A stretch of 64,000 nucleotides of DNA from Candidatus Poribacteria bacterium (GTDB lineage: Bacteria > Poribacteria > WGA-4E > WGA-3G), in assembly GCA_022821965.1 (NCBI GenBank), contig JAJECN010000002.1:62001-126000 (forward strand), given 5' to 3'. Made by a program: the position numbers and the translations under genes. The notes under the pieces were generated by a model, which was not told where the DNA came from, did no database searches, and saw nothing but the letters and a program-made list of their open reading frames with translations. Numbering within the stretch: position 1 is the first letter of the stretch; every line of letters begins with the position of its first letter. This document shows positions 1 through 64,000 of this stretch, one piece after another.

Positions 1-1283
1 ATACCGATGCGAGAACCCGCCGCAATGTCCTTCGTAATTCGCATGACAGAATAATTTGTGTGCGGGATGTCAAGCGGATCGTCATCCGTCCCAGCATCGT
101 AGAATTCGTCTGTTAAGACGTTGAGAAACCCGACCCCGTAAGAGCCAACCTTGCCACTCGCTTTTCCACCAAAGATAATTGGGATCGCGTTTCCTTCTGT
201 GAGTCCAATACGTCGGCTATAGAAAAGGAGCATCGGCGGTGGACGGCGGAAACTGGTCCGTGGTATCCCAAAATCGAAAAGTCCGGCACCCTCCAAAAAG
301 AAGGGACGCTTTTCAGGAAAAAAAAGGCTAAATCGGGTCAGATTCACCTGTTCTTCATCGGCTTCAACCTGCGCGAAGTCAGTGTTATAAGTGAGGTCTG
401 CAGTCAGATTTGACGTAATACCGTATTTGGCATCGACACCTATCTTGAATTTCCCTTCGGTTTCAAGTCCACTATCATCGTTGTTAATTTGGGTCACACC
501 GGGCAGAATGTATGGAAGCACTTCTAAGTTCCGAGAGGGCGTAATACCTGAGAGTCCAACAACACTCCCTAAGTTGGCAGTTCGATACTTCGCCCTGCCG
601 CCATAGGATGCCGGAACAGGTACCCATATCATTTCCTCCTGATTCCGCGCAAGTTCGCGACCGGTGTTCATGCCCCACACCATCGAATCGCTCTTTTTAA
701 AACGGAGCTGGCTAAATGGAATACTCAGCTCGGATGTCCAATAAGTATCGTTGACTTTAGACTTACATTCTACAACAGCATCCCAATCCGAATTAAAGGT
801 GTCGCCGCTGTTGGTTACGGCTCTGTCCTGTATCGCACCAAGGGCATTCATGCGGAAGAAAAAGCCGCTTCGTTGGTCGTTATACGTATCCAAGAGCAGG
901 AACACGGTGTCATTTTCGTGCAGATCGCGAGAGTCGCGGCGCATCTCATTCGCAACGAGCTTCGATATATCTGAATCGAAACAGGTAAACCCGAAATAGA
1001 TATTCTCGTTATCGTAGAGAACCCGGACCTCCATCGATTCGGAACCGATCTCGCCTTCATACGGTTCGATTTGCACAAACTGGTCAATGGGTTCCGCGTG
1101 TTTCCAGTCCTCTTCCGTTAAATCGCCGTCAATCTCGATGCTTTCGTAGGTGCGATATGCCTTAACCTGATGATCGTGCGATTCTGCATGGACACCAGCG
1201 GTAGCGACGCATAACATTGTAACGATGAATAAGGAAAGTGTGATCTTTTGAAATTTTGGTGAAATAGATAGATACTCGTCCAA
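1..1283 (-). CDS. DUF5916 / carbohydrate-binding family 9-like outer membrane protein (3' end cut off)
   Basis: The minus-strand frame is open from a TTG at 1283 to the window edge, so the C-terminal part is missing. The TTG sits 7 nt after a GGAGG at 1291-1295, which decides the start. The N-terminus has a signal peptide (hydrophobic LSLFIVTMLCVATAGVHA) followed by a CBM9-like domain (IEIDGDLTEEDWKHAEP, LYDNENIYFGFTCFDSD) and then the DUF5916 part with FFPEKRPFFLEGAGLFDFG. That layout, a periplasmic CBM9-like domain followed by a beta-barrel, is typical of DUF5916 proteins. Function in this family is not well established; an outer membrane role in glycan or peptide handling is inference, supported by two TonB-dependent receptors just upstream. 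High confidence in family, low in substrate. Confidence 0.85.
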   Translation of the reverse strand, partial: MDEYLSISPKFQKITLSLFIVTMLCVATAGVHAESHDHQVKAYRTYESIEIDGDLTEEDWKHAEPIDQFVQIEPYEGEIGSESMEVRVLYDNENIYFGFTCFDSDISKLVANEMRRDSRDLHENDTVFLLLDTYNDQRSGFFFRMNALGAIQDRAVTNSGDTFNSDWDAVVECKSKVNDTYWTSELSIPFSQLRFKKSDSMVWGMNTGRELARNQEEMIWVPVPASYGGRAKYRTANLGSVVGLSGITPSRNLEVLPYILPGVTQINNDDSGLETEGKFKIGVDAKYGITSNLTADLTYNTDFAQVEADEEQVNLTRFSLFFPEKRPFFLEGAGLFDFGIPRTSFRRPPPMLLFYSRRIGLTEGNAIPIIFGGKASGKVGSYGVGFLNVLTDEFYDAGTDDDPLDIPHTNYSVMRITKDIAAGSRIG

Positions 1284-1380
1284 GAAGGTGCCTCCTTCAA
1301 AAAAATAAGGGATTTAACTTTAATATAAAGACGAAAAAGGAGGTAATTCGGGCTATATAAATTTCAATTGGACGGATTCA

Positions 1381-3552
1381 TCAAAATTCCCACGTTATCG
1401 CTACAAATGGAATAATCGGCAATTGTGAAACAGGTTCCTCTTTTGTAAAGTTCTGGCTGTAGCGCACTTCGAGTATATTGTCGCGGTTATAGACGTTCCA
1501 CACCTCAATGGCAAGCCCCAAGCCCCAACTCTCTTTCTTTAAGCGGAGACTCACGTCCAACCGGTGATATGGGGGTTTGCGCTTCCACTCCCCGTAAATG
1601 GGTTGCCATTTCTTCTCCTTCGTACGGGGATTCGTATAAGGAGTCCGATCTACCAAAGTTGCGTAGAGTACACCACTCTGGTATTGCCACTTCGCACTTA
1701 TATCAAACGTGTCAGCGAGCGGAATCGAAATGAGGTATTTCTGTGGGGCACTGTAAATCGCTGCGACAGTCAGCGCATGTGGACTCGTGTAGGTATAATA
1801 TCGATGAAATCTTTCAAATAGATCCCGCCGTTTAGAAATGGTATAAGCATACGATACCCAACCATCAAAAACTTCCGAGATTTGATATCCGAAGGAAACC
1901 TCAAATCCACGCACGAATCCTGTCTGACCGTTCTGATACTGCCTCTCACTTTTATTGTACATAATGAGATCTTGGAGCGTTTTGTAATAACTCGCTATAC
2001 TCAGGTTCGCACCGAACGGTAGCGTTTGTCTCAACTCAAGGACGTAATGCGTTGCGAGACTTTGTTCAAGGGACGAGTTTGGCGTTACGCCAAGTACAAA
2101 TTGATCTAATCGTGGATTTTGCGCATAGCGACCATAACTAAAGTATAGAGATGCTTCTTCCCAAGGTAGGATAAAACGGAGTTGCCCTCGCGGCTGGAGT
2201 GCCAGATTGTCTATAAGATTAAAGTAACTCGCCCGCATGCCGAAAGTGCCCAAAAGGTTAGGGGAGAATAAGTTATGGCTGGCTTGAAGATATCCCTCCA
2301 AACGATGAAGGTTTTGCGTCTCCGTAACATTGACTTTTTTGAAGTTGTGCCGAATCCGAAATTCGTAATCCGCATCCCCTTCTTCGGGGCGACGGGCACC
2401 ATGACTTGTGACCGTTGAAGGCGTATTTGAAAGCAAGTAGCCGAATTCTACACTGGCATTTTCGGAGGTTGTCGTCCAAGTAAAATCATTTCGGAGCGCG
2501 TAGACAGAAGCTGCTGTCCGATAGTAGTATTCTTCACCAAAAGCGAGTTCATTTTCTGTAAATGATCGGGTCAACGATAAAATAGACCTGAATCGTGGCA
2601 ACAACTGAGAATAAAAATGAACCCCTTGAACGTCAAAGGGATTTTCTGAGTTTAAAGGACCTCTGAGATCGCTATCATGGACCTCCCGCGCGCCCAATTG
2701 TAGTTTAGATGCATCATACGCGGTAACCGCGTTAAGCACGACTCCATGGGTATCGTTGAGTTTATAAACACCCTTTAACTGATAACTCCAAAAACGTGGC
2801 ACTTCTCGCACCAAATCTTCAAGATCCACTAATCTTGAAGCCAGTTCAAAAAACGGCTCTAAGGAGCTGCGTCTACCAAAAGCGTACCAATAACCTTGTC
2901 CAGCCGATAGCCTATTTTCCAAGTACGCTTGGTCAGTACGCACCGGTTTTTCGTCAGTTTCGCTGTCAGGAGCGTCCTTTGCAGGCGCGCCTCGGAAAGA
3001 AAAAAACCCATTTAAGAAGGCTTCATGATAGATAAAGCTGGGTTTTAGCGTCCCGTCAAATCGCCCTAAAGACTTCACATTTTTTGGACGGGAATTAATA
3101 TCAATAACCGCTTGTGAGTCGGCACCAAATTGAGCACCAAACCCACCGGGATATACATCAATGTTCCCAATGACCTCTGGACTCACGACTGAGACAATAC
3201 CGAGCAGATGATACGGATATTCTAACGGTAACCGATCGAAGTAGTAAAGATTATCGCCGGGTGCGCCGCCACGCACAGAAAGCACACCGAAGAAATCGTT
3301 AACCGTACCGACACTCGGAAGTCGGGCTATTGCACGGAATGGATCACCGGCACCGCCCGTAGCTCGCCTGAGTAGGGATCCATCCAGTGTCCGCCGTGTT
3401 GTTTTATCTAACCGCTTCGCTTCGACCTTTATCTCTTCCAACCTATGAACATCATCAGATGTCTCCGCACCGACTGGGTCTGATCCGGTATCATCATCCG
3501 TTTGTGCAAGGGTACCAAGCGGCACTAACACTAAAAAAATTAAAGGGATCAA
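1381..3552 (-). CDS. TonB-dependent receptor (paralogue 1, no regulatory N-domain)
   Basis: Outer membrane beta-barrel receptor for active uptake, energised by TonB. After a signal peptide ending near TLAQ comes a plug domain (RAIARLPSVGTVNDFFG, LSVRGGAPGDNLYYFDRLPL, PGGFGAQFGADSQAVIDI) and a long barrel ending in a terminal aromatic residue (VAITWEF), as usual for outer membrane proteins. The plug is clearly paralogous to the next gene upstream (3589-5820) but the carboxypeptidase-regulatory domain is absent. Start is uncertain: the TTG at 3552 lies 20 nt from the AAGGAG at 3573-3578, whereas an in-frame CTG at 3564 lies 8 nt from it and would add MKQI to the signal peptide. The substrate cannot be read from sequence. 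Gap to the upstream gene is only about 25-36 nt, so they are probably cotranscribed. Confidence 0.9.
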   Translation of the reverse strand: MIPLIFLVLVPLGTLAQTDDDTGSDPVGAETSDDVHRLEEIKVEAKRLDKTTRRTLDGSLLRRATGGAGDPFRAIARLPSVGTVNDFFGVLSVRGGAPGDNLYYFDRLPLEYPYHLLGIVSVVSPEVIGNIDVYPGGFGAQFGADSQAVIDINSRPKNVKSLGRFDGTLKPSFIYHEAFLNGFFSFRGAPAKDAPDSETDEKPVRTDQAYLENRLSAGQGYWYAFGRRSSLEPFFELASRLVDLEDLVREVPRFWSYQLKGVYKLNDTHGVVLNAVTAYDASKLQLGAREVHDSDLRGPLNSENPFDVQGVHFYSQLLPRFRSILSLTRSFTENELAFGEEYYYRTAASVYALRNDFTWTTTSENASVEFGYLLSNTPSTVTSHGARRPEEGDADYEFRIRHNFKKVNVTETQNLHRLEGYLQASHNLFSPNLLGTFGMRASYFNLIDNLALQPRGQLRFILPWEEASLYFSYGRYAQNPRLDQFVLGVTPNSSLEQSLATHYVLELRQTLPFGANLSIASYYKTLQDLIMYNKSERQYQNGQTGFVRGFEVSFGYQISEVFDGWVSYAYTISKRRDLFERFHRYYTYTSPHALTVAAIYSAPQKYLISIPLADTFDISAKWQYQSGVLYATLVDRTPYTNPRTKEKKWQPIYGEWKRKPPYHRLDVSLRLKKESWGLGLAIEVWNVYNRDNILEVRYSQNFTKEEPVSQLPIIPFVAITWEF

Positions 3553-3588
3553 TATCTGTTTCAGGGTCCCATCTCCTTGAAAAATCGA

Positions 3589-5820
3589 TTAAAATTCTGC
3601 CGTGATTCCGAAATAAGGAAGGATAGGCAACTGGTTGGTATCGTTCCGCTCTGTATAGTCTTCATTGTATGTGAAATCGAGCAAATTCTTGCGGTTATAG
3701 GCATTTAGGAGTTCCAAGAATGCCCCTAATTTCCACCTTTCAAATTGAAAAGTTTTACTGACGCGCAGGTCCAATCTGTGATACGGAGGTAAGCGGTCTG
3801 AGTAGGTTTCAGCATAAATAGGGACGTAGATAGGTTTGGGGTTTATCGGGTCTCTCAGATCAAGCCGGATCGTTGCGTCTTCAACTGGCGTATACGGGTT
3901 ACCCGTGCGGTACTGCCATTTAGCACCAAACTCCCACGTCGGGGTCAGGTTGTAACTGACAGCGAACGTAGCAACGTGTGTCTGATCAAATGAGTAGGGA
4001 CGATACGGTTCACCAGCGCGGTCGCGGCGTTTAGACAGCGCGTATGCGTAAGAAATCCAACCGAAAAACTTGTTTCCGCTCCGGTGTCGTAGAAAAATTT
4101 CGGTGCCTTGTGCATAACCAATACCTTGATTGAGATAGTTGGCTTCTTCATCAGTCGTTGCCAAGCCGGTGAGGTCTTTGTAATAGGCTGCCATTTTTAT
4201 TTCTGTATCTTGTGAAAGCTGCCGTTTGAGTTCCAGAATATAATGACTTGCACGACTCGACTTTAAAGTAGGATTGCCGATGGTCGGAGAGAGGAGTGCC
4301 GGTATTGGGGCTTGGTTGTACATCCCGTAAGCAAATTGGATCTCGGAATTGTTGGGAAGTTCTACGAGCAGGCTGCCGCGCGGTTGGATAGAGAGTTCAT
4401 CAGTGCGATTAAAGTAATCAAAACGGAGTCCAAACACGGCGGATAGAAACGGCAGCATCGCGTACCTATCTTGCAGATAGCCTTCAATGCGTTGTCCACG
4501 CACGTATTCGTCTAAAGGTACCTTCTCCTCGAACCGAATATCATAATCGACCTCACCTTCGTCAGGTATCCGCGTGAAGGTGCCAGTAACCTGCCCCGGT
4601 TCAATCCCGAGGATTAATCCAGATTCTAAACGGTGCTTCGGATTTAGCTCATAAGTGATATCTTCGCGAAGTGTGTAGTTCGGGGCATCAATTTCGAGCG
4701 AAAGTGCTGGACCGAATTTGAGATCAAATAGAAACTTTGAGCGGGTTAGCGATAAGTAAGAGGTGAGTCGTTCTGTCAGAAAGGAACGGAAGTGAATTCC
4801 GCCTCCCTCAAAACCGCTTTCAAAACTGGTATTCCCTTGAAAATCTTGGTCTACGTCTTCACCATCTAACTTCAGGGCAAACTTGTCTCCAGAGGCAAAG
4901 AGATTGAAGAACAATTGATGTTTTTCGCTGAGATCGTAGCCAGCCTTCAACTGATAATCCCAGAAACGGGGTAAGGCGGTGATTGCTCCAGTATCAAACG
5001 AGAAGGATCCGACGAAGAGGTCGATATAACTTCTGCGTCCTGCGGCGTACCAGAACCCATCCTCGCCGATCTTCCCTTGAAGCAATCCCTCCGAATAAAG
5101 AAGATTAAGATTAAACTTCCCACGCAAATCCGCTGGACTGCTATCCTGTGAATAGATGTCGATTACGGCTTGAGAGTCTACGCCATATTCGGCACCATAA
5201 CCACCTGCATAGACATCAATTCGATCGATAATTTCGGAGCTTAGGGACGAGACGAGCCCGCCGAAGTGGTAGGGATAACCGACCGGCACTCGGTCGAAGT
5301 AGTAGAGATTATCTTCATCGGAACCGCCGCGAATATAGAGTGCCCCGCTGAAATCGTTTGCTACGCCAATGCCGGGGATTGCTGGAAGGGCGCGAAGGAC
5401 ATCACCACCTGTACCGGGCAGACGCGTAATTTCCTCTGCTTGGAGGCTCTTTTTGCTGACAGTTTTGGGGGCGCGTTCGTCAATTACCTCAACCTCTTCA
5501 AGCCGATACTGTGCTGTTTCCATATAGATATCAGGTTTCAGGGGCTCCCCAGCCACAACGACAATTGGGGTTCGTTGCTGCAATTCGGTATCAGGTATTG
5601 TGGTAATTAAGATATAGTTTCCTGCGGGGATGGCACTGAAAACGAACTTTCCATTTTCATCCGTTTTCTGACGTGCATCGATTTCGAGGATAAGAACTTC
5701 TGCGCCTACTAATGGTGCCTTCGTCACGCTATTATAGACAGTGCCCTCAATTGTGCCTGTCTGGGAAAAGGCAATCGCGGGAACCCAAAAAACCATTAGT
5801 ATAGAAAAAAAAGACTTCAT
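3589..5820 (-). CDS. TonB-dependent receptor with carboxypeptidase-regulatory-like domain (paralogue 2)
   Basis: Signal peptide (MKSFFSILMVFWVPAIAFSQ), then a CarboxypepD_reg-like beta-sandwich (GTIEGTVYNSVTKAPLVGAE ... TDENGKFVFSAIPAGNY, about residues 20-95), a plug domain (LPGTGGDVLRALPAIPGIG, YIRGGSDEDNLYYFDRVPVG, YAGGYGAEYGVDSQAVIDI) and a beta-barrel ending PYFGITAEF. This is the SusC-like/TonB receptor architecture. ATG at 5820 is chosen because a GGAG lies about 12 nt upstream; the TTG 12 nt further upstream abuts the Shine-Dalgarno and is unlikely. It is first in a probable operon with the second receptor and perhaps the DUF5916 gene. Substrate unknown; tandem arrangement suggests divergence after duplication. 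Confidence 0.92.
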   Translation of the reverse strand: MKSFFSILMVFWVPAIAFSQTGTIEGTVYNSVTKAPLVGAEVLILEIDARQKTDENGKFVFSAIPAGNYILITTIPDTELQQRTPIVVVAGEPLKPDIYMETAQYRLEEVEVIDERAPKTVSKKSLQAEEITRLPGTGGDVLRALPAIPGIGVANDFSGALYIRGGSDEDNLYYFDRVPVGYPYHFGGLVSSLSSEIIDRIDVYAGGYGAEYGVDSQAVIDIYSQDSSPADLRGKFNLNLLYSEGLLQGKIGEDGFWYAAGRRSYIDLFVGSFSFDTGAITALPRFWDYQLKAGYDLSEKHQLFFNLFASGDKFALKLDGEDVDQDFQGNTSFESGFEGGGIHFRSFLTERLTSYLSLTRSKFLFDLKFGPALSLEIDAPNYTLREDITYELNPKHRLESGLILGIEPGQVTGTFTRIPDEGEVDYDIRFEEKVPLDEYVRGQRIEGYLQDRYAMLPFLSAVFGLRFDYFNRTDELSIQPRGSLLVELPNNSEIQFAYGMYNQAPIPALLSPTIGNPTLKSSRASHYILELKRQLSQDTEIKMAAYYKDLTGLATTDEEANYLNQGIGYAQGTEIFLRHRSGNKFFGWISYAYALSKRRDRAGEPYRPYSFDQTHVATFAVSYNLTPTWEFGAKWQYRTGNPYTPVEDATIRLDLRDPINPKPIYVPIYAETYSDRLPPYHRLDLRVSKTFQFERWKLGAFLELLNAYNRKNLLDFTYNEDYTERNDTNQLPILPYFGITAEF

Positions 5821-6079
5821 GAAAGTTGGCAACTCCTATTCCTGCCATGTCAGAAAATTGCATACGATATATTGAACGTGGGTCTAACTTAAGAGTTTAC
5901 AGCATAAGAACAGGGAATTCGGCAGCTTTCCCTATCAAAAAAACAAGGAGAAAACAAAATGTGTAAACACTATAAAAGTGGGTGGTATTCCCATGTTAAA
6001 CTTATTTTATGCAATATAAAGTATACAATTTTCTCTTTCGGAATTGCTAAAAAAAATGATATGTTATTCAAAACCATAA
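5821..6079. other. intergenic region, AT-rich
   Basis: Leader of the minus-strand receptor gene and the stretch beyond it. A good-looking AAGGAG followed by ATG exists on the plus strand at 5944-5961, but the reading frame runs through a hairpin and into the opposing PhyH gene, and its translation looks like nothing known. I see no convincing gene here. Confidence 0.5.
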
Positions 6080-6110
6080 GGGCGAACAGTGTTGCTCGCC
6101 CTTTATTTTT
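6080..6110. terminator. hairpin terminator after PhyH gene
   Basis: GGGCGA at 6080-6085 pairs with TCGCCC at 6096-6101, with a further CA/TG pair inside. It lies 15 nt past the stop of the minus-strand PhyH gene. The T-rich tract (6102-6110) is on the plus-strand side; on the minus strand the run is weaker, so efficiency in the needed direction is uncertain. Confidence 0.55.
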
Positions 6111-6115
6111 CTATG

Positions 6116-6964
6116 CTAATGCACAACTGCCTCAGAACCGAGGTTTTCCTGAATCCACGAGCGAAGCGGCACATCTTTTTCACCGGGCGAGGTATACCCC
6201 ATTCCGCCTGTGCTTTTGCCTAAAATCTGTTGTCGAATTGGGTCGGAGTGTTCCATGAAATGCGCCACCGTCATGTTATCCCGCGGTTGCAGCCAGCGGT
6301 AACTGTAGCCGTAAAACAGCACTTTCCGGGTGATGTCAGAGGTGTTCCGTCCCGCGGCATGCCACAATCGGCGATCAAAAAAGACCGCTGTTCCCGGTTT
6401 GGCGAATACAGGTGTGGCGTTCTCAGGATCTGCTGTACTCTCATCAGGCATCTCCAACGAATTCCACTTTTGGCTGCCCGGTATCACAGAAAAATTACCA
6501 CGTCCCGGTACAGATGTATCGGTGAGGAAAAATGCCACCTTCAACGATACGCGTGGACGTGGGTTTCCTTCCAATTCGATATTGAGTCTTCCGCTATCTT
6601 GGTGCCAACCGAGACGCTTAGGTTTGTCTCGTTCTTCTGGTGGTAGTGGCGGTAGCACAATTAGATGTGAATGATAGAGTTTGATGTTCCATCCCAAAAT
6701 TCCCCAGACTTTCGGAAACGTCTTATGCCAGTCAAGCAGCTCAATAAAGTTTTCGTCTCTGCCGACAAAATCGAGGAGGTTGAATTGCGCATCGGGTGGG
6801 AGTTCGTCTTTGCCGAGGTGTTCTGCGCCAACCCGGTCAACAGCGATGATCAACTTATCAACCATTTCCTGGGTGATGGCATCTTCAACGATCAAGAAAC
6901 CGTTCTCTTCAAACTGCTGTTTTTCTGTTTCGGTCAAACAGTGTTCTAAACATAGCGGGTTCAT
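6116..6964 (-). CDS. phytanoyl-CoA dioxygenase (PhyH) family protein
   Basis: Fe(II)/2-oxoglutarate-dependent oxygenase of the PhyH family, 282 aa, near the usual length. The metal-binding HxD is seen in GWHQDSGR and the distal His in LWHAAGRN; the Arg that binds 2-oxoglutarate is probably in the following TRKVLFYGYSYRW. Start ATG at 6964 has AGGGG 7 nt upstream. It stands alone on the minus strand between terminator-like hairpin 6080-6110 and the operon upstream. The family hydroxylates diverse small molecules; substrate cannot be assigned. A second, related member lies at 46635-47471. Confidence 0.9.
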   Translation of the reverse strand: MNPLCLEHCLTETEKQQFEENGFLIVEDAITQEMVDKLIIAVDRVGAEHLGKDELPPDAQFNLLDFVGRDENFIELLDWHKTFPKVWGILGWNIKLYHSHLIVLPPLPPEERDKPKRLGWHQDSGRLNIELEGNPRPRVSLKVAFFLTDTSVPGRGNFSVIPGSQKWNSLEMPDESTADPENATPVFAKPGTAVFFDRRLWHAAGRNTSDITRKVLFYGYSYRWLQPRDNMTVAHFMEHSDPIRQQILGKSTGGMGYTSPGEKDVPLRSWIQENLGSEAVVH

Positions 6965-6982
6965 CGTTTTTCCCCTATAGAA

Positions 6983-6997
6983 GCGACTTGAAGTCGC
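6983..6997. repeat. perfect 7-bp palindrome in PhyH leader
   Basis: GCGACTT (6983-6989) and AAGTCGC (6991-6997) flank a single base, just upstream of the PhyH Shine-Dalgarno. It could be a repeat unit or a leader hairpin; no function can be assigned. Confidence 0.5.
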
Positions 6998-7016
6998 GAT
7001 GCTTTCGTTTATGAAA

Positions 7017-7045
7017 AGTTTACACCGAATTTAAATTCTCGTCAA
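7017..7045 (-). promoter_or_regulatory. probable sigma-70-type promoter for PhyH gene
   Basis: Reading the minus strand, TTGACG (7045-7040), a 17-nt spacer and TAAAAC (7022-7017) precede the PhyH start by about 50 nt. The -10 box is a weak match. Confidence 0.4.
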
Positions 7046-7058
7046 GGTGAAAAGTCCC

Positions 7059-8126
7059 TCACTGAACAGGCGAAAAACTTTCGGACGTTACCTGTTTTGC
7101 TCGCTCCACCGCACGCCATCTCCGCCAAAAATTAACACCCGCACTAAAGAGGAACCCTGCTCCAATAATACCAGCGGTCACGCCGCCTAATACCAACTCA
7201 GGTGCCGCGATAATACCATAACCCGCTCCCCCAATGAGTAGGACAGCGATGAATGTATCTTTGAGAGCGTTCTTTTGCGCACGTTTTTGAAGAAGACGTA
7301 GATTGGTTAGTTTCCGTTGCTTTACATAGTCAATAAGGGTGTCTATAGGAACATGTACCGACTCGGCTTGTCCCTGCAGCACTTCACGCACACAACGGAA
7401 ACCAATATTTCCAGCGGTATACTCCGGCGGGGCATGCAAGCGATTTGCACACCGAAAATAACGTTCCGCCGTGCCATCTCGCACTTCCAACCATGAACCA
7501 CCACGCAACGCCTTATGTTTGTCGTCTGTTGTCTGTTTAGACTTTTGACGTTTTGTGTCAGGATATGGTTGATACCAATCTGCAGTCCATTCCCATACGT
7601 TGCCAGCAGCGTCGCCGACACCGTAGGGGCTTAATGTAGCAGGACGAATCCCTACGGCAGTGAGATGCGTCGTCAAAATCTGTGAGGCTTCTGTAGATTC
7701 AGGTTCATCGGGCACAAAGGTATTGCCCCACGGATAAATCCGCCCGTCAGGTCCACGACACGCTTTCTCCCACTCCGCCTCCGTCGGTAGCCGTCTACCC
7801 GCCCATTCGGCGTATGCATTGCTATCGTGCCAACTCACATAAACGACGGGCGAATTCGCATCTTCAGGCGCGAATCTCCCATTTTTCCAATGGACCGGTG
7901 GTGAATGATCTGTCGCTTGCACGAAAGCGGCATATTCGGCGTTTGTTACCGGATACTGTTCAATGAGATACGCCTCAAGAAAACGGACGTGCATTGGTGC
8001 TTCATCGAGTTTGGCATGCTCTGAATTCGCTAAGGCGGTCCCGTAAAAGTCTTCAATATCGGTGCCCATGATAAACGCACCCTGCGGAATGAGCACGGTG
8101 TTGGTAGGTTTTTGGTCTTGGTTCAT
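7059..8126 (-). CDS. FGE-sulfatase (SUMF1-like) domain protein with C-terminal membrane hairpin
   Basis: N-terminal FGE-sulfatase domain (IPQGAFIMGTD, YPVTNAEYAAFVQAT, PVVYVSWHDSNAYAEWAG, RLPTEAEWEKACRG, YPWGN, GNVWEWTADWY, ALRGGSW, GNIGFRCVREV) followed by about 90 residues with a basic linker and two hydrophobic segments (FIAVLLIGGAGYGIIAA and LVLGGVTAGIIGAGFLFSAG), so it is probably anchored in the membrane. True formylglycine-generating enzymes carry two copper-binding cysteines here; only the second (RYFRCANR) is present, the first position being Glu. It is therefore better called a domain-family member than an FGE. ATG at 8126 overlaps the TGA of the upstream gene (ATGA), implying translational coupling; an in-frame GTG at 8138 is less likely. 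Confidence 0.85.
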   Translation of the reverse strand: MNQDQKPTNTVLIPQGAFIMGTDIEDFYGTALANSEHAKLDEAPMHVRFLEAYLIEQYPVTNAEYAAFVQATDHSPPVHWKNGRFAPEDANSPVVYVSWHDSNAYAEWAGRRLPTEAEWEKACRGPDGRIYPWGNTFVPDEPESTEASQILTTHLTAVGIRPATLSPYGVGDAAGNVWEWTADWYQPYPDTKRQKSKQTTDDKHKALRGGSWLEVRDGTAERYFRCANRLHAPPEYTAGNIGFRCVREVLQGQAESVHVPIDTLIDYVKQRKLTNLRLLQKRAQKNALKDTFIAVLLIGGAGYGIIAAPELVLGGVTAGIIGAGFLFSAGVNFWRRWRAVERAKQVTSESFSPVQ

Positions 8127-8929
8127 CCCAAATTCCACGCCGTTGTGGCATATTTGGTTTCAGCAAGGGTTTCCGCCTGCGCTTGCTCCATCAGCGACAG
8201 GTTTCCTGACTTAAACACAATTCCGAGATCAAATGTTTCAGAGATGGCTTGGATGAGCGCATCCCTCGTTACAAAACGTCCTTCTGTATTGATAGCGGCT
8301 GATTTCTCGCGTAGCATCTTCTGAACCTTGGGGTCTTTTGAAACACGAGCGAGGATTGACGTAGGCAGCACGTCCAAAGAGATGTAGCCCTGAAACAGTA
8401 TCCCATCTCGATTCCGCCTCACAGAAACACCGGCTAACTTCTTGTCTCTACACATAACGTCATATTCAGCAGGATTTGTCAGGCAGATATTAGCCTCCGC
8501 CCGGTAAGTGTGGTTTCTAACCGCACCGGGAGCGTCGGCACATGCAGCATAGCACTGCGCGGGGACACCGAGTTTCTGAAATGCTTTGATGAGAGACTGT
8601 CCAATGCGTTGATACGCTTCAGAAACACCTATTTCTCCGGCACCCCTCGGAAGCACCAGTGTATAGGTCAATTCCCATCCATGTACAACGGTGCCGCCGC
8701 CGGTCATCCGTTTCACCAATTCGATGCCGTCTGCGTGGCACCCATCTATATCAACCTCTGAAGCAATATTTTGAAAGTAACCGAAACTGAACGCGGGTTG
8801 CGTCCAACCGTAAAACCGTAGCGTCGGATTCGGCTGTTCTTTCTGCGAAAGCAGAATTGCCTCATCAATTGCCATATTCATTGCTGCAGGGTTTGTCCCC
8901 ATGTTCAGGAGTCTTCCGGTCGTTTTCAT
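8123..8929 (-). CDS. lipoate-protein ligase A family (BPL/LplA/LipB fold) protein
   Basis: About 268 aa. Motifs include NMAIDEAILLS, TLRFYGWTQPAFSFGYFQN, RMTGGGTVVHGWELTYTLVLP, the conserved core of the LplA/LipM superfamily, and a lysine in DKKLAGVSVRRNRDGILFQGYI at the place of the catalytic or lipoate-binding Lys. It would attach lipoate or octanoate to E2 and glycine-cleavage H proteins; whether it acts as ligase or octanoyltransferase is not decidable here. ATG at 8929 overlaps the TAA of the upstream propeller gene (TAATG), so the earlier in-frame start at 8995 is rejected. Middle gene of a three-gene coupled operon. Confidence 0.87.
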   Translation of the reverse strand: MKTTGRLLNMGTNPAAMNMAIDEAILLSQKEQPNPTLRFYGWTQPAFSFGYFQNIASEVDIDGCHADGIELVKRMTGGGTVVHGWELTYTLVLPRGAGEIGVSEAYQRIGQSLIKAFQKLGVPAQCYAACADAPGAVRNHTYRAEANICLTNPAEYDVMCRDKKLAGVSVRRNRDGILFQGYISLDVLPTSILARVSKDPKVQKMLREKSAAINTEGRFVTRDALIQAISETFDLGIVFKSGNLSLMEQAQAETLAETKYATTAWNLG

Positions 8930-9561
8930 TAGGATAACGGAACACGGCACACCGCTGTGGTATGCGCATCGCAATACCAGAAATACCCATCCCAATATGT
9001 CATTCCGTGGGGTTCAGGATGCGGTTCCGGTATCTCAATTTTGTTCAGGTGGCTGCCATCTTCTGGATTGAGGTGGAAGATCGCGCGGTGGTTCGTCTCA
9101 ACACACCAGAGATCGTCACCGACCCATGCGATACCGTGTGGTCGATCACCAGGAGCCGGGAGCGTATGAATCACCTTAAAACCGTCTTCAACGTCTACCT
9201 GATAAACGGTGGCAGAAGGCGGCACCGCCAGCCAGAGTTTATTATCGCGCCACTCTAAGCCGTGCGCACCGGTCTGACCTGCACCGGGGGTGTCGTAAGA
9301 AGCAAGTGTCTCACCGCTTTCAGGGTCAGTTGATAAGATTTCGCAACTGTAGGTGGACGCGAGCCAGAGTGTGTCACCTGTATCTGTAATACCGCTCCCT
9401 CTATCGGAACCAGTAGCGAGTGTCTTTTTCACATCGCCGTCGTAAGAGACGAGATGCACTTCATTGGTTTGCTGGTCGAGAATCCAGAGTCCGTCTTCGG
9501 TGGCTTGCATTCCGTTGGGTTGTGGACCTGGGGAATCAAAAACTTTTTCGATTGTCGGCAT
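8929..9561 (-). CDS. beta-propeller protein (YncE/SMP-30-like)
   Basis: 210 aa made of repeated blades with the pattern GLWILDQQTNEVHLVSYDG, TLWLASTYSCEILSTDPESG, NKLWLAVPPSATVYQVDVEDG, DLWCVETNHRAIFHLNPEDG, YFWYCDAHTTAVCRV, about 45 residues apart. No signal peptide, so cytoplasmic. Five or so blades only, short for a full propeller. Similar proteins are often labelled glutamine cyclotransferase-like or SMP-30-like, but catalytic residues cannot be identified. GGAGG lies 6 nt before the ATG. First gene of the coupled operon with lipoate ligase and FGE-like genes. Confidence 0.75.
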   Translation of the reverse strand: MPTIEKVFDSPGPQPNGMQATEDGLWILDQQTNEVHLVSYDGDVKKTLATGSDRGSGITDTGDTLWLASTYSCEILSTDPESGETLASYDTPGAGQTGAHGLEWRDNKLWLAVPPSATVYQVDVEDGFKVIHTLPAPGDRPHGIAWVGDDLWCVETNHRAIFHLNPEDGSHLNKIEIPEPHPEPHGMTYWDGYFWYCDAHTTAVCRVPLS

Positions 9562-9599
9562 AAGAAACCTCCGTTTATGATATGTCTTATTAAGGCTTT

Positions 9600-9628
9600 A
9601 TTGTATGAGGTTTTTAGAAGGGTGTCAA
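9600..9628 (-). promoter_or_regulatory. sigma-70-type promoter for propeller-lplA-FGE operon
   Basis: On the minus strand TTGACA (9628-9623), 17-nt spacer, TACAAT (9605-9600), about 40 nt from the propeller start. Near-consensus. It is back to back with the toxin-antitoxin promoter. Confidence 0.7.
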
Positions 9629-9643
9629 TATTTTTCTTTCCCA

Positions 9644-9672
9644 TTGCCTTACGCGAAGAATTGTAGTATAAT
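9644..9672 (+). promoter_or_regulatory. sigma-70-type promoter for toxin-antitoxin operon
   Basis: TTGCCT (9644-9649), 17-nt spacer, TATAAT (9667-9672). About 90 nt before the antitoxin start; a GCTAT/ATAGC inverted repeat lies between it and the Shine-Dalgarno and might be an operator or leader hairpin. Confidence 0.65.
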
Positions 9673-9762
9673 TTTATCAAACTGCCCACACGCGGTACCA
9701 TCCGACCCGCTAATGTTTCGGCAATAGCACTCGCTATAAGTAGAATAGCCAAGGAGAGATAC

Positions 9763-10050
9763 ATGGAAGCTATAACCTACACTCAGGTTCAGCAGTTAGT
9801 CGAAAAACTTCCAGAAGCCAAGCTGCCACTCGCGTATCATTTGTTGCTTGAACTGGTTCTGAAGGAAATAGAACCTCAGTCTCCACAAGCAGAGTTCATG
9901 AAACTCCCTGTAGAAGAACAGCAAATACGTCTATCACAACAAGCGGAACAGATGAAAACACATTACGAACAGACAGCCGATGAACGTACCGAATGGCAGA
10001 CAGGGGAATTCATTGATGAGTGCGAAACGCGGAGAGATTTGGTTAGTTAA
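9763..10050 (+). CDS. putative antitoxin of a MazF-type system
   Basis: 95-aa charged protein (LVEKLPEAKLPLAYHLLLELVLKE, then a Glu/Gln-rich tail) with AAGGAG 7 nt before the ATG. I do not recognise a named DNA-binding fold. Its role is inferred from position: it precedes and overlaps by 35 nt a clear MazF/PemK toxin, the normal order of antitoxin and toxin. The helical N-terminus resembles short antitoxin-like proteins often found upstream of PemK toxins in Cyanobacteria and related genomes. The acidic C-terminus would be the toxin-neutralising part in such systems. Confidence 0.65.
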   Translation: MEAITYTQVQQLVEKLPEAKLPLAYHLLLELVLKEIEPQSPQAEFMKLPVEEQQIRLSQQAEQMKTHYEQTADERTEWQTGEFIDECETRRDLVS

Positions 10051-10360
10051 TCTGGATCCGGTACTCGGTGCAGAAATCCGAAAAACGCGTCCTGTTGTTG
10101 TGGTAAACTCAGATGCAACAGGCGCATTGCCGATTCGACTCGTTGCACCAATAACAGAATGGAAAGATTACTTCGCAGGTAATGTTTGGCATGTAAAGTT
10201 AGAACCAAATGCTATAAACGGTCTCACAAAGCCTTCGGTAGTTGACACGCTGCAACTGCGAGGCGTTGATACACTAAGGTTTGTTAGAAAGTTGGGTGAA
10301 GTGTCGCCTCAAATGATGAGAACGATTGTTGTGGCAATTGCAGCAGTGGTTCAATACTGA
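10016..10360 (+). CDS. MazF/PemK-type endoribonuclease toxin
   Basis: 114 aa from the ATG at 10016, which has AGGGG about 9 nt upstream; an earlier in-frame start at 9980 would bury it deep in the antitoxin gene. The MazF fold is shown by KRGEIWLVNLDPVLGAEIRK, TRPVVVVNSD, IRLVAPIT, PSVVDTLQLRGVDTLRFVRKLGEVS. The family cuts mRNA at short sequence motifs and is neutralised by the partner antitoxin. The conserved Arg (KTRPVVVV) and Thr/Ser region are present, so it looks intact. Forms an operon with the preceding gene, under the promoter at 9644-9672. Confidence 0.9.
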   Translation: MSAKRGEIWLVNLDPVLGAEIRKTRPVVVVNSDATGALPIRLVAPITEWKDYFAGNVWHVKLEPNAINGLTKPSVVDTLQLRGVDTLRFVRKLGEVSPQMMRTIVVAIAAVVQY

Positions 10361-10387
10361 TTTGTTTGGTTGGCACTTGGCCGAGTG

Positions 10388-10410
10388 TTTTGATCGGTTA
10401 ATCAAAATTT
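10388..10410. terminator. AT-rich bidirectional hairpin between converging genes
   Basis: TTTTGAT (10388-10394) pairs with ATCAAAA (10401-10407) around a 6-nt loop, with T runs on both sides. It lies between the stop codons of the MazF gene and the converging small gene, so it may end both transcripts. The stem is AT-rich and may be weak. Confidence 0.5.
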
Positions 10411-10411
10411 A

Positions 10412-10636
10412 CTAACGTTCTCGCTTAGCATAGCCCGGCTGGAAGTCGTTAATGAACCGAGTCAACCCCTCACCTTCTCTCGCCAATTCCTTCATCTCTT
10501 CAATATCATCCTCACCCGCACTGTCATAAGTGTACAGATAGACGCTGCCGCTCGTGAACCGGAGCCTGATGAAATCGGATCCCTCTTCATAAGCGGCGAT
10601 TCCCGAATCTCCATAGCGATTTCCATAACGTTTCAT
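10412..10636 (-). CDS. small conserved protein, KTSC-like
   Basis: 74 aa: a beta-rich core (IAAYEEGSDFIRLRFTSGSV, YLYTYDSAG) followed by a helix (DIEEMKELAREGEGLTRFIN). The pattern of a tyrosine-rich, surface-like mini-domain resembles the KTSC family, some members of which sit next to phage or secretion genes. A strong AAAGGAGG lies 6 nt before the ATG, which supports it as a real gene. Function unknown; convergent with the toxin-antitoxin pair. Confidence 0.7.
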   Translation of the reverse strand: MKRYGNRYGDSGIAAYEEGSDFIRLRFTSGSVYLYTYDSAGEDDIEEMKELAREGEGLTRFINDFQPGYAKRER

Positions 10637-10892
10637 GGCTTTCCTCCTTTGCGAATTTACAAATTATCTCATAACATCTATGAGCAAACAACCCTTGTGC
10701 ACAATTATAGGTCTTTGAGAATGCTTGTCAAACCTTTTCCCAGAGGTGTACAAAGGGTGTGTAAATATTTTGGCAGCGGATTGTCAGAATCAGGATTACG
10801 GCGTTACAATACAAGCGAAAGGACCTCGCCCTTACATTATATTTGTTTCGTCGTTCCCGAGGATTTAGTATTACAAACTTTACACATCCAAC

Positions 10893-10922
10893 TTGACTTT
10901 CATAAAAAGAATATAGTATAAT
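10893..10922 (+). promoter_or_regulatory. sigma-70-type promoter with no ORF immediately downstream
   Basis: TTGACT (10893-10898), 18-nt spacer, TATAAT (10917-10922). The next plausible start codon is the TIR gene at 11316, nearly 400 nt away, with two hairpins in between. Confidence 0.6.
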
Positions 10923-11002
10923 TATTGGCAGTTGCTAGGATAGGAAAACAGGGACCGTGAGATTTCTCATAATTGTTCCGAACCTAATAATTATTAACAC
11001 AA

Positions 11003-11036
11003 AGCACCTATACGTACATGAAAATGCGTATGTGCT
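11003..11036. repeat. hairpin in TIR upstream region
   Basis: AGCAC (11003-11007) with GTGCT (11032-11036); inside, ATACG pairs with CGTAT and CAT with ATG around GAAA. It has no T tract, so it is not an obvious terminator. Confidence 0.5.
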
Positions 11037-11117
11037 CTGAAGATTTTCGGTGTGTTTTCTGTAGGATTTCCGCTTCTCATTGACAATTTAACATCGTTTT
11101 GAGACGAAAATAAGACG

Positions 11118-11177
11118 GATCTCTGAGATAAAAGATACTTTTTAGTTAGTATTTTCATAACCACATATTCAGAGATC
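11118..11177. repeat. nested inverted repeat in TIR upstream region
   Basis: Outer arms GATCTCTGA (11118-11126) and TCAGAGATC (11169-11177) are perfect; inner AAAA/ATACT and AGTAT/TTTT arms form a second stem. It could be an RNA structure or a small palindromic insertion. Confidence 0.5.
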
Positions 11178-11315
11178 ACTAATAGATATTAACATCTCAG
11201 TGGTTTTGAAAAATATCAATTACCTACCTCTTTGCAGGTGTGCTATTCTCCCAATTGTTGTGGATTGTTGATTCCTACACCCATTTCCATGAAGCATTCC
11301 AAAGGAGAAAAATAG

Positions 11316-12680
11316 ATGCAAACCTATACCAGTATCGACCAACAAGGGAAAATTTATACTTTGATTGTCCGGCAAGACAGGAACGATAACTGGGTTGGTA
11401 CAACCCAGGAGCGTCCGTGGATCAGTAGCCAGGCACCTACAAAAAATGAATTACTCCGCACCGTTGGAAATGCCCTCTGTAAAGAGTTAGAACGCGAGCG
11501 GAGACGGAATTCCCATCAGGAATGTGATGAAATCAAGGAGATTGTATGGACAGACAAGGAAAATTGGTTTCAGCAGAAAATAGATTTATATGGAGCGTGC
11601 TCTGATGCATTGGGGATAGGGGACTCGACATTCGGATACTACATCCAGGAGGATGGCTCCCTGAAGTTGCTACATCAAACACAGCCAAATTTAGCGACTA
11701 CATGGACGGACATTAGCACCTTAGATTATGTTTCCTCTTTAAACCAAGAGAGGTCCTCATATCAAAAGTTAGGCATTACCTGGGCTGGAATGAAAAGAAG
11801 AGTATCAGACGATTATTTTCCTCGTTTAGCACCGATGCAAGACGACGTGCTATCAAGAATTGACTTTGGAGCCCTTCCAGAGTCGGCGTATGGACCAGTT
11901 CCTATTCAGGGTGAAGATGACTCCCTAAAGTTGTTATATCAAACCCAGCTAGGGGCTACATGGGGTGATCTAAAAAAAGGTTCATCAATTGATTCTTTTC
12001 GTCCGTTCATATCAGGACAACCTTATGTTTCATTGTCTGGAATCCCGCTAGCAACGATTGATGGAGTTTATGAGGACATCCTCCCAGGCATCATTCCGAT
12101 ACCATCGCCAGAACTATACCGCGTGCTAGATCTGGTCCCTGTAACACCCCACCACAAAGTATTCATTGTGCATGGGCACGATCATGAATCCAGAGATATC
12201 GTTGCAGACTTCGTAAAGAAATTGGGCTTAACAGCAACGATCCTTGATAAGGAGCCCAATAAAGGTGGAACGATTATTGAAAAATTTGAACAGTGTGCCA
12301 ACGAATCGGATTTTGCCATTGTTTTAATGACACCCGATGATGTTGCCGCGCCAGTAAAAAACGGGACAGATCCTAAAGTGGCAAATTTCTTCTCATACCT
12401 GAACCTTTGTTGGTCGTTGTTTAAAAACGGCACATATCTTAAATATAGACCCCGCCAGAATGTTACCTTCGAGTTAGGCTACTTCTGCGGTTCAATTGGG
12501 AGAGAGCGGGTGTGCATCCTCCACAAAGGAAATCTTGAGTTACCTTCAGATATTCAAGGTATAGTTTATGTACCTATGGGTGATGATGGAGAGTGGCAAC
12601 AGACAGTAATCAAAGAGATGGTGGCTGCAAGGATTCTTGTTGAAAGAAACAAAGTTCAGACTTACCCAATGTTCCTCTAA
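11316..12680 (+). CDS. TIR-like nucleotide-binding protein (Cap12/Pycsar-effector type TIR domain)
   Basis: 454 aa. Residues ~281-440 form a TIR domain of the type seen in CBASS Cap12 and Pycsar effectors: KVFIVHGHDHESRDIVADFV, DKEPNKGGTIIEKFE, DFAIVLMTPDD, and RQNVTFELGYFCGSIGRERV, where E386 is the presumed NADase catalytic residue. An extra ~25 residues (346-378) lie before the catalytic strand. Residues 1-280 contain no domain I know, but two copies of a short motif (GSLKLLHQTQ at 114-123 and DSLKLLYQTQ at 202-211, each followed by TW and D/L residues) show an internal duplication. No cyclase or sensor gene is adjacent. A role in NAD-depleting phage defence is inference from the family. 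AAAGGAG precedes the ATG by 8 nt. Confidence 0.85.
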   Translation: MQTYTSIDQQGKIYTLIVRQDRNDNWVGTTQERPWISSQAPTKNELLRTVGNALCKELERERRRNSHQECDEIKEIVWTDKENWFQQKIDLYGACSDALGIGDSTFGYYIQEDGSLKLLHQTQPNLATTWTDISTLDYVSSLNQERSSYQKLGITWAGMKRRVSDDYFPRLAPMQDDVLSRIDFGALPESAYGPVPIQGEDDSLKLLYQTQLGATWGDLKKGSSIDSFRPFISGQPYVSLSGIPLATIDGVYEDILPGIIPIPSPELYRVLDLVPVTPHHKVFIVHGHDHESRDIVADFVKKLGLTATILDKEPNKGGTIIEKFEQCANESDFAIVLMTPDDVAAPVKNGTDPKVANFFSYLNLCWSLFKNGTYLKYRPRQNVTFELGYFCGSIGRERVCILHKGNLELPSDIQGIVYVPMGDDGEWQQTVIKEMVAARILVERNKVQTYPMFL

Positions 12681-12779
12681 TGAATAACTGCATCCCGCAC
12701 GCCGCTGGCGAGATTTCACCTTGCCAGCAAAGGAAGCTGTGTAAGTCCTGATTAAAATACAACACCTTGGAGACTGCTT

Positions 12780-14018
12780 TTGAACATTGATACATTAAAA
12801 GGAAAAACGATTGGTGCTGCTGTTTCGGGCGGCTTAGATAGTTGCACCATCACCAAATGGTTAGTCGATAACGGGGTCAACGTCGTTTGCTTTACGGCAG
12901 ACCTCGGTCAACCCGATGAACGAGACGTTTCCGAAATCCGGGAACGGATGCTGGCATGCGGTGCCGAAGACGCGATTATTGTAGATTCGCAAGACGCACT
13001 CGCGGAAGATGGGATCCGACTTATCCAGTGCCAAGCGATGTATGAAGGCGGCTACTGGAATACAACAGGTATCGCGCGGCATGTCACAGTGAAAGCACTT
13101 CTGCCGGAGATGGAAAAGCGCGGTATTTCTATCTTGACACACGGCGCAACCGGTAGAGGCAACGACCAAGTCCGGTTTCAACTTGCCACGAATATGCTCA
13201 ATCCACACTTCTCCGTCTATGCCCCGTGGCGAGATGCCGAATTCCTGAAAAATTTTGGTGGCAGAAAAGAGATGATAGATTTCTGCCAAGCACACAATCT
13301 ACCAATTACCGCCACACACGAAAAACCCTATTCAACCGACGCAAATCTCCTTGGACTCACGCATGAAGCCGGACGACTCGAATCGTTGAAAACGCCAGCA
13401 GGATTTATCAACCCCGGCATGGGGGTCCATCCGAAAGATGCACCTGACGATATAGAACACTTTACCGTTACCTTTGCCCGTGGAACGCCTGTTGAAGTCA
13501 ATGGAAGTCCTGTTACAGCTCTTCAGAGTTTGTTAGAAGCAAACCGCATCGGTGGCCGAAACGGTGTTGGTATCGGCATTCACACCGTTGAGAATCGGTT
13601 TGTCGGGATTAAGAGCCGCGGCGTTTATGAATCTCCGGGGATGGAATTATTAGGGAAATGCTATGAGTATCTGCTCCAACTGATTTTAGATAGACGGGCA
13701 CGCCGACACTTTGATGGCGTAGCCAAAACAATCGCAGAACAGATTTATCAAGGTTACTGGTTCGATGCTGCGACGCAGGCGTTATTGGCTTCGATTCAAC
13801 CACTGACCGATTTGGCGAGTGGAACTCTCACGGTAGCACTCTACAAAGGGAACGTAGCGTTCCACGCTGCAGGTGGTGTACCTCACTCACTCTATTCTGA
13901 AGAAACCGCTTCTATGGAGGCAATCGGTGATTTCGATCACGCCGATTCGGAAGGCTTCTTAGCAGTACTCGGCGTAGGCGCACGCGCATCGGCTGTTGCA
14001 GGGCAGACACAGGAATAG
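12780..14018 (+). CDS. argG: argininosuccinate synthase
   Basis: 412 aa. Joins citrulline and aspartate using ATP, the penultimate step of arginine synthesis, in the cytoplasm. The N-terminal PP-loop (GAAVSGGLDSCTITKWLVDNG), CFTADLGQPDE, THGATGRGNDQVRF and the TATHEKPYSTDANLLG segment are all diagnostic. Starts with TTG at 12780, with GGAG 7 nt upstream. It stands alone rather than in an arg operon and converges with moxR, the stop codons being only 4 nt apart. Confidence 0.95.
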   Translation: MNIDTLKGKTIGAAVSGGLDSCTITKWLVDNGVNVVCFTADLGQPDERDVSEIRERMLACGAEDAIIVDSQDALAEDGIRLIQCQAMYEGGYWNTTGIARHVTVKALLPEMEKRGISILTHGATGRGNDQVRFQLATNMLNPHFSVYAPWRDAEFLKNFGGRKEMIDFCQAHNLPITATHEKPYSTDANLLGLTHEAGRLESLKTPAGFINPGMGVHPKDAPDDIEHFTVTFARGTPVEVNGSPVTALQSLLEANRIGGRNGVGIGIHTVENRFVGIKSRGVYESPGMELLGKCYEYLLQLILDRRARRHFDGVAKTIAEQIYQGYWFDAATQALLASIQPLTDLASGTLTVALYKGNVAFHAAGGVPHSLYSEETASMEAIGDFDHADSEGFLAVLGVGARASAVAGQTQE

Positions 14019-14022
14019 AGGT

Positions 14023-15015
14023 TCACGGAACTTCTATTTTTGCGAATACCTGTGAGATGATGCTCTCAGCATCACGTCCATCTGCTTCTGCTTCATAACT
14101 GATGATGACGCGATGTCTTAGCACATCCATCCCGATAGCGTGGATATCTTCGGGGGTGACATAACCTCGCTGGGAGAGGAATGCTCTCGCCCTTGCTGCA
14201 AGAGCGAGAAAAATAGTCGCGCGCGGCGAGGCACCGTACTCAATCAACGTACTGAGTTCATCTAATTGATACGCTTCTGGTGCACGCGTCGCACACACCA
14301 AATCGACAATATAATTCTCCAACTGCTCTGCCATATATATGTTTCGGACGACCTCCCGAAATCGGATAATATCTTTCGGGGAAATCACGTGCTGAATAGA
14401 GGAGACCTCTTCGGTTGTCATCCGCCGGAGGATCTGTAGTTCCTCTGCGTGCGAAGGGTAGTCAACCTTAATTTTCAGCATGAACCTATCCACTTGTGCT
14501 TCAGGTAACGGATAGGTGCCCTCATGTTCAATCGGGTTTTGGGTCGCCAAAACGAGAAACGGGTCGTCAAGCGGATAGGTAGTGTCCCCAATCGTGACCT
14601 GTCGTTCCTGCATCGCTTCAAGGAGGGCACTTTGCACTTTGGCAGGGGCACGGTTTATCTCATCAGCAAGGATAACATTGGCAAAAATGGGTCCCTTCTT
14701 TGTGTAGAAATCGCCCTTCTGTTGGTCGTAGATGAGTGTGCCGACGAGGTCAGCAGGGAGTAGATCGGGTGTAAACTGCAGGCGATTGAAGGAAGCATCA
14801 ATCGTCTGAGCGAGTGCGCTCACGGCGGTTGTCTTTGCAAGTCCAGGTACCCCTTCGAGTAGAATATGCCCATTGCAGAGCAACCCAATAACGAGTCCCT
14901 CCAGCAGCGCGTTTTGCCCGACGATAACTTTTCCCACCTCTGTGAGAATCTGCTGTATAAACCCACTATCCGCTTCGATGCGGGCATTCATCGCTTCTAA
15001 ATCGTAGTTTTGCAT
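14023..15015 (-). CDS. MoxR-family AAA+ ATPase
   Basis: 330 aa chaperone-like ATPase. Walker A GVPGLAKTT, Walker B VILADEINRAP, sensor 1 VLATQNP and the ALLEAMQERQVTIGD pore-loop segment identify the MoxR family. Such proteins usually act on von Willebrand factor A domain partners encoded next door (DUF58, BatA/B). Here the neighbours are argG and a sulfatase; the only vWA protein in the window is at 20943-23360. No clear Shine-Dalgarno before the ATG. Confidence 0.93.
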   Translation of the reverse strand: MQNYDLEAMNARIEADSGFIQQILTEVGKVIVGQNALLEGLVIGLLCNGHILLEGVPGLAKTTAVSALAQTIDASFNRLQFTPDLLPADLVGTLIYDQQKGDFYTKKGPIFANVILADEINRAPAKVQSALLEAMQERQVTIGDTTYPLDDPFLVLATQNPIEHEGTYPLPEAQVDRFMLKIKVDYPSHAEELQILRRMTTEEVSSIQHVISPKDIIRFREVVRNIYMAEQLENYIVDLVCATRAPEAYQLDELSTLIEYGASPRATIFLALAARARAFLSQRGYVTPEDIHAIGMDVLRHRVIISYEAEADGRDAESIISQVFAKIEVP

Positions 15016-15140
15016 GTTTTAATAGTTATCAGCAGTCGGCTTTCAGCCTTCAGCAAAGAGCAGCTGTGGCAGTGACCTATATGGTAAAAATCACAACCCT
15101 GATAGCTGATCGCTGATAACTGACAGCCAATGGCTATTAC
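15016..15140. repeat. MITE-like dispersed repeat between moxR and sulfatase
   Basis: AGTTATCAGC (15024-15033) and GCTGATAACT (15112-15121) are perfect inverted 10-mers, with further CAGC/GCTG and GGCTTTCAGCC-like pieces between. Related sequence lies at 24430-24536 and 50597-50728. It fills the whole gap between the two genes. Confidence 0.6.
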
Positions 15141-16496
15141 CTAAAAAAAGGGTTCTGTCTCGCCTTCTTGGAAGGACTGTTCCAACCACGGGTCCTGAGT
15201 TTCCTGTCTGAATTCAATAACCTTTCGGCGCATCTCGTTGGCTACGTCCTGTAACTCTGGCGCGTCAATAAGGTTTTGCGACTCTGCTGGATCGTTCTGC
15301 ATATCAAACAATGCCTCGCGACCCTGCTGTAGGAAATCAGTCCGTTGCCGTTCGCCGAGTTGCTGAACGTTGTCATTCCGTACCGCTGTCCATGAAATTG
15401 AACGGAACAGGTCGCTGGGGAGCGGTGTCTCCAATTGATATGCCAGGTTGCGAACGTATTTATATCGCCTGCCGCGTAACACGCGATACGGATAGTAATT
15501 CGTCACCTCATGGAAGCAGTGGGAGAAGTAGGTCTCCTCCCAATCACCATTGCCGGGGTGTGCGCTGTCATCTTCAAGAACAGAGAGAATTGAGCTGCCG
15601 GGAAGTGATTCTTCTCCATCGGGATGTGAAACACCACACCAATCTAACATCGTTGGGCAGAAATCCACCCAATTGACGAGTGCTTGATTGTGGAAACCGC
15701 GCTTCTGTTGCGTAGGACTGGAAATCAGCAGCGGACAGTGGTGTCCACTGTCAAAACTGGATGCCTTCGCACCGGGAAACGGCATTGCGTGATCTGTTGT
15801 GACAAAAACGAGGGTTTCATCTGCGCGTCCAGAAGCGTCAAGCGCGTCCAAAGCCGCGCCTACCACAGCATCCCACCGCGAAACGCTCTCGTAATAATCA
15901 GCGAGGTCCTCACGGACAGCTGGGACATCCGGTAGAAAATTCGGGACAATAATTTCCTCTGGCGCGTAAGAGCGAGGTTCAATACCCGGGTGGGTCCTAT
16001 CGTTTCCGAATCCCTTACCTGCACGATGGGGATACGTGCTGCCGATATGGAGATAAAAAGGTTTATCTGTGTTCTCGGTGAGGAACTGTGTAACCTTTGC
16101 AGCCGTGTCTACGGGACTTCGGGGATCGACCTTCGGTTCAAAATCGAAAGGATAAACACTTTCAGGCTCGACGTGTTTTTTTCCGATACACGCTGTCGCG
16201 AATCCGTGTGCCTTCAGAATTTTTGGTACCGATTGCATATACTCGTGTGTGCGAAATCCGTGAATGCCGTGGCAATGTCCATATTGTCCATGCGTATGAC
16301 TATGCTGCCCCGTAAGAATGCACGCCCGACTCACCGCACACGAGGGACTTGTGCAAAATGCGTAGTCAAACACGACCCCGCGTTCCGCAAAGGCATCAAT
16401 GTTCGGAGTTCGGATAACATCATTTCCGTAGCATTTCGCGATGCGGCTCCAATCGTCCGCGATGACGAACATAACGCTTTTATAAGAATTGTTCAT
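15141..16496 (-). CDS. sulfatase (alkaline phosphatase superfamily)
   Basis: 452 aa from ATG at 16496 (AGGGG 12 nt upstream); the longer frame would overlap the next gene and looks non-coding. It hydrolyses sulfate esters, probably of glycans. Seen: metal-binding MFVIADDWSR and ITPN-like RTPNIDAFAERG; active-site region SPSCAVSRACILTGQHSH; FVTTDHAMPFPGAKAS; DSGHHCPLLIS. The formylglycine motif is CAVSR, where most family members have C-x-P-S-R. No signal peptide is visible. The FGE-like gene at 7059-8126 is not adjacent and may not be a true FGE. Confidence 0.92.
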   Translation of the reverse strand: MNNSYKSVMFVIADDWSRIAKCYGNDVIRTPNIDAFAERGVVFDYAFCTSPSCAVSRACILTGQHSHTHGQYGHCHGIHGFRTHEYMQSVPKILKAHGFATACIGKKHVEPESVYPFDFEPKVDPRSPVDTAAKVTQFLTENTDKPFYLHIGSTYPHRAGKGFGNDRTHPGIEPRSYAPEEIIVPNFLPDVPAVREDLADYYESVSRWDAVVGAALDALDASGRADETLVFVTTDHAMPFPGAKASSFDSGHHCPLLISSPTQQKRGFHNQALVNWVDFCPTMLDWCGVSHPDGEESLPGSSILSVLEDDSAHPGNGDWEETYFSHCFHEVTNYYPYRVLRGRRYKYVRNLAYQLETPLPSDLFRSISWTAVRNDNVQQLGERQRTDFLQQGREALFDMQNDPAESQNLIDAPELQDVANEMRRKVIEFRQETQDPWLEQSFQEGETEPFF

Positions 16497-16623
16497 GATT
16501 CTTCGTGTCCCCTGATGAAATTTGACAATCGAAATCAGTAATTGGATTTGTAGAAGGCGGTTGTGTTGGGTTTCAATACGTTCAATCCAACCTACCAGCC
16601 TCAATTTTAGACTGGACAGAACA

Positions 16624-17199
16624 CTACTCAAAAAGTTGTGAAACCGGACAGGTAAACCCGGGGACGACATCCTCACCCGTGAGTGTGTCTTCATACGTCA
16701 GCAGCGCGATGTCTCTCTCCGAACGATAGACCGTCACCGTTTTGGAACGAGGATCCAGAATCCAAACGAGGTGTGTGCCAGCATCCAGGTAAGCAAACGC
16801 TTTGTCTACAATACGCCACTGAACGTCTGACGGCGAAACGACCTCAATCGCTAGATCGGGAGGTATCGGAAACCCTGTATTTTCGTCCCCATCCAACCGC
16901 GGCGTTGAAACAAACGCCACATCTGGCTTCAGCACACGTTCACCGACCTGAAAATTTGCCTCTACATGGACCTCGCCTAACTGATTCTCATCGACATGCC
17001 GATCCAAATACCGGATGACCTTAACACTAACCTTGCTATGTATTCTCGTTGGTGGTGACATCGGCACTAATTCTCCTTTAACGTATTCATATCCGTCTAT
17101 ATCGTTCTCAAGAAATTCTGCCAACGTCATTGAGACCTGTTCCGGTGAGCGAATACCTTGCGCGATCTCATGGAGTTCTTGTTGTGTCATGCTTTTCAT
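16624..17199 (-). CDS. Uma2-family putative endonuclease (DUF820)
   Basis: 191 aa, PD-(D/E)xK-like fold. Seen: DIDGYEYVKGELVPMSPP, HSKVSVKVIRYLDRHV, KPDVAFVS and LAIEVVSPSD followed by the K of DKAFAYLDAG, the family's active-site pattern. Uma2 proteins are abundant in Cyanobacteria and Poribacteria-like genomes; their biological role is unclear. Start ATG 17199 follows AGAGGA. Transcribed alone from the promoter at 17238-17266. Confidence 0.88.
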   Translation of the reverse strand: MKSMTQQELHEIAQGIRSPEQVSMTLAEFLENDIDGYEYVKGELVPMSPPTRIHSKVSVKVIRYLDRHVDENQLGEVHVEANFQVGERVLKPDVAFVSTPRLDGDENTGFPIPPDLAIEVVSPSDVQWRIVDKAFAYLDAGTHLVWILDPRSKTVTVYRSERDIALLTYEDTLTGEDVVPGFTCPVSQLFE

Positions 17200-17237
17200 T
17201 CCTCTGTGCCTCTGTACCTGAGTGCTCTGTGAGGTTT

Positions 17238-17266
17238 ATTGTAACATCTAACGTTGCGTTTGTCAA
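17238..17266 (-). promoter_or_regulatory. sigma-70-type promoter for Uma2 gene
   Basis: On the minus strand TTGACA (17266-17261), 17-nt spacer, TACAAT (17243-17238), about 35 nt before the Uma2 start. Confidence 0.65.
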
Positions 17267-17386
17267 GAAAGAATAGCGAACAGGATATGTAAATTTTTGA
17301 CATGAATAGGGAGCCGAAGTCGTTCCAGTCCTTTGTAGGAGCGGTTTGTAACCCCGATTTATAACTTTCGCGATAGAGCCGACTAA

Positions 17387-17419
17387 CAAAAAAGGCAGGG
17401 AGCCATAAGAACTCCCTGC
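17387..17419 (-). terminator. strong intrinsic terminator
   Basis: On the minus strand GCAGGGAG (17419-17412) pairs with CTCCCTGC (17402-17395) and is followed by a T run (17393-17387). It ends the dockerin-protein transcript, 27 nt after the stop. Confidence 0.85.
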
Positions 17420-17445
17420 TTGAATGCTATACCCGATAAACGGAC

Positions 17446-19845
17446 CTATTTCCGTATCAGCAATTTCCGAGTTGCGGTAAAATCGCCAGCGGACAGCGTA
17501 TAGAAATAGACACCACTTGCAACAGACTCACCTTGGGCATTCCTACCGTCCCAATACGCCGCACGACTCCGACTCTCATAGAAACCAGCTACCTGATGCC
17601 CTAATGCCAACGTCCGCACGACTTGCCCGTTGACCGCATGGATCGTCAGTGTGACTTCCGCAGGGGCTGCCAGACGATACGGTATCCACGTCTCTGGATT
17701 GAACGGATTTGGATGGTTGGCGAGGAGACGCGTCTTAGTGGGACGTGTTGTTGCCAAAAGGGTTTGTAGAAAGGCTATCGCCTGTTGGTATCTATGCGAT
17801 CCATCCGTTTGGGCAAGTAAGAGGCTCAATTGCGTCTCAAGCATTGCCCTATCCAGGGACGTTATTGTTTCAGCATTCGTAGGCGCAGCGGCGTTCACTG
17901 GATCGTCCAAGTTTTCAATGACAAGGAGAAGGTCTGCTGTGGTAACCGTGCCATCGGCGTTGACATCTGCTCGAGGGTTGGCTGTTTCACTCCCTTGAAG
18001 TGCTGTCACCACCAACAGCAAGTCCGTTACGTTGATCCTTCCATCCTCATTGAGGTCGGCGGGTGGGTTTGTCATCGGATTCAGAGTGTACGCCGCGTCA
18101 TTTTCAAATCCAAAGTAACCGCCCCAACCCCCTTCTCCATCTTCAACAGCAACAAGCAACATATTTTTTCCGCGTTTCAGTGTAACAGGGAAGGATTCTT
18201 GATAATCGTCAGCCCAATGCCACTTGAGTTGCTCATGGATTAACGCTCCATTGAGCCAGACCTTGTGATTATCGTCACTCCCGGCATACATCCACGTGTT
18301 TTGTTCCCGAGGTGAATATAAAACAATCGAACCGTAGGCAACATGGTAGTCTATAATGCCCCTTCCCAAGCCGATGGCATTCACTACTTCATTGATGTTA
18401 TCGCCGCCTATCGGTGCAAGTTTCCCGGAAGTCCATGCCTTTTCTCCAACCTTTTCGCCTGCAGTCGCGCCCTTGGTGGCAATCTGCTTCTCTGTCACGG
18501 AACCATTGCTGGCTTCTGCAAGCCAATCTATTTCTGAAGTGACGGTTGCTGCGACTCCGCTCTCCCTGGCCGGGACAATCATCCACAACCAGGGTCCTTC
18601 TATTTTCGGACCGGGAGATCCTACCCCCAGAAGTTCGCTATCAATCAATACACGTGCTATTTTTTCTTTGGGTATTTCCTCAGCACGAAACAGAGCAAGG
18701 TTATTACCGTTCTCGTCTTTAAGTAACCAGATATCACCCGCATTGGTGCCGAAAATGCGGATGTCCGAACTTTGACGTGCATGAAAGACCTCCGTTTCAT
18801 CAGAGTTTACCTTGTACAGTGAAACATCCGTTCCAGTGAGGTTCACAAGGAGGAATTCAGCGTAATCGCCTACGGTTTTTGATTCATTCAGGTTCGTAAG
18901 CTTACTCGGATCATAGAGGGGCCAATCCACCCACTCACCACCACCATTGCTGTCTGGATTATTCAATTGCTCATATAGTTCTAATGATTCTGCGGGCCAT
19001 TCAAACGTTGGAGAATTTCGTGGGTTGAACCCGTGCAGATGCGGCAGATGAAGCCGCGTCGCGGGCCAAGTGAATCGCCAATCGCTATCGCCCAAGACTT
19101 CAACCAGCAACGCAGCAAGACCGGGATCGTAATCCTTTAACTTCGCTCGTGTGTTAATATCGTATTCCCGAAAGAAGGCGTTAAACCAAGATAGCATTCC
19201 TTCAGCCCAGTATTCGTCTCGATTTGTGGCAGCGAAAGTGCCTTCCCACAATCCGTTCTTTATCGCTGCAGTGAAGGCAGCGTTGAGTCTGTCATCAAAA
19301 CCTGGGTCAATCCTTTCCAAGCCGCCCCGATGCAAGCCATGGGCGAACTCGTGAATTAGCACAGATATAGACCAATACGGATTGTTGGGGTAGTTAAGCA
19401 GACTTTCCTCGCTACAACTTGTTGTCTGTCCGCCTAAACCGCGGTTACGAATATTGTAATAAAAATTGGGGCGGAAGTGACTATATTCGGGAATGTCCGT
19501 TATCGTCTCATCATACGCTATCACGGAAACACGTGTCTTGTTTTGCGCCATTGCCCGTAGTATATCCGGACGATGCCCAATCATTTGATGGATGAGATAT
19601 GCGGCTTCCTTAACAGCATAAGGACTCACGTGTGCGGATGCTAACACAGGCAATCCGCCAACATCAATCCACTGTTGGTAAAACGGATCTAGTCCAAAAG
19701 CCTCTCGGACAGCACGCGAGGGGGGAGTCGGCTCAGGAATGTCAATTTGCGCTTTCGCAGGTGGCAAAATTGAGAAAAATAACATCCAGAACGCGAGTGT
19801 AACAGGAAATATAAATTGCAGCTTATAGGTTTTCCATGCAGTCAT
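17446..19845 (-). CDS. secreted HExxH protein with dockerin and FlgD/T9SS-like C-terminal domains
   Basis: 799 aa. N-terminal hydrophobic signal (FIFPVTLAFWMLFFSILPPAKA). Residues ~30-270 hold a possible zinc metallopeptidase domain with IHEFAHGLHRGG (HExxH-like HEFAH) and a downstream EYWAEG. A beta-rich middle region contains a PA14/GBD-like piece (NKVWLNGALIHEQLKWHWAD type). Then a dockerin type I pair (DLNEDGRINVTDLLLVVTAL and DVNADGTVTTADLLLVIENL) and a C-terminal FlgD Ig-like/sorting domain (NHPNPFNPETWIPYRLAAPA, GVYFYTLSAGDFTATRKLL). Known for Poribacteria-like exported proteins; the target is unknown. The terminator lies directly downstream. Confidence 0.8.
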   Translation of the reverse strand: MTAWKTYKLQFIFPVTLAFWMLFFSILPPAKAQIDIPEPTPPSRAVREAFGLDPFYQQWIDVGGLPVLASAHVSPYAVKEAAYLIHQMIGHRPDILRAMAQNKTRVSVIAYDETITDIPEYSHFRPNFYYNIRNRGLGGQTTSCSEESLLNYPNNPYWSISVLIHEFAHGLHRGGLERIDPGFDDRLNAAFTAAIKNGLWEGTFAATNRDEYWAEGMLSWFNAFFREYDINTRAKLKDYDPGLAALLVEVLGDSDWRFTWPATRLHLPHLHGFNPRNSPTFEWPAESLELYEQLNNPDSNGGGEWVDWPLYDPSKLTNLNESKTVGDYAEFLLVNLTGTDVSLYKVNSDETEVFHARQSSDIRIFGTNAGDIWLLKDENGNNLALFRAEEIPKEKIARVLIDSELLGVGSPGPKIEGPWLWMIVPARESGVAATVTSEIDWLAEASNGSVTEKQIATKGATAGEKVGEKAWTSGKLAPIGGDNINEVVNAIGLGRGIIDYHVAYGSIVLYSPREQNTWMYAGSDDNHKVWLNGALIHEQLKWHWADDYQESFPVTLKRGKNMLLVAVEDGEGGWGGYFGFENDAAYTLNPMTNPPADLNEDGRINVTDLLLVVTALQGSETANPRADVNADGTVTTADLLLVIENLDDPVNAAAPTNAETITSLDRAMLETQLSLLLAQTDGSHRYQQAIAFLQTLLATTRPTKTRLLANHPNPFNPETWIPYRLAAPAEVTLTIHAVNGQVVRTLALGHQVAGFYESRSRAAYWDGRNAQGESVASGVYFYTLSAGDFTATRKLLIRK

Positions 19846-20942
19846 AATATATACAGTGTTTCCCTTTTGTGAAAGCAGATGGCTTTTGGTGATCCGTACA
19901 ACCTGCTAAAGCGAGGACCCACTTGTAGTAAAGCCCACAATTAATTATACACTCAAAGATTGGCGAGGATACAATCCTCGCCAGCGGCGGTTTTATGCTT
20001 TTGAGAGTGTTGGTTATTTTCGGGTTTTACTATAATCATAGCCTCCCGACGGACCGCTTGAATCAGCGTGTGGGATTGGCTTACAGGCCGGCAGCGGGAA
20101 TTCCGATTCCCGACACAGCCTCCTGCAAGCGCGCGAGGAAATTGGATAATATTGTAGAACAAACAGACAATTGTCTCAGTATGTAAAAAATTACACCAAA
20201 ATGCGTTAGGACTTACGTGATTCCCTGGTGAGTGCGGTTTCAAACCGCTTCCACCGCGGGAAAATGGGCGGAATTCTGTGATTTTGCGTAATTCATGGTT
20301 ATAATAGATCAATTTTGATAATTATTAAAGTAAAATAATAAAGTCTATATCTAACTATATGATATTTTCAGGGAAAAAGCAAATTATGTCCATAAAATTG
20401 CTAATTTTACTTGAAAAATACATGATACTTTAGAATTTTACCCAGACCTTTTTTAAAAAAGCGGATATGCCCTACTTTTTAACGAATGTAGGGTTCGCTG
20501 GTGTTTTAGGCATCTTGCCTTAAAATATCTTGTAGATTTCAGGGTCCCGATATAGATATGGGTTTGTTAGGGGGTTGACACAAAACTTGCTAAAGTTGCT
20601 TCCTTAAGTGGTGGTGAAGTAGTGATGGAAAAAGAAGAAAGCACAAGTTGGTATCTACTGTGAAATATTTATCGGATGGGTCTTCCGAAAAATAGAGGTA
20701 AATCACAAAAAGTTTTATTTTAAATCAAAAAAAGTTGAACGAGAAGGAACGAAAAGAACATAAAGCAGAGGACTTTCAAGCGAGATTGAGAGACTTGAAA
20801 GTACCAAGGCGGTTATGGAAGTTCGGTGTTCTCGGTATAAGTTGGCGTTTTTTGTCTTTTACCGCTCAACCCAACCTACATTTACGCGGGTTTTTTATTT
20901 TCTAACTCACGTAGAGAAAAGGTATATTTTGCTGAAAAGTTG
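19846..20942. repeat. 1.1-kb non-coding, palindrome-rich region
   Basis: No gene with recognisable content on either strand. It holds a perfect 10-bp hairpin with a 3-nt loop (19961-19983, TGGCGAGGAT/ATCCTCGCCA), GGGAAT/ATTCCC near 20098-20117, a GCGGTTT/AAACCGC palindrome near 20232-20247, and an AT-rich tract (20290-20460). A frame starting at a TTG near 20729 is open for about 55 codons but has no supporting signal. Looks like a graveyard of dispersed repeats. Confidence 0.55.
19961..19983. repeat. REP-like perfect hairpin
   Basis: TGGCGAGGAT (19961-19970) and ATCCTCGCCA (19974-19983) with loop ACA. Short, GC-rich, no T tract; REP-like. Confidence 0.6.
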
Positions 20943-23360
20943 TTATACCAATCCACCGCGTTTTCTCAGGAACCACTCGAATCCAAGTAAAGCGATAACC
21001 GCACCAAAGATGAGAGGTATATCCCAAATGTCAACATCTGTGATTTTTGAAGTCGCACTTTCGACGAGGGGAATCTGCTTTACGAGTTGGTCTGCTTCCT
21101 CCACTGTGTAATACTTTCCACCACTACCTTCAGCCAAGGTCTTGAGAAGCGCGGTGTTAAGTTCAGCATCGCTAAATTCGGCGTAAGATGTCTTTACCTC
21201 AAAAAGGGTTTGCTGCTCACCCAGGTCCTCACCACCGAGGCTACCGGCTGCAATAACGGTGTACTCGCCATATCGATTTGGAATAAAACGTGTCGTATAA
21301 AGTCCATCTTTACCGAGGACTTGCTCAAGTCTCAACTCTTTACGCTTGTCCTCCTCGTCCACGACGATAGCTCGAACCTTTGCGTTGTTCGTCAGTTGAA
21401 ACTCTGGGTCAGTAGCGGTGACCTCAATCACGACCGGCTCTTTCAGCGCGTAAGTTGTTTTTGCAATATCAAGTTTAAGATGTTCTTTTGGTGCCGTTGT
21501 CAACCACCTCGCAGCCTGTCGCCAGAACCGTTCGTGGCTATCCCCTTGATGCCAGAATCGTTGATTACCCTCTTCGTGGGAGGGTATCAACCGCCACCGC
21601 CACGAAGAGTGCGGCGTAAATACCATGACACGTCCAGCATTGTAATTCTGGGTCGCGATGAGGATCCGATTCCCGAATTCATTTCGGTCAGTCGGATGTT
21701 CCGCCAAAACAAGTGCTCCTGCTTTCGCGCGTTTCACTTTACTATATCCTTTTAGCACAGGTAAAATTTTCCAAAGTTCCAAGTTTTCGGTAGGGATATC
21801 TGCCAACCGCATCAAATTTTCAACCTCCCCTTCTGGTGTCAGTTGCAATTTATATCCTTTATTATCGGTAGCCCGTGAACGGATGGTTGACCGAGGGAGT
21901 CGTCTCGGTGCTAACGGTGCTGGTGCGGATCCAAGTTCCAATTCCACGGGGAGACACTGTGCAATCGGCGTGTTGATGTAGGACCCAGAAAGCTCGTGGT
22001 TTCCCAACGAACTTGAACCCCCTAACATAAGCAACCCGCCGCCTCGAGTGCGTACAAACTCAACTGTATCCTCCAGTTGTTTAGGTGTGAATTCGGAGGC
22101 ATCTACGTTGCCTAAAATGATGGCATCAAAGTCAAAAAGGGTTTCCCGATCATCCGGATAAAAACCGAAATCATGCGATATATCGGTGCGAGTACCGCCG
22201 TAATTCTGACCGTTATTAGAGATGCTTTTCAAAAATCGATCCGTTAATTGGATGTTCGGATCGTTATTCAGGGCACGTTTTATGGAGCCAAACTCATAAC
22301 GCGGTTTACCATCAACAAATAGGATTTTTACACGTTTGGTAGGTGCTACCTTGAGTAAAAATGTCTTCGTGTTGTTTTGTGGCACCGCCTCTGCTTCTCC
22401 TAACTCGGCATGCACTTCAAACTTTTGGGTACCGGCTTCGCGTGGGGTAAACTTAATCGACACGCGTCCGGTCTTAGGAGCCGATGTTGCGTCTGTTCCG
22501 CCGAGTTGTGGAATCCAAGAGATTCCTTCATCCAAATCAACGGACGCTGTCTTGAGGATTCGTCCGTTGCTCGTCAACTGGACGTTCACTTTCTTTCCGC
22601 TGAATCCTTTTCGTTTCAGCGATACCCACATCTCCACAGGAAAATCTTCTTCCGCGGTTCGAGGTACATCCACTTTGACAATTTCAAGGTCTGGATTACC
22701 CTCTTCGGCACCGATGCCGACGGTATGGATCGGCAGTTTTCGCTCTCGGATTTGCATCGCAAACTTCGCGATGTCAACACCGCTCCTGTCTGCCCCATCC
22801 GTTAACAGGACAGCACCAGAAAGTGGAATTCCCTGTAAATCGTCAAGTGCTTCGTTTAGTGCCTGTGGGATATCCGTACTCTCACCCTCCGCGCTTGTCA
22901 ATGCCTCGCTGGAAATCCGTTTTGCCGTAGTGTCAAACGCAAAAAGTCTGACCTTGAATTTAGCATCCAGTTTTTCAAGGAGTCCGTCCTCTTCGGCGAA
23001 CAACAAATCGTTGGCGCGGCGCAACCGTGTTGTCGAATCAATAGCATCGGTGATCTGCATGCTTTTAGAACGGTCAACCATCACCAATAGATAGGAATCA
23101 TCAGGGTTTGTCTGATAAATTGTTAGGAAGGGTTTGAGTAGACAGAAGGCGAGCAAACAGAGTACAACCGCACGAAGGAAGATGAGAAAACCTCGGAAAC
23201 CGCGTCGGATACGTCCTTGTGTGCTCCGGTATGCCCATATTGTAACAACAAAAAGCGCGATGAGTAGAACAGCTATAAGAAGCCCGGGTAACGGTACCCC
23301 AAATGAGAAATTTCCTTCTCGAAAAACATCAATGGGATACTTCATCATTTTTTCAAACAT
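20943..23360 (-). CDS. vWA-domain membrane protein with glutamine amidotransferase-like domain
   Basis: About 805 aa. Two N-terminal transmembrane segments (LPGLLIAVLLIALFVVTIWA and FLIFLRAVVLCLLAFCLL), then a vWA domain with a MIDAS DRSKS and LTDGADRSG, beta-sandwich segments, a class I glutamine amidotransferase-like region (ILFVDGKPRYEFGSIKRAL, TRGGGLLMLGGSSSLG), and a C-terminal membrane helix (IPLIFGAVIALLGFEWFL). Similar large membrane proteins accompany MoxR/DUF58 clusters in Planctomycetes-like genomes. Start uncertain: ATG at 23360 or TTG at 23366, the latter 5 nt after AAGGAG. Function unknown; possibly envelope surveillance with the distant MoxR at 14023. Confidence 0.85.
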   Translation of the reverse strand: MFEKMMKYPIDVFREGNFSFGVPLPGLLIAVLLIALFVVTIWAYRSTQGRIRRGFRGFLIFLRAVVLCLLAFCLLKPFLTIYQTNPDDSYLLVMVDRSKSMQITDAIDSTTRLRRANDLLFAEEDGLLEKLDAKFKVRLFAFDTTAKRISSEALTSAEGESTDIPQALNEALDDLQGIPLSGAVLLTDGADRSGVDIAKFAMQIRERKLPIHTVGIGAEEGNPDLEIVKVDVPRTAEEDFPVEMWVSLKRKGFSGKKVNVQLTSNGRILKTASVDLDEGISWIPQLGGTDATSAPKTGRVSIKFTPREAGTQKFEVHAELGEAEAVPQNNTKTFLLKVAPTKRVKILFVDGKPRYEFGSIKRALNNDPNIQLTDRFLKSISNNGQNYGGTRTDISHDFGFYPDDRETLFDFDAIILGNVDASEFTPKQLEDTVEFVRTRGGGLLMLGGSSSLGNHELSGSYINTPIAQCLPVELELGSAPAPLAPRRLPRSTIRSRATDNKGYKLQLTPEGEVENLMRLADIPTENLELWKILPVLKGYSKVKRAKAGALVLAEHPTDRNEFGNRILIATQNYNAGRVMVFTPHSSWRWRLIPSHEEGNQRFWHQGDSHERFWRQAARWLTTAPKEHLKLDIAKTTYALKEPVVIEVTATDPEFQLTNNAKVRAIVVDEEDKRKELRLEQVLGKDGLYTTRFIPNRYGEYTVIAAGSLGGEDLGEQQTLFEVKTSYAEFSDAELNTALLKTLAEGSGGKYYTVEEADQLVKQIPLVESATSKITDVDIWDIPLIFGAVIALLGFEWFLRKRGGLV

Positions 23361-23442
23361 TTTTAACAATCGGGCTCCTTTACTGATTGACCTCACAGGT
23401 TAATCGGGTTTCATTAGCATTCACTAATTGGCAGGCAAGACT

Positions 23443-24429
23443 TCACGCGGAGAGGCTGAGGCACTGACCTGTACGCGCAGATTCGTGCAACGCATCAATG
23501 ACACGCATATTTCCGAGGGCATCATCTATCGGTAAATGCAGAGGGGCACCAGTATCTACCGCTTCACAGAGATCCAAAATCTCAGCACCGTAAGGATTCA
23601 CGCCATCAGTCACACTAAAAGTCTCGCCGTTTACAATAAAGTGTGACTCACCTTCCGAATTGCCCCACGCGCTCTGAACAAAAAGTGTGCCATCCGTCCC
23701 GGCGACCTCGTAAGATTCACGCCATGTCCAACCAAAGCTGCAGTCCAATTGTCCAGTAATACCGTTACCAAAGTCCAAGGTTCCAATCAGCGTCTCCCAG
23801 ACGTTGTTAATCGGTTCAAATTTGCCTGTTGCCCAGACCGACTGCGGTTCCTGTCCAACGAGATAACGAATGATGTTGATGCAATAACACCCCAAATCCA
23901 TGACAGCACCACCACCGAGGTCGCCTCTCAATCGCCAGTTCTGACGGTCTGTGAGTCCGGTTGAAAAAGTAGAACGTGCATAGCGCACGTCGCCGATCGC
24001 GCCATCTTCAATCTTCTGTTTCACAGCGAGCGTCAACGGGTGATGCCGATACATGAATGCCTCCATCAATAAGATACCAGCACGTTCTGTAACCTGAATC
24101 ATCTGCTCTAACTGTGTGGCGTTGACCGCAATCGGTTTTTCAACAAGGATACCCTTGACACCACACCGGACCGCCTCCAGCACATTTTTGAGATGGCTTG
24201 AGGGCCACGTCGCAATGACGAGAACATCCGGTTGCTGTTTCTCTAACATCTGTCGGAGATCGTTGTAGGTATTTTGGACCTCATATTCAGTAGCAAAGCG
24301 CGCAAGCGATTCAAATTTTTCATCGCATGCCCCTACGATTTCGATTTCTGGCAGATTTCGCCATGCATTGCCGTGTGCATTAGATATACCACCACACCCG
24401 ACAATTGCCACTCGATATTTTTTCGCCAT
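23443..24429 (-). CDS. Gfo/Idh/MocA family oxidoreductase
   Basis: 328 aa. N-terminal Rossmann fold YRVAIVGCGGISNAHG, the EKP motif in ILVEKPIAVNA (Lys is catalytic in the family), and a C-terminal sugar-binding domain (DLGGGAVMDLGCYCINIIRYL). It oxidises or reduces a sugar or sugar-like substrate with NAD(P). First of three such genes in a catabolic block with a DapA-type aldolase; all on the minus strand. No signal peptide. Substrate not predictable. Confidence 0.92.
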   Translation of the reverse strand: MAKKYRVAIVGCGGISNAHGNAWRNLPEIEIVGACDEKFESLARFATEYEVQNTYNDLRQMLEKQQPDVLVIATWPSSHLKNVLEAVRCGVKGILVEKPIAVNATQLEQMIQVTERAGILLMEAFMYRHHPLTLAVKQKIEDGAIGDVRYARSTFSTGLTDRQNWRLRGDLGGGAVMDLGCYCINIIRYLVGQEPQSVWATGKFEPINNVWETLIGTLDFGNGITGQLDCSFGWTWRESYEVAGTDGTLFVQSAWGNSEGESHFIVNGETFSVTDGVNPYGAEILDLCEAVDTGAPLHLPIDDALGNMRVIDALHESARTGQCLSLSA

Positions 24430-24536
24430 AATTTTTTGCTATCGGAAACCATTAGTTGTCGGCTTTCGGTCTTTCCTTCTGATTGCCGTTTACTGATGGC
24501 TGACAGCCTCTCCTCCAAGAACTGATAACTATTATC
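24430..24536. repeat. dispersed repeat between two Gfo/Idh/MocA genes
   Basis: Contains TTGTCGGCTTTCGGTC near one end and GAACTGATAACTATTATC near the other, resembling the ends of the 15016-15140 repeat. It fills the intergenic space. Confidence 0.5.
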
Positions 24537-25508
24537 CTATAGCGAAGAGATCTCTACCAACCTTTTCTCTTGTGCGGAGAGATTCGCTGCGAGTGATATT
24601 TCAAGCGTTTTGACAGCATCGCTATACGGACTCAAAATCTGAGACGCATCACCACTGCGCACCGCTTCAACAAAAACTTCATCGATTGTTGGGCTCGGTT
24701 CTGTCTTATCCACCCATTCGCCATCTTCCTGCACCAAGACCCGTGATGGATTCCAATTCAACAGTTCTCCCTCATACAGTAAATCTAAGACATTCGCGTT
24801 CGACCAATCACCGGCATAAGCCCAAGTAGCAGTTAATGAACCGACCGCACCGTTTGCAAACTGGAGTGCGACACTATTGACATCAGGACAATCTGTCTCT
24901 TTAAGAAGCCTGTTTGCCTGCATCGCATAGACGGACTCGACCTCACCGCCCATATAACGCATCATGTCGATTGTGTGTGTTGCTTGTTCGACAAGTTGAC
25001 CACCGGATTTGTTCATCTGACGGAGCCATGCGTTCGGGTCCCCGTGTCCGGTGCTGCACCAGTACTTACCCACAATCATGTTAATTGTTCTTTCCTTCAG
25101 GATTTGCTGCGTTATCTGCGTCGAACCGAGATAACGAAGTTGATAACCGACACATGTTATCAATCCTGCTTTCGCTACCGCTGCTTCAAGTTCACGGGCA
25201 ATATCTATATTGATGGCAACCGGTTTCTCAACAAGAAACGGTAAGCCGCGCGCAATAACGTCGCGTTCCGGTTGTCCATGAACAAAGACGGGAAGACTCA
25301 GATAGACAGCATCTAAATCATCACGTTCAAGTAGATGTTGGTGTGCGGTATAGGGGTCAGCATTATGCCTCTCGGCTGCACTTTGCGCCCGCTCAGCTTG
25401 AACGTCACACACAGCTACAACATTTGCCCCTTCGATTCCAGCTAATTGGTTCATGTGCCCATTCGCATTGCCACCACATCCAATAAATCCGATTTTAATT
25501 TCTGTCAT
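24537..25508 (-). CDS. Gfo/Idh/MocA family oxidoreductase
   Basis: 323 aa. IKIGFIGCGGNANGHM nucleotide-binding motif, LPFLVEKPVAINI with the catalytic Lys, and GGQLVEQATHTIDMMRYMGG in the substrate domain. Shares the fold but is clearly divergent from the neighbouring copies, so it is not a recent duplicate. Same-strand neighbour of the PD40 propeller with about 25 nt between, likely cotranscribed. Confidence 0.92.
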   Translation of the reverse strand: MTEIKIGFIGCGGNANGHMNQLAGIEGANVVAVCDVQAERAQSAAERHNADPYTAHQHLLERDDLDAVYLSLPVFVHGQPERDVIARGLPFLVEKPVAINIDIARELEAAVAKAGLITCVGYQLRYLGSTQITQQILKERTINMIVGKYWCSTGHGDPNAWLRQMNKSGGQLVEQATHTIDMMRYMGGEVESVYAMQANRLLKETDCPDVNSVALQFANGAVGSLTATWAYAGDWSNANVLDLLYEGELLNWNPSRVLVQEDGEWVDKTEPSPTIDEVFVEAVRSGDASQILSPYSDAVKTLEISLAANLSAQEKRLVEISSL

Positions 25509-25533
25509 TGCGTAATTTTCCTATATTGAACAT

Positions 25534-26544
25534 TTACTGTGCATTGATTTCAGATGCCTTGAGTGTGCCCCATAGTACCGACTGTTTCTCCGCACTCGGA
25601 GAGACAGAGAAGAATGCTTCGGGTACCCACATAGGATTGGACGATATTTTCCTTGTTGCCTCAAGCGGTTCGCCTTTGTTTTCACCTTTGACGTTTATGA
25701 CGCATATCACATTGTCCGCCCAAAACTTAGTGGCTTTGATCCGCTCTCCTGGCATCATTTTTGGTAGAATCGCAAAAAAATAGGCGATCCATTTTCCGTC
25801 AGGCGACCACGTCGGGCTCCGCGCCCATCCGTTTCGCCCCACTTGGGTCAGGTTACGACGTTTGTTTCCTTTGACATCCGTAATAATGATATTCACGCCC
25901 TCCCTTCCTGTTATCCCAGCAGCATAGGCAATCTGTTTTCCATCGGGTGACCATGTGCACCCCGATATGTTCATATCTTGTATCAATTTTCGCTTCTGGC
26001 CACCATCGGCAGCCATGATATAAAGAAAATGTTCTCCGCCTTGGTACGAATCATAAGCGATCCATTTGCTATCAGGAGACCACGCAGATGTTCCAATGTG
26101 ACCTTGGTTTGTTAAACGCATCAGATTTGAACCGTCTGCATCGGTTCTGTAGATATCCAGACTGCCTGCTCTATCCGACACAAAGGTGATCCATTTTCCA
26201 TTTGGTGCCCAAGCGGGACGTAAGTCTCTGCCCGGGTGATCTGTCAATTGCCAAGATTCTTTTTTTCTAACATCCGTCACGTAAATATCATGGTTCCCAG
26301 CACCATTGGACCGATAGGCAAAGAAACGTCCAGTTGGTGACCAAGTGAGTGCGAACTTCGGCGCATTATCGCTTGCAAGTTTCTGGAAATTCTCTCCAGT
26401 GCTATCTATGAGATAGATGTCAGCACTTCCCTTGTAATCAACAAAAGAGAGCATCCCTGCTTTAGATGTGTGTCCAGTTCTCGTCAGAAAACTGCTTAGT
26501 AACAATGTAGTCCCTAATATCACATAAATCAGTGTACGTTTCAT
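25534..26544 (-). CDS. exported WD40-like (PD40/TolB-type) beta-propeller
   Basis: About 336 aa. Signal-type N-terminus (MKRTLIYVILGTTLLLSSFL) then repeated PD40 blades: LTWSPTGRFFAYRSNGAGNH, PAWAPNGKWITFVSDRAGSL, SAWSPDSKWIAYDSYQGGEH, CTWSPDGKQIAYAAG, PTWSPDGKWIAYFF. The same repeats form the TolB propeller. It is probably periplasmic or lipid-anchored. ATG at 26544 follows GAGG by 9 nt; the TTG 6 nt upstream is less likely. Function likely binding; position inside a sugar-oxidoreductase block suggests a link to that pathway, which is inference. Confidence 0.85.
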   Translation of the reverse strand: MKRTLIYVILGTTLLLSSFLTRTGHTSKAGMLSFVDYKGSADIYLIDSTGENFQKLASDNAPKFALTWSPTGRFFAYRSNGAGNHDIYVTDVRKKESWQLTDHPGRDLRPAWAPNGKWITFVSDRAGSLDIYRTDADGSNLMRLTNQGHIGTSAWSPDSKWIAYDSYQGGEHFLYIMAADGGQKRKLIQDMNISGCTWSPDGKQIAYAAGITGREGVNIIITDVKGNKRRNLTQVGRNGWARSPTWSPDGKWIAYFFAILPKMMPGERIKATKFWADNVICVINVKGENKGEPLEATRKISSNPMWVPEAFFSVSPSAEKQSVLWGTLKASEINAQ

Positions 26545-26598
26545 CGTCAATTACCTCGTCCGGTTAGTGGTCTGAGGTTATTGCAATCTGTATGTTAA

Positions 26599-27810
26599 CT
26601 AACGCGCTTTGAAATTAACTTGTAGTGCTTTTTCGATGTCTTCGCGTGGATGAACGCCGAACTGTGCTTCAAAATCGCGATCAAACGCATCTTCTTCTGC
26701 AGGATCGGGTTCAAGTGGGAGCTCGATAGGTTGTCGATTCGTCTGGATGGATCGGTGCGCAGCAATCACCATCTCCTGATCTGCTCTGCCCATCTCACCC
26801 GTCCATAACGGTTGTGTATCCTCCCGAACAGCGCGTGCGATACCGTCAAGCATCGTTGCCAATGAGATACCCGTCTCTGAAATATCCGTCCGCCGATACG
26901 GATTTACCCACGTTACAGTGCCACCGAGAGACTCTGGGAGCTCCACAAAGATACGCTGTAAGGTGCCATCATCACGATATTCTCTCTGGAATTCGTAGGT
27001 TTGTGCCCTGCCTCCGTTTAGCAGGTCTTCATCTGTGCAAACGTTGACTGTTTCACCACCGGTGGCACCCTGATTTCCGTTGGTGATAATCGTGCCGCGC
27101 TCACCACACGTCTCGAAACCAACGAGTTTATTCCGTCCGAGGCATCCATTCTTATTGCCTACCATAGCGATACCGAGTCCGCCATTCTCAAAATCAATAG
27201 CGTAAAACTCAAGACCTTCCCGATTGTGATCCCGTTTCGCCCGATCAACGTAGGACCTAACAGGCATCGAATGCCCGATGCTGCTGACCATTTTGGGAGC
27301 GGCATCCATACGGCACCGTATTGCAGCGAGTCCATGGTAGCCGGTTGTAGAAAAGAGCCGGTAACACTTGTGGACGTTCCCAATTACGCCTTCCGTGATG
27401 AGTTTGCACACAAACTGTTCCACCGGAACGAAGGGAAAGTTCTCCGATGTCTGGAGTTTCACCCCATTTTCGGCAGCGTCGGCTATCATCATATCCATCA
27501 AACCGAGCGTCGGTGCGAGTCCTGTTTCTACATTGTGCGGGATGCCGCACCGTGAGAGGTAACAGGAGACAACGTGATGCAGCTGCATAGGCACAACGAC
27601 ATCGCAGACATCGGGTGATATTTCATCAACCATTTTCCGGACATCCGTATAGGCTTTAACACCGAATCTCGCTGCACCCGCTTCTGCCGACTCAGGGTGT
27701 GCATCACACACGGCGACTATGTCAAAGGTATCCTTTAGTGTCGCAGCTGTTGACAGATGCCCTGCGCCGCGTCTACCGTGGCCAATTAAAGCGTATTTTA
27801 GACGTGACAT
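26599..27810 (-). CDS. Gfo/Idh/MocA family oxidoreductase
   Basis: 403 aa, longer than the other copies. N-terminal YALIGHGRRGAGHLSTAATL with Rossmann glycines; the usual EKP region reads HNVETGLAPTLG, so the canonical catalytic Lys is absent and this member may use another residue or substrate. Substrate domain includes GHSMPVRSYVD and C-terminal EEDAFDRDFEAQFGVHP. GGAGGG lies 5 nt before the ATG. Confidence 0.85.
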   Translation of the reverse strand: MSRLKYALIGHGRRGAGHLSTAATLKDTFDIVAVCDAHPESAEAGAARFGVKAYTDVRKMVDEISPDVCDVVVPMQLHHVVSCYLSRCGIPHNVETGLAPTLGLMDMMIADAAENGVKLQTSENFPFVPVEQFVCKLITEGVIGNVHKCYRLFSTTGYHGLAAIRCRMDAAPKMVSSIGHSMPVRSYVDRAKRDHNREGLEFYAIDFENGGLGIAMVGNKNGCLGRNKLVGFETCGERGTIITNGNQGATGGETVNVCTDEDLLNGGRAQTYEFQREYRDDGTLQRIFVELPESLGGTVTWVNPYRRTDISETGISLATMLDGIARAVREDTQPLWTGEMGRADQEMVIAAHRSIQTNRQPIELPLEPDPAEEDAFDRDFEAQFGVHPREDIEKALQVNFKAR

Positions 27811-27862
27811 TCCGACCCTCCAATTCTTGTAGTACTTGCATTGGGCAGTGAACGTGCCTTAA

Positions 27863-27899
27863 CTTTTAACAGCAAGTTTTCGGTTTGCAAGCTGCACCG
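27863..27899 (-). repeat. copy of dispersed GCTTGCAA...AAAACTTGC repeat
   Basis: On the minus strand this matches the repeat at 29575-29609 and 51912-51946, with a few mismatches. It is embedded between TAACTTTT (27860-27867) and AAAAGTTA (27900-27907), an 8-bp inverted repeat reaching into the dapA-like stop codon. Confidence 0.65.
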
Positions 27900-27904
27900 A
27901 AAAG

Positions 27905-28852
27905 TTAGTGAACGCACTGATAGCCGGTTGCTTCAAGACTTGCTCGGATTTTGTCTACTTCGGCTGTGGACAATTGACGCAGCGGTCGGCGCATCGTCAT
28001 TGAGGGGAATCTTCCCATCAACCAACGCGCACACTTCATTCGTTGGTGGGCATCACTGCTCGGTTCCCCGAAGTTGTAGACGATTCGTGCCAATGAATCC
28101 ACCTGACTGCGCGCTTTGCGTGCACCGATAAGATCGTTATTGAGCGCGGCGTGCACGACATCAACCATCAACTCAGGGACAAATCCCGCAAACCCGATGA
28201 GTGCGCCATCACTCCCTTCAAGCAGCGAAGCGAGTAGATACTCGTCGTGGCAGGTCAAGATCGGAACATCAGGCGCAGCTTCTCTCAGTTGTTCGTAGTC
28301 CCATCGCCAGCGCGCCATGTCGCGGGTGCCCATTTTAATGCAGACAACCTGCGGAATTTTCACCATCTCCAACATCTCTTCAAGGCTATATCCCGCCTTC
28401 GTCCATGCAGGGTATTGGTGAACAATAATCGGTATGTCCGCCCCTTCAGCGACATCTTGAAAGTAACCGACCGCAGTTTCAGGTGTCCTTCCAAAACGCA
28501 ACCAATGATGCGCAGGCATCAACAGGATAGCATCCGCTCCTGCTTCCTTTGCAGCGAGTGCATCGTCAATTGCTGGGAGACTTCCTTCCGCACTAACGCC
28601 CGAAACAACTTTAACACGGTCGCCAACAGCCTCAGCGGTCACCTGCGTAACCTGTTGTCTTTCATGCAATCGGAGAGACATGATTTCGCCGGTGTGCCCG
28701 TTACAGACAACGCCTTTTATCCCCGGAACACTCGCAAGCTCCTGCATATACTGACGTAATCCGGCTTCGTCAATTGATTCATCTTCATGAAAAGGGCAGA
28801 GCGTCGCCGGAAATACACCCGCCCATGGATGGTGTTGCCAATTCAGTTCCAT
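27905..28852 (-). CDS. dihydrodipicolinate synthase (DapA) family lyase
   Basis: 315 aa TIM-barrel aldolase of the DapA/NAL/KDG superfamily. Seen: GVFPATLCPFHEDESID, GVVCNGHTGEIMSL (the G-x-T-G substrate loop), HQYPAW with the Tyr, and VVCIKMGTRD with the Schiff-base Lys. In such gene blocks these enzymes usually cleave 2-keto-3-deoxy sugar acids rather than make lysine precursors; that is inference from the adjacent Gfo/Idh/MocA genes. Start ATG 28852 has no strong Shine-Dalgarno. Confidence 0.9.
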   Translation of the reverse strand: MELNWQHHPWAGVFPATLCPFHEDESIDEAGLRQYMQELASVPGIKGVVCNGHTGEIMSLRLHERQQVTQVTAEAVGDRVKVVSGVSAEGSLPAIDDALAAKEAGADAILLMPAHHWLRFGRTPETAVGYFQDVAEGADIPIIVHQYPAWTKAGYSLEEMLEMVKIPQVVCIKMGTRDMARWRWDYEQLREAAPDVPILTCHDEYLLASLLEGSDGALIGFAGFVPELMVDVVHAALNNDLIGARKARSQVDSLARIVYNFGEPSSDAHQRMKCARWLMGRFPSMTMRRPLRQLSTAEVDKIRASLEATGYQCVH

Positions 28853-28988
28853 ATTTCTCGCAAAGACATTTGTGAAAAACGAAAATTCTCACAAATCTCC
28901 CCTTTCGTTTGTAACTTGCTTGCAGATTTCACAAGGCGTATTACTACGTAGGATTCCACACGATTTTCCAAATTTAATTCTATTTTAA

Positions 28989-29012
28989 CTTGATTTTGAA
29001 TGTAAAATCAAG
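28989..29012. promoter_or_regulatory. perfect 9-bp dyad overlapping ccm promoter (operator candidate)
   Basis: CTTGATTTT (28989-28997) and AAAATCAAG (29004-29012) are perfect inverted repeats 6 nt apart. They cover the -35 box and the whole spacer of the promoter, the classic position for a repressor site. Confidence 0.65.
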
Positions 29013-29018
29013 TATTAT
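28990..29018 (+). promoter_or_regulatory. sigma-70-type promoter for ccmE-ccmF-ccmH operon
   Basis: TTGATT (28990-28995), 17-nt spacer, TATTAT (29013-29018), about 70 nt before the CcmE start. Confidence 0.7.
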
Positions 29019-29095
29019 TTTAAAGAGAAGGTTTTATCTCATCAGTACGCTTAAAAATCGCGCCTACTGATTCGCATTAATGGGGGGATGTTCAG

Positions 29096-29542
29096 GTGCA
29101 AAAACAGAAAAGATTCAAAGTGATCGCCGCGAGTGTCATTTTGCTAAGTGGTATGGCATTTTTGGTAATAGCCATGACTCGAAGCACGAGTATACGACAT
29201 TTCACGCCTGCTTCGCTTGTGGAAGATGGCAGCAAAGTGGACAATCAACGGGTCCAAGTTGATGGACTTATTGCAGAGGGTAGTTCCAAATGGGACGCTG
29301 CTAATTTTAAGCTCACCTTCGCTGTACGCGATCGCGAAACTACAGCAACAGTCAACGTGATTTATGAAAACCAGCTTAAGCCGGACAATTTCAAGGACGG
29401 TGGTAGCGTTTTCGTAGAGGGTAAATACGATGCGACACAGAACCTCGTTGTCGCTACCAAACTCATGACGAAATGCGCCTCGAAATATGATGGGGCAGAG
29501 AGCGCGACACCGACAGATAAGACCTCGTATATCTCAGAATAA
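29096..29542 (+). CDS. ccmE: cytochrome c maturation heme chaperone CcmE, Cys-type (CxxxY)
   Basis: 148 aa. Periplasmic heme chaperone anchored by one N-terminal helix (FKVIAASVILLSGMAFLVIA), then an OB-fold (VQVDGLIAEGSSKWDA, TATVNVIYENQLKPDNFKDG, SVFVEGKYDATQNLVVATKLM). The usual heme-attaching His of the HxxxY motif is replaced: KCASKY gives C127 and Y131, the CxxxY form known from some deltaproteobacteria and archaea. The start is GTG at 29096 after a G-rich leader. It heads an operon with ccmF, ccmH and a CcmI-like gene, driven by the promoter at 28990-29018. Confidence 0.9.
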   Translation: MQKQKRFKVIAASVILLSGMAFLVIAMTRSTSIRHFTPASLVEDGSKVDNQRVQVDGLIAEGSSKWDAANFKLTFAVRDRETTATVNVIYENQLKPDNFKDGGSVFVEGKYDATQNLVVATKLMTKCASKYDGAESATPTDKTSYISE

Positions 29543-29574
29543 CACCTTAGCAATATGTTCAACGATACCCTTTT

Positions 29575-29609
29575 GACGCAGCTTGCAAGTCAAAACTTGC
29601 TCTCAAAAG
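29575..29609 (+). repeat. copy of dispersed GCTTGCAA...AAAACTTGC repeat (intergenic)
   Basis: A 35-nt unit between ccmE and ccmF, about four mismatches from the copy at 51912-51946 inside trpC. Core contains GCAAG and CTTGC around a 6-nt loop. Confidence 0.75.
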
Positions 29610-29628
29610 TGAGGAGGTACAGAAGCGA

Positions 29629-31647
29629 ATGACTGCGGAAATCGGACAAGCCGCTATATACCTCTCTGTGCTTTCATGTTTGTGGGCAATCGGCTTTCTC
29701 AGCTTTGGACTGTGGATACGAAATGCCCGTGCCATCCAGAGCGGCAGAAACGCCGTTGTTGCTACCTTCATCCTTACCAGTATCGCGACGGGTGCGTTAA
29801 TCTACGGTTTTGTCACCGACGACTTCTCAATGCGCTATGTTGTTGAAGTATCGAGCGCGGCGCAACCCCTGTTCTACAAAATAGCGGCGCTCTGGGGTGC
29901 CATGTCTGGTTCCCTTTTACTCTGGCTCTTTGTGCTTACAGCCGCTGGTGCCATTGTCGTTTGGCAAAACTACCAACGTGTCAAACAAACCGGCGATACC
30001 TTAGCAGACTATTCCCTGATTCCAATCGCTATTGTTCAGCTTTTCTTCGTCATCCTTGTCACAGGTTTAATCGAAGGTGTCTATAATCCGCTCGCTCGGT
30101 TCCCTGGTGGTCAGGTCGCTGCCGACGGTCAAGGAATGAACCCGCTTCTCCAGACACCGCTCATGGCGATCCATCCCCCGACATTATATATCGGTTGGAT
30201 TAGCCTGACCGTACCGTTTGCGTTCGCCGTTGGCGCACTTGCATCTGGTAGAATCGGAAGCGGTTGGATACTTCGCTCGCGCAGATGGATGCTATTTTCG
30301 TGGATTATTCTGACGATCGGTATCACGCTTGGTGGTAATTGGGCATATAAAGAACTCGGCTGGGGCGGTTATTGGGCATGGGACCCCGTTGAAAATGCCT
30401 CTTTTATGCCGTGGCTCCTCGGCACCGCTTATCTACACTCCGTAATGATCCAAGAGAAGCGGAACATGCTCAAACTTTGGAATATCCTCCTTATTACCCT
30501 TGCCTTCCAATTTACACTCTTAGGGACTTTTATTACGCGTAGTGGAATCATCACATCGGTCCATGCTTTCGCACAATCGGATATTGGTGGGTATTTCCTC
30601 GGTTTCATTTTAACCTCAACTGCCGGTGTCATCGCACTCATCATCTACCGTTGGAACCGGCTCAAGAGCGCGAATCGTTTAGAAGCCCTTCTCTCCCGTG
30701 AAAGTGCCTTTGTTTTGAACAACTGGCTCCTCGTCGGGTTAACCTTAATTATCCTCTGGGGTACGTTATGGCCGATCATCTCCGAGGCAATTAACGGCGA
30801 AAAGTCCTCTGTTCCTGAAGCCTTTTTCAATCAAGTCGTCATCATTCCGGGGATACTGCTGCTGTTCTTAACGGGTGCAGGTCCAATCATCTCATGGAAG
30901 AAAATTACGCCTAACAACTTCCAACGTATGTTTTTGTTGCCGCTTGTTATCGGTTTAGTTGGCGGTGCTTTGGTATGGGGATTCCTTGCATTAATAGGAT
31001 ATACTTTTCCGTTATACTCGGTGCTCTGTAGTTTTGCTGCTGTTTTCGTGCTTGCTGCGATCTTTGCTGAATTCTATCGCGGTGCAAAACTCCGCGCGAA
31101 GCGACAGGAAACCTCTCTCCTCAACGGCTTGAACCTCCTTATCCAGCGCAACAAGAGACGATACGGCGGTTACATTATCCATATCGGTATTGTTATCCTC
31201 TATATAGGCATTATGGGGTCGAAAGGCTATTTTCTGCTTGAAACCAAAAGTATGACACTCGGGGAATCCATGGAAGTAGGCAAGTATAAAATCACAATGA
31301 TAGATGCGTTTGAGAAAGAATACGGAAACTATCTTCGGAGCGGTGTTGTTTTCGATGTTGAAAAGAATGGGAAACGTATAGGGACAATGGAACCCGCACT
31401 TCATGCCTATTACAAATCGAAACCGGATGAGGAACCTACAAAGGAACCAGCGATCCAACATTTTGGTATGAATGATCTCTATCTCGCCGTTGCCAACGTT
31501 CCACACAACGTCAAGACAGGAGGTGTTGTAAACGTCCAGGGATATTACAACCCTCTCATTGGCGTTGTCTGGATTGGCGTTGCTGTGATGGTGTTGGGCG
31601 GCATTGTTGCAATAGCCGAAAAATCTGAACGCAATAGAGACGCATGA
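29629..31647 (+). CDS. ccmF: heme lyase CcmF (cytochrome c maturation)
   Basis: 672 aa polytopic membrane protein joining heme from CcmE to apocytochrome c. Many hydrophobic helices; the periplasmic WWD motif is seen as GGYWAWDPVENASFMPW, preceded by WAYKELGWGG. Conserved His residues lie in the helices (e.g. MAIHPPTLYIGW). C-terminal periplasmic domain follows the last helices. GAGGAGG precedes the ATG. Intact by length; works with the Cys-type CcmE encoded just upstream. Confidence 0.95.
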   Translation: MTAEIGQAAIYLSVLSCLWAIGFLSFGLWIRNARAIQSGRNAVVATFILTSIATGALIYGFVTDDFSMRYVVEVSSAAQPLFYKIAALWGAMSGSLLLWLFVLTAAGAIVVWQNYQRVKQTGDTLADYSLIPIAIVQLFFVILVTGLIEGVYNPLARFPGGQVAADGQGMNPLLQTPLMAIHPPTLYIGWISLTVPFAFAVGALASGRIGSGWILRSRRWMLFSWIILTIGITLGGNWAYKELGWGGYWAWDPVENASFMPWLLGTAYLHSVMIQEKRNMLKLWNILLITLAFQFTLLGTFITRSGIITSVHAFAQSDIGGYFLGFILTSTAGVIALIIYRWNRLKSANRLEALLSRESAFVLNNWLLVGLTLIILWGTLWPIISEAINGEKSSVPEAFFNQVVIIPGILLLFLTGAGPIISWKKITPNNFQRMFLLPLVIGLVGGALVWGFLALIGYTFPLYSVLCSFAAVFVLAAIFAEFYRGAKLRAKRQETSLLNGLNLLIQRNKRRYGGYIIHIGIVILYIGIMGSKGYFLLETKSMTLGESMEVGKYKITMIDAFEKEYGNYLRSGVVFDVEKNGKRIGTMEPALHAYYKSKPDEEPTKEPAIQHFGMNDLYLAVANVPHNVKTGGVVNVQGYYNPLIGVVWIGVAVMVLGGIVAIAEKSERNRDA

Positions 31648-31665
31648 TAAGCGAGGCGCGAGACG

Positions 31666-32238
31666 ATGAAAACTGGAAGATTTAAGCACATTACAACGAC
31701 CAATGAATTTTTAATTCTTAATTTTGTGTCGATTGTCGTGTTTTTCATCGTATGTAGTTTTGTTGTCACAGGGTACACGCAAACTGGAGAGGCTCAGGTT
31801 ACAGAACCGAAGGGCGTGAAAGACACCAAGGTCGCGTCCAATTTAGAGGAACTGCTAACCACAGTCTACTGTTACTGCGGCTGTGTAAGAGAGACAATTG
31901 AAGTCTGTACGTGCGTCACCGCAATGAGTATTGAGAACAATTTTCGCGATCGGCTGCTTGCTGGTGAAACGGTTGAGCAGATTCGCACGGATTATCTCGA
32001 CACTTACGGACCGCAATATTATGCAGTCATGCCTGCAGAAGGTATCAATTTGCTTGCCTACATTATGCCTGCCGTCATTCTGATTGTAATTGGTGGTGTA
32101 GCCTTTGCTGCACTCCGAAAGTCAAAACAGGCGACATTAGCGACAACGGACGCGCAGGTAGCATCGGAATCACAGGCTTCTGATGAGACGGTCAAGCAGG
32201 TTGAGGTTGAACTTGAAAGGTACAAACGGGAGAGTTAG
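31666..32238 (+). CDS. ccmH: cytochrome c maturation protein CcmH/CycL-type thiol oxidoreductase
   Basis: 190 aa. N-terminal signal/helix (FLILNFVSIVVFFIVCSFVV), the active region with CYCGCVRETIEVCTC (C69, C71, C73, C81, C83), then the helical CcmH domain (IEQ-type VEQIRTDYLDTYGPQYYAVMPAEG) and a transmembrane helix (LLAYIMPAVILIVIGGVAFAAL) with a C-terminal charged tail. Proteobacterial CcmH has a single LRCxxC motif; the five-cysteine form is a variant also seen outside Proteobacteria. It reduces apocytochrome CxxCH thiols before heme ligation. Follows ccmF by 19 nt. Confidence 0.85.
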   Translation: MKTGRFKHITTTNEFLILNFVSIVVFFIVCSFVVTGYTQTGEAQVTEPKGVKDTKVASNLEELLTTVYCYCGCVRETIEVCTCVTAMSIENNFRDRLLAGETVEQIRTDYLDTYGPQYYAVMPAEGINLLAYIMPAVILIVIGGVAFAALRKSKQATLATTDAQVASESQASDETVKQVEVELERYKRES

Positions 32239-32303
32239 GCTCGGTAAGTTTTTTGTATCTGAATTGATTTTTACGTGTGTACGACTTTAAAAAAGGGACT
32301 TTT

Positions 32304-32651
32304 ATGTCTTTTCTTCTGCTTTTATGGATGGTAATCCTTGGAATCGCGCTTCTTGTGTATCTGGGATTTCCGGTTTTCTCGAAAACAGCTCCGCAAGCTA
32401 TCGCGTCGTCAGAAGAAATCGTTGAAGAACGGCGGCGAACCCTCTTTCAGGAACGCGAAAACAGCTACGCCGCACTCGCGGACCTCGACGAAGATTACGA
32501 AACCGGAAAACTCTCAGATGCTGACTACCAAGAATTACGTGAAGAACTCTTGAAAGAGACTGCGCGCGTCATCATGCAACTCGAAAACGAATCCTTGTCA
32601 GATGTAGAAGCAGAAATTGAGAGATTTAAACAGCAACAACGTGAAACATAA
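32304..32651 (+). CDS. CcmI-like cytochrome c biogenesis protein (short form)
   Basis: 115 aa. One N-terminal membrane helix (LLLLWMVILGIALLVYLGF) and a cytoplasmic or periplasmic coiled coil (EERRRTLFQERENSYAALAD, LDEDYETGKLSDADYQELRE). This is the N-terminal half of CcmI; the TPR half that binds apocytochromes is missing. Start ATG 32304 follows GGG by 6 nt; the GTG at 32277 is less likely. Its DYETGKLSDADY segment resembles the C-terminal part of the next protein. Confidence 0.75.
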   Translation: MSFLLLLWMVILGIALLVYLGFPVFSKTAPQAIASSEEIVEERRRTLFQERENSYAALADLDEDYETGKLSDADYQELREELLKETARVIMQLENESLSDVEAEIERFKQQQRET

Positions 32652-32652
32652 T

Positions 32653-33975
32653 ATGAACACTAACACATTTTCATACAACCGTTCAAAAAGTAACATGCAG
32701 ATTCGCTATGTTCCGGCGTGGCGTATCGGTAGCTTACTAACGGTTGCCTTGACCGTTCTCTTTTGGCTTTCCACCCCTCATGCCCAGCAAACAACAGAAT
32801 CGGGCGATATTCAAGGCACAGTCATTGACAGAAAACGCGAGAAACCTATCGCCTCGCAACCTGTAACCCTGACGATACATAAGGCTGACACCGCTGAAAC
32901 ACAAGAAACGACGACAGATGAAAATGGGAACTATCGTTTCGGGAATCTGCCACTTAATCCAAGTGTTCACTACACGGTTTCAACCATCTACGAAGGCACA
33001 GACTACACCGAGAAAGATTTGGTGCTGTCAACCTGGGCTCCGAATATCAAAATCAACTTTGAAATTGGAGCGTTTACAGAAGACAAAACGCATGTCCGTG
33101 TCAAGACGCATAGTCTCTTTATTGGACCTCCACCTGAGGACCACGCTCCAGACGGTGCTGTTACAGTTATTGAAGTATTTGAGATCGAAAACCTGAGCGA
33201 TTTACCTTTTAGAACAACACACGGCACACAAAAAGTGGGGGCACTTTTCGCACTTCCAAAAGGTGTTGAAGGTTTTCGACCACATTCGTCAGTAGCACTT
33301 ACGATGGACGCTGCTACTAATCATGCCGTTTTTGCAACACCATTACCGCCTGGAGGGACGATCTTAGGCTACACGTATATTTTTCATGTGGAGAAAGACG
33401 GCCTGGATTTATCCCGTCGTTTGAATTTCACCACGTCAAAACTCTCATTTTTGGTGCCTGAAGGTGTTGGTCTTGTGCCGCGTGCCAAGTTTTTCAGTGC
33501 ACCAAGACGTGAACAAATTCACGGTGTCATTTATCTAAATTATCAGAGCAGTGCGCCAAAGCCGTTTGAGGCGGGCAAAACGATTGACTTAGCATTTAAC
33601 GTGAATATGAGCACTGCGCATGGTGCCTTACCAGAGCAGACATCTAATCTCGGGCAGCTAATACTTATTGCTGTCGCCGCAGCATTGACAGGAGGCTTTT
33701 TCGTTGCTGCACTTTTCAAACTCCGCACAGCCAGCAATACTACGAAACCTGACACTGATGATACCTCAACACCTTCAGACGCGGGGTGGCTTCGTAAACT
33801 GACTCCCGACGACCGCGAGCATGTCCGCGTCGCAAGGCTTGAATTCATTACGCATCTCGATGATAAGTACGAGCGGCAGGAAATCTCGGAGCGCGTCTAC
33901 AAACGCTTGCGCCGAGAACAAACCGAACGCCTTACCACACTCTTAGAAGAACAAAAGAGAGGAAACAATGCATAG
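32653..33975 (+). CDS. membrane protein with carboxypeptidase-regulatory-like domain, unknown function
   Basis: About 440 aa. Signal or anchor (GSLLTVALTVLFWLSTPHAQ), a CarboxypepD_reg-like domain (GDIQGTVIDRKREKPIASQP, TTDENGNYRFGNLPLN), a beta-rich central domain, one C-terminal transmembrane helix (LGQLILIAVAAALTGGFFVA) and a charged tail (EFITHLDDKYERQEISERVY, then YKRLRREQTERLTTLLEEQ). The tail is shared with the next gene. It follows the CcmI-like gene with only 1 nt between stop and ATG, so it belongs to the ccm operon; no known Ccm component fits. Confidence 0.7.
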   Translation: MNTNTFSYNRSKSNMQIRYVPAWRIGSLLTVALTVLFWLSTPHAQQTTESGDIQGTVIDRKREKPIASQPVTLTIHKADTAETQETTTDENGNYRFGNLPLNPSVHYTVSTIYEGTDYTEKDLVLSTWAPNIKINFEIGAFTEDKTHVRVKTHSLFIGPPPEDHAPDGAVTVIEVFEIENLSDLPFRTTHGTQKVGALFALPKGVEGFRPHSSVALTMDAATNHAVFATPLPPGGTILGYTYIFHVEKDGLDLSRRLNFTTSKLSFLVPEGVGLVPRAKFFSAPRREQIHGVIYLNYQSSAPKPFEAGKTIDLAFNVNMSTAHGALPEQTSNLGQLILIAVAAALTGGFFVAALFKLRTASNTTKPDTDDTSTPSDAGWLRKLTPDDREHVRVARLEFITHLDDKYERQEISERVYKRLRREQTERLTTLLEEQKRGNNA

Positions 33976-34363
33976 CAAACACCACATCACTGATTTGATA
34001 GTCATGTTGGGTCATATAGACGAAAATGTTCGGAATACCGCAAAGGCAGAATTAATTGCCATAGGTAGACCGGCTATTCCACAGCTCATTGATGTCCTTA
34101 CTCAGGAATGCTGGCATATCTCTGGATATGGTGCCGAGTTCTATACCCATATCGAAGAGTCCGCACTTCCTGTTTACATGGAACAGATGGCGAACCACGC
34201 TGCGGAGGTCTTAGCGGAAATCGGAGAGTCCACCGTTCCCACCCTGACGGCAGAGCTCACCAGAGCCGAGCGTGAGTTTTCGGAATGGTTTTACAAGTAT
34301 TTACGACCCGAACAAACCGACCGTCTTATCACAATGTTGGCGTATGTTAAGAAAGGCGAATAG
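33968..34363 (+). CDS. HEAT-repeat protein with tail shared with upstream gene
   Basis: 131 aa. HEAT/armadillo-type helical repeats (VRNTAKAELIAIGRPAIPQL and MANHAAEVLAEIGESTVPTL) followed by a C-terminal helix YKYLRPEQTDRLITMLAYVK that matches the tail of the upstream membrane protein. Overlaps that gene by 8 nt and has AGAGGA before the ATG. Probably a protein-protein interaction module; no enzymatic motif. Confidence 0.7.
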   Translation: MHSKHHITDLIVMLGHIDENVRNTAKAELIAIGRPAIPQLIDVLTQECWHISGYGAEFYTHIEESALPVYMEQMANHAAEVLAEIGESTVPTLTAELTRAEREFSEWFYKYLRPEQTDRLITMLAYVKKGE

Positions 34364-34368
34364 AAGAG

Positions 34369-34983
34369 ATGGACAATGAACACATCGTAGCCGATTTAAT
34401 CGAAGATTTGTCGGAACTGGATGACGATGTCCGTGCGGCTGCGAAAAAGGAGTTGGTTGCTATCGGCGAACCGGCGATTCCACAACTGATTGAGGCACTC
34501 GCCGATAATCTTGGGGATGTGGTTGATCAAGTTACCGATGTCTTGGCAGCCATCGGTGAACCGGCAATACCTGCGCTTATTGATCAGATGGCGATAGCTG
34601 AGAGGTACTATGCACTTGCTCTTGGTGATACGCTTAGCCGTATCGGTGAACCAGCAATACCGGTTTTGGTGGAAGCATTATCTGACAAACTCAATGAAGA
34701 TTTTCGTGAATATGCAGCTCGCGCACTCAATCTGATGGGAGGCGCGGCAATTCGTGCGATACCGGCACTTATTCAGGCTTTGACCGATCCCACCGATGAG
34801 GTTCGGTCTTATTCTGCCTATACACTTGCCAAAATGGAAGACGCAGCAGCAGATGCAGTGCCTGCACTTATCAAGGCACTTGATGATGAATCCGAAGAAG
34901 TCCAAAATTATGCGGCTTTTGCATTGGAAAAAATTGGAACACCGGAAGCGAAACAGGCACTTGAAGCGTTCAGCCAAGCGTAA
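34369..34983 (+). CDS. HEAT-repeat protein
   Basis: 204 aa of near-perfect HEAT/PBS-lyase-type repeats, about 35 residues each: VAIGEPAIPQLIEALADN, AAIGEPAIPALIDQMA, SRIGEPAIPVLVEALSDK, RAIPALIQALTDPTDEVRSY, DAVPALIKALDDESEEVQNY. Acidic and soluble. Starts 5 nt after the previous HEAT gene stop and ends the ccm-linked operon. Role unknown; scaffold-like. The tandem repeats look recently expanded since the nucleotide sequence of repeats is also similar. Confidence 0.8.
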   Translation: MDNEHIVADLIEDLSELDDDVRAAAKKELVAIGEPAIPQLIEALADNLGDVVDQVTDVLAAIGEPAIPALIDQMAIAERYYALALGDTLSRIGEPAIPVLVEALSDKLNEDFREYAARALNLMGGAAIRAIPALIQALTDPTDEVRSYSAYTLAKMEDAAADAVPALIKALDDESEEVQNYAAFALEKIGTPEAKQALEAFSQA

Positions 34984-35190
34984 TGGAGAAATTCTTTTGA
35001 TTTCCCTTTAGGCTTTTCCCCAACTCTTATTTCCTTGCTTCAATAGTATCAAAGACGCGATGTCCTGGAGTATCATTGGGAACCCGGAAAAATGCCGAGG
35101 CAAGTTATTGTGGGACAGTGGTAGATGACCCCCCGTAACCTAAATAGACACACTATGATAGGCGGTGTAGGTTTATCAAACCTTCAGTTC
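34984..35190. other. intergenic stretch left of tnpB element
   Basis: No gene recognised. Contains a small AGGTTT/AAACCT hairpin (35169-35183) near the element's left end. No strong terminator for the HEAT operon was seen. Confidence 0.4.
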
Positions 35191-35264
35191 TAAAACCCCC
35201 TGCCTTTAGGCGGGGGATACAGAACCGCCCTATTGAGTTAGACCAAAGTGTTTCTTAAAAACAT

Positions 35265-35293
35265 TTGATTTTCGTGTGAAATTGTGGTATAAT
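35265..35293 (+). promoter_or_regulatory. near-consensus promoter for tnpB
   Basis: TTGATT (35265-35270), 17-nt spacer, TATAAT (35288-35293) preceded by TGG. Predicted start of transcription is near 35300, exactly at the outer arm of the leader hairpin. Confidence 0.7.
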
Positions 35294-35297
35294 ATTC

Positions 35298-35372
35298 TTA
35301 CATCATGGCGGTGGATTCTACCTCCCGCTTGGGAGTGCCACCGCACCTTTTAGAAGCGGCATCATGATGTAA
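35298..35372 (+). promoter_or_regulatory. nested stem-loop in tnpB 5' leader
   Basis: Three nested inverted repeats: TTACATCATG (35298-35307) with CATGATGTAA (35363-35372), GCGGTGG (35308-35314) with CCACCGC (35338-35344), and CTCCC (35322-35326) with GGGAG (35331-35335). The outer arm runs into the AAAGG Shine-Dalgarno at 35371-35375, so folding would affect ribosome access to tnpB. Confidence 0.65.
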
Positions 35373-35380
35373 AGGAAAAC

Positions 35381-36538
35381 ATGATGTATACCACAACCTA
35401 TAAACTTTTCCGTGCGCCACGCAATCGGAATCTGAAACGAAAGACGTGGATCGCACACACAATATGGAACTACTTTCTCGGTTGGCAACGCACACGATAT
35501 TCTCTTGGGCTGCCGTATTTATCCTACAAAGAGATGTCGCGAGCGTTCACGATTCTGCGTAAGGCACATCCAGAGATGTTCGCACATTGGCGTGAGTTAG
35601 ATTCGTGGGCAGCACGCCAAGTCTTACAACGTCTTGATGAAGGTTACCAGCGGTTCTTTAAGAAAATCGCGAAACGCCCTCCAAAATTCAGATCGTTTCG
35701 TAAACCTTACTCGTTCACAATGTGTCCCTCTGGATACAAGTTTGATACGCCTATCGCGGGGGATAAAGGATTTGGAATCTATAGCGATCGCGTGACGATC
35801 ATGGGGAAAACTTACCGATTTAATCTCAGTCGCCCTATATTTGGCACTATCAAAACTGTTACTATCAAAGAAGATGCCCTTGGCGATTTTTACATGTCTG
35901 TTGTTACGGATCATATTCAGTCCCATCTCAAGCCAATGACGGGTAATGCTGCTGGGTTTGATATGGGCATCAAAACAATGCTGACATGCTCTAACGGTAA
36001 ACAATATCAATCGCCTCATTTTCAGACCGGGGCTATGGATAAAGCCAGAGCCGCGAATCGCCAATTGTCGACAAAACAGCGTGGAAGTAATAACCGAGCA
36101 CGTGCGCGTCAACACCATGCGCGTATGCACCGCAAGATTACAAGGCAACGCGAAGATCACCATTGGAAACTCGCCCTTGAACTTGTGCGTCGGTTTGATG
36201 TTCTGTTCTTTGAAACGTTGAACCTTGATGGTATGAAACGCCTTTGGGGTCGAAAAGTGTCCGACATCGGGTTCTACGCATTCTTAGAGAAACTCAAGTG
36301 GCAAGCAAAGAAACGTGGTAAGCGTGTTGCATTCATTGATCAATGGCAACCGACAACTTCGGTTTGCCATGTGTGCAACACACGCATTTCGCTTGAGTTG
36401 AGGGATAGAACATGGACGTGTGGACATTGTAATACTCATCATGACCGCGATATTAATGCGGCTATTAACATCGTTTTGGTTGGGGCATCAACCTTTGGAG
36501 TAAAGAACGTTAGACTTGCGATAGCAGGCAGTTCTTGA
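35381..36538 (+). CDS. tnpB: RNA-guided endonuclease TnpB
   Basis: 385 aa, close to ISDra2 TnpB in size. RuvC-like catalytic residues appear intact: D194 (GFDMGIKTML), E278 (FFETLNLDGM) and the Asp of HHDRDINAAINI (355-357). Zinc-finger cysteines C329/C332 and C347/C350 (CHVC, CGHC). TnpB uses an RNA from its own 3' end and the right end to cut the empty donor or target site, keeping the element. The guide RNA would end at the right-end hairpin near 36571 and take its guide from the flank beyond. AAAGG precedes the ATG by 5 nt. Confidence 0.92.
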   Translation: MMYTTTYKLFRAPRNRNLKRKTWIAHTIWNYFLGWQRTRYSLGLPYLSYKEMSRAFTILRKAHPEMFAHWRELDSWAARQVLQRLDEGYQRFFKKIAKRPPKFRSFRKPYSFTMCPSGYKFDTPIAGDKGFGIYSDRVTIMGKTYRFNLSRPIFGTIKTVTIKEDALGDFYMSVVTDHIQSHLKPMTGNAAGFDMGIKTMLTCSNGKQYQSPHFQTGAMDKARAANRQLSTKQRGSNNRARARQHHARMHRKITRQREDHHWKLALELVRRFDVLFFETLNLDGMKRLWGRKVSDIGFYAFLEKLKWQAKKRGKRVAFIDQWQPTTSVCHVCNTRISLELRDRTWTCGHCNTHHDRDINAAINIVLVGASTFGVKNVRLAIAGSS

Positions 36539-36580
36539 TGATACCAGAATCTCCCAGGCTTTAGCAGGGAGAGTATGTCA
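36400..36580 (+). ncRNA. predicted omega RNA (reRNA) region of tnpB element
   Basis: Inferred from TnpB biology: the omega RNA scaffold overlaps the last part of tnpB and the right-end palindrome (36551-36571). The boundaries are approximate and the guide would begin just after the element end. Confidence 0.4.
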
Positions 36581-36622
36581 AAAAAATTTGCTACGTAATG
36601 CGTTCGCTAAGACTTAAAAAAC

Positions 36623-36651
36623 TTGAAAACAGCACTTAAATATGGTATAAT
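36623..36651 (+). promoter_or_regulatory. near-consensus promoter for korAB
   Basis: TTGAAA (36623-36628), 17-nt spacer, TATAAT (36646-36651). The korA start is about 170 nt downstream, leaving a long leader. Confidence 0.65.
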
Positions 36652-36827
36652 TAAAAAAAGTAGAATGTTATATGTGTTCGTGAATATTAAGAAAAAGGCG
36701 CAAATATCGCAATGTAATTAACAAACGAACAATTTACTTATTTGTCCACCCATCTGATGTTGCTACATTGTCGGTGAATTGTGCGGTATCAGAATGGAAT
36801 ACGAGAAATTATTAGAAGGGAGCCAAG

Positions 36828-38618
36828 ATGGCAAAATACGACTTTGTAATCGCTGTAGGAGGGGCACCCGGGCAGGGTATAGAAACTGCTGGCAAGAGCA
36901 TCAGCCAAATTTGTGCCCGGTATGGGCTGAACGTTTTTACTTACACCGCCTATCAATCCCTCATCCGCGGTGGTCACTCCTTCCTGACTATTCGAATCAG
37001 TTCTGAGCCTGTTGCGAACCACGGGGATAAGATTGACTTGATTATTGCTCTGGATGCCAATAGCGTAGAGAAGCATCTACCCCATGTCTCACCCGGCGGC
37101 GCACTCATCTATAACAGCGATGATGTCAAACAAGAACCGGAACGTGATGACATCCAGTTGTGTCCTATCTCTTATAAAGAATTGACTAATGATCCGGACA
37201 GAAAAAAGATCATGCTGAATGTTTGTGCATCCAGTGTGGCTTTGCAATTGGTGGGGATAGATTTGGGAGTGCTTGAGGACATCATCGTTCTGTCCCTGCT
37301 CAAACGCAAGGGGCAAGCCATAGTGGATGCGAACATCGCTGCTGCTCGGGCAAGTTACGATTACGCCGCTGAACACTTTACACCGTTTGATGTCCAATTT
37401 GAGAAACAGGATCCGCCATTGGCGTTCGGTAGTGGTAATATGTTGATGGCAATGGGTGGTGCATCCGCAGGTGTTAAATTTTATGCTGCCTATCCGATGA
37501 GTCCATCAACAGGTATTCTCCACTGGATGGCACCGAACGCTCGCGATCTCGGTATTATCGTCCGGCAATGTGAAGATGAGATCAGCGTTATCAACATGGT
37601 AATCGGTGCGGCACATACTGGGGCACGTGCAATGTGTGCGACATCGGGTGGCGGTTTCGCACTTATGTCGGAAGCGATTGGCAGTGCGGGCATGATGGAA
37701 ATTCCAATTGTTGTGGTTAATGTTCAACGCGGCGGTCCCTCTACAGGTTTACCTACCAAAACCGAGCAGGGAGATTTATGGCAAGTTCTTGGCGCAAGCC
37801 AAGGTGATTTTCCGAAAATTATTGTTTCACCTACCAGTATTATGGACGGGTTTAATACAATCCCTGAACTCTTTAACCTCGTTGACAAGTTTCAGTGCCC
37901 CGGCATGGTACTCACGGATTTGTCGCTGGCGGAAGGGCACACGACATTCGTGCCGGATTCTATCGACTGGCAGCCAGAAATTGACCGTGGGGAATTAATC
38001 GCTGAACAAGGGCAGGCAGATGGTGAATATCTGCGTTACCAAATCACAGACAGCGGGATTTCGCCCCGTGCTATCCCTGGCACGCCTGGGCACATGCACG
38101 TTGTTGCTACCGATGATCATGATGAAGATGGCGGTCTGATTAGTGATGAATTCACGAATCCTCACAAACGTCGTGATATTATGGAGAAACGGCAACGCAA
38201 GATGGAAGGCATCGTTGAACTTCTCCCGCCTCCGACCCTCGAAGGACCGGAAGATGCTGAAGTTACCCTGATTGGGTGGGGATCCACGCATGGGGTCATC
38301 GGTGAAGCAGCACAATTGTTAACCGAAGCAGGCATTGCCACCAACCATATCCACTTCAAGTGGCTCTATCCGATGGACGAAGATGCTGTCAACGCAGTGC
38401 TTTCAAAATCCGCACACGCCATTATAGTTGAGTGTAACTACACTGGTCAGTTCGCTCGGTTCCTGCGCGGTGAAACCGGCTTTAAGGCAGACGGTCAGAT
38501 CCGCAAATACGACGGTGAACCCTTTATGCCACACCACGTCGTTGACGGAGCCCGTGAACTCTTAACGGGTACAGATAAGACAGACCTCTACGTCCCCTAC
38601 CAAGAAATTGTTGTTTAA
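36828..38618 (+). CDS. korA: 2-oxoacid:ferredoxin oxidoreductase, fused gamma-alpha subunit
   Basis: 596 aa. Residues 1-190 are the gamma domain (GGAPGQGIETAGKSISQICA, YQSLIRGGHSFLTIRIS), followed by the alpha/pyrimidine-binding domain (MGGASAGVKFYAAYPMSPST, VVNVQRGGPSTGLPTKTEQG) and a C-terminal transketolase-C-like domain (VTLIGWGSTHGVIGEAAQLL). Converts 2-oxoglutarate (or another 2-oxoacid) and CoA to acyl-CoA with reduced ferredoxin, in complex with the beta subunit. The TPSGLPTKTEQ motif is typical of the KorA class. GGGAG precedes the ATG; korB follows by 18 nt. Confidence 0.92.
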   Translation: MAKYDFVIAVGGAPGQGIETAGKSISQICARYGLNVFTYTAYQSLIRGGHSFLTIRISSEPVANHGDKIDLIIALDANSVEKHLPHVSPGGALIYNSDDVKQEPERDDIQLCPISYKELTNDPDRKKIMLNVCASSVALQLVGIDLGVLEDIIVLSLLKRKGQAIVDANIAAARASYDYAAEHFTPFDVQFEKQDPPLAFGSGNMLMAMGGASAGVKFYAAYPMSPSTGILHWMAPNARDLGIIVRQCEDEISVINMVIGAAHTGARAMCATSGGGFALMSEAIGSAGMMEIPIVVVNVQRGGPSTGLPTKTEQGDLWQVLGASQGDFPKIIVSPTSIMDGFNTIPELFNLVDKFQCPGMVLTDLSLAEGHTTFVPDSIDWQPEIDRGELIAEQGQADGEYLRYQITDSGISPRAIPGTPGHMHVVATDDHDEDGGLISDEFTNPHKRRDIMEKRQRKMEGIVELLPPPTLEGPEDAEVTLIGWGSTHGVIGEAAQLLTEAGIATNHIHFKWLYPMDEDAVNAVLSKSAHAIIVECNYTGQFARFLRGETGFKADGQIRKYDGEPFMPHHVVDGARELLTGTDKTDLYVPYQEIVV

Positions 38619-38636
38619 TAAAGGAGGAAGAATCAG

Positions 38637-39533
38637 ATGGCGAAACGAGAAAGACCTATTAAAGGTGCTCCTACAGCGCGAGATTTTAAAGGTGATGTTA
38701 ATCCCGATTGGTGTCCCGGTTGTGGTGATTTTAGTGTCCTTAGTGCGCTCCAAAATGCTTATGCCAAACTCGGTCGTGGCAATCATGATCACCTGACTGT
38801 AAGTGGAATCGGGTGTTCCTCTAACCTCCCTGGCTATGTAAGAACTTATGGAATGCACACCCTGCATGGTCGTGCGCTTGCCGTGGCGACCGGTGCTAAA
38901 TTTGCGAATCACGAGTTAAATGTTGTCGTCACCGGTGGTGATGGTGATGGGTACGGCATCGGCGGAAATCACTTCATTCATACGATGCGAAAAAATATTG
39001 ATCTCCTCTACATTGTCATGAATAACGAGACGTATGGCTTGACTGTCGGACAAGCCTCACCGACCACTGTGGTAGGTGAACAGACGAAGAGCACGCCGTT
39101 CGGTAATTTGGAGTCACCTCTGAATCCGGTCGCAATGGCGATTGTCTCTGGCGCGACTTATGTTGCAAGAGCGTTTAGTTCGGAACGCGCGCAACTCTCG
39201 GAATTGATGTATAACGGGATGCAACACAAAGGATTTGCGTTCATTGATGTTATCAGTCCTTGTGTGACTTGGAAGAAGGAGAAAATGAAGATTTTCGATT
39301 ATTGGAAAGAGCGAGTTCACCTTCTTGAAGATCATGACACAAGTGACAGAGCTGCTGCACTTGCGCAAGCGGTCAAGACCGGACATGAAACGCAGCTTGG
39401 ATTGTTCTACCATGATACAAGCCGCCAGTCATTGGATCAAATGGAACCCGTGTTAGAAAATGGACCTATAGCACATCAACCGCTTGGTATCAGCAAAGAA
39501 CAGGGCGACGCAATCATCCAAAGAATGATGTAA
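38637..39533 (+). CDS. korB: 2-oxoacid:ferredoxin oxidoreductase beta subunit
   Basis: 298 aa. Thiamine-diphosphate-binding subunit with WCPGCGDFSVLSALQNA (one Fe-S cysteine region), SGIGCSSNLPGY, TGGDGDGYGIGGNH (Mg-ThDP motif GDGD) and IVMNNETYGLTVGQASPTT. Length matches two-subunit KorAB enzymes with no separate ferredoxin subunit. AAAGGAGG precedes the ATG. Ends at the terminator 39598-39631. Confidence 0.93.
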   Translation: MAKRERPIKGAPTARDFKGDVNPDWCPGCGDFSVLSALQNAYAKLGRGNHDHLTVSGIGCSSNLPGYVRTYGMHTLHGRALAVATGAKFANHELNVVVTGGDGDGYGIGGNHFIHTMRKNIDLLYIVMNNETYGLTVGQASPTTVVGEQTKSTPFGNLESPLNPVAMAIVSGATYVARAFSSERAQLSELMYNGMQHKGFAFIDVISPCVTWKKEKMKIFDYWKERVHLLEDHDTSDRAAALAQAVKTGHETQLGLFYHDTSRQSLDQMEPVLENGPIAHQPLGISKEQGDAIIQRMM

Positions 39534-39597
39534 AAAGGAACGGTGTTGACGGGTTTTTGTACTCGCCTACACTTTTCATTCAAGATATTGGCTGTCA

Positions 39598-39631
39598 GGG
39601 CGGGTGCTTATCCCGCCCACTGCCTTTTTTT
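39598..39631 (+). terminator. intrinsic terminator after korAB
   Basis: GGGCGGG (39598-39604) pairs with CCCGCCC (39612-39618), followed by ACTGCC and a T run to 39631. It separates korAB from the ccmAB genes and rules out the longer upstream start of ccmA. Confidence 0.85.
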
Positions 39632-39658
39632 ATTGCCTACTGCGGGATTGTTCACATC

Positions 39659-40360
39659 ATGCGTCTTCGTGCTTCCCAACTCACCAAGAACTTCGGACAC
39701 CGCGCAATTGTCAAAAACGCCACGCTTTCGGTTAATCCCGGCGAAGTGGTTACGATTTTCGGTCCTAATGGTGCTGGTAAAACGACACTCATCAAAATTC
39801 TCGCGACGCTCCTGAAGCCGACATCCGGGGAACTTGAGATTGAAGGCACGGATGCGATCGCCAATTACTCGGACGTGCGCAACGGATTAGGGGTCGTTAT
39901 TCATGAAAATCTCGCTTACCCGGTGTTCAGTCCTTACGAGAATCTCAAGTTCTTTGGACGGATGTACGGCGTTCAGCAGTTAGAACACCGCTGTATAACG
40001 CTCCTCACCGAAGTCGGCTTGCAGCATTTCGCCCATGAACCTCTTCACATCTTCTCACGCGGCATGACACAGCGTTTTATGATTGCCAGAGCACTCCTCC
40101 ACCAACCTTCAGTTTTATTACTCGACGAACCTTTCTCTGGATTGGATGCCGCTGCCAAGCAGTTTGTTTTAAAGCGCATCGCGCAAGAACAACAAAACGG
40201 CAAAGGTATTATCATCACAACGCATAATACAGAGTTGGGCTATCTCGCAGGCACGAGGTTTCTCTTTATGATAAATGGAGAACTGGAAGAGGTCGCGCAG
40301 AAAGATGAAATTACAGCAGAGACGTTGCTGCTTATGTATGAGGAGAGGTTGACGTTTTAA
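39659..40360 (+). CDS. ccmA: heme exporter ABC ATPase CcmA-like
   Basis: 233 aa from ATG 39659; the longer frame would start upstream of the terminator. Walker A GPNGAGKTT, signature FSRGMTQR, Walker B VLLLDEPFSGLD and a C-terminal tail match an ABC ATPase. Name is by context: it is followed by a CcmB-like permease. In System I, CcmAB releases heme-loaded CcmE from CcmC. No ccmC is visible in the window. Confidence 0.8.
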   Translation: MRLRASQLTKNFGHRAIVKNATLSVNPGEVVTIFGPNGAGKTTLIKILATLLKPTSGELEIEGTDAIANYSDVRNGLGVVIHENLAYPVFSPYENLKFFGRMYGVQQLEHRCITLLTEVGLQHFAHEPLHIFSRGMTQRFMIARALLHQPSVLLLDEPFSGLDAAAKQFVLKRIAQEQQNGKGIIITTHNTELGYLAGTRFLFMINGELEEVAQKDEITAETLLLMYEERLTF

Positions 40361-40433
40361 CGAATCGGTTCTCGCTCTGTAAAATGCCCCTCGGTTGTTA
40401 ATACTTGATGACTGGCAGAAAATTGAGACAAAC

Positions 40434-41126
40434 ATGAAGGCACTCCGTCAAATTGGCGCGTTGATTCGCAAAGACCTTGGGCTTCAATTCCGTTCAAACG
40501 AGACGTTCGTATTAGTCTTCGTCTTCAGCATATTAGTTGTTCTCATTTTTGCTTTTGCGTTTGGCCCGATTTTTCCTGAAAGGGGAGAACGTGGCAAACT
40601 AACTGCCAGTGTGCTCTGGGCGGCATTCGTTTTTGCAGGGATTATCACCTTGAACCGTTCATTCACAGCAGAACGCTCACACGGTGCGTTGCAAGGCATA
40701 CGACTGACCGGCGTTGATGCGAGTAATCTTTACCTCTCTAAAGTCATTAGCAATGTCATTTTTCTATTTCTATTGGAAATCATCATTACGCCTATCGCAC
40801 TTCAATTTTTGGATCTGCTTGATGTGGTGACGGTGGGTATATTATTGAAATTATCCGGTGTGTTTGGTATCGGGACACTCGGTTTCTGTGCTGTCGGTGT
40901 GTTGTTAGCCGGTATGTCCACAGGTGCGAATGGCGGCGAGAGTCTCCTTTCCGTTATTTTACTTCCTCTCGTCATCCCAATTATTATGGGCGGTGCGAAA
41001 TGCACCGTCTCGCTTTTGGTAACCGGCGGATTAGATAACGGATTTTGGCTGGCACTGCTCATCGGATGTAGTTTAATTTTTTTGGCAGCTGCGTATCTAC
41101 TCGCGGATGCTGTCATTGAGGAATAG
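40434..41126 (+). CDS. ccmB: heme exporter protein CcmB
   Basis: 230 aa, six hydrophobic helices. KDLGLQFRSNETFVLVFVFS, ILWAAFVFAG-like VLWAAFVFAGIITLNRSF and AERSHGALQGIRLTGVDAS are typical of CcmB. ATG at 40434 is chosen over a TTG at 40395, with only weak Shine-Dalgarno support. It pairs with the upstream ATPase. It lies 8 kb from ccmEFH in this window. Confidence 0.9.
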   Translation: MKALRQIGALIRKDLGLQFRSNETFVLVFVFSILVVLIFAFAFGPIFPERGERGKLTASVLWAAFVFAGIITLNRSFTAERSHGALQGIRLTGVDASNLYLSKVISNVIFLFLLEIIITPIALQFLDLLDVVTVGILLKLSGVFGIGTLGFCAVGVLLAGMSTGANGGESLLSVILLPLVIPIIMGGAKCTVSLLVTGGLDNGFWLALLIGCSLIFLAAAYLLADAVIEE

Positions 41127-41183
41127 TATCGACGCAAATGGTCCGAGTGCAAACTTGGAAAGTACACTTAGAAAAACAGGTAA

Positions 41184-42509
<1,326 letters not shown>

Positions 42510-42526
42510 CTTCTCGTATTTACATA

Positions 42527-42562
42527 GGGACAGCCTATGCGCTGTCCCAAAACACTTTTTTT
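42527..42562 (+). terminator. intrinsic terminator after enolase
   Basis: GGGACAGC (42527-42534) and GCTGTCCC (42541-42548), loop of 6 nt, T run at 42556-42562. It precedes the start of the FtsB-like gene at 42576. Confidence 0.85.
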
Positions 42563-42575
42563 AAGGGCCTGTCTC

Positions 42576-42863
42576 ATGCGCATTTTTCGTCCAATTTTAC
42601 TTCTTATCGCGGTTGGATTACTCATCGTTAGTGTTGATCAATTCATGAAAGGTTATAGCGATTGGCAACGGGCGCAGGTCCTTGAAGAAGCCTACCGCGC
42701 CGAGATCCGAGAACTGGAAGCCGAACGCGACCAGCTCCAGAAACGCGTCGAAATGCTAAAAAACGACGAACTCACAAAGGAGCGACTCGCAAGAAAACGG
42801 CTCGGCTATATAAAACCGGGCGAACTCAAGTTTAAAGTTGCCAAATCTGACGATGTTAAGTGA
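42576..42863 (+). CDS. FtsB/DivIC-type septum formation initiator
   Basis: 95 aa. One N-terminal membrane helix (FRPILLLIAVGLLIVSVDQF), then a coiled coil (EAYRAEIRELEAERDQLQKR) and the short C-terminal RLARKRLGYIKPGELKF. This is the septum formation initiator layout; position after eno is the classic eno-ftsB order of Proteobacteria. ATG at 42576 follows AAGGG by 9 nt; the ATG at 42537 is inside the terminator. Confidence 0.85.
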   Translation: MRIFRPILLLIAVGLLIVSVDQFMKGYSDWQRAQVLEEAYRAEIRELEAERDQLQKRVEMLKNDELTKERLARKRLGYIKPGELKFKVAKSDDVK

Positions 42864-42887
42864 TTTGTAACAGCGTTTAAATTTTTC

Positions 42888-42915
42888 TTGCTTTTTTTGT
42901 ACGCGCTGCTATAAT
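42888..42915 (+). promoter_or_regulatory. promoter for DUF5069-like gene
   Basis: TTGCTT (42888-42893), 16-nt spacer, TATAAT (42910-42915), about 90 nt before the start at 43007. Confidence 0.55.
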
Positions 42916-43006
42916 AGAGTGGAATTTCGGATGGCAGGCAATAACACCTGTTATTTTGATAATACCGACCTATGACTCAACGTTCAAAGTAAGGGAGGAA
43001 AACAGA

Positions 43007-43453
43007 ATGTTTGGAAGGAAGAAAACAGCAATGATACCGACAATTAGTTCTGGGGTTGCAGGACCCCTTGGGGTATTACATCTTCCACGATTCTGGTCAA
43101 AAGTGTTAATGGATGCCAAGGGTGTACTAAATGAAGAGTATCCGGCATGCGGCGCAGGTTTTGATCAGATGGTATTAGATGGACTTGGATTGGACAAGGA
43201 TGCTACGCTGGCATACATCAGCGACAATTCACCCACCTACCCACAATTTGAAGCGTGGGTTTCGGAAAACGGAAATTTTGACCAAGCAGCAGTTGATGAA
43301 CTGAACGCCGCAATTGAGGGCTACAATCACGACGACGATACCCGCGGAAGCATCCTCGGTGCAAGCGGTATTGGCGACGACGGTTCTATCTTAGACGCTG
43401 TTAATCTCAATAACCTTGATGATTGGTATGAATTTCACGCCAGTTTAGATTAA
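43007..43453 (+). CDS. DUF5069-like protein
   Basis: 148 aa. The GGGAGG at 42994-42999 decides the ATG at 43007. Pattern LGVLHLPRFWSKVLMDAKG, NEEYPACGAGFDQMVLDGLG and FEAWVSENGNFDQAAVDELN resembles DUF5069 (R/LPRxxxKA, GEY, FD, L, WV). C-terminal acidic segment. Function unknown; family is common in Verrucomicrobia-Planctomycetes relatives. A 15-bp palindrome follows the stop. Confidence 0.65.
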   Translation: MFGRKKTAMIPTISSGVAGPLGVLHLPRFWSKVLMDAKGVLNEEYPACGAGFDQMVLDGLGLDKDATLAYISDNSPTYPQFEAWVSENGNFDQAAVDELNAAIEGYNHDDDTRGSILGASGIGDDGSILDAVNLNNLDDWYEFHASLD

Positions 43454-43464
43454 ACCTTTAGATA

Positions 43465-43499
43465 TTTCATGTAGGCGCGCCCTTCGCGCCTACATGAAA
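43465..43499. repeat. perfect 15-bp palindrome after DUF5069-like gene
   Basis: TTTCATGTAGGCGCG (43465-43479) and CGCGCCTACATGAAA (43485-43499) pair perfectly around a 5-nt loop. REP-like; may also act as a terminator-like stem for the genes converging here, though it lacks a clean T run. Confidence 0.75.
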
Positions 43500-43555
43500 C
43501 ACCCTTTTCCCTTCCTAACTATCTATCTGCTTCTGCTGTTAGTTCAATTATCGTA

Positions 43556-44644
43556 TCAACAACAGTCTGGCGACGAACAATTTCCACAATTTTCTGCTTC
43601 TGTGGTCAGTTCGATTGCCTTACCTGTTTCAGAAGATTCAAGTCCTGCAAGGAGGATTTCAGTGACATGCCGCGCTGTATACACATTTGAGAGCGGTGGT
43701 TGCGTGCCTTCACGGATATGCTCGGCGAAATGTGTGTGCATTCCACTCGGTGCAGCATCTGAGCAGTCGATTGCTTTCACATCGACGGGGGCATGTTCAC
43801 GCGTATAAGAGGTCGGTGTCAATTGGCTGAGTGCTGCGCCATCTTTACCAGGCATTGTGAATTTACCTGCTGTGCCGTGCACACTCCCCTCACCAGTGCG
43901 TGCGGGATCACACCAGCTCGTCTCCGCAGTGACAATTCCACCGGATTTCATCTCAAGCACAAGCGTTGCGACATCCTCTAATTCCGTGGGTTTATCGAAC
44001 GTAGAAACGAAGCCGGTTACCCGGTTGAAAGTGCCGAGCATCGCAACAAGGCTGGAAACAGCGTAAACCCCCATGTCGAAAAGTGCGCCGACACTCGCCT
44101 GTTTGGCATCGAAAAACCACAGATCATCGCCAGATTCACCGAAGATATCGCGAATCTCTGCGTAGTAGATTTCGGGTCCTCCATGGCTGCTTCGCATTCT
44201 TGCACCAGACACACGTCCAATCGCATTCTCGGCAATTAATTGGCGAATCTTATAGACGGCGGCGTTGAAATGCGGAAGGCACATGACTGTTTTGCCACTT
44301 GCTTCAGTTGCCTCGACAAATTGATTCGCCTCATCCATCTCGCCACAAAGCGGTTTTTGCATGAGCACATGCTTGCCGGCTTCCAATGCTTTGACACCCC
44401 AGGAAACATGTAACGGATGTGGGGTCCCGACAAGAATAGTATCAAGCGTATCGTCCGCGATGATTGCGTCGTAATCCTGGGTCCAGCGTGGTATGTCGAA
44501 TTCTTGACATTGATGTTTGAGACGGTGTTCGCGTCTGCCACCGATGACACTAACTTCAAAATCGTCGCCTTGTGCGAGATCTGGTAGGTGCAGTCGGCAG
44601 ACGATACCACCTGCACCGATAACACCAAGTTTTAGTTTCTTCAT
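43556..44644 (-). CDS. Gfo/Idh/MocA family oxidoreductase
   Basis: 362 aa from ATG 44644 (AAGGA about 11 nt upstream). Rossmann motif KLGVIGAGGIVCRLHLPDLA, EKP equivalent MQKPLCGEMDEA with the catalytic Lys, DMGVYAVSSLVAMLG in the substrate domain. C-terminal Cys-rich end (NCGNCSSPDCC) is unusual for the family. Faces DUF1080 gene upstream on the same strand. Substrate unknown. Confidence 0.9.
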   Translation of the reverse strand: MKKLKLGVIGAGGIVCRLHLPDLAQGDDFEVSVIGGRREHRLKHQCQEFDIPRWTQDYDAIIADDTLDTILVGTPHPLHVSWGVKALEAGKHVLMQKPLCGEMDEANQFVEATEASGKTVMCLPHFNAAVYKIRQLIAENAIGRVSGARMRSSHGGPEIYYAEIRDIFGESGDDLWFFDAKQASVGALFDMGVYAVSSLVAMLGTFNRVTGFVSTFDKPTELEDVATLVLEMKSGGIVTAETSWCDPARTGEGSVHGTAGKFTMPGKDGAALSQLTPTSYTREHAPVDVKAIDCSDAAPSGMHTHFAEHIREGTQPPLSNVYTARHVTEILLAGLESSETGKAIELTTEAENCGNCSSPDCC

Positions 44645-44670
44645 TTTTTTAATTTTCCTTGCGGTTCGGT
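44642..44670. repeat. 29-nt leader sequence identical to 56688-56716
   Basis: Begins at the start codon of the Gfo/Idh/MocA gene and covers its Shine-Dalgarno. Identical over 29 nt to the leader of the TPR gene. Confidence 0.75.
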
Positions 44671-44797
44671 TAGGGTAAATGATTAATAACGTTGCTTTCC
44701 GTATATCCGTCCTCCATTTCATTACGGACTATATTTTTTTCAACGGTTAGACATTCAAAAACGCGTGGCCCTCATGGGAAACCCGTTTTTGCCAACG

Positions 44798-45478
44798 TCA
44801 GGAACGGAGCTGGGGCAAACGTTTTAAGAAAACATTGCGATAGGCAACAGGTCCATGGTCGCCTTGCAACAGCACTGGACCCGTAGCGGCTTCTTCCTCT
44901 ACCATCGCGCCACGCGTGCAACCCACCACTTCAACATCTTCATGGATGACCTGTCCGTTCCACACGACTTTGACAAAGGTCGCGTTGGCTATCTTACTGC
45001 CATTGGCATCGAATTTTGGTGCATGGAAGGTGATGTCGTAAGTTTGCCATTCACCCGGTGGTTTACTGGCATTAACGCGCGGTGGCACGCCATCCACCGG
45101 TTTATTGTCGATCCAACGACAATAAACACCGCCACAGGTGCCGTAGTGAAGTTCAGTTTCACCCCAACTATCCAATATCTGGATCTCATATCTACCCATG
45201 AGGTAAACGCCGGAGTTGGAGCCTTGTGGCACCATGAATTCTACATGCAGCTCGCAATCACCGTATTCAGCTTCGGTGTAGATATCAAGAGTCCGTCCGG
45301 TAGCACCGTTGTAAAAAATCCCTTCACCGGTTGTCGTTGTGAGCAGTTTCGCGTCGTCTTGATTGAGAGCGACGCTGCCAGCAGCATCCCATTCATGATG
45401 TGGCGCACCACCTCGGGCGAGCCAACCGTCCATGTTTTTTCCATTGAAAAGTTCAATTCCGTTTCCAGATTGAGACAT
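44798..45478 (-). CDS. DUF1080 protein (3-keto-disaccharide hydrolase-like)
   Basis: 226 aa. LFNGKNMDGWLARGG, DCELHVEFMVPQGSNSGVYL, MGRYEIQILDSWG, GVYCRWIDNKPVDG, PPGEWQTYDITFHAPKFD and GPVLLQGDHGPVAYRNVFL are DUF1080 signatures; some members hydrolyse 3-keto-glycosides produced by Gfo/Idh/MocA oxidation. No signal peptide. GGAGGG lies 6 nt before the ATG at 45478. Neighbouring Gfo/Idh/MocA gene fits a keto-glycoside pathway. Confidence 0.88.
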   Translation of the reverse strand: MSQSGNGIELFNGKNMDGWLARGGAPHHEWDAAGSVALNQDDAKLLTTTTGEGIFYNGATGRTLDIYTEAEYGDCELHVEFMVPQGSNSGVYLMGRYEIQILDSWGETELHYGTCGGVYCRWIDNKPVDGVPPRVNASKPPGEWQTYDITFHAPKFDANGSKIANATFVKVVWNGQVIHEDVEVVGCTRGAMVEEEAATGPVLLQGDHGPVAYRNVFLKRLPQLRS

Positions 45479-45578
45479 CAAAGTCCCTCCTACAGTCTCG
45501 ATCTCCAGATCGAAGTCATCCCCCGAGTTTAGCGAAATGTTAAGGACGTAACTCGTGGGTTTCTAACACTAAAAAGTA

Positions 45579-45607
45579 TTGACATATTTCACAAAATCGG
45601 ATATTAT
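45579..45607 (+). promoter_or_regulatory. near-consensus promoter for multiheme cytochrome
   Basis: TTGACA (45579-45584), 17-nt spacer, TATTAT (45602-45607), about 80 nt before the ATG. Confidence 0.7.
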
Positions 45608-45687
45608 ATTTAATCATTAAAGGTTATCCAGTAAGCAAGATAACGCATTGACCTGAAAGAAAAATTGAATGAGGATAATTAAAAATT

Positions 45688-46593
45688 ATGAAACAGGTTT
45701 TCTTATTTTTAGGGTTATCCCTACTGATGGGAACGATTGCCCTTTTTGCGGTTTGCGGTTACGGCAAAATTGGAACACTGCATGCAGCACCTGTAGAGAA
45801 CGTTGCCCTTACCACAAATACGCCGTTTGCTGAAGGATGCGCCAAGTGTCACGGCACCGAACCCGCCTATCAAGAATGGACGAACGCGGGACACTCACAC
45901 GCTCTTGTCAACCTGATTGAGGGTCCGTACGAAGTCCAAACCTCGTGTCTGAGTTGCCACTCCTCCGGCTATGAAGTCTTCAGTGATCGGGTGTATCCGG
46001 GGCACACTTACAATATAGAGACAGCGGTGAACGCTGTTGCCTGTTCTTCGTGCCATTCCCACACAAGTAAAGAGGAACACTTATTGGTGAAGCCCGCGAA
46101 AAAATTATGCGTCGACTGCCACAAAATGGATTGTGGTTGCGCGGGTGCTGGTATCGTTCACCAATCACAATCGGAGATGTTCCTTGGACGTGAGGGTGCC
46201 GGTGTGAAGCGGATGCCGTCTCCACACGTGCGCGCAATGAAGAAGCGATGCGTCCATTGCCACATGGCAAAAGAGGACCCAGAGACAGTCGCGAAACACG
46301 GAGGTCATACATTCAAAGCGGATTTCTCGACATGTAGCACCGCGGGTTGTCATGACAGTGCCGACAACAGTATGGAAACGAAGTTACCACAATACCGCGC
46401 CGAGATAGAGTCGAAGATGCAAGCCGTCAAAACAATGCTTGATACTGCGCCTGATAAAACTTCGCAAGCCTATCTGGACGCAAAACTGAACTACGACATG
46501 GTTAAAGGCGATAGTGGGTACGGACTCCACAATATACCGTATGCCAACGCGCTGCTTGACTATAGCCTTTCACTCAAAAGCCAGCTCGAATAG
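45688..46593 (+). CDS. multiheme cytochrome c (five CxxCH plus one CX4CH)
   Basis: 301 aa. Signal peptide (FLFLGLSLLMGTIALFAVCG). Heme-binding CAKCH, CLSCH, CSSCH, CVDCH, CVHCH and CSTAGCH (CX4CH) predict up to six covalent hemes. Extra His residues (HSHALVNLI, HGGHTF) may be distal ligands. The C-terminal third is helical and heme-free. Probably periplasmic electron carrier; substrate unknown. It would need the ccm machinery encoded elsewhere in the window. Confidence 0.9.
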   Translation: MKQVFLFLGLSLLMGTIALFAVCGYGKIGTLHAAPVENVALTTNTPFAEGCAKCHGTEPAYQEWTNAGHSHALVNLIEGPYEVQTSCLSCHSSGYEVFSDRVYPGHTYNIETAVNAVACSSCHSHTSKEEHLLVKPAKKLCVDCHKMDCGCAGAGIVHQSQSEMFLGREGAGVKRMPSPHVRAMKKRCVHCHMAKEDPETVAKHGGHTFKADFSTCSTAGCHDSADNSMETKLPQYRAEIESKMQAVKTMLDTAPDKTSQAYLDAKLNYDMVKGDSGYGLHNIPYANALLDYSLSLKSQLE

Positions 46594-46634
46594 GGAGCGG
46601 AACACATCCTCACTGTGGAGTATTGGCTTGCCAA

Positions 46635-47471
46635 TTAATCCTGCGAACTGAGCAATCCTCGCAGCGGTACATCTTGGTCTTTCGGTAGATAGTAACTGAG
46701 TGGATCGCTGACAACCCCAATCAATTGCTTCTGGATCGGATTGCATTTGGCAACCAGTTCATCAGGCATCGTGATATAATCCATCGGTTTGACCCAGCGG
46801 TAGGCGTAGCCCATAAAAATAGTTTTGCGAGGCATACCGGACCAATTGTGCCCTATACCGTGCCATGTCCGTTGCTCAAAGAGAAACGCATCTCCGGCGT
46901 TGACATTCATAGAGATGGCACCGCGCGCCCAACCCGTATCTGGGTCAAGTGGTGGTCTACCCGTCAACCGATTACTCCCTGGAACCAACACGGTCGCGCC
47001 GGAGGCAGGATCGGATTGGTCGCTGATAGCGTAAGCAATCTTAAGCATGATGCGAGGGTGGGGTTCCTGCATTTCGGCATGAGACGTGCCACCGTCGCGG
47101 TGCAAGCCGATGCGGTTCCTCACCTCAGGAGGAGGCTCCTCTTTTGAGGGGAGTACAATAAGGTGTGACGTAATCATTTGTACGTTCCAATTGAGCACTC
47201 CGTAGGCGAGCGGCACCGTTTTTTGCCAATCGAGGAGTTGAAGGAATGCCTCGTGGTGCGTGATGCAGTTACGGAGGTTTAATTTACCACCATTCTCAAG
47301 TCTGCCCGCGGCTTCCTCTTTAGCATAAACCTCGTCAACGGCAGCATCAATTTCCGCGACAACATCAGGGGGCAAGGCATTTTTAATCAGCAGATACCCA
47401 TTGTTTTCGACAAATTCTTTGTGCTCTGGTGTAAAGACTGTTGCTGGATCAAAATCTGTTATTGTATCCAT
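46635..47471 (-). CDS. phytanoyl-CoA dioxygenase (PhyH) family protein
   Basis: 278 aa from ATG 47471 (AAGGA 8 nt upstream). HxD in GLHRDGGTSHAEM; distal His in RTWHGIGHNWSG; Arg in PRKTIFMGYAYRW. Close in plan to the member at 6116-6964 (shared LIVLP, DP/GYxYRW, IQQ-type C-terminus), so paralogous. Substrate unknown. Confidence 0.9.
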   Translation of the reverse strand: MDTITDFDPATVFTPEHKEFVENNGYLLIKNALPPDVVAEIDAAVDEVYAKEEAAGRLENGGKLNLRNCITHHEAFLQLLDWQKTVPLAYGVLNWNVQMITSHLIVLPSKEEPPPEVRNRIGLHRDGGTSHAEMQEPHPRIMLKIAYAISDQSDPASGATVLVPGSNRLTGRPPLDPDTGWARGAISMNVNAGDAFLFEQRTWHGIGHNWSGMPRKTIFMGYAYRWVKPMDYITMPDELVAKCNPIQKQLIGVVSDPLSYYLPKDQDVPLRGLLSSQD

Positions 47472-47609
47472 GGTGTTATCCTTTAGTGGGTTGGAAGTAA
47501 CCTCCATCTGACGATTGAAATTCAAATCATGCTATGCATTATACAAGACATACCGAAAAAAATTCAAAGCAATTTTATTTTTCTAATTGACTTGGTAAGG
47601 AAACTTAAT

Positions 47610-48560
47610 ATGGAAGAAAATATAGAGCAACCTGAGTCCGACGCGTCCGACTTTCCGAGTGGCCGATATGATACGGTGGCAAAAAACGTCATTCGAGAAG
47701 AACCGAATGACCTAATCAGATTCAGTCTCGGGATACAGGATGCTGAGGTAATTCGGGTTCTTGAAACAGAACAGCCGGCAGTGAATTGGTATCGTGCCGA
47801 TAGCTTCATACACGCGAAGGTCCGCGGCAAAGAAGTTATCGTGCATCTCGAACTTCAGACGCACGATAGCAGGCAGATACCGATGCCGCGCCGCGTAGCA
47901 GGCTACGTTGGTTTAGGTATTCGGACGTTTGGAATGCCTATCTATTCGCATGTTATTTATTTTCATCCGGATGCGGGTCTCAATGATCCGGGGGAATACG
48001 TCCAAGACGGTCCAGGGTACGAGATTATCATCAAATACAAGGTAATCAGACTCTGTGAGATAGAGGGACAAGACATTCTGGATGCAAAGTTGAAAGGACT
48101 CATCCCATTCGCCCCGTTAATGAAGCCGCCGGAGGAGATAGGTTCTAAAGAATGGTTGCGACACTGTGTTGAAGTTGCTGAAACTATCCCGATGGACATG
48201 GCGGACAAGCCGAATTATCTTGCCTCTATGGCTATCTTATGTAACGTCATCTTCAACTTTGATGACATTCGTGAAATTATACCGGAGGAAATCCTCATGC
48301 AATCAGATGTTGTCCAATACTTCAAAAAACTGGGCATTGAACAAGGCATTGAACAAGGTGCCCGGGAAAGCATCATTGAAGGTATTCTTGAAGCACTAGA
48401 GGTTCGATTTTCTGCCAAAGATATGGAAAAGTTGAAGCCAATGCTTGAAAGTGTTGAAACCCTGCAACGTCTCAAAGAATTGCGTCGTGAAACTTTACGA
48501 ACACACAGCCTTGAGATCTTCACGCAAATATTGGAAAATGGCAGCGAGATCGAGCTGTAA
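47610..48560 (+). CDS. Rpn-family PD-(D/E)xK nuclease / putative transposase
   Basis: 316 aa from ATG 47610 (AAGGA 8 nt upstream). Rpn/DUF4351-like: VIVHLELQTHDSRQIPMPRR (E-x-Q active-site strand), LGIRTFGMPIYSHVIYFHPD, and a Gln/Glu repeat EQGIEQGARES near the C-terminus. These are abundant in Cyanobacteria and Poribacteria-like genomes, with recombination-promoting nuclease activity shown in E. coli RpnA. A lone gene with no other mobile features. Confidence 0.82.
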   Translation: MEENIEQPESDASDFPSGRYDTVAKNVIREEPNDLIRFSLGIQDAEVIRVLETEQPAVNWYRADSFIHAKVRGKEVIVHLELQTHDSRQIPMPRRVAGYVGLGIRTFGMPIYSHVIYFHPDAGLNDPGEYVQDGPGYEIIIKYKVIRLCEIEGQDILDAKLKGLIPFAPLMKPPEEIGSKEWLRHCVEVAETIPMDMADKPNYLASMAILCNVIFNFDDIREIIPEEILMQSDVVQYFKKLGIEQGIEQGARESIIEGILEALEVRFSAKDMEKLKPMLESVETLQRLKELRRETLRTHSLEIFTQILENGSEIEL

Positions 48561-48670
48561 CGATGCAGAGTTTTTCTCAACAGTCATTGAGATAATCTTT
48601 AACGAAAGCTCCGATTTGACTTTTATTGACGAGCCTATAGACGGCTCATGGAGAGGAATCACCACGCAAT

Positions 48671-50596
48671 TTGAAAAGCGAATTGGCTTCAGAACCTCAT
48701 AGATCAAGAGAACCCTCCAAATTTGGAGCATCATGGCGAGCAATCCTACTCGGTACCGTCCTTATTATCCCAAACATGTACTGGATTTTGGACTCTGCTG
48801 GGCAAGGGTATCCGACCACTATTTCCCTCTACTTTAACGTCATTTTCTGTATTTTTGTAATTATAGGCGTTAACCTCTTCTTGGTACGGTTGGCACCAGG
48901 GGTTGCAATGCAACAAGGGGAATTGCTGACGATTTACGTCATGTTGTCGATCGCTTCCTCGCTTGCTGGACACGATGTCCTTCGCGTCTTGATTCCGATG
49001 ATTCCGTACGCTTTCTGGTACGCAACACCGGAAAATGACTGGGCAGACCTGTTTCATCGGTATATCCCAGATTGGATGGCTGTCAAGGAAAAATCCTTCT
49101 TAACAGAGTATTATCGCGGCGAAACAACCTTTTACCAATGGGAAACCGCCCAAGGGTGGTTAACGACGACTTTTATCTGGGGTGGTTTCCTCTGCGCGAT
49201 GGTATTCCTGATGGTGTGTATCAACAGCCTTGTCCGGAAACAGTGGACAGAACATGAGAAACTGAGTTATCCTATTATCCAACTGCCGCTTGAATTGACA
49301 AGTGGTGGCAGAACAAACTTGTTGACAAACAAGATGATGTGGCTCGGTTTCGGTCTCGCTGGGGCAATTGACATCCTCAATGGGCTTCACTATCTGTATC
49401 CGTCTGTGCCGAGTTTGGGTGGGAGGCTCTATGACCTCCGTCCATTCTTTACACAGAAACCTTGGAGTGCGATCGGATGGACTCCGATAGCCGTGTTTCC
49501 GTTTGCAGTGGGCATTGCTTTCTTTATTCCACTTGACTTGTCATTTTCATGCTGGTTTTTCTACCTATTTTGGAAGGCAGAACGGATCTTCGGAGATGCT
49601 TTAGGCGTAAGGGGCATGCCGAACTTCCCTTTTACGGATGAACAATCCTTCGGGGCATATCTCGGATTGTTTGTTATCGCAATTGTTGCGACGCGAAAAC
49701 ACCTCGCGCAGGTTGGACGCAAGTTATTTAGAAACGACCCGCGTGTTGACGATTCAGAAGAACCGATGTCGTATCGAGTGACAGTATTAGGACTTATTGC
49801 AAGCCTCGCCTTTATCGTTGGCTTTTGCAAAACAGCGGGGATGTCTATCTGGGTAATCCTCGTGTTTTTCGGTATTTACTACGCTATCTCCACAGCAGTG
49901 ACCCGAATGCGTGCGGAACTCGGATCACCCGTCCACGATTTGCACTTTATTGGACCCGATGAGATGATGCCTCGCATTTTTGGAACGCGACTGCTCGGTC
50001 CACACAACTTAACCATAATGGCGTATCTCTTTTTCTTCAACCGTGCCTATCGTGGGCATCCGATGCCACACATTTTGGAGGGATTTAAATTAGCGGAACG
50101 GACAGGAATTTCCAACCGACGGTTGCTGATTGCGATGTGTGTTGCAATCGTTATTGGAACCTTTGCCTCATTTTGGGCGTTCTATCATATCTCTTATATT
50201 GAGGGGGCACGGGACTGGTTCGCAGGGCGACCCTTCAACCGACTCCAAAGTTGGCTGACATCACCGAGAGCACCGGATGTACCAGCAACCATTGCAATGT
50301 GTATCGGCTTTCTCATTACCGGTTTCCTGATGATAATGCGGATGCGGCTTTTTTGGTGGCCCTTTCACCCTGCTGGGTTCGCTATCTCCAGCAGCTGGTC
50401 GATGAATGTATTCTGGTTTTCGATCTTCGTAAGCTCAGTCATCAAATGGATTATCCTTCGGCACGGTGGTGTAAGTGCACACCGAAAACTCATTCCGTTT
50501 TTCTTGGGCTTAATCTTAGGTGAATTTATTGTCGGTAGTGTATGGAGTCTTATAGGAATTACGACAAATCAACCGATGTACCGGTTTTTATTTTAA
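48671..50596 (+). CDS. large polytopic membrane protein, DUF6785-like
   Basis: About 641 aa, with more than ten hydrophobic segments (e.g. AILLGTVLIIPNMYWILDS, FNVIFCIFVIIGVNLFLVRL, FFIPLDLSFSCWFFYLFW). Pattern TIYVMLSIASSLAGHDVLRV and EHEKLSYPIIQLPLELT is typical of the DUF6784/6785 family of Planctomycetes-like bacteria, with an oligopeptide-transporter look. Function unknown. TTG start at 48671 is uncertain; 48683 is possible. Confidence 0.7.
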   Translation: MKSELASEPHRSREPSKFGASWRAILLGTVLIIPNMYWILDSAGQGYPTTISLYFNVIFCIFVIIGVNLFLVRLAPGVAMQQGELLTIYVMLSIASSLAGHDVLRVLIPMIPYAFWYATPENDWADLFHRYIPDWMAVKEKSFLTEYYRGETTFYQWETAQGWLTTTFIWGGFLCAMVFLMVCINSLVRKQWTEHEKLSYPIIQLPLELTSGGRTNLLTNKMMWLGFGLAGAIDILNGLHYLYPSVPSLGGRLYDLRPFFTQKPWSAIGWTPIAVFPFAVGIAFFIPLDLSFSCWFFYLFWKAERIFGDALGVRGMPNFPFTDEQSFGAYLGLFVIAIVATRKHLAQVGRKLFRNDPRVDDSEEPMSYRVTVLGLIASLAFIVGFCKTAGMSIWVILVFFGIYYAISTAVTRMRAELGSPVHDLHFIGPDEMMPRIFGTRLLGPHNLTIMAYLFFFNRAYRGHPMPHILEGFKLAERTGISNRRLLIAMCVAIVIGTFASFWAFYHISYIEGARDWFAGRPFNRLQSWLTSPRAPDVPATIAMCIGFLITGFLMIMRMRLFWWPFHPAGFAISSSWSMNVFWFSIFVSSVIKWIILRHGGVSAHRKLIPFFLGLILGEFIVGSVWSLIGITTNQPMYRFLF

Positions 50597-50728
50597 TAGT
50601 TTTCAGTTTTCAGTTACTTTGTTATAGTATCAAGGTTTTTGTGGATGCCAGAAGAAAATTGAATGCCACAAGATATTAACTGATAGCCAAGTGCTGACTG
50701 CTGATAGCCATTCATAGGAGAAAGTTAT
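50597..50728. repeat. dispersed repeat upstream of trpD
   Basis: Contains TTTTCAGTTTTCAGTTAC near one end and TTAACTGATAGCC ... CTGCTGATAGCC near the other, resembling the repeats at 15016-15140 and 24430-24536. Confidence 0.5.
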
Positions 50729-51769
50729 ATGATTCGGGAAGCGATTCAGCAGGTTATGGCAGGAAATGACCTCACCGAAGCAGAGATGGTTGAGACTATG
50801 AACGAGATCATGGAAGGTGAGACTACAGACGCACAAATTGCCTGTTTTCTTACCGCGCTGCGGCTCAAAGGTGAAACAATAGAAGAACTTACAGGGGCAA
50901 CGCGTGCGATGCGTGCCAAATCTACGCCTGTTCCAACACGCCATAAACCAGACTTACAAGCCACACCAGTAGTGCCCCGACTTGTTGATACGTGCAGTAC
51001 GGGGGGGACGGGTTTGAACCATTTCAACATCTCAACAACTTCCGCTATTGTTACCGCTGGAGCAGGTGTGCCGGTTGCTAAGCACGGTAACCGCGGTGTG
51101 ACACGACAGAGCGGCAGCGCGAATGTACTAATGGCGTTGGGTGTGAATATTGAAATTGGACCTGAACACGTCGGGCAATGCATTGATGAGGTCGGCATCG
51201 GTTTCCTGTTCGCGCCGGTGCTGCACGGTGCGATGAAATATGCCATCGGGCCGCGGCGAGAAATCGGAATTCGCACAATCTTTAATGCTATAGCTCCGTT
51301 GACCAACCCGGCTGAACCACAAGCACAAGTAATTGGTGTTTATACACCAGAATTGACTGAAGCACACGCCAATGCTCTCAACAATCTTGGATGTCAGCAC
51401 GCGTTTATTGTGCATGGGGATGATGGCTTAGATGACATCACAACGACAACAACAACACGCGTCTCGGAACTCCGAAATGGTACCGTTGAAACTTATACGC
51501 TTGATCCGACAACGCTCGGAATTCCGAAAGCGGAACCTGAAACACTCTTGGGCGGTGCGCCGGAGGAGAACGCTGAAATCATAGTCAATATGCTGAAGGG
51601 TGAGAAGGGACCCAAGCGCGATATTGTTGTGCTAAACGCTGGTGCGGCGATTGTCGCAGGTGGGAAAGCGGATAGTCTTGATGCGGGTATTGAACTTGCA
51701 TCGGAATCCATTGATTCAGGCGAGGCATTGGCGAAGTTAGAAGGACTGAAGACAGTCTCAAACAATTAG
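50729..51769 (+). CDS. trpD: anthranilate phosphoribosyltransferase
   Basis: 346 aa. Second step of tryptophan synthesis: transfers phosphoribosyl to anthranilate. Motifs: VDTCSTGGTGLNHFNISTTS (PRPP site GTGG-like), KHGNRGVTRQSGSANVLMALG, FLFAPVLHGAMKY, RTIFNAIAPLTNPAEP, HGDDGLDDITTT. AGGAG precedes the ATG by 8 nt. Followed by trpC after 25 nt; no other trp genes in the window. Confidence 0.95.
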   Translation: MIREAIQQVMAGNDLTEAEMVETMNEIMEGETTDAQIACFLTALRLKGETIEELTGATRAMRAKSTPVPTRHKPDLQATPVVPRLVDTCSTGGTGLNHFNISTTSAIVTAGAGVPVAKHGNRGVTRQSGSANVLMALGVNIEIGPEHVGQCIDEVGIGFLFAPVLHGAMKYAIGPRREIGIRTIFNAIAPLTNPAEPQAQVIGVYTPELTEAHANALNNLGCQHAFIVHGDDGLDDITTTTTTRVSELRNGTVETYTLDPTTLGIPKAEPETLLGGAPEENAEIIVNMLKGEKGPKRDIVVLNAGAAIVAGGKADSLDAGIELASESIDSGEALAKLEGLKTVSNN

Positions 51770-51794
51770 CCCTTTACGGGAAGAGGTTGACGGA

Positions 51795-52604
51795 TTGATA
51801 CTCGACACTATTATTGCACATAAACAGAAAGAGTTGGCGGCCGAACAGGCACAGATATCGCTGGCAGATTTGGAGGCTGAGGTCACAAATCTCCCACCGA
51901 CGCGGGATTTTGGCGCAGCTTGCAAGCCAAAACTTGCTGTCAGAAGCCGTGATGCTGTTACAGGTAAAGATACCGTTAAACTTATCGCGGAGGTGAAAAA
52001 GAAATCACCCAGTAAAGGCATTATCCGCGAAGACTTTGATCCGGTCTCAATTGCCGAAACCTACGTTGAAAACGGGGCTGCTGCCATTTCTGTGCTCACA
52101 GACAAACATTTCTTCGCAGGCGAACTCGCCTATTTGCGCGCAATTCGAGAAGTCGTTGACGTGCCACTGCTCAGAAAAGATTTCACGATTGATGTTTACC
52201 ACATCTACCAAGCCCGCGTCGCGGGAGCAGATGCCATTTTATTGATTGTGGCAGCATTGACAGCATCGGAATTGCGGACGTTTATGAATGTCGCAGAATC
52301 ACTATCGCTGGCGTGTCTGGTGGAGGTACATACACAAGAAGAATTGGCTATCGCGTTGGACGTTGATGCGCAGATTATCGGTATCAACAACCGAAATTTG
52401 CACACGTTTGAAACGGACATCGCAACAACGTTCCGATTACGTGAGGCTATCCCAACGGACAGGATTGTGGTAAGTGAAAGTGGTATCTATTCGCGTGAAG
52501 ACGTTACGAGGCTGCAGGAAGCAAATGTGCAGGCGATGCTTGTCGGTGAGTCTTTGATGCGGAGTCCTGATATTGGACAACAAGTTCGATGTTTAATTTC
52601 TTGA
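51795..52604 (+). CDS. trpC: indole-3-glycerol phosphate synthase with repeat-derived insertion
   Basis: 269 aa, TTG start at 51795 (AAGAGG upstream). Cyclises CdRP to indole-3-glycerol phosphate in tryptophan synthesis. Seen: LIAEVKKKSPSKGIIREDFD (catalytic Lys), VLTDKHFFAG, VPLLRKDFTIDVYHIYQAR, LVEVHTQEEL, INNRNLHTFETD, VSESGI. Between PPTRDFGAA and VKLIAEVKK there are about 20 residues (CKPKLAVRSRDAVTGKDT), roughly 12 more than is usual in this loop, and residues 41-51 are encoded by the dispersed repeat at 51912-51946. The enzyme still looks intact. Confidence 0.95.
   Translation: MILDTIIAHKQKELAAEQAQISLADLEAEVTNLPPTRDFGAACKPKLAVRSRDAVTGKDTVKLIAEVKKKSPSKGIIREDFDPVSIAETYVENGAAAISVLTDKHFFAGELAYLRAIREVVDVPLLRKDFTIDVYHIYQARVAGADAILLIVAALTASELRTFMNVAESLSLACLVEVHTQEELAIALDVDAQIIGINNRNLHTFETDIATTFRLREAIPTDRIVVSESGIYSREDVTRLQEANVQAMLVGESLMRSPDIGQQVRCLIS
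51912..51946 (+). repeat. dispersed GCTTGCAA...AAAACTTGC repeat inside trpC
   Basis: 35 nt, about four mismatches from 29575-29609, in frame within trpC (residues 40-51). Same unit is intergenic elsewhere in the window. Confidence 0.75.
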
Positions 52605-52631
52605 ACACGGATTAAACACCGTCGGTAGAAA

Positions 52632-53069
52632 CTACAGCGAGGTAACGGTAATGCCGTGCCGTTTTAAAAGGGCAGTGGTTACCCCATCACCAGACGTAAG
52701 CGTGCCCGAAAAAGTACCGTCGTAGATGTCGCCGCAGCCACAAGATGGGCTTCTCGCTTTGAGAATCACCTGCGTTGCCCCGTGTGCCTGTGCGACTTGT
52801 AAGGCGTGATGGGCACCCTTCAAATATGCATCAGTTACATCTGTCCCATCAACGGTCATGACTTTTGCCTTACCGTTTAAGACATCATCGCCATCGCCGC
52901 CGACAATCTCTGCCGGAGGGCGCGGCGTTGGCAATCCGCCAGCCTCTTCGGGACAGACAGGAATGAGTTCGGACGTTTCCTTCTGTTTTATCACTGTTTC
53001 ATTTCGGCTGTCGCCGCCGTCGTATCGACAGCGCACACCCAAGAGACAAGCACTAATGATCGCCTTCAT
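52632..53069 (-). CDS. DUF523 family protein
   Basis: 145 aa from ATG 53069 (AAAGGA 6 nt upstream). IISACLLGVRCRYDG, PVCPEEAGGLPTPRPPAEIV and KARSPSCGCGDIYDGTFSG are DUF523 signatures, with four conserved cysteines that may bind a metal or cluster. The gene overlaps the end of birA by 17 nt. Function unknown. Confidence 0.92.
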   Translation of the reverse strand: MKAIISACLLGVRCRYDGGDSRNETVIKQKETSELIPVCPEEAGGLPTPRPPAEIVGGDGDDVLNGKAKVMTVDGTDVTDAYLKGAHHALQVAQAHGATQVILKARSPSCGCGDIYDGTFSGTLTSGDGVTTALLKRHGITVTSL

Positions 53070-53736
53070 GTGGTGTCCTTTCCTGTAACGCCTCAAACTG
53101 CCGTATGATTAAATCTGTCTCACCCGTTTTCAATTGCTGATAGGTCTTTTCCAATTGACAAAGTATGATTTGTAACAGCGAGGTTCGGCAGATCTCAGTG
53201 TCCTGATTTTTTACACGGGCAGCTGCTATTCGCACGGAGGTTGCCGTTTCACGGAGTTCAGGTGGAAAATCCTCTAAAGTGCTATTGACATTCACGCCAA
53301 AACCCAAGACAAAAAACGGGTGCTGCTGGTCATCGTAAGCAAGTTCTGTGAGTACACCCGCTACCTTTTTTCCCTTGATCCGAACATCGTTAGGCACCTT
53401 AATCCGCGCGTCAAGTTCGTGTGTTGTGCGAATCGCCTGTGCGATCGCGATTGCACCGATGAGATTGGGAAGCGCAACTTGATCGCGAAGCAAGCGATGC
53501 CTCAGCACAACGGACACAAGGAGACTCTTTCCGGGTGAAGCACTCCATTTCCTGCCATATCTTCCGCGTCCGGCGGTCTGATGCTCCGTTATGATGAGGG
53601 TTCCCTCCGCTGCACCGGCTTTCCCACGCGCAATACCGATGTCGTTGGTGGAGGCAACTTGCGTATGGTGTTCGATTTGACAACCAATGAAAGCAGTCTG
53701 AAGGGTTGCCTGCAGACACGTAATATCCATAGGCAT
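53053..53736 (-). CDS. birA: biotin--[acetyl-CoA-carboxylase] ligase (no DNA-binding domain)
   Basis: 227 aa. Catalytic core only: VASTNDIGIARGKAGAAEG, TEHQTAGRGRYGRKWSASPG, SLLVSVVLR, RIKVPNDVRIKGKKVAGVLTE, LGFGVNVN. It attaches biotin to carboxylases but lacks the N-terminal helix-turn-helix seen in E. coli BirA, so it is not a repressor. ATG overlaps the TAA of the TPR gene (TAATG), so it is translationally coupled. Confidence 0.93.
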   Translation of the reverse strand: MPMDITCLQATLQTAFIGCQIEHHTQVASTNDIGIARGKAGAAEGTLIITEHQTAGRGRYGRKWSASPGKSLLVSVVLRHRLLRDQVALPNLIGAIAIAQAIRTTHELDARIKVPNDVRIKGKKVAGVLTELAYDDQQHPFFVLGFGVNVNSTLEDFPPELRETATSVRIAAARVKNQDTEICRTSLLQIILCQLEKTYQQLKTGETDLIIRQFEALQERTPHEGDH

Positions 53737-56690
53737 TACTGGTTCAGGTGTTTTTTCGCCTCAATTTTCCACTGCTCCGGTGGATTGAGATCGAGAAAAC
53801 GTTGCCACTGTGCTTTCGCCTGTGCGCTTTTTTCTGTGTATTCGTACATCAACGCCAAGTTATAGTTCGCTGTCAAGTTGCCCGGTTCCAGTTGTATCAC
53901 GCGTTCAAATTGCTCTGCAGCTGCGCCGAGTAAATCCATACTGAAAAGGTTATTACCGTAGTTGAGCAGCGTTTGCACGTGTGTATCATCTAAAGCAAGT
54001 GCCTTCTCCAACGTCTCTTTCGCCGCATTGTAATCTAAAGCGTGTGCATAGTAGAGATTACCGAGACGTTGATACGTTTTGACGGCAATATCATCGCCTT
54101 CTTCTGGTGGTTGTTGAATAAGCGCGGCTTCCGCTTCATAGTGCTGAATTGCCTGTTTCCACGCCTGCTCCCATTCCGCAATCTGTCCCAGATGCAGGTG
54201 GATGCCCCTATATTTTGGTGCATAAGAGAGCATCTTCTTAAAAACTTCTTTGGAAAGACGATGCCGATCAATTTCAAGATAAATGACCCCGAGCTGGTAG
54301 TTCGCTTCACGATTTCTGGGTTGGAATTCAGCTACTTGCCTGAAATCCTCTAAAATTTGGCTATAGCGATAAAGCGTTTTACCTATCTGCCTATAGCGAA
54401 GCGTAAGCATCCCGCGATAAAAGTAGGCATCTACATAGGCCGGGTTCAGCGCAATGGTTGTCGTGTACTCCTTGACAGCCATCTCAGCATGTTTATGATA
54501 GTCATTTCCGAGCGTTTCAGCGTGCCGATCAAGCAGGCGAGCATAACTATAGTGCCAGTCGAATTTTTCCGGGTTGTACTGATTCGCTAATCCGTAGTAC
54601 CGAATCGCGTCCTCACGTTCGTCCCGCTTCTCAAAGATAACAGCAAGGAGGTGATGGAGTTCTGGATGCGCGGGTTCTATTTCCAATGCAGGTTGATACA
54701 CACGGATGATATTATCCTCGTCGTTGCGTTCACGATAGATTGCACCGAGTCGGAAAAATGGTTCCGCTTCTGTTGCTTCAACGCCCGGCAAGGGAGTTTG
54801 TAAGTTCCTGCCTATGTCGCTTTCAAGCTGCGTCGTATCAAGCGCAATCGTTTTCTCATAATGCTTAATGGCGTTGTCTATCTCACCTTTCTGCTCAAAA
54901 AGGATTGCTACGTGGTAATGTGCTGCGACATCGTCAGAACTCAACCGAACAGTAGCAAGAAATGCGGATAGCGCATCATCAGGCTGCTTTAGTGAAAGAT
55001 AAGAGAGCGCCAGCAGGTAGTGTGCTTCAGTCGTTTCAGGCGCGATTTCAATAATTCGTTGTAAAGTATCAACCGCTTGTTGATGCGTCTCGCGTCCACG
55101 ATAAATGTGAACCATCTTGAAAAGCACATCTGGTCGCTGTGGGTCTAATGACAAAGTGCGCTGATAAAAAACGAGTGCGCTATCTGTATCGCTATCAGCC
55201 TCGTAGCTTTGCCCCAGCAGATAGGTAGCACCGATGTCTTCTGGAAACAGCAGAAGGTGTGTATTTAAAGGCGCAATGGCTTCTTGATAGTTGCCTGCAT
55301 CGAAAGCGCGTTGTCCCTGTGTGATAAATCTATCTGCCAATTCTGGATTTAATTCCAAGGCACGTTTAAAGTAGGCAACAGCAGTATTTACGTCTCCCTG
55401 TTGGTGGTAAAGTTCACCGAGTTTGAAATAAACATCGTTAAAGTTTCCCAAAGGGAGTTCAATTTGTAGATAACTCGCGTCCGCTTCAACAATTTCACGC
55501 GTCTTTTCGTGATGTTCAATAGCTTTTTTGATGTTGCCTGCGTCCGCCTCAATGATGCCTGCATAAAAGTGAGAGCGTGGGTCGTCAGGGAGGACAAGCA
55601 TCGCTTTCTCTAAAAACGGCATCGCTTCATCCGGGGTCATCAATCCGGCAAAGTAAGGTTCAAGCGGGTCATAAACAGTGTCCTTCATACTTGGCGTGAG
55701 TGCCAATGCCTGTTGATAGTGTTGGACCGCTGTCACAGTATCACCACTTGCATAGAGGATTTCTCCAAGCGCGAAATGTGTCTTTGCATGGGTTGGTTCA
55801 ACCTCAATTGTGCGTTGATATAGCCGAATTGCGCCATCTGTATTACCTTTTTCATCGAAGATAACCGCTAACTCGTAAAGCACTTGTCCTGAATAGTCTT
55901 GATACTCGGATCCTCTTGCGTACTCTTTCAACGCATCATCAAAAAACCCTTCTGTAGCAAGCACCTGTCCAAGTTTGAAGTAGGCGGGGGCAAACTTCTT
56001 TTTTTGACGGGTAATATTCTCAAATGCCTCTCGGGCGCGGTCTATCTCACCTTGTGCGAAGTAGACTAAACCGATACCGTATTGCGGATACTCCCACTTC
56101 CGATTCAACTTCCGTGCTGACTCGAAGGCGTGGAGTGCCTCTGGGTAGTGCTGCCGTTTCAAGTGAATCTCACCGATGCGATAGTAAACGGGGTAGTAAC
56201 TCGGATTTAAATCGATGCAAGACTCAAATTCAGCAAGTGCCAATTCGTCTTCGCCCTGTTCCTGATAGATACCGCCGAGGTTGAAGCGCGCCCAAAATAG
56301 ATCTGGATTGCTCTCAAGTGCGCGTTGCAAATAGGTAATTGCAGTATTTAGTCCTTCACCGGTTTCCGTCGCTTGGAGAGCATGTACGTAGCCTAAACCG
56401 TAGTAGAACGCCGCCGTGATTTTAGGAGACGACTGCTGCGACTGGCGATTTCCATCCGCCGCAGTATAAAGCGTCAGAAGCGTGGAAAGCCGTCCCTGCT
56501 TCTGCCATTTGAGGATGAGTTCGCGATGTTTCTCCGCGGGCTTTTTCTTTTCTCGTAACACCTTTGCGAAGTCTTTTCTCATATTCGATTCCCATTTTTC
56601 CGCCGCGGAGGAAATCTGTAGGAAAGATGTATTGAATCCTAAGCTTATGATTAGCACAATAAATATGGGATTTAGCACTGTTTTTTTCAT
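53736..56690 (-). CDS. exported TPR-repeat protein
   Basis: 984 aa with signal peptide (FIVLIISLGFNTSFLQISSA), then about 20 or more TPR units from residue ~60 to the C-terminus (e.g. FWARFNLGGIYQEQGEDELA, YPVYYRIGEIHLKRQHYPEA, DVYFKLGELYHQQGDVNTAV, NLTANYNLALMYEYTEKSAQ). Probably periplasmic scaffold; function unknown. ATG 56690 is supported by AAGGA and by the sequence shared with 44642-44670; the longer frame upstream has no signal-like N-terminus. First gene of TPR-birA-DUF523 operon. Confidence 0.88.
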   Translation of the reverse strand: MKKTVLNPIFIVLIISLGFNTSFLQISSAAEKWESNMRKDFAKVLREKKKPAEKHRELILKWQKQGRLSTLLTLYTAADGNRQSQQSSPKITAAFYYGLGYVHALQATETGEGLNTAITYLQRALESNPDLFWARFNLGGIYQEQGEDELALAEFESCIDLNPSYYPVYYRIGEIHLKRQHYPEALHAFESARKLNRKWEYPQYGIGLVYFAQGEIDRAREAFENITRQKKKFAPAYFKLGQVLATEGFFDDALKEYARGSEYQDYSGQVLYELAVIFDEKGNTDGAIRLYQRTIEVEPTHAKTHFALGEILYASGDTVTAVQHYQQALALTPSMKDTVYDPLEPYFAGLMTPDEAMPFLEKAMLVLPDDPRSHFYAGIIEADAGNIKKAIEHHEKTREIVEADASYLQIELPLGNFNDVYFKLGELYHQQGDVNTAVAYFKRALELNPELADRFITQGQRAFDAGNYQEAIAPLNTHLLLFPEDIGATYLLGQSYEADSDTDSALVFYQRTLSLDPQRPDVLFKMVHIYRGRETHQQAVDTLQRIIEIAPETTEAHYLLALSYLSLKQPDDALSAFLATVRLSSDDVAAHYHVAILFEQKGEIDNAIKHYEKTIALDTTQLESDIGRNLQTPLPGVEATEAEPFFRLGAIYRERNDEDNIIRVYQPALEIEPAHPELHHLLAVIFEKRDEREDAIRYYGLANQYNPEKFDWHYSYARLLDRHAETLGNDYHKHAEMAVKEYTTTIALNPAYVDAYFYRGMLTLRYRQIGKTLYRYSQILEDFRQVAEFQPRNREANYQLGVIYLEIDRHRLSKEVFKKMLSYAPKYRGIHLHLGQIAEWEQAWKQAIQHYEAEAALIQQPPEEGDDIAVKTYQRLGNLYYAHALDYNAAKETLEKALALDDTHVQTLLNYGNNLFSMDLLGAAAEQFERVIQLEPGNLTANYNLALMYEYTEKSAQAKAQWQRFLDLNPPEQWKIEAKKHLNQ

Positions 56691-56716
56691 TTTTTTAATT
56701 TTCCTTGCGGTTCGGT
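56688..56716. repeat. 29-nt leader sequence identical to 44642-44670
   Basis: Covers the start codon and Shine-Dalgarno of the TPR gene; identical to the leader of the Gfo/Idh/MocA gene 12 kb away. Confidence 0.75.
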
Positions 56717-56857
56717 CAAGTCGGTTTTGAGGAGGTAAGGAATCTCCTACCCTTCGTCTGTCTCCTGTTGGATGGAAGAATAGGGTGCTTCCTTCCCCCT
56801 TCCTGCCTTCCAATCTTCCGATTGCTCCAATAAGGAGAGATTTTGCGTCCGTTCTGT

Positions 56858-57802
56858 TTAATATTGAAAATTGCTTAAACGATCAATTTTTGTCCGTGTT
56901 GGCATAGAAGGTGTCGCACCCATGACAGTGACCGCTGCTGCACCTGCGGCATTTGCAAACGCAACTGCTGAACGTAAGGTTTCACCGTTCGCCAAGGCGG
57001 TTGCGAGTGCACCACAAAAAGCATCGCCTGCCCCGGTGGTATCTACAGGTTCAACAGATAGTGCGGAGATATGCTCAGAGGTCGTTGCGGTCAGCATCAA
57101 GGCACCTTGTTCTCCAAGCGTTAGCACGACAGCAGCATCTGCTGTATCCACCATCCGAGCGCGTAGTACCTTTGCTGCCCGGCGCGCCTCTTCGTGATTA
57201 CTCACCTTCATCTCCGATAGCAGTTCCGTCTCGGATTGGTTCGGCGTGAGGATATCGACATATCCTAAAAGGCTATCCGGTAGTGGCTGCGCCGGTGCTG
57301 GATTTAATATTACCCGTGTGTCGTGCTTCTTGGCAATTGCTGCAGCGTGTTCGGACACTGCAATCGGTGTTTCTAATTGCAGAAGGAGTACATCCGCGTC
57401 TGCGATACAATCGGCGGCAGCGTCTATATTCGCTGTTGTGAGTGCCATATTTGCGCGCGGCACGACGATAATACTATTGTCGCCATCCGGTTCAATCACG
57501 ATAGTTGCGACACCTGTGCCTACATTCGTACGTTTTGTGACAAACCTGCTGTCAATATGTTCATTTTCTGTCGCTGCGAGCAGCATATCTCCGAAAAGAT
57601 CCGCACCAACACTTCCGATGAGTGTGACATCAGCACCCAATCGTGCGGCAGCAGTTGCTTGATTAAATCCTTTCCCACCGGTGAAGATATCAAAAGCATC
57701 ACCGATGAGCGTTTCTCCTTTGTCTGGTCGGCGCATCGCGCGGCACACCAGATCGACATTCAAACTGCCAACAACGGTAACTTTCGGTGCTGTATGGTTC
57801 AT
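56858..57802 (-). CDS. rbsK: ribokinase-type PfkB carbohydrate kinase
   Basis: 314 aa. GSLNVDLVCRAMRRPDKGET, FTGGKGFNQATAAARLGADV, PNQSETELLSEM, LTLGEQGAL and VDTTGAGDAFCGALATALA (GAGD anion hole with catalytic Asp) mark PfkB; the NxxGGKGxNQA start matches ribokinase best. Start ATG 57802 (AGGA upstream) rather than GTG 57805. Single gene under the promoter at 57848-57877. Confidence 0.92.
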   Translation of the reverse strand: MNHTAPKVTVVGSLNVDLVCRAMRRPDKGETLIGDAFDIFTGGKGFNQATAAARLGADVTLIGSVGADLFGDMLLAATENEHIDSRFVTKRTNVGTGVATIVIEPDGDNSIIVVPRANMALTTANIDAAADCIADADVLLLQLETPIAVSEHAAAIAKKHDTRVILNPAPAQPLPDSLLGYVDILTPNQSETELLSEMKVSNHEEARRAAKVLRARMVDTADAAVVLTLGEQGALMLTATTSEHISALSVEPVDTTGAGDAFCGALATALANGETLRSAVAFANAAGAAAVTVMGATPSMPTRTKIDRLSNFQY

Positions 57803-57847
57803 CACGACGTATTCCTATTCTTTTAATCCTTTTAACGATTTTTGACA

Positions 57848-57877
57848 ATTATAGTTGACATGCGTTGCTATTGTCAA
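57848..57877 (-). promoter_or_regulatory. near-consensus promoter for ribokinase
   Basis: On the minus strand TTGACA (57877-57872), 18-nt spacer, TATAAT (57853-57848). About 45 nt before the ribokinase start. A 7-bp inverted repeat lies in it. Confidence 0.7.
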
Positions 57878-57878
57878 C
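57854..57878. promoter_or_regulatory. inverted repeat in ribokinase promoter (operator candidate)
   Basis: GTTGACA (57854-57860) and TGTCAAC (57872-57878), 11 nt apart, cover the spacer and the -35 box. Position fits a repressor site. Confidence 0.55.
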
Positions 57879-57947
57879 GGTTTTATCAATGATAATAGGG
57901 ATCTACCTTGGTTTTAAGTTTTCCGATCGAAAAGAGGGTGAGCGCGG

Positions 57948-57973
57948 TCAAGTTTTGGCTTGCACGCTACACC
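57948..57973 (-). repeat. partial copy of dispersed GCTTGCAA...AAAACTTGC repeat
   Basis: On the minus strand GCAAGCCAAAACTTGA matches the core of the repeat seen at 29575, 51912 and 27863. Confidence 0.5.
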
Positions 57974-58033
57974 AAAAACTGCTATGATACACACAAATGG
58001 AAACAGATAAATCCCACAAACCTAAAGAGGAAC

Positions 58034-59746
58034 ATGCCAAGGACGCTGATGAATTCTAAACTGAAATTTGCTGTCGGTTTCTTAGTCTTTTTGGGGCTTA
58101 GCCTTATTTTCAGATGGCGAGCGGAGCAGGTTAGTAGTGCTGAAACCCTTGTATGGTACAGCGTCCTTCCGCCGCTACTCGCTGTTACATTAGCAATCGT
58201 GACAACCCGATTGCTACCAAGTCTCGGTATAGCAGTGGGGGTTGGGATTCTACTGTCGTGGACACAAAAAGGTGCTACTCCAAGCGGTCTCTTGACGGAA
58301 GTAATTTGGTTCACCCGTGCTGTAAGCATCAGCAATGATGGCGTGGATCTATTTAACTTCTGGGTTGTCCTATTCGTATGCCTTATTATGGCAACGATCT
58401 CTGTTGTGGTAGCATCCGGTGGCATTGGCGGGGTTATCGTATGGCTCTCTCAGTTCGCAAAGGGACCACGTTCAGCACAATTCATCACGGGTTTGATGGG
58501 GATTCTCATCTTTATAGGGGATTACTCCAACGCTATGCTTGTGGGTCCGACGATGCGTCCGCTCACCGATTATCATCGCGTCAGTCGCGAGAAATTGGCG
58601 TTCCTTGTGGATTCCACGAGTGCACCGATTGCTGGTCTCGCGTTTGTGAGCACTTGGATCGGTTATGAGGTGGGGCTTTTTGAGGATATCGCGAAGACAA
58701 TTGGGCTTGAACGTGATGGATATTCGATGTTCTTCGATGCACTCGGTTTCCGATTTTACTGTATCCTGACCATTATTTTCGTCATTGTCAATGCAATCAG
58801 TGGCAGGGATTACGGTGCGATGCACAAAGCGGAAACGCGTGCGCGGGAAACGGGAGATGTCGCTGCACCGGATGCCAAAGCACTCGGACACACAGCGTCT
58901 TTCACCAACTTGCCAAACGCTGTCACACAACCTTTCTCAGCCGTTTTACCGCTTCTAACGCTTTTTGGATTGTTGTTGGGTGGTTTCTGGATAGATGGCA
59001 AAGGCACGGGATCTATCTTATCACTCGCCGCATGGCGCGACGCGCTTTCAGTGGCAGACAACGTCAAGATTCTCGCTTGTGCCGCCGCGAGCGCGTTTAT
59101 CGTTGCTATCGTCTGCGCCCGTTGGCTCTCAAAGCTGCGATTCTCAGACATCCTTCCCGTCGTTTGGAGTGGTGTAAAAGGGAGTCTCACGCCGTTGAGT
59201 ATTCTGTTATTGGCATGGGGTTTAAAAGCGAGTTGCGATAGACTCATGACGGGTCAATTTCTCGCTACGATGCTTAGCGACATCGTTTCACCACTCTGGT
59301 TTCCGATCTTTGTCTTTGTATGCGCCTCCGTGACCTCTTTCGCTACAGGTACAAGTTGGGGAACAATGGCAATCCTAATTCCGACTGCTATTCCAGTGGC
59401 ATTCTCACTTGACAACGAGGTTTACGGGTTAACAACAATCATCTGCCTCGGTGCGGTGTTAGACGGTGCCATCTTCGGTGACCACTGCTCGCCCCTCTCA
59501 GATACAACGATTCTCAGTTCCATCGCCAGTAGCTGCGATCCGCTGCACCATGTCCGGACACAACTTCCCTACAGTCTTACCGTCGCTACCATCGCTTTGG
59601 TTTGCGGTTATTTTCCTGCCGCGCTCGGCATCTCCTCAGCGATGGGAATTGCGGGTGGTACAATTTTAATCGTCTTGTTGTTCTATGGTGTCGCTGCTTT
59701 CCGTAAGTTTCACGAATCGCGTGACGCTTCGCCAACGACATCGTAG
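58034..59746 (+). CDS. NhaC-family Na+/H+ antiporter
   Basis: About 570 aa, with about 11 hydrophobic segments. NhaC-type motifs: FIGDYSNAMLVGPTMRPLTD, SREKLAFLVDSTSAPIAGLA, ATGTSWGTMAILIPTAIPVA, GAVLDGAIFGDHCSPLSDTT. Exchanges sodium or another cation/organic acid for protons. ATG 58034 (AAAGAGG 3 nt away) or ATG 58049 (AAGGA 5 nt away); the earlier frame start at 57908 lacks a membrane-like N-terminus. Divergent from ribokinase. Confidence 0.88.
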   Translation: MPRTLMNSKLKFAVGFLVFLGLSLIFRWRAEQVSSAETLVWYSVLPPLLAVTLAIVTTRLLPSLGIAVGVGILLSWTQKGATPSGLLTEVIWFTRAVSISNDGVDLFNFWVVLFVCLIMATISVVVASGGIGGVIVWLSQFAKGPRSAQFITGLMGILIFIGDYSNAMLVGPTMRPLTDYHRVSREKLAFLVDSTSAPIAGLAFVSTWIGYEVGLFEDIAKTIGLERDGYSMFFDALGFRFYCILTIIFVIVNAISGRDYGAMHKAETRARETGDVAAPDAKALGHTASFTNLPNAVTQPFSAVLPLLTLFGLLLGGFWIDGKGTGSILSLAAWRDALSVADNVKILACAAASAFIVAIVCARWLSKLRFSDILPVVWSGVKGSLTPLSILLLAWGLKASCDRLMTGQFLATMLSDIVSPLWFPIFVFVCASVTSFATGTSWGTMAILIPTAIPVAFSLDNEVYGLTTIICLGAVLDGAIFGDHCSPLSDTTILSSIASSCDPLHHVRTQLPYSLTVATIALVCGYFPAALGISSAMGIAGGTILIVLLFYGVAAFRKFHESRDASPTTS

Positions 59747-59805
59747 GTGGGAAAAAAGAAAAGCATCGCCCCTACAGAAACCCTGAAACGGAAAAGGAGA
59801 ATGAT

Positions 59806-60624
59806 ATGAAGGTTGCACTTGAAGGAAAAGTGGCAGTTGTTACGGGGGGCGCGAATGGCATCGGGCGAGCCACCGTAGACACACTGATTGACAATGACGC
59901 ACACGTGGCAATTGTTGATATTGACACACAAGCAGGCATGAGAACCACCGAAGAGATTAAAGAGATGGGTGGGACCTGTCTGTTTGTGGAGGGCAACGTA
60001 ACAGACGCAGCACAAATGGAGGATGTCGCTGCTCAGATTGCGGCGCATTTTGGGAAAATCGAGATTCTCGTAAACAATGCGGGAATCAACACCCGAACCG
60101 ATAGAGTGCCGATTCATCAATACACCTTAGAGGATTGGCAGCGGATTGTGGAAATAGACCTCACTGGCGTTTTTAAGACGAGTCGTGCCGTTATCCCTTA
60201 TATCTTTAAATCTCATAGCAGATCTGGTTCTGAGAACGCCACTGGACGTATTGTTAATATCAGCTCTATTGCTGGACTGGTGCCGCTGCGCCTGCAGAGT
60301 GCTTACGTCGCGGCAAAAGCAGGCGTTGCGAATTTGACGCGCTCGATGGCGTTGGAATTGGGACCTGAGGGGATTCTGGTAAATGCTGTTGCCCCCGGCT
60401 CTACTTTGACGCGCGGCACGGAGGCACTCTTTTACGGAGACGACGGTGCTTACACGGAAAACGCTGAGAGTCTATTATCACATATTCCACTGGGGCGACC
60501 GGGAGAAACGACGGAAATCGCAGCAGCTGTGCTCTTCCTCGTATCGCCAGATGCAAGTTATATCAACGGTACCATCCTTACGGTAGATGGCGGCTGGACC
60601 GCTGGCTATACACGCGATTGGTAA
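59806..60624 (+). CDS. short-chain dehydrogenase/reductase (SDR)
   Basis: 272 aa. Rossmann GKVAVVTGGANGIGRATVDT (TGxxxGIG), NNAGIN, catalytic Ser in ISSIAGLV, YVAAKAGVAN (YxxxK), and SPDASYINGTILTVDGGWTA. NAD(P)-dependent oxidation or reduction; substrate unknown. AAGGAG before ATG. Close upstream of the cupin gene. Confidence 0.94.
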   Translation: MKVALEGKVAVVTGGANGIGRATVDTLIDNDAHVAIVDIDTQAGMRTTEEIKEMGGTCLFVEGNVTDAAQMEDVAAQIAAHFGKIEILVNNAGINTRTDRVPIHQYTLEDWQRIVEIDLTGVFKTSRAVIPYIFKSHSRSGSENATGRIVNISSIAGLVPLRLQSAYVAAKAGVANLTRSMALELGPEGILVNAVAPGSTLTRGTEALFYGDDGAYTENAESLLSHIPLGRPGETTEIAAAVLFLVSPDASYINGTILTVDGGWTAGYTRDW

Positions 60625-60673
60625 ATGTTACGGCATACGGCGTATGCCTACTTCTATTATAAAGGAGATAAAA

Positions 60674-61090
60674 ATGGCAAAAATTACGATGTTTAAAGGG
60701 TATCAGGGAGAACCACCCATTCCGAAGCCTGCGCATCAGGTGCAAGCGAACGTTGTCACAGTCCAAGACGGGGTGCCTGTAAAGTACTCCGGTTGCGACG
60801 GTATCGGTGTGCGTGTCGTTCATCCAGCGAATCCGAACGCGCCCGCGCAGAACTTGGGATTAGTCATGTTTTTTGTGCCGCCACACGTCGTTCTGGAACC
60901 GGGGAGCCACCATACCGAGGAGTGCTACGTTATCCTAAAAGGAAAGGGGGTAATGACACTCGCTGGTGAAAAGGTTCCTGTCGAGGCGGGTACATTCATC
61001 CACCTCCCGCCCTGGTGTGAGCATGGCATTGAAAACACAGGTGATGAATCTATGGAGGTGCTAATCTGTACCTCTCCACCGAACCCGTAA
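60674..61090 (+). CDS. cupin-domain protein
   Basis: 138 aa from ATG 60674 (AAAGGAG 7 nt upstream). Cupin motifs VVLEPGSHHTEECYVILKGK (HxH, E) and GTFIHLPPWCEHGIENTGDE (H). Metal-binding beta-barrel; role unknown. 49 nt after the SDR gene, so likely cotranscribed. Confidence 0.88.
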   Translation: MAKITMFKGYQGEPPIPKPAHQVQANVVTVQDGVPVKYSGCDGIGVRVVHPANPNAPAQNLGLVMFFVPPHVVLEPGSHHTEECYVILKGKGVMTLAGEKVPVEAGTFIHLPPWCEHGIENTGDESMEVLICTSPPNP

Positions 61091-61255
61091 ATTGAGATTA
61101 TAGGTGGTTAAATTCGCTAATCCCGCGCATATCCACGTTTTTTCGCTAATTTTTCATTTTAATTTAACCTTTTTCCCACATTTTACGTTAAATAAAATAT
61201 ATTAACTGTTATAGATTGGTAAACCACATCTTTTAATCTGTGGGGGTTTTAATTT

Positions 61256-63712
61256 ATGCGCGGGATAATGTCGAAGTCATCCGATGTGAGGCGGACATTT
61301 CTACGGAAAGGTCCTTCTAACGGACAACCCGCATCTGACCAACAGGCTGACGAAGAGTTAACAACGATGGAAGAAGTGCCTGAGGAATTAGAGAGTCGGG
61401 CACATGAATTACTCGCAAACGGCGAAGAAATTAAGGTCGCTGTCTCAACGGATCTCCGGTTCGATGGCAATTACGGCAAAGATTGGGTAATTGCGACCGA
61501 TAGACGACTCATCGCTTTCAACCAAAACGGTGCACCGGAACACCAAATTCGAGAGATTCCGCTTGCATCGGTTGAGGCTGTTGAGATCGTTGAGATGTAT
61601 GGCAACAACATCCTAAAGGTCAGAACGTCCGAGGATGCCACGGAAGTTGCCCGCTACTCACGCCGCGTCTCGCCAAAGTTTGAGTTGGCAACGCCTGAAT
61701 TGGAAACGCTCGTCCAGGATGCAAACCCAGATGTTGAACATGAGAAACAGCACCGTCCGCAAGGCTGGGGGAAAAATAAAAACAAGTGCGAAAAATGCGG
61801 GCAACCGCTACCTCGCTGGTCTGGTGTTTGTGTTAATTGTGTTGAAAAAAGGAAACTCATCTTCCGGCTCATTAGATATTCATTCCCGTTCTGGCATGTC
61901 GCCGTTCCTGCCCTTGCCTTGATGATGGTTATTCGGCTCGTTTCGCTTTTCCCAGCTGTTCTGAGCAAGGAGGTCGTTGATAATGTCCTTTCTCCAGCAC
62001 AAAGTAGGGTAAGCGGAGCTACGTTAACCGCAACTGGTGAACCGATTCCAGATCCAACATGGGGACAACTCAGTGGGATAGTTGAAAGTGTTTCAGGGTG
62101 GCTGACGCTTCCTGTTGCTGGAAGTTGGGGACACCTTGTTACCATTATCATTTTGATGATTAGTTTCAACGTTTTCACGATGGGTGCTGGTGCTGTACGG
62201 GGCTATATGATGGCGTGGGTGGGCCAAAATATCACGCGCAGACTTCGGAACGAAACTTATGAGCATCTCAACTCGCTTTCCTTAGACTTTTACAATCAGC
62301 GTGACACCGGTAACCTCATGTCAAGAATCACAAGCGACGTGGCGAGGCTCCGAGAGTTCATCGCAAGTGGGTTGCAAGATTTAATTGGTGATTCGTTAAC
62401 GCTCGTTTATATTTGCGCCTTTATGTTTCTTACTAATTGGAAACTGGCTGCATGGACGTTGATTCCGGTGCCCTGCCTTATTTTCTTTACCATCTTCTTT
62501 GGGAAAAAGATGGGCAAAGTGTTTTCCGTGCTATGGAAGCGGTACGCCGACATTAGTACGATATTGGCAAGTACCATCCCCGGTGTGCGGGTCGTCAAAG
62601 CCTTTGCGCGTGAACGCTACGAGGTAAACCGATTTAGCGAAAAGACGTATCAGGTATTCGATGGCGAAATGAATGCGGCGAAGTTGTATACCTTGTATCG
62701 CCCAATCATGGAATTTATTATCTTCTCCGGTTCTATCTTGATATGGTTGATTGGCGGTTCCCAAATCTTCAACGGACTATTGACGCTCGGCGAACTCTTT
62801 ATGTTCCAGGCATTAATGGGACGGTTCTTCAGACCTGTTTACACGCTCTGTCAGATGAACGAGCGATTCATCCGAGCCGCAACGTCTGCCGAGCGAGTAT
62901 TTGAAATCATAGACACACCGCCAAGTGTTGCGGACAGAGAAGGCGCGGTCACGCTTGAAAACATCAAAGGCGATGTCGAATTCAAGGATGTCTATTTCTC
63001 CTACGACACAGAAAAGAACGCTATCAACGGTATCAGTTTCCGTGCGGAAGCAGGTGAGATGATTGGACTTGTCGGACACAGCGGTGCTGGAAAGAGCACC
63101 GTGATTAACCTGATTACCCGCTTCTATGATCCAAGTGAAGGTTCAATAGAAATTGATGGACACGACACCCGCGACATTAAACTGAAAGCACTGCGGCAAC
63201 AGGTAGGTGTGGTGCTTCAGGATCCATTCCTGTTCCAAGGGACGATAGCTGAAAATATCGGTTACTCGAAACCGGGTGCTTCCCGACATGAGATTATCGC
63301 CGCAGCGAAAGCCGCGAATGCACATGAGTTTATCATCAAATTCCCCGATGGTTACGATACAATGGTCGGTGAACGTGGTGCTCGCGTGTCTGGTGGTGAA
63401 CGGCAGCGAATTTCTATTGCCCGCGCAATCCTGAAAGATCCAAGAATCCTCATCTTAGACGAAGCGACATCGTCCGTAGACACAGAAACCGAGTCGAATA
63501 TTCAGGAAGCGTTGGAACGGCTTGTCCGCGGGCGCACCGTGTTTGCTATTGCACACCGACTTTCTACTCTCAAGTATGCTGACCGGCTGGTTGTGCTGAA
63601 GGACGGAGGAGTCGATGAAATTGGCACGCATGAAGAACTTCTTGCCAAAGAAGGCACCTACGCAGTTTTGTGTGAAAAACAGACGGAATTATCGAAGATT
63701 CGTGCCTTGTAG
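61256..63712 (+). CDS. ABC transporter (permease-ATPase fusion) with PH-like and zinc-ribbon N-terminus
   Basis: 818 aa. N-terminal ~40 residues variable; residues ~42-155 a bacterial PH-like domain (DWVIATDRRLIAFNQNGAPE); zinc ribbon C178/C181/C192/C195 (CEKCGQPL, CVNC); ABC transmembrane region ~205-560; ATPase with GHSGAGKST (~608), VSGGERQR (~711) and ILILDEATSSVD. Resembles the cyanophycin-associated ABC transporter family. Next gene encodes a DUF1854 protein, a frequent partner. No clear Shine-Dalgarno; ATG 61256 or 61268. Substrate unknown. Confidence 0.88.
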   Translation: MRGIMSKSSDVRRTFLRKGPSNGQPASDQQADEELTTMEEVPEELESRAHELLANGEEIKVAVSTDLRFDGNYGKDWVIATDRRLIAFNQNGAPEHQIREIPLASVEAVEIVEMYGNNILKVRTSEDATEVARYSRRVSPKFELATPELETLVQDANPDVEHEKQHRPQGWGKNKNKCEKCGQPLPRWSGVCVNCVEKRKLIFRLIRYSFPFWHVAVPALALMMVIRLVSLFPAVLSKEVVDNVLSPAQSRVSGATLTATGEPIPDPTWGQLSGIVESVSGWLTLPVAGSWGHLVTIIILMISFNVFTMGAGAVRGYMMAWVGQNITRRLRNETYEHLNSLSLDFYNQRDTGNLMSRITSDVARLREFIASGLQDLIGDSLTLVYICAFMFLTNWKLAAWTLIPVPCLIFFTIFFGKKMGKVFSVLWKRYADISTILASTIPGVRVVKAFARERYEVNRFSEKTYQVFDGEMNAAKLYTLYRPIMEFIIFSGSILIWLIGGSQIFNGLLTLGELFMFQALMGRFFRPVYTLCQMNERFIRAATSAERVFEIIDTPPSVADREGAVTLENIKGDVEFKDVYFSYDTEKNAINGISFRAEAGEMIGLVGHSGAGKSTVINLITRFYDPSEGSIEIDGHDTRDIKLKALRQQVGVVLQDPFLFQGTIAENIGYSKPGASRHEIIAAAKAANAHEFIIKFPDGYDTMVGERGARVSGGERQRISIARAILKDPRILILDEATSSVDTETESNIQEALERLVRGRTVFAIAHRLSTLKYADRLVVLKDGGVDEIGTHEELLAKEGTYAVLCEKQTELSKIRAL

Positions 63713-63726
63713 GCAACAATGCCCCT

Positions 63727-63757
63727 TGTAGTGTGCGCTTTCCAAGTGCACACTACA
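63727..63757. repeat. perfect 10-bp palindrome between ABC and DUF1854 genes
   Basis: TGTAGTGTGC (63727-63736) and GCACACTACA (63748-63757), 11-nt loop. REP-like; between two cotranscribed genes. Confidence 0.7.
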
Positions 63758-63791
63758 CCGTCCCTGCTATAGGAGAAGGAGAGACTACGTT

Positions 63792-64000
63792 ATGCAGGAA
63801 GCTACACCGATCACCGACGAGGTGCAGTTCCTTGATGCCCCCAAGGTCAAAATTGCGCGAGATTCGTTTGAAGAACTCACAGTTGAACTGCCGGATGGCA
63901 CAAACCACACAAATGTTGAAGCAATCCGATCCTTCCCACTCACCGATTCCAACAAATATATCACACTGCTGGATAGCGAAGGCGAAGAAATCGGTATTAT
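63792..64000 (+). CDS. DUF1854 family protein (3' end cut off)
   Basis: Open to the window edge: starts MQEATPITDEVQFLDAPKVK; the visible part includes FEELTVELPDGTNHTNVEA, VEAIRSFPLTD and ITLLDSEGEEIGII, the DUF1854 N-terminal pattern. AAGGAG 10 nt before the ATG. In other genomes DUF1854 genes follow this kind of ABC transporter, often near cyanophycin genes. Confidence 0.8.
   Translation, partial: MQEATPITDEVQFLDAPKVKIARDSFEELTVELPDGTNHTNVEAIRSFPLTDSNKYITLLDSEGEEIGI

Follow-up and report, generated by a model that had tools for sequence, protein, structure and literature searches.

ORF5, a conserved ccm-linked membrane protein with a CcmI-like hairpin in Poribacteria and Acidobacteriota, and a neighbouring HEAT protein that shares its C-terminal helix

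Most knowledge of cytochrome c maturation by System I comes from Proteobacteria and mitochondria. Among its described components, the one closest to the proteins discussed here is CcmI, which in Rhodobacter and Pseudomonas has two membrane helices, a short cytoplasmic region and a large TPR domain on the periplasmic side that acts as a chaperone for apocytochrome (PMC3884852). In these bacteria CcmI forms a complex with CcmF and CcmH, and in Rhodobacter its membrane/cytoplasmic-loop and TPR domains are separate (PMC3884852). A further likeness is to SHOCT (PF09851), a short C-terminal two-helix hairpin of unknown function, for which oligomerisation has been tested and was not supported (PMC3581485).

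The window analysed here, a 64,000-nucleotide stretch of a contig of a Candidatus Poribacteria bacterium, carries on its forward strand the genes ccmE, ccmF, ccmH, a short ccmI-like gene, ORF5, HEAT131 and HEAT204, followed by a TnpB element, korAB, ccmA and ccmB. Its features are:

29096..29542, + strand: ccmE, heme chaperone (PF03100, E=1.4e-19; synteny kept in almost every poribacterial ccm locus examined)
29629..31647, + strand: ccmF, heme lyase (PF16327, 3.5e-54; PF01578, 9e-33; TIGR00353, 2e-118)
31666..32238, + strand: ccmH, thioreductase subunit (PF03918, 1.5e-10)
32304..32651, + strand: short CcmI-like protein of 115 aa, with one membrane helix and the cytoplasmic hairpin LDEDYETGKLSDADYQELR (TIGR03142)
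32653 (ATG)..33975 (stop), + strand: ORF5, ccm-linked membrane protein (family-wide presence, ccm position)
32707..32766, + strand: ORF5 N-terminal hydrophobic helix, residues 19-38, signal peptide or anchor (AF2 model; sequence poorly conserved)
32800..33021, + strand: ORF5 carboxypeptidase-regulatory-like β-sandwich, residues 50-123, predicted to be periplasmic (PF13620, 1.8e-8; pLDDT ~90)
33094..33603, + strand: ORF5 second β domain, residues 148-317 (AF2 pLDDT ~90)
33649..33729, + strand: ORF5 transmembrane helix, residues 333-359 (AF2 helix)
33805..33969, + strand: ORF5 helical hairpin, residues ~385-439, CcmI/SHOCT-like, predicted to be cytoplasmic (two helices, pLDDT ~86)
33877..33960, + strand: shared tail, ORF5 copy, residues 409-436 (BLASTP, profile-profile comparison, shuffles, genome-wide profile)
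33968..34363, + strand: HEAT131, HEAT protein with an ORF5-type C-terminal helix, putative chimeric gene (HEAT204 paralogy, tree)
34271..34354, + strand: shared tail, HEAT131 copy, residues 102-129 (scores against its own ORF5 and HEAT204; identity within the genus)
34369..34983, + strand: HEAT204, HEAT-repeat protein, following ORF5 or HEAT131 (PF13646, 2e-25)
36828..39533: korA/korB-like oxidoreductase genes, between HEAT204 and ccmA
39647..40360, + strand: ccmA, downstream of the korAB insertion (ABC ATPase sequence)
40437..41126, + strand: ccmB (synteny)

As a sequence-only reading of this DNA had noted, the genes overlap or nearly touch: the ccmI-like gene and ORF5 are 1 nt apart, ORF5 and HEAT131 overlap by 8 nt, and HEAT131 and HEAT204 are separated by 5 nt. 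The start of HEAT131 is preceded by the ribosome site AGAGGAAACA, and the tight junctions resemble those of a translationally coupled operon. Further downstream, a TnpB-type (OrfB_IS605 / Cas12f1-like TNB) element at 35184-36582, with its gene at 35381-36538, lies between HEAT204 and korA. No TnpA gene was seen at this element, and in two relatives (L062, L070) about 1.4 kb is absent at its site, the flanks being nearly contiguous. The korAB insertion itself is found between HEAT204 and ccmA in families f1 and f2 and in one f3 genome; it splits the ccm operon, and ORF5 stays with ccmI.

Architecture of the short CcmI-like protein and of ORF5

The CcmI model TIGR03142 matches 22 of 24 members of the CcmI-like family at E<=0.1 (best 2.3e-6); the protein of the window reaches 18.2 bits against a cut-off of 29.3. 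Searches of its 115 residues for a second transmembrane helix or a TPR match found neither. In contrast to CcmI of Rhodobacter and Pseudomonas, the poribacterial protein stops after the hairpin and has no periplasmic TPR part. Some ccm loci of Nitrospinota and Actinomycetota (L183, L185, L187, L189) also encode short CcmI proteins, which end in a zinc-ribbon-like CxxC...CxxC motif, and the DNA examined at these four loci contains no ORF5.

The AF2 model of ORF5 (mean pLDDT 80) shows two helices, 385-407 and 413-439, after a disordered linker. If the N-terminal helix is a signal peptide, both β domains would be periplasmic and the hairpin cytoplasmic. PF13620 matches 36 of 38 ORF5 family members at the N-terminal domain, which ORF5 thus shares with carboxypeptidase regulatory-like/transthyretin-like proteins; this domain, however, is common in other envelope proteins, none of which our literature search found described as a ccm component. 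In Foldseek searches (E 4e-7 to 1e-4), the second β domain showed a weak fold resemblance to ribophorin I/Ost1 and to M1-aminopeptidase N-domains, together with a type-I membrane layout, but the TM-scores are only 0.2-0.3 at ~10% identity and ORF5 has no catalytic domain. Sequence searches of ORF5 against the PDB gave nothing significant and no sequence link between its β domains and a known chaperone. Neither Pfam nor NCBIfam has a curated family for the whole of ORF5, and a search of open-licence papers found none describing such a protein.

The sequence-only reading had overlooked that the C-terminal hairpin of ORF5 is probably related to that of CcmI. When acidobacterial sequences were added to the alignment, hhalign matched the two hairpins over 50 columns (E=1.1e-8, probability 95.6), a score that none of 200 shuffles reached. 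Of four acidobacterial ORF5 proteins, three also give a weak TIGR03142 match (best E 0.0036), and in the member shown this match lies on the transmembrane helix and tail, below the cut-off. ORF5 is predicted to have, like CcmI, a membrane helix with a cytoplasmic hairpin, and is encoded in the same operon. They differ in that ORF5 carries this unit at its C-terminus behind β-sandwich domains instead of a periplasmic TPR domain, and in that it scores below the cut-off of the CcmI model. The resemblance to SHOCT is of the same kind, a short C-terminal two-helix hairpin, but the tail of one acidobacterial ORF5 matched at 2.3e-5 with 24.4 bits, below the Pfam cut-off of 27, and the tail of the window's own ORF5 had no SHOCT match. 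Because SHOCT-like hairpins are common and short, the similarity of ORF5 to CcmI may not mean that the two have a common partner.

Distribution of ORF5 and its linkage to ccm genes

ORF5 was found in 58 of the 59 genomes of the family, with strong matches across most of the phylum; of the 83 genomes listed with ORF5 matches, some match through the common PF13620 domain only. We read 60 poribacterial loci. Where a locus has a CcmI-like gene as well as ORF5, the latter comes second; it precedes either ccmA or genes inserted ahead of ccmA. In most of f3, f7 and f8, ccmA comes directly after ORF5; in f1, f2 and f3-g6 other genes separate the two, and ORF5 still adjoins ccmI. ORF5 and CcmF matches are both missing from three genomes (G014, G076, G064). 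An exception is G061 (family f5, L209), where ccmA and ccmB directly follow ccmF, and ccmH, ccmI and ORF5 are all missing from that place.

Outside the phylum, 22 of 119 sampled acidobacterial genomes encode an ORF5-like protein at E <= 1e-8, and 19 of the 20 fetched loci have ccm genes in their short flanks. The order ccmE-F-H-I-ORF5-...-A-B recurs in the acidobacterial loci L201, L202 and L204. Some acidobacterial ORF5-like proteins (L227, L228, L229, L230, L234) end just after the transmembrane helix, so the hairpin is not essential everywhere. No ORF5 was found in 24 Nitrospinota genomes at the strict threshold of E<=1e-12, a search that had no positive control, or on plasmids.

ORF5 is thus linked to ccmE, F, H, I, A and B, as expected of a System I operon gene, and this linkage is kept across Poribacteria and Acidobacteriota. 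The suggestion of the sequence-only reading that these genes include an undescribed accessory of cytochrome maturation, which a lack of linkage in relatives would have undermined, is well supported for ORF5 by its synteny. It holds less well for the HEAT genes, since HEAT204 is linked to ccm in some poribacterial families only and HEAT131 in a single clade. Downstream of ORF5 or HEAT131, HEAT204 comes next in each of the 41 f1 loci read, and also in f2 and a single f3 genome. HEAT131 is present in genera g1 and g3 and in one of the two g2 genomes, and is absent from g4 and from other families; at loci that lack it, ORF5 is followed by HEAT204 or ccmA. One genome without HEAT131 (G001, L081), whose genus-mate G002 has the gene, also shows additional CcmH-like matches, located upstream of the CcmI-like gene.

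The shared tail and the origin of HEAT131

ORF5 (32653-33975) and HEAT131 (33968-34363) had been read as homologous at their C-termini and unrelated in the rest. The homology of the tails is borne out: 16 of 30 residues are identical (BLASTP of the pair, E=2e-6), profile-profile comparison gives E=1.2e-5, and the score was reached by none of 5000 shuffles in the window genome, none of 5000 in G003 and none of 200 column-shuffled profiles. Compared with 441 C-termini of other reading frames, the best matches listed were ORF5 tails in each of the three genomes tested, and for the HEAT131 tails of G003 and G002, ORF5 tails of other families outscored their own ORF5. A profile built from both tail copies found just these two in the 5.7-Mb genome, in ORF5 and HEAT131, with no third; the next match was a fragment at E=0.08. 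A chance match of the tails was discarded on the shuffles, the 441 background C-termini and this genome-wide profile. The extent of the tail has to be revised, however: in ORF5 it is a full two-helix hairpin (~residues 385-439), of which HEAT131 has the second helix only.

For the remainder, ORF5 and HEAT131 are indeed unrelated, but the reading had missed that residues 1-113 of HEAT131 are paralogous to residues 1-121 of HEAT204 (E=7e-24). HEAT204 contains HEAT repeats by the Pfam cut-off (PF13646, 89.3 bits, three stretches); HEAT131 scores 17.7 bits, below the cut-off of 27.7, and is assigned through its homology to HEAT204. Both also match NF058515, a model of HEAT-repeat bilin lyases (CpcE/CpcF family), but with 18 and 43 bits they fall far below its cut-off of 220; we set bilin lyases aside as relatives, the likeness being one of general HEAT-repeat similarity. 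A Foldseek search with the HEAT131 model, which is of low confidence, gave nothing at E<0.1. The tail of HEAT131 is not a leftover HEAT repeat, as its last 32 residues have a mean score of 67.7 against their own ORF5 and of 17.5, the background level, against their own HEAT204.

In the tree, the HEAT131 genes form one group (support 100/100), whose exact placement is loose given the few columns. They have a single origin and are confined to one clade. The simplest origin would be one tandem duplication of the ORF5 tail together with the start of HEAT204, because residues 1-113 of HEAT131 match the HEAT204 N-terminus and its tail matches only ORF5. Duplication of one stretch that reaches from the ORF5 tail into HEAT204 would produce ORF5, then a HEAT N-terminus joined to an ORF5 tail, then HEAT204, which is the order seen. 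The case for this event comes from the anatomy of the genes, the breakpoints being too old for reading in the DNA.

Sequence constraint was measured for seven operon genes in the 21 genomes of genus g1. HEAT131 is the most conserved of these, with a mean amino-acid identity of 92.4%, followed by CcmF (86.7%), CcmE (78.6%), the CcmI-like protein (77.9%), HEAT204 (73.2%), ORF5 (72.4%) and CcmH (63.0%). At four-fold silent sites HEAT131 differs by 0.40 and the other genes by 0.41-0.49, so the HEAT131 protein is under selection rather than recently spread. Its most conserved part is the tail (98.5% mean identity in g1). Within ORF5, conservation of the membrane helix (92%) and of the hairpin (88%) far exceeds that of the periplasmic domains (72%). 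That the most constrained parts of both proteins include the tail fits the earlier idea of a duplicated interaction motif.

Two other explanations of the similar tails have to be weighed against descent by duplication. HEAT131 could be a shortened HEAT204 paralogue in which drift of the last helices led, by chance or convergence, to a resemblance to ORF5. The most divergent HEAT131, that of G002, has a tail that is much less ORF5-like (score 30, shuffle p=0.009), and in the low-confidence HEAT131 model an invariant proline interrupts the tail helix, both of which favour this account. The shuffles, the ORF5 tails, often those of other families, that are the best matches among 441 C-termini, and the background-level score of the matching part of HEAT204 argue against it, and we consider it improbable. 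The adjoining genes might instead have been made alike by recent or continuing gene conversion, for which their overlap and the peak of protein similarity in genus g1 could be cited. Yet at the DNA level the tails are 57.6% identical when paired within a genome and 57.0% when paired across genomes, a marginal difference (permutation p ~0.05), so continuing conversion is unsupported and this explanation, which the sequence-only reading had named as a possible undoing of its proposal, is hardly credible.

Proposed role of ORF5 and the HEAT proteins

From the sequences and the linkage of ORF5 to the ccm genes we infer the following mechanism. CcmI would be reduced to its membrane and hairpin part in Poribacteria and Acidobacteriota, and ORF5 would supply the periplasmic part, with a β-sandwich replacing the TPR chaperone and holding apocytochrome c near CcmFH. 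We propose that ORF5 replaces the periplasmic half of CcmI, since CcmI ends with its hairpin here and the gene after it encodes a large periplasmic domain attached to a similar helix-hairpin unit. The CcmI-like hairpins would keep the complex assembled or link it to CcmAB, and HEAT204 would be a cytoplasmic partner of this complex. In one clade, a duplication would have joined the second helix of the tail, as a copy, to a HEAT N-terminus, and the resulting HEAT131 would then have come under very strong constraint. HEAT131 probably has the same partner as the ORF5 tail. Its effect may be to stabilise the complex or to compete with ORF5.

That ORF5 is a second CcmI-like structural subunit of the System I heme-ligation machinery, with HEAT204 as its partner and HEAT131 as a fusion, is a reading that we favour tentatively, at slightly less than an even chance. 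Synteny, the joint absence of ORF5 and CcmF in three genomes, the likeness of the ORF5 tail to CcmI, the short CcmI and the constraint on transmembrane helix and tail speak for it; the β domains with no link to a chaperone, the hairpin-less acidobacterial proteins, G061, the proline break in HEAT131 and the G002 tail count against it. A stronger form, in which ORF5 is a required core subunit in two phyla, CcmI is split, its TPR domain is replaced, and the HEAT131 fusion regulates the complex from the cytoplasm through a copied docking helix, seems to us rather unlikely.

ORF5 could also work with CcmAB (or as a heme/iron sensor or an exporter-side scaffold), its tail touching CcmA, and not with CcmFHI. 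In Acidobacteriota and in most loci of f3, f7 and f8, ORF5 directly precedes ccmA, which agrees with this, as does the conserved tail, which is predicted to be cytoplasmic as CcmA is. ORF5, however, is equally close to ccmI and remains beside it where f1, f2 and f3-g6 separate it from ccmA, and its tail is probably kin to the CcmI hairpin, which leaves a partnership with CcmAB an unlikely alternative. Nor do we find it likely, and here our estimate is lower still, that ORF5 is merely linked to the operon, as an envelope protein that does something else and has to be co-expressed with respiratory cytochromes. Carboxypeptidase-regulatory and β-sandwich domains are frequent in envelope proteins, and the function proposed for ORF5 derives from linkage and sequence; on the other side stand a position kept across two phyla, down to ~22% identity, the joint absence of ORF5 and CcmF in three genomes, and the CcmI-like tail.

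Judged by gene order and homology, the System I operon of these bacteria contains a conserved component, ORF5, that had gone unrecognised. A membrane protein of the ccm operon that joins a CcmI-like hairpin to a different periplasmic module suggests a second solution to apocytochrome handling, and ORF5 gives a target gene in cultivable Acidobacteriota. HEAT131, for its part, is a clear small example of a gene that was probably born by tandem duplication and fusion.
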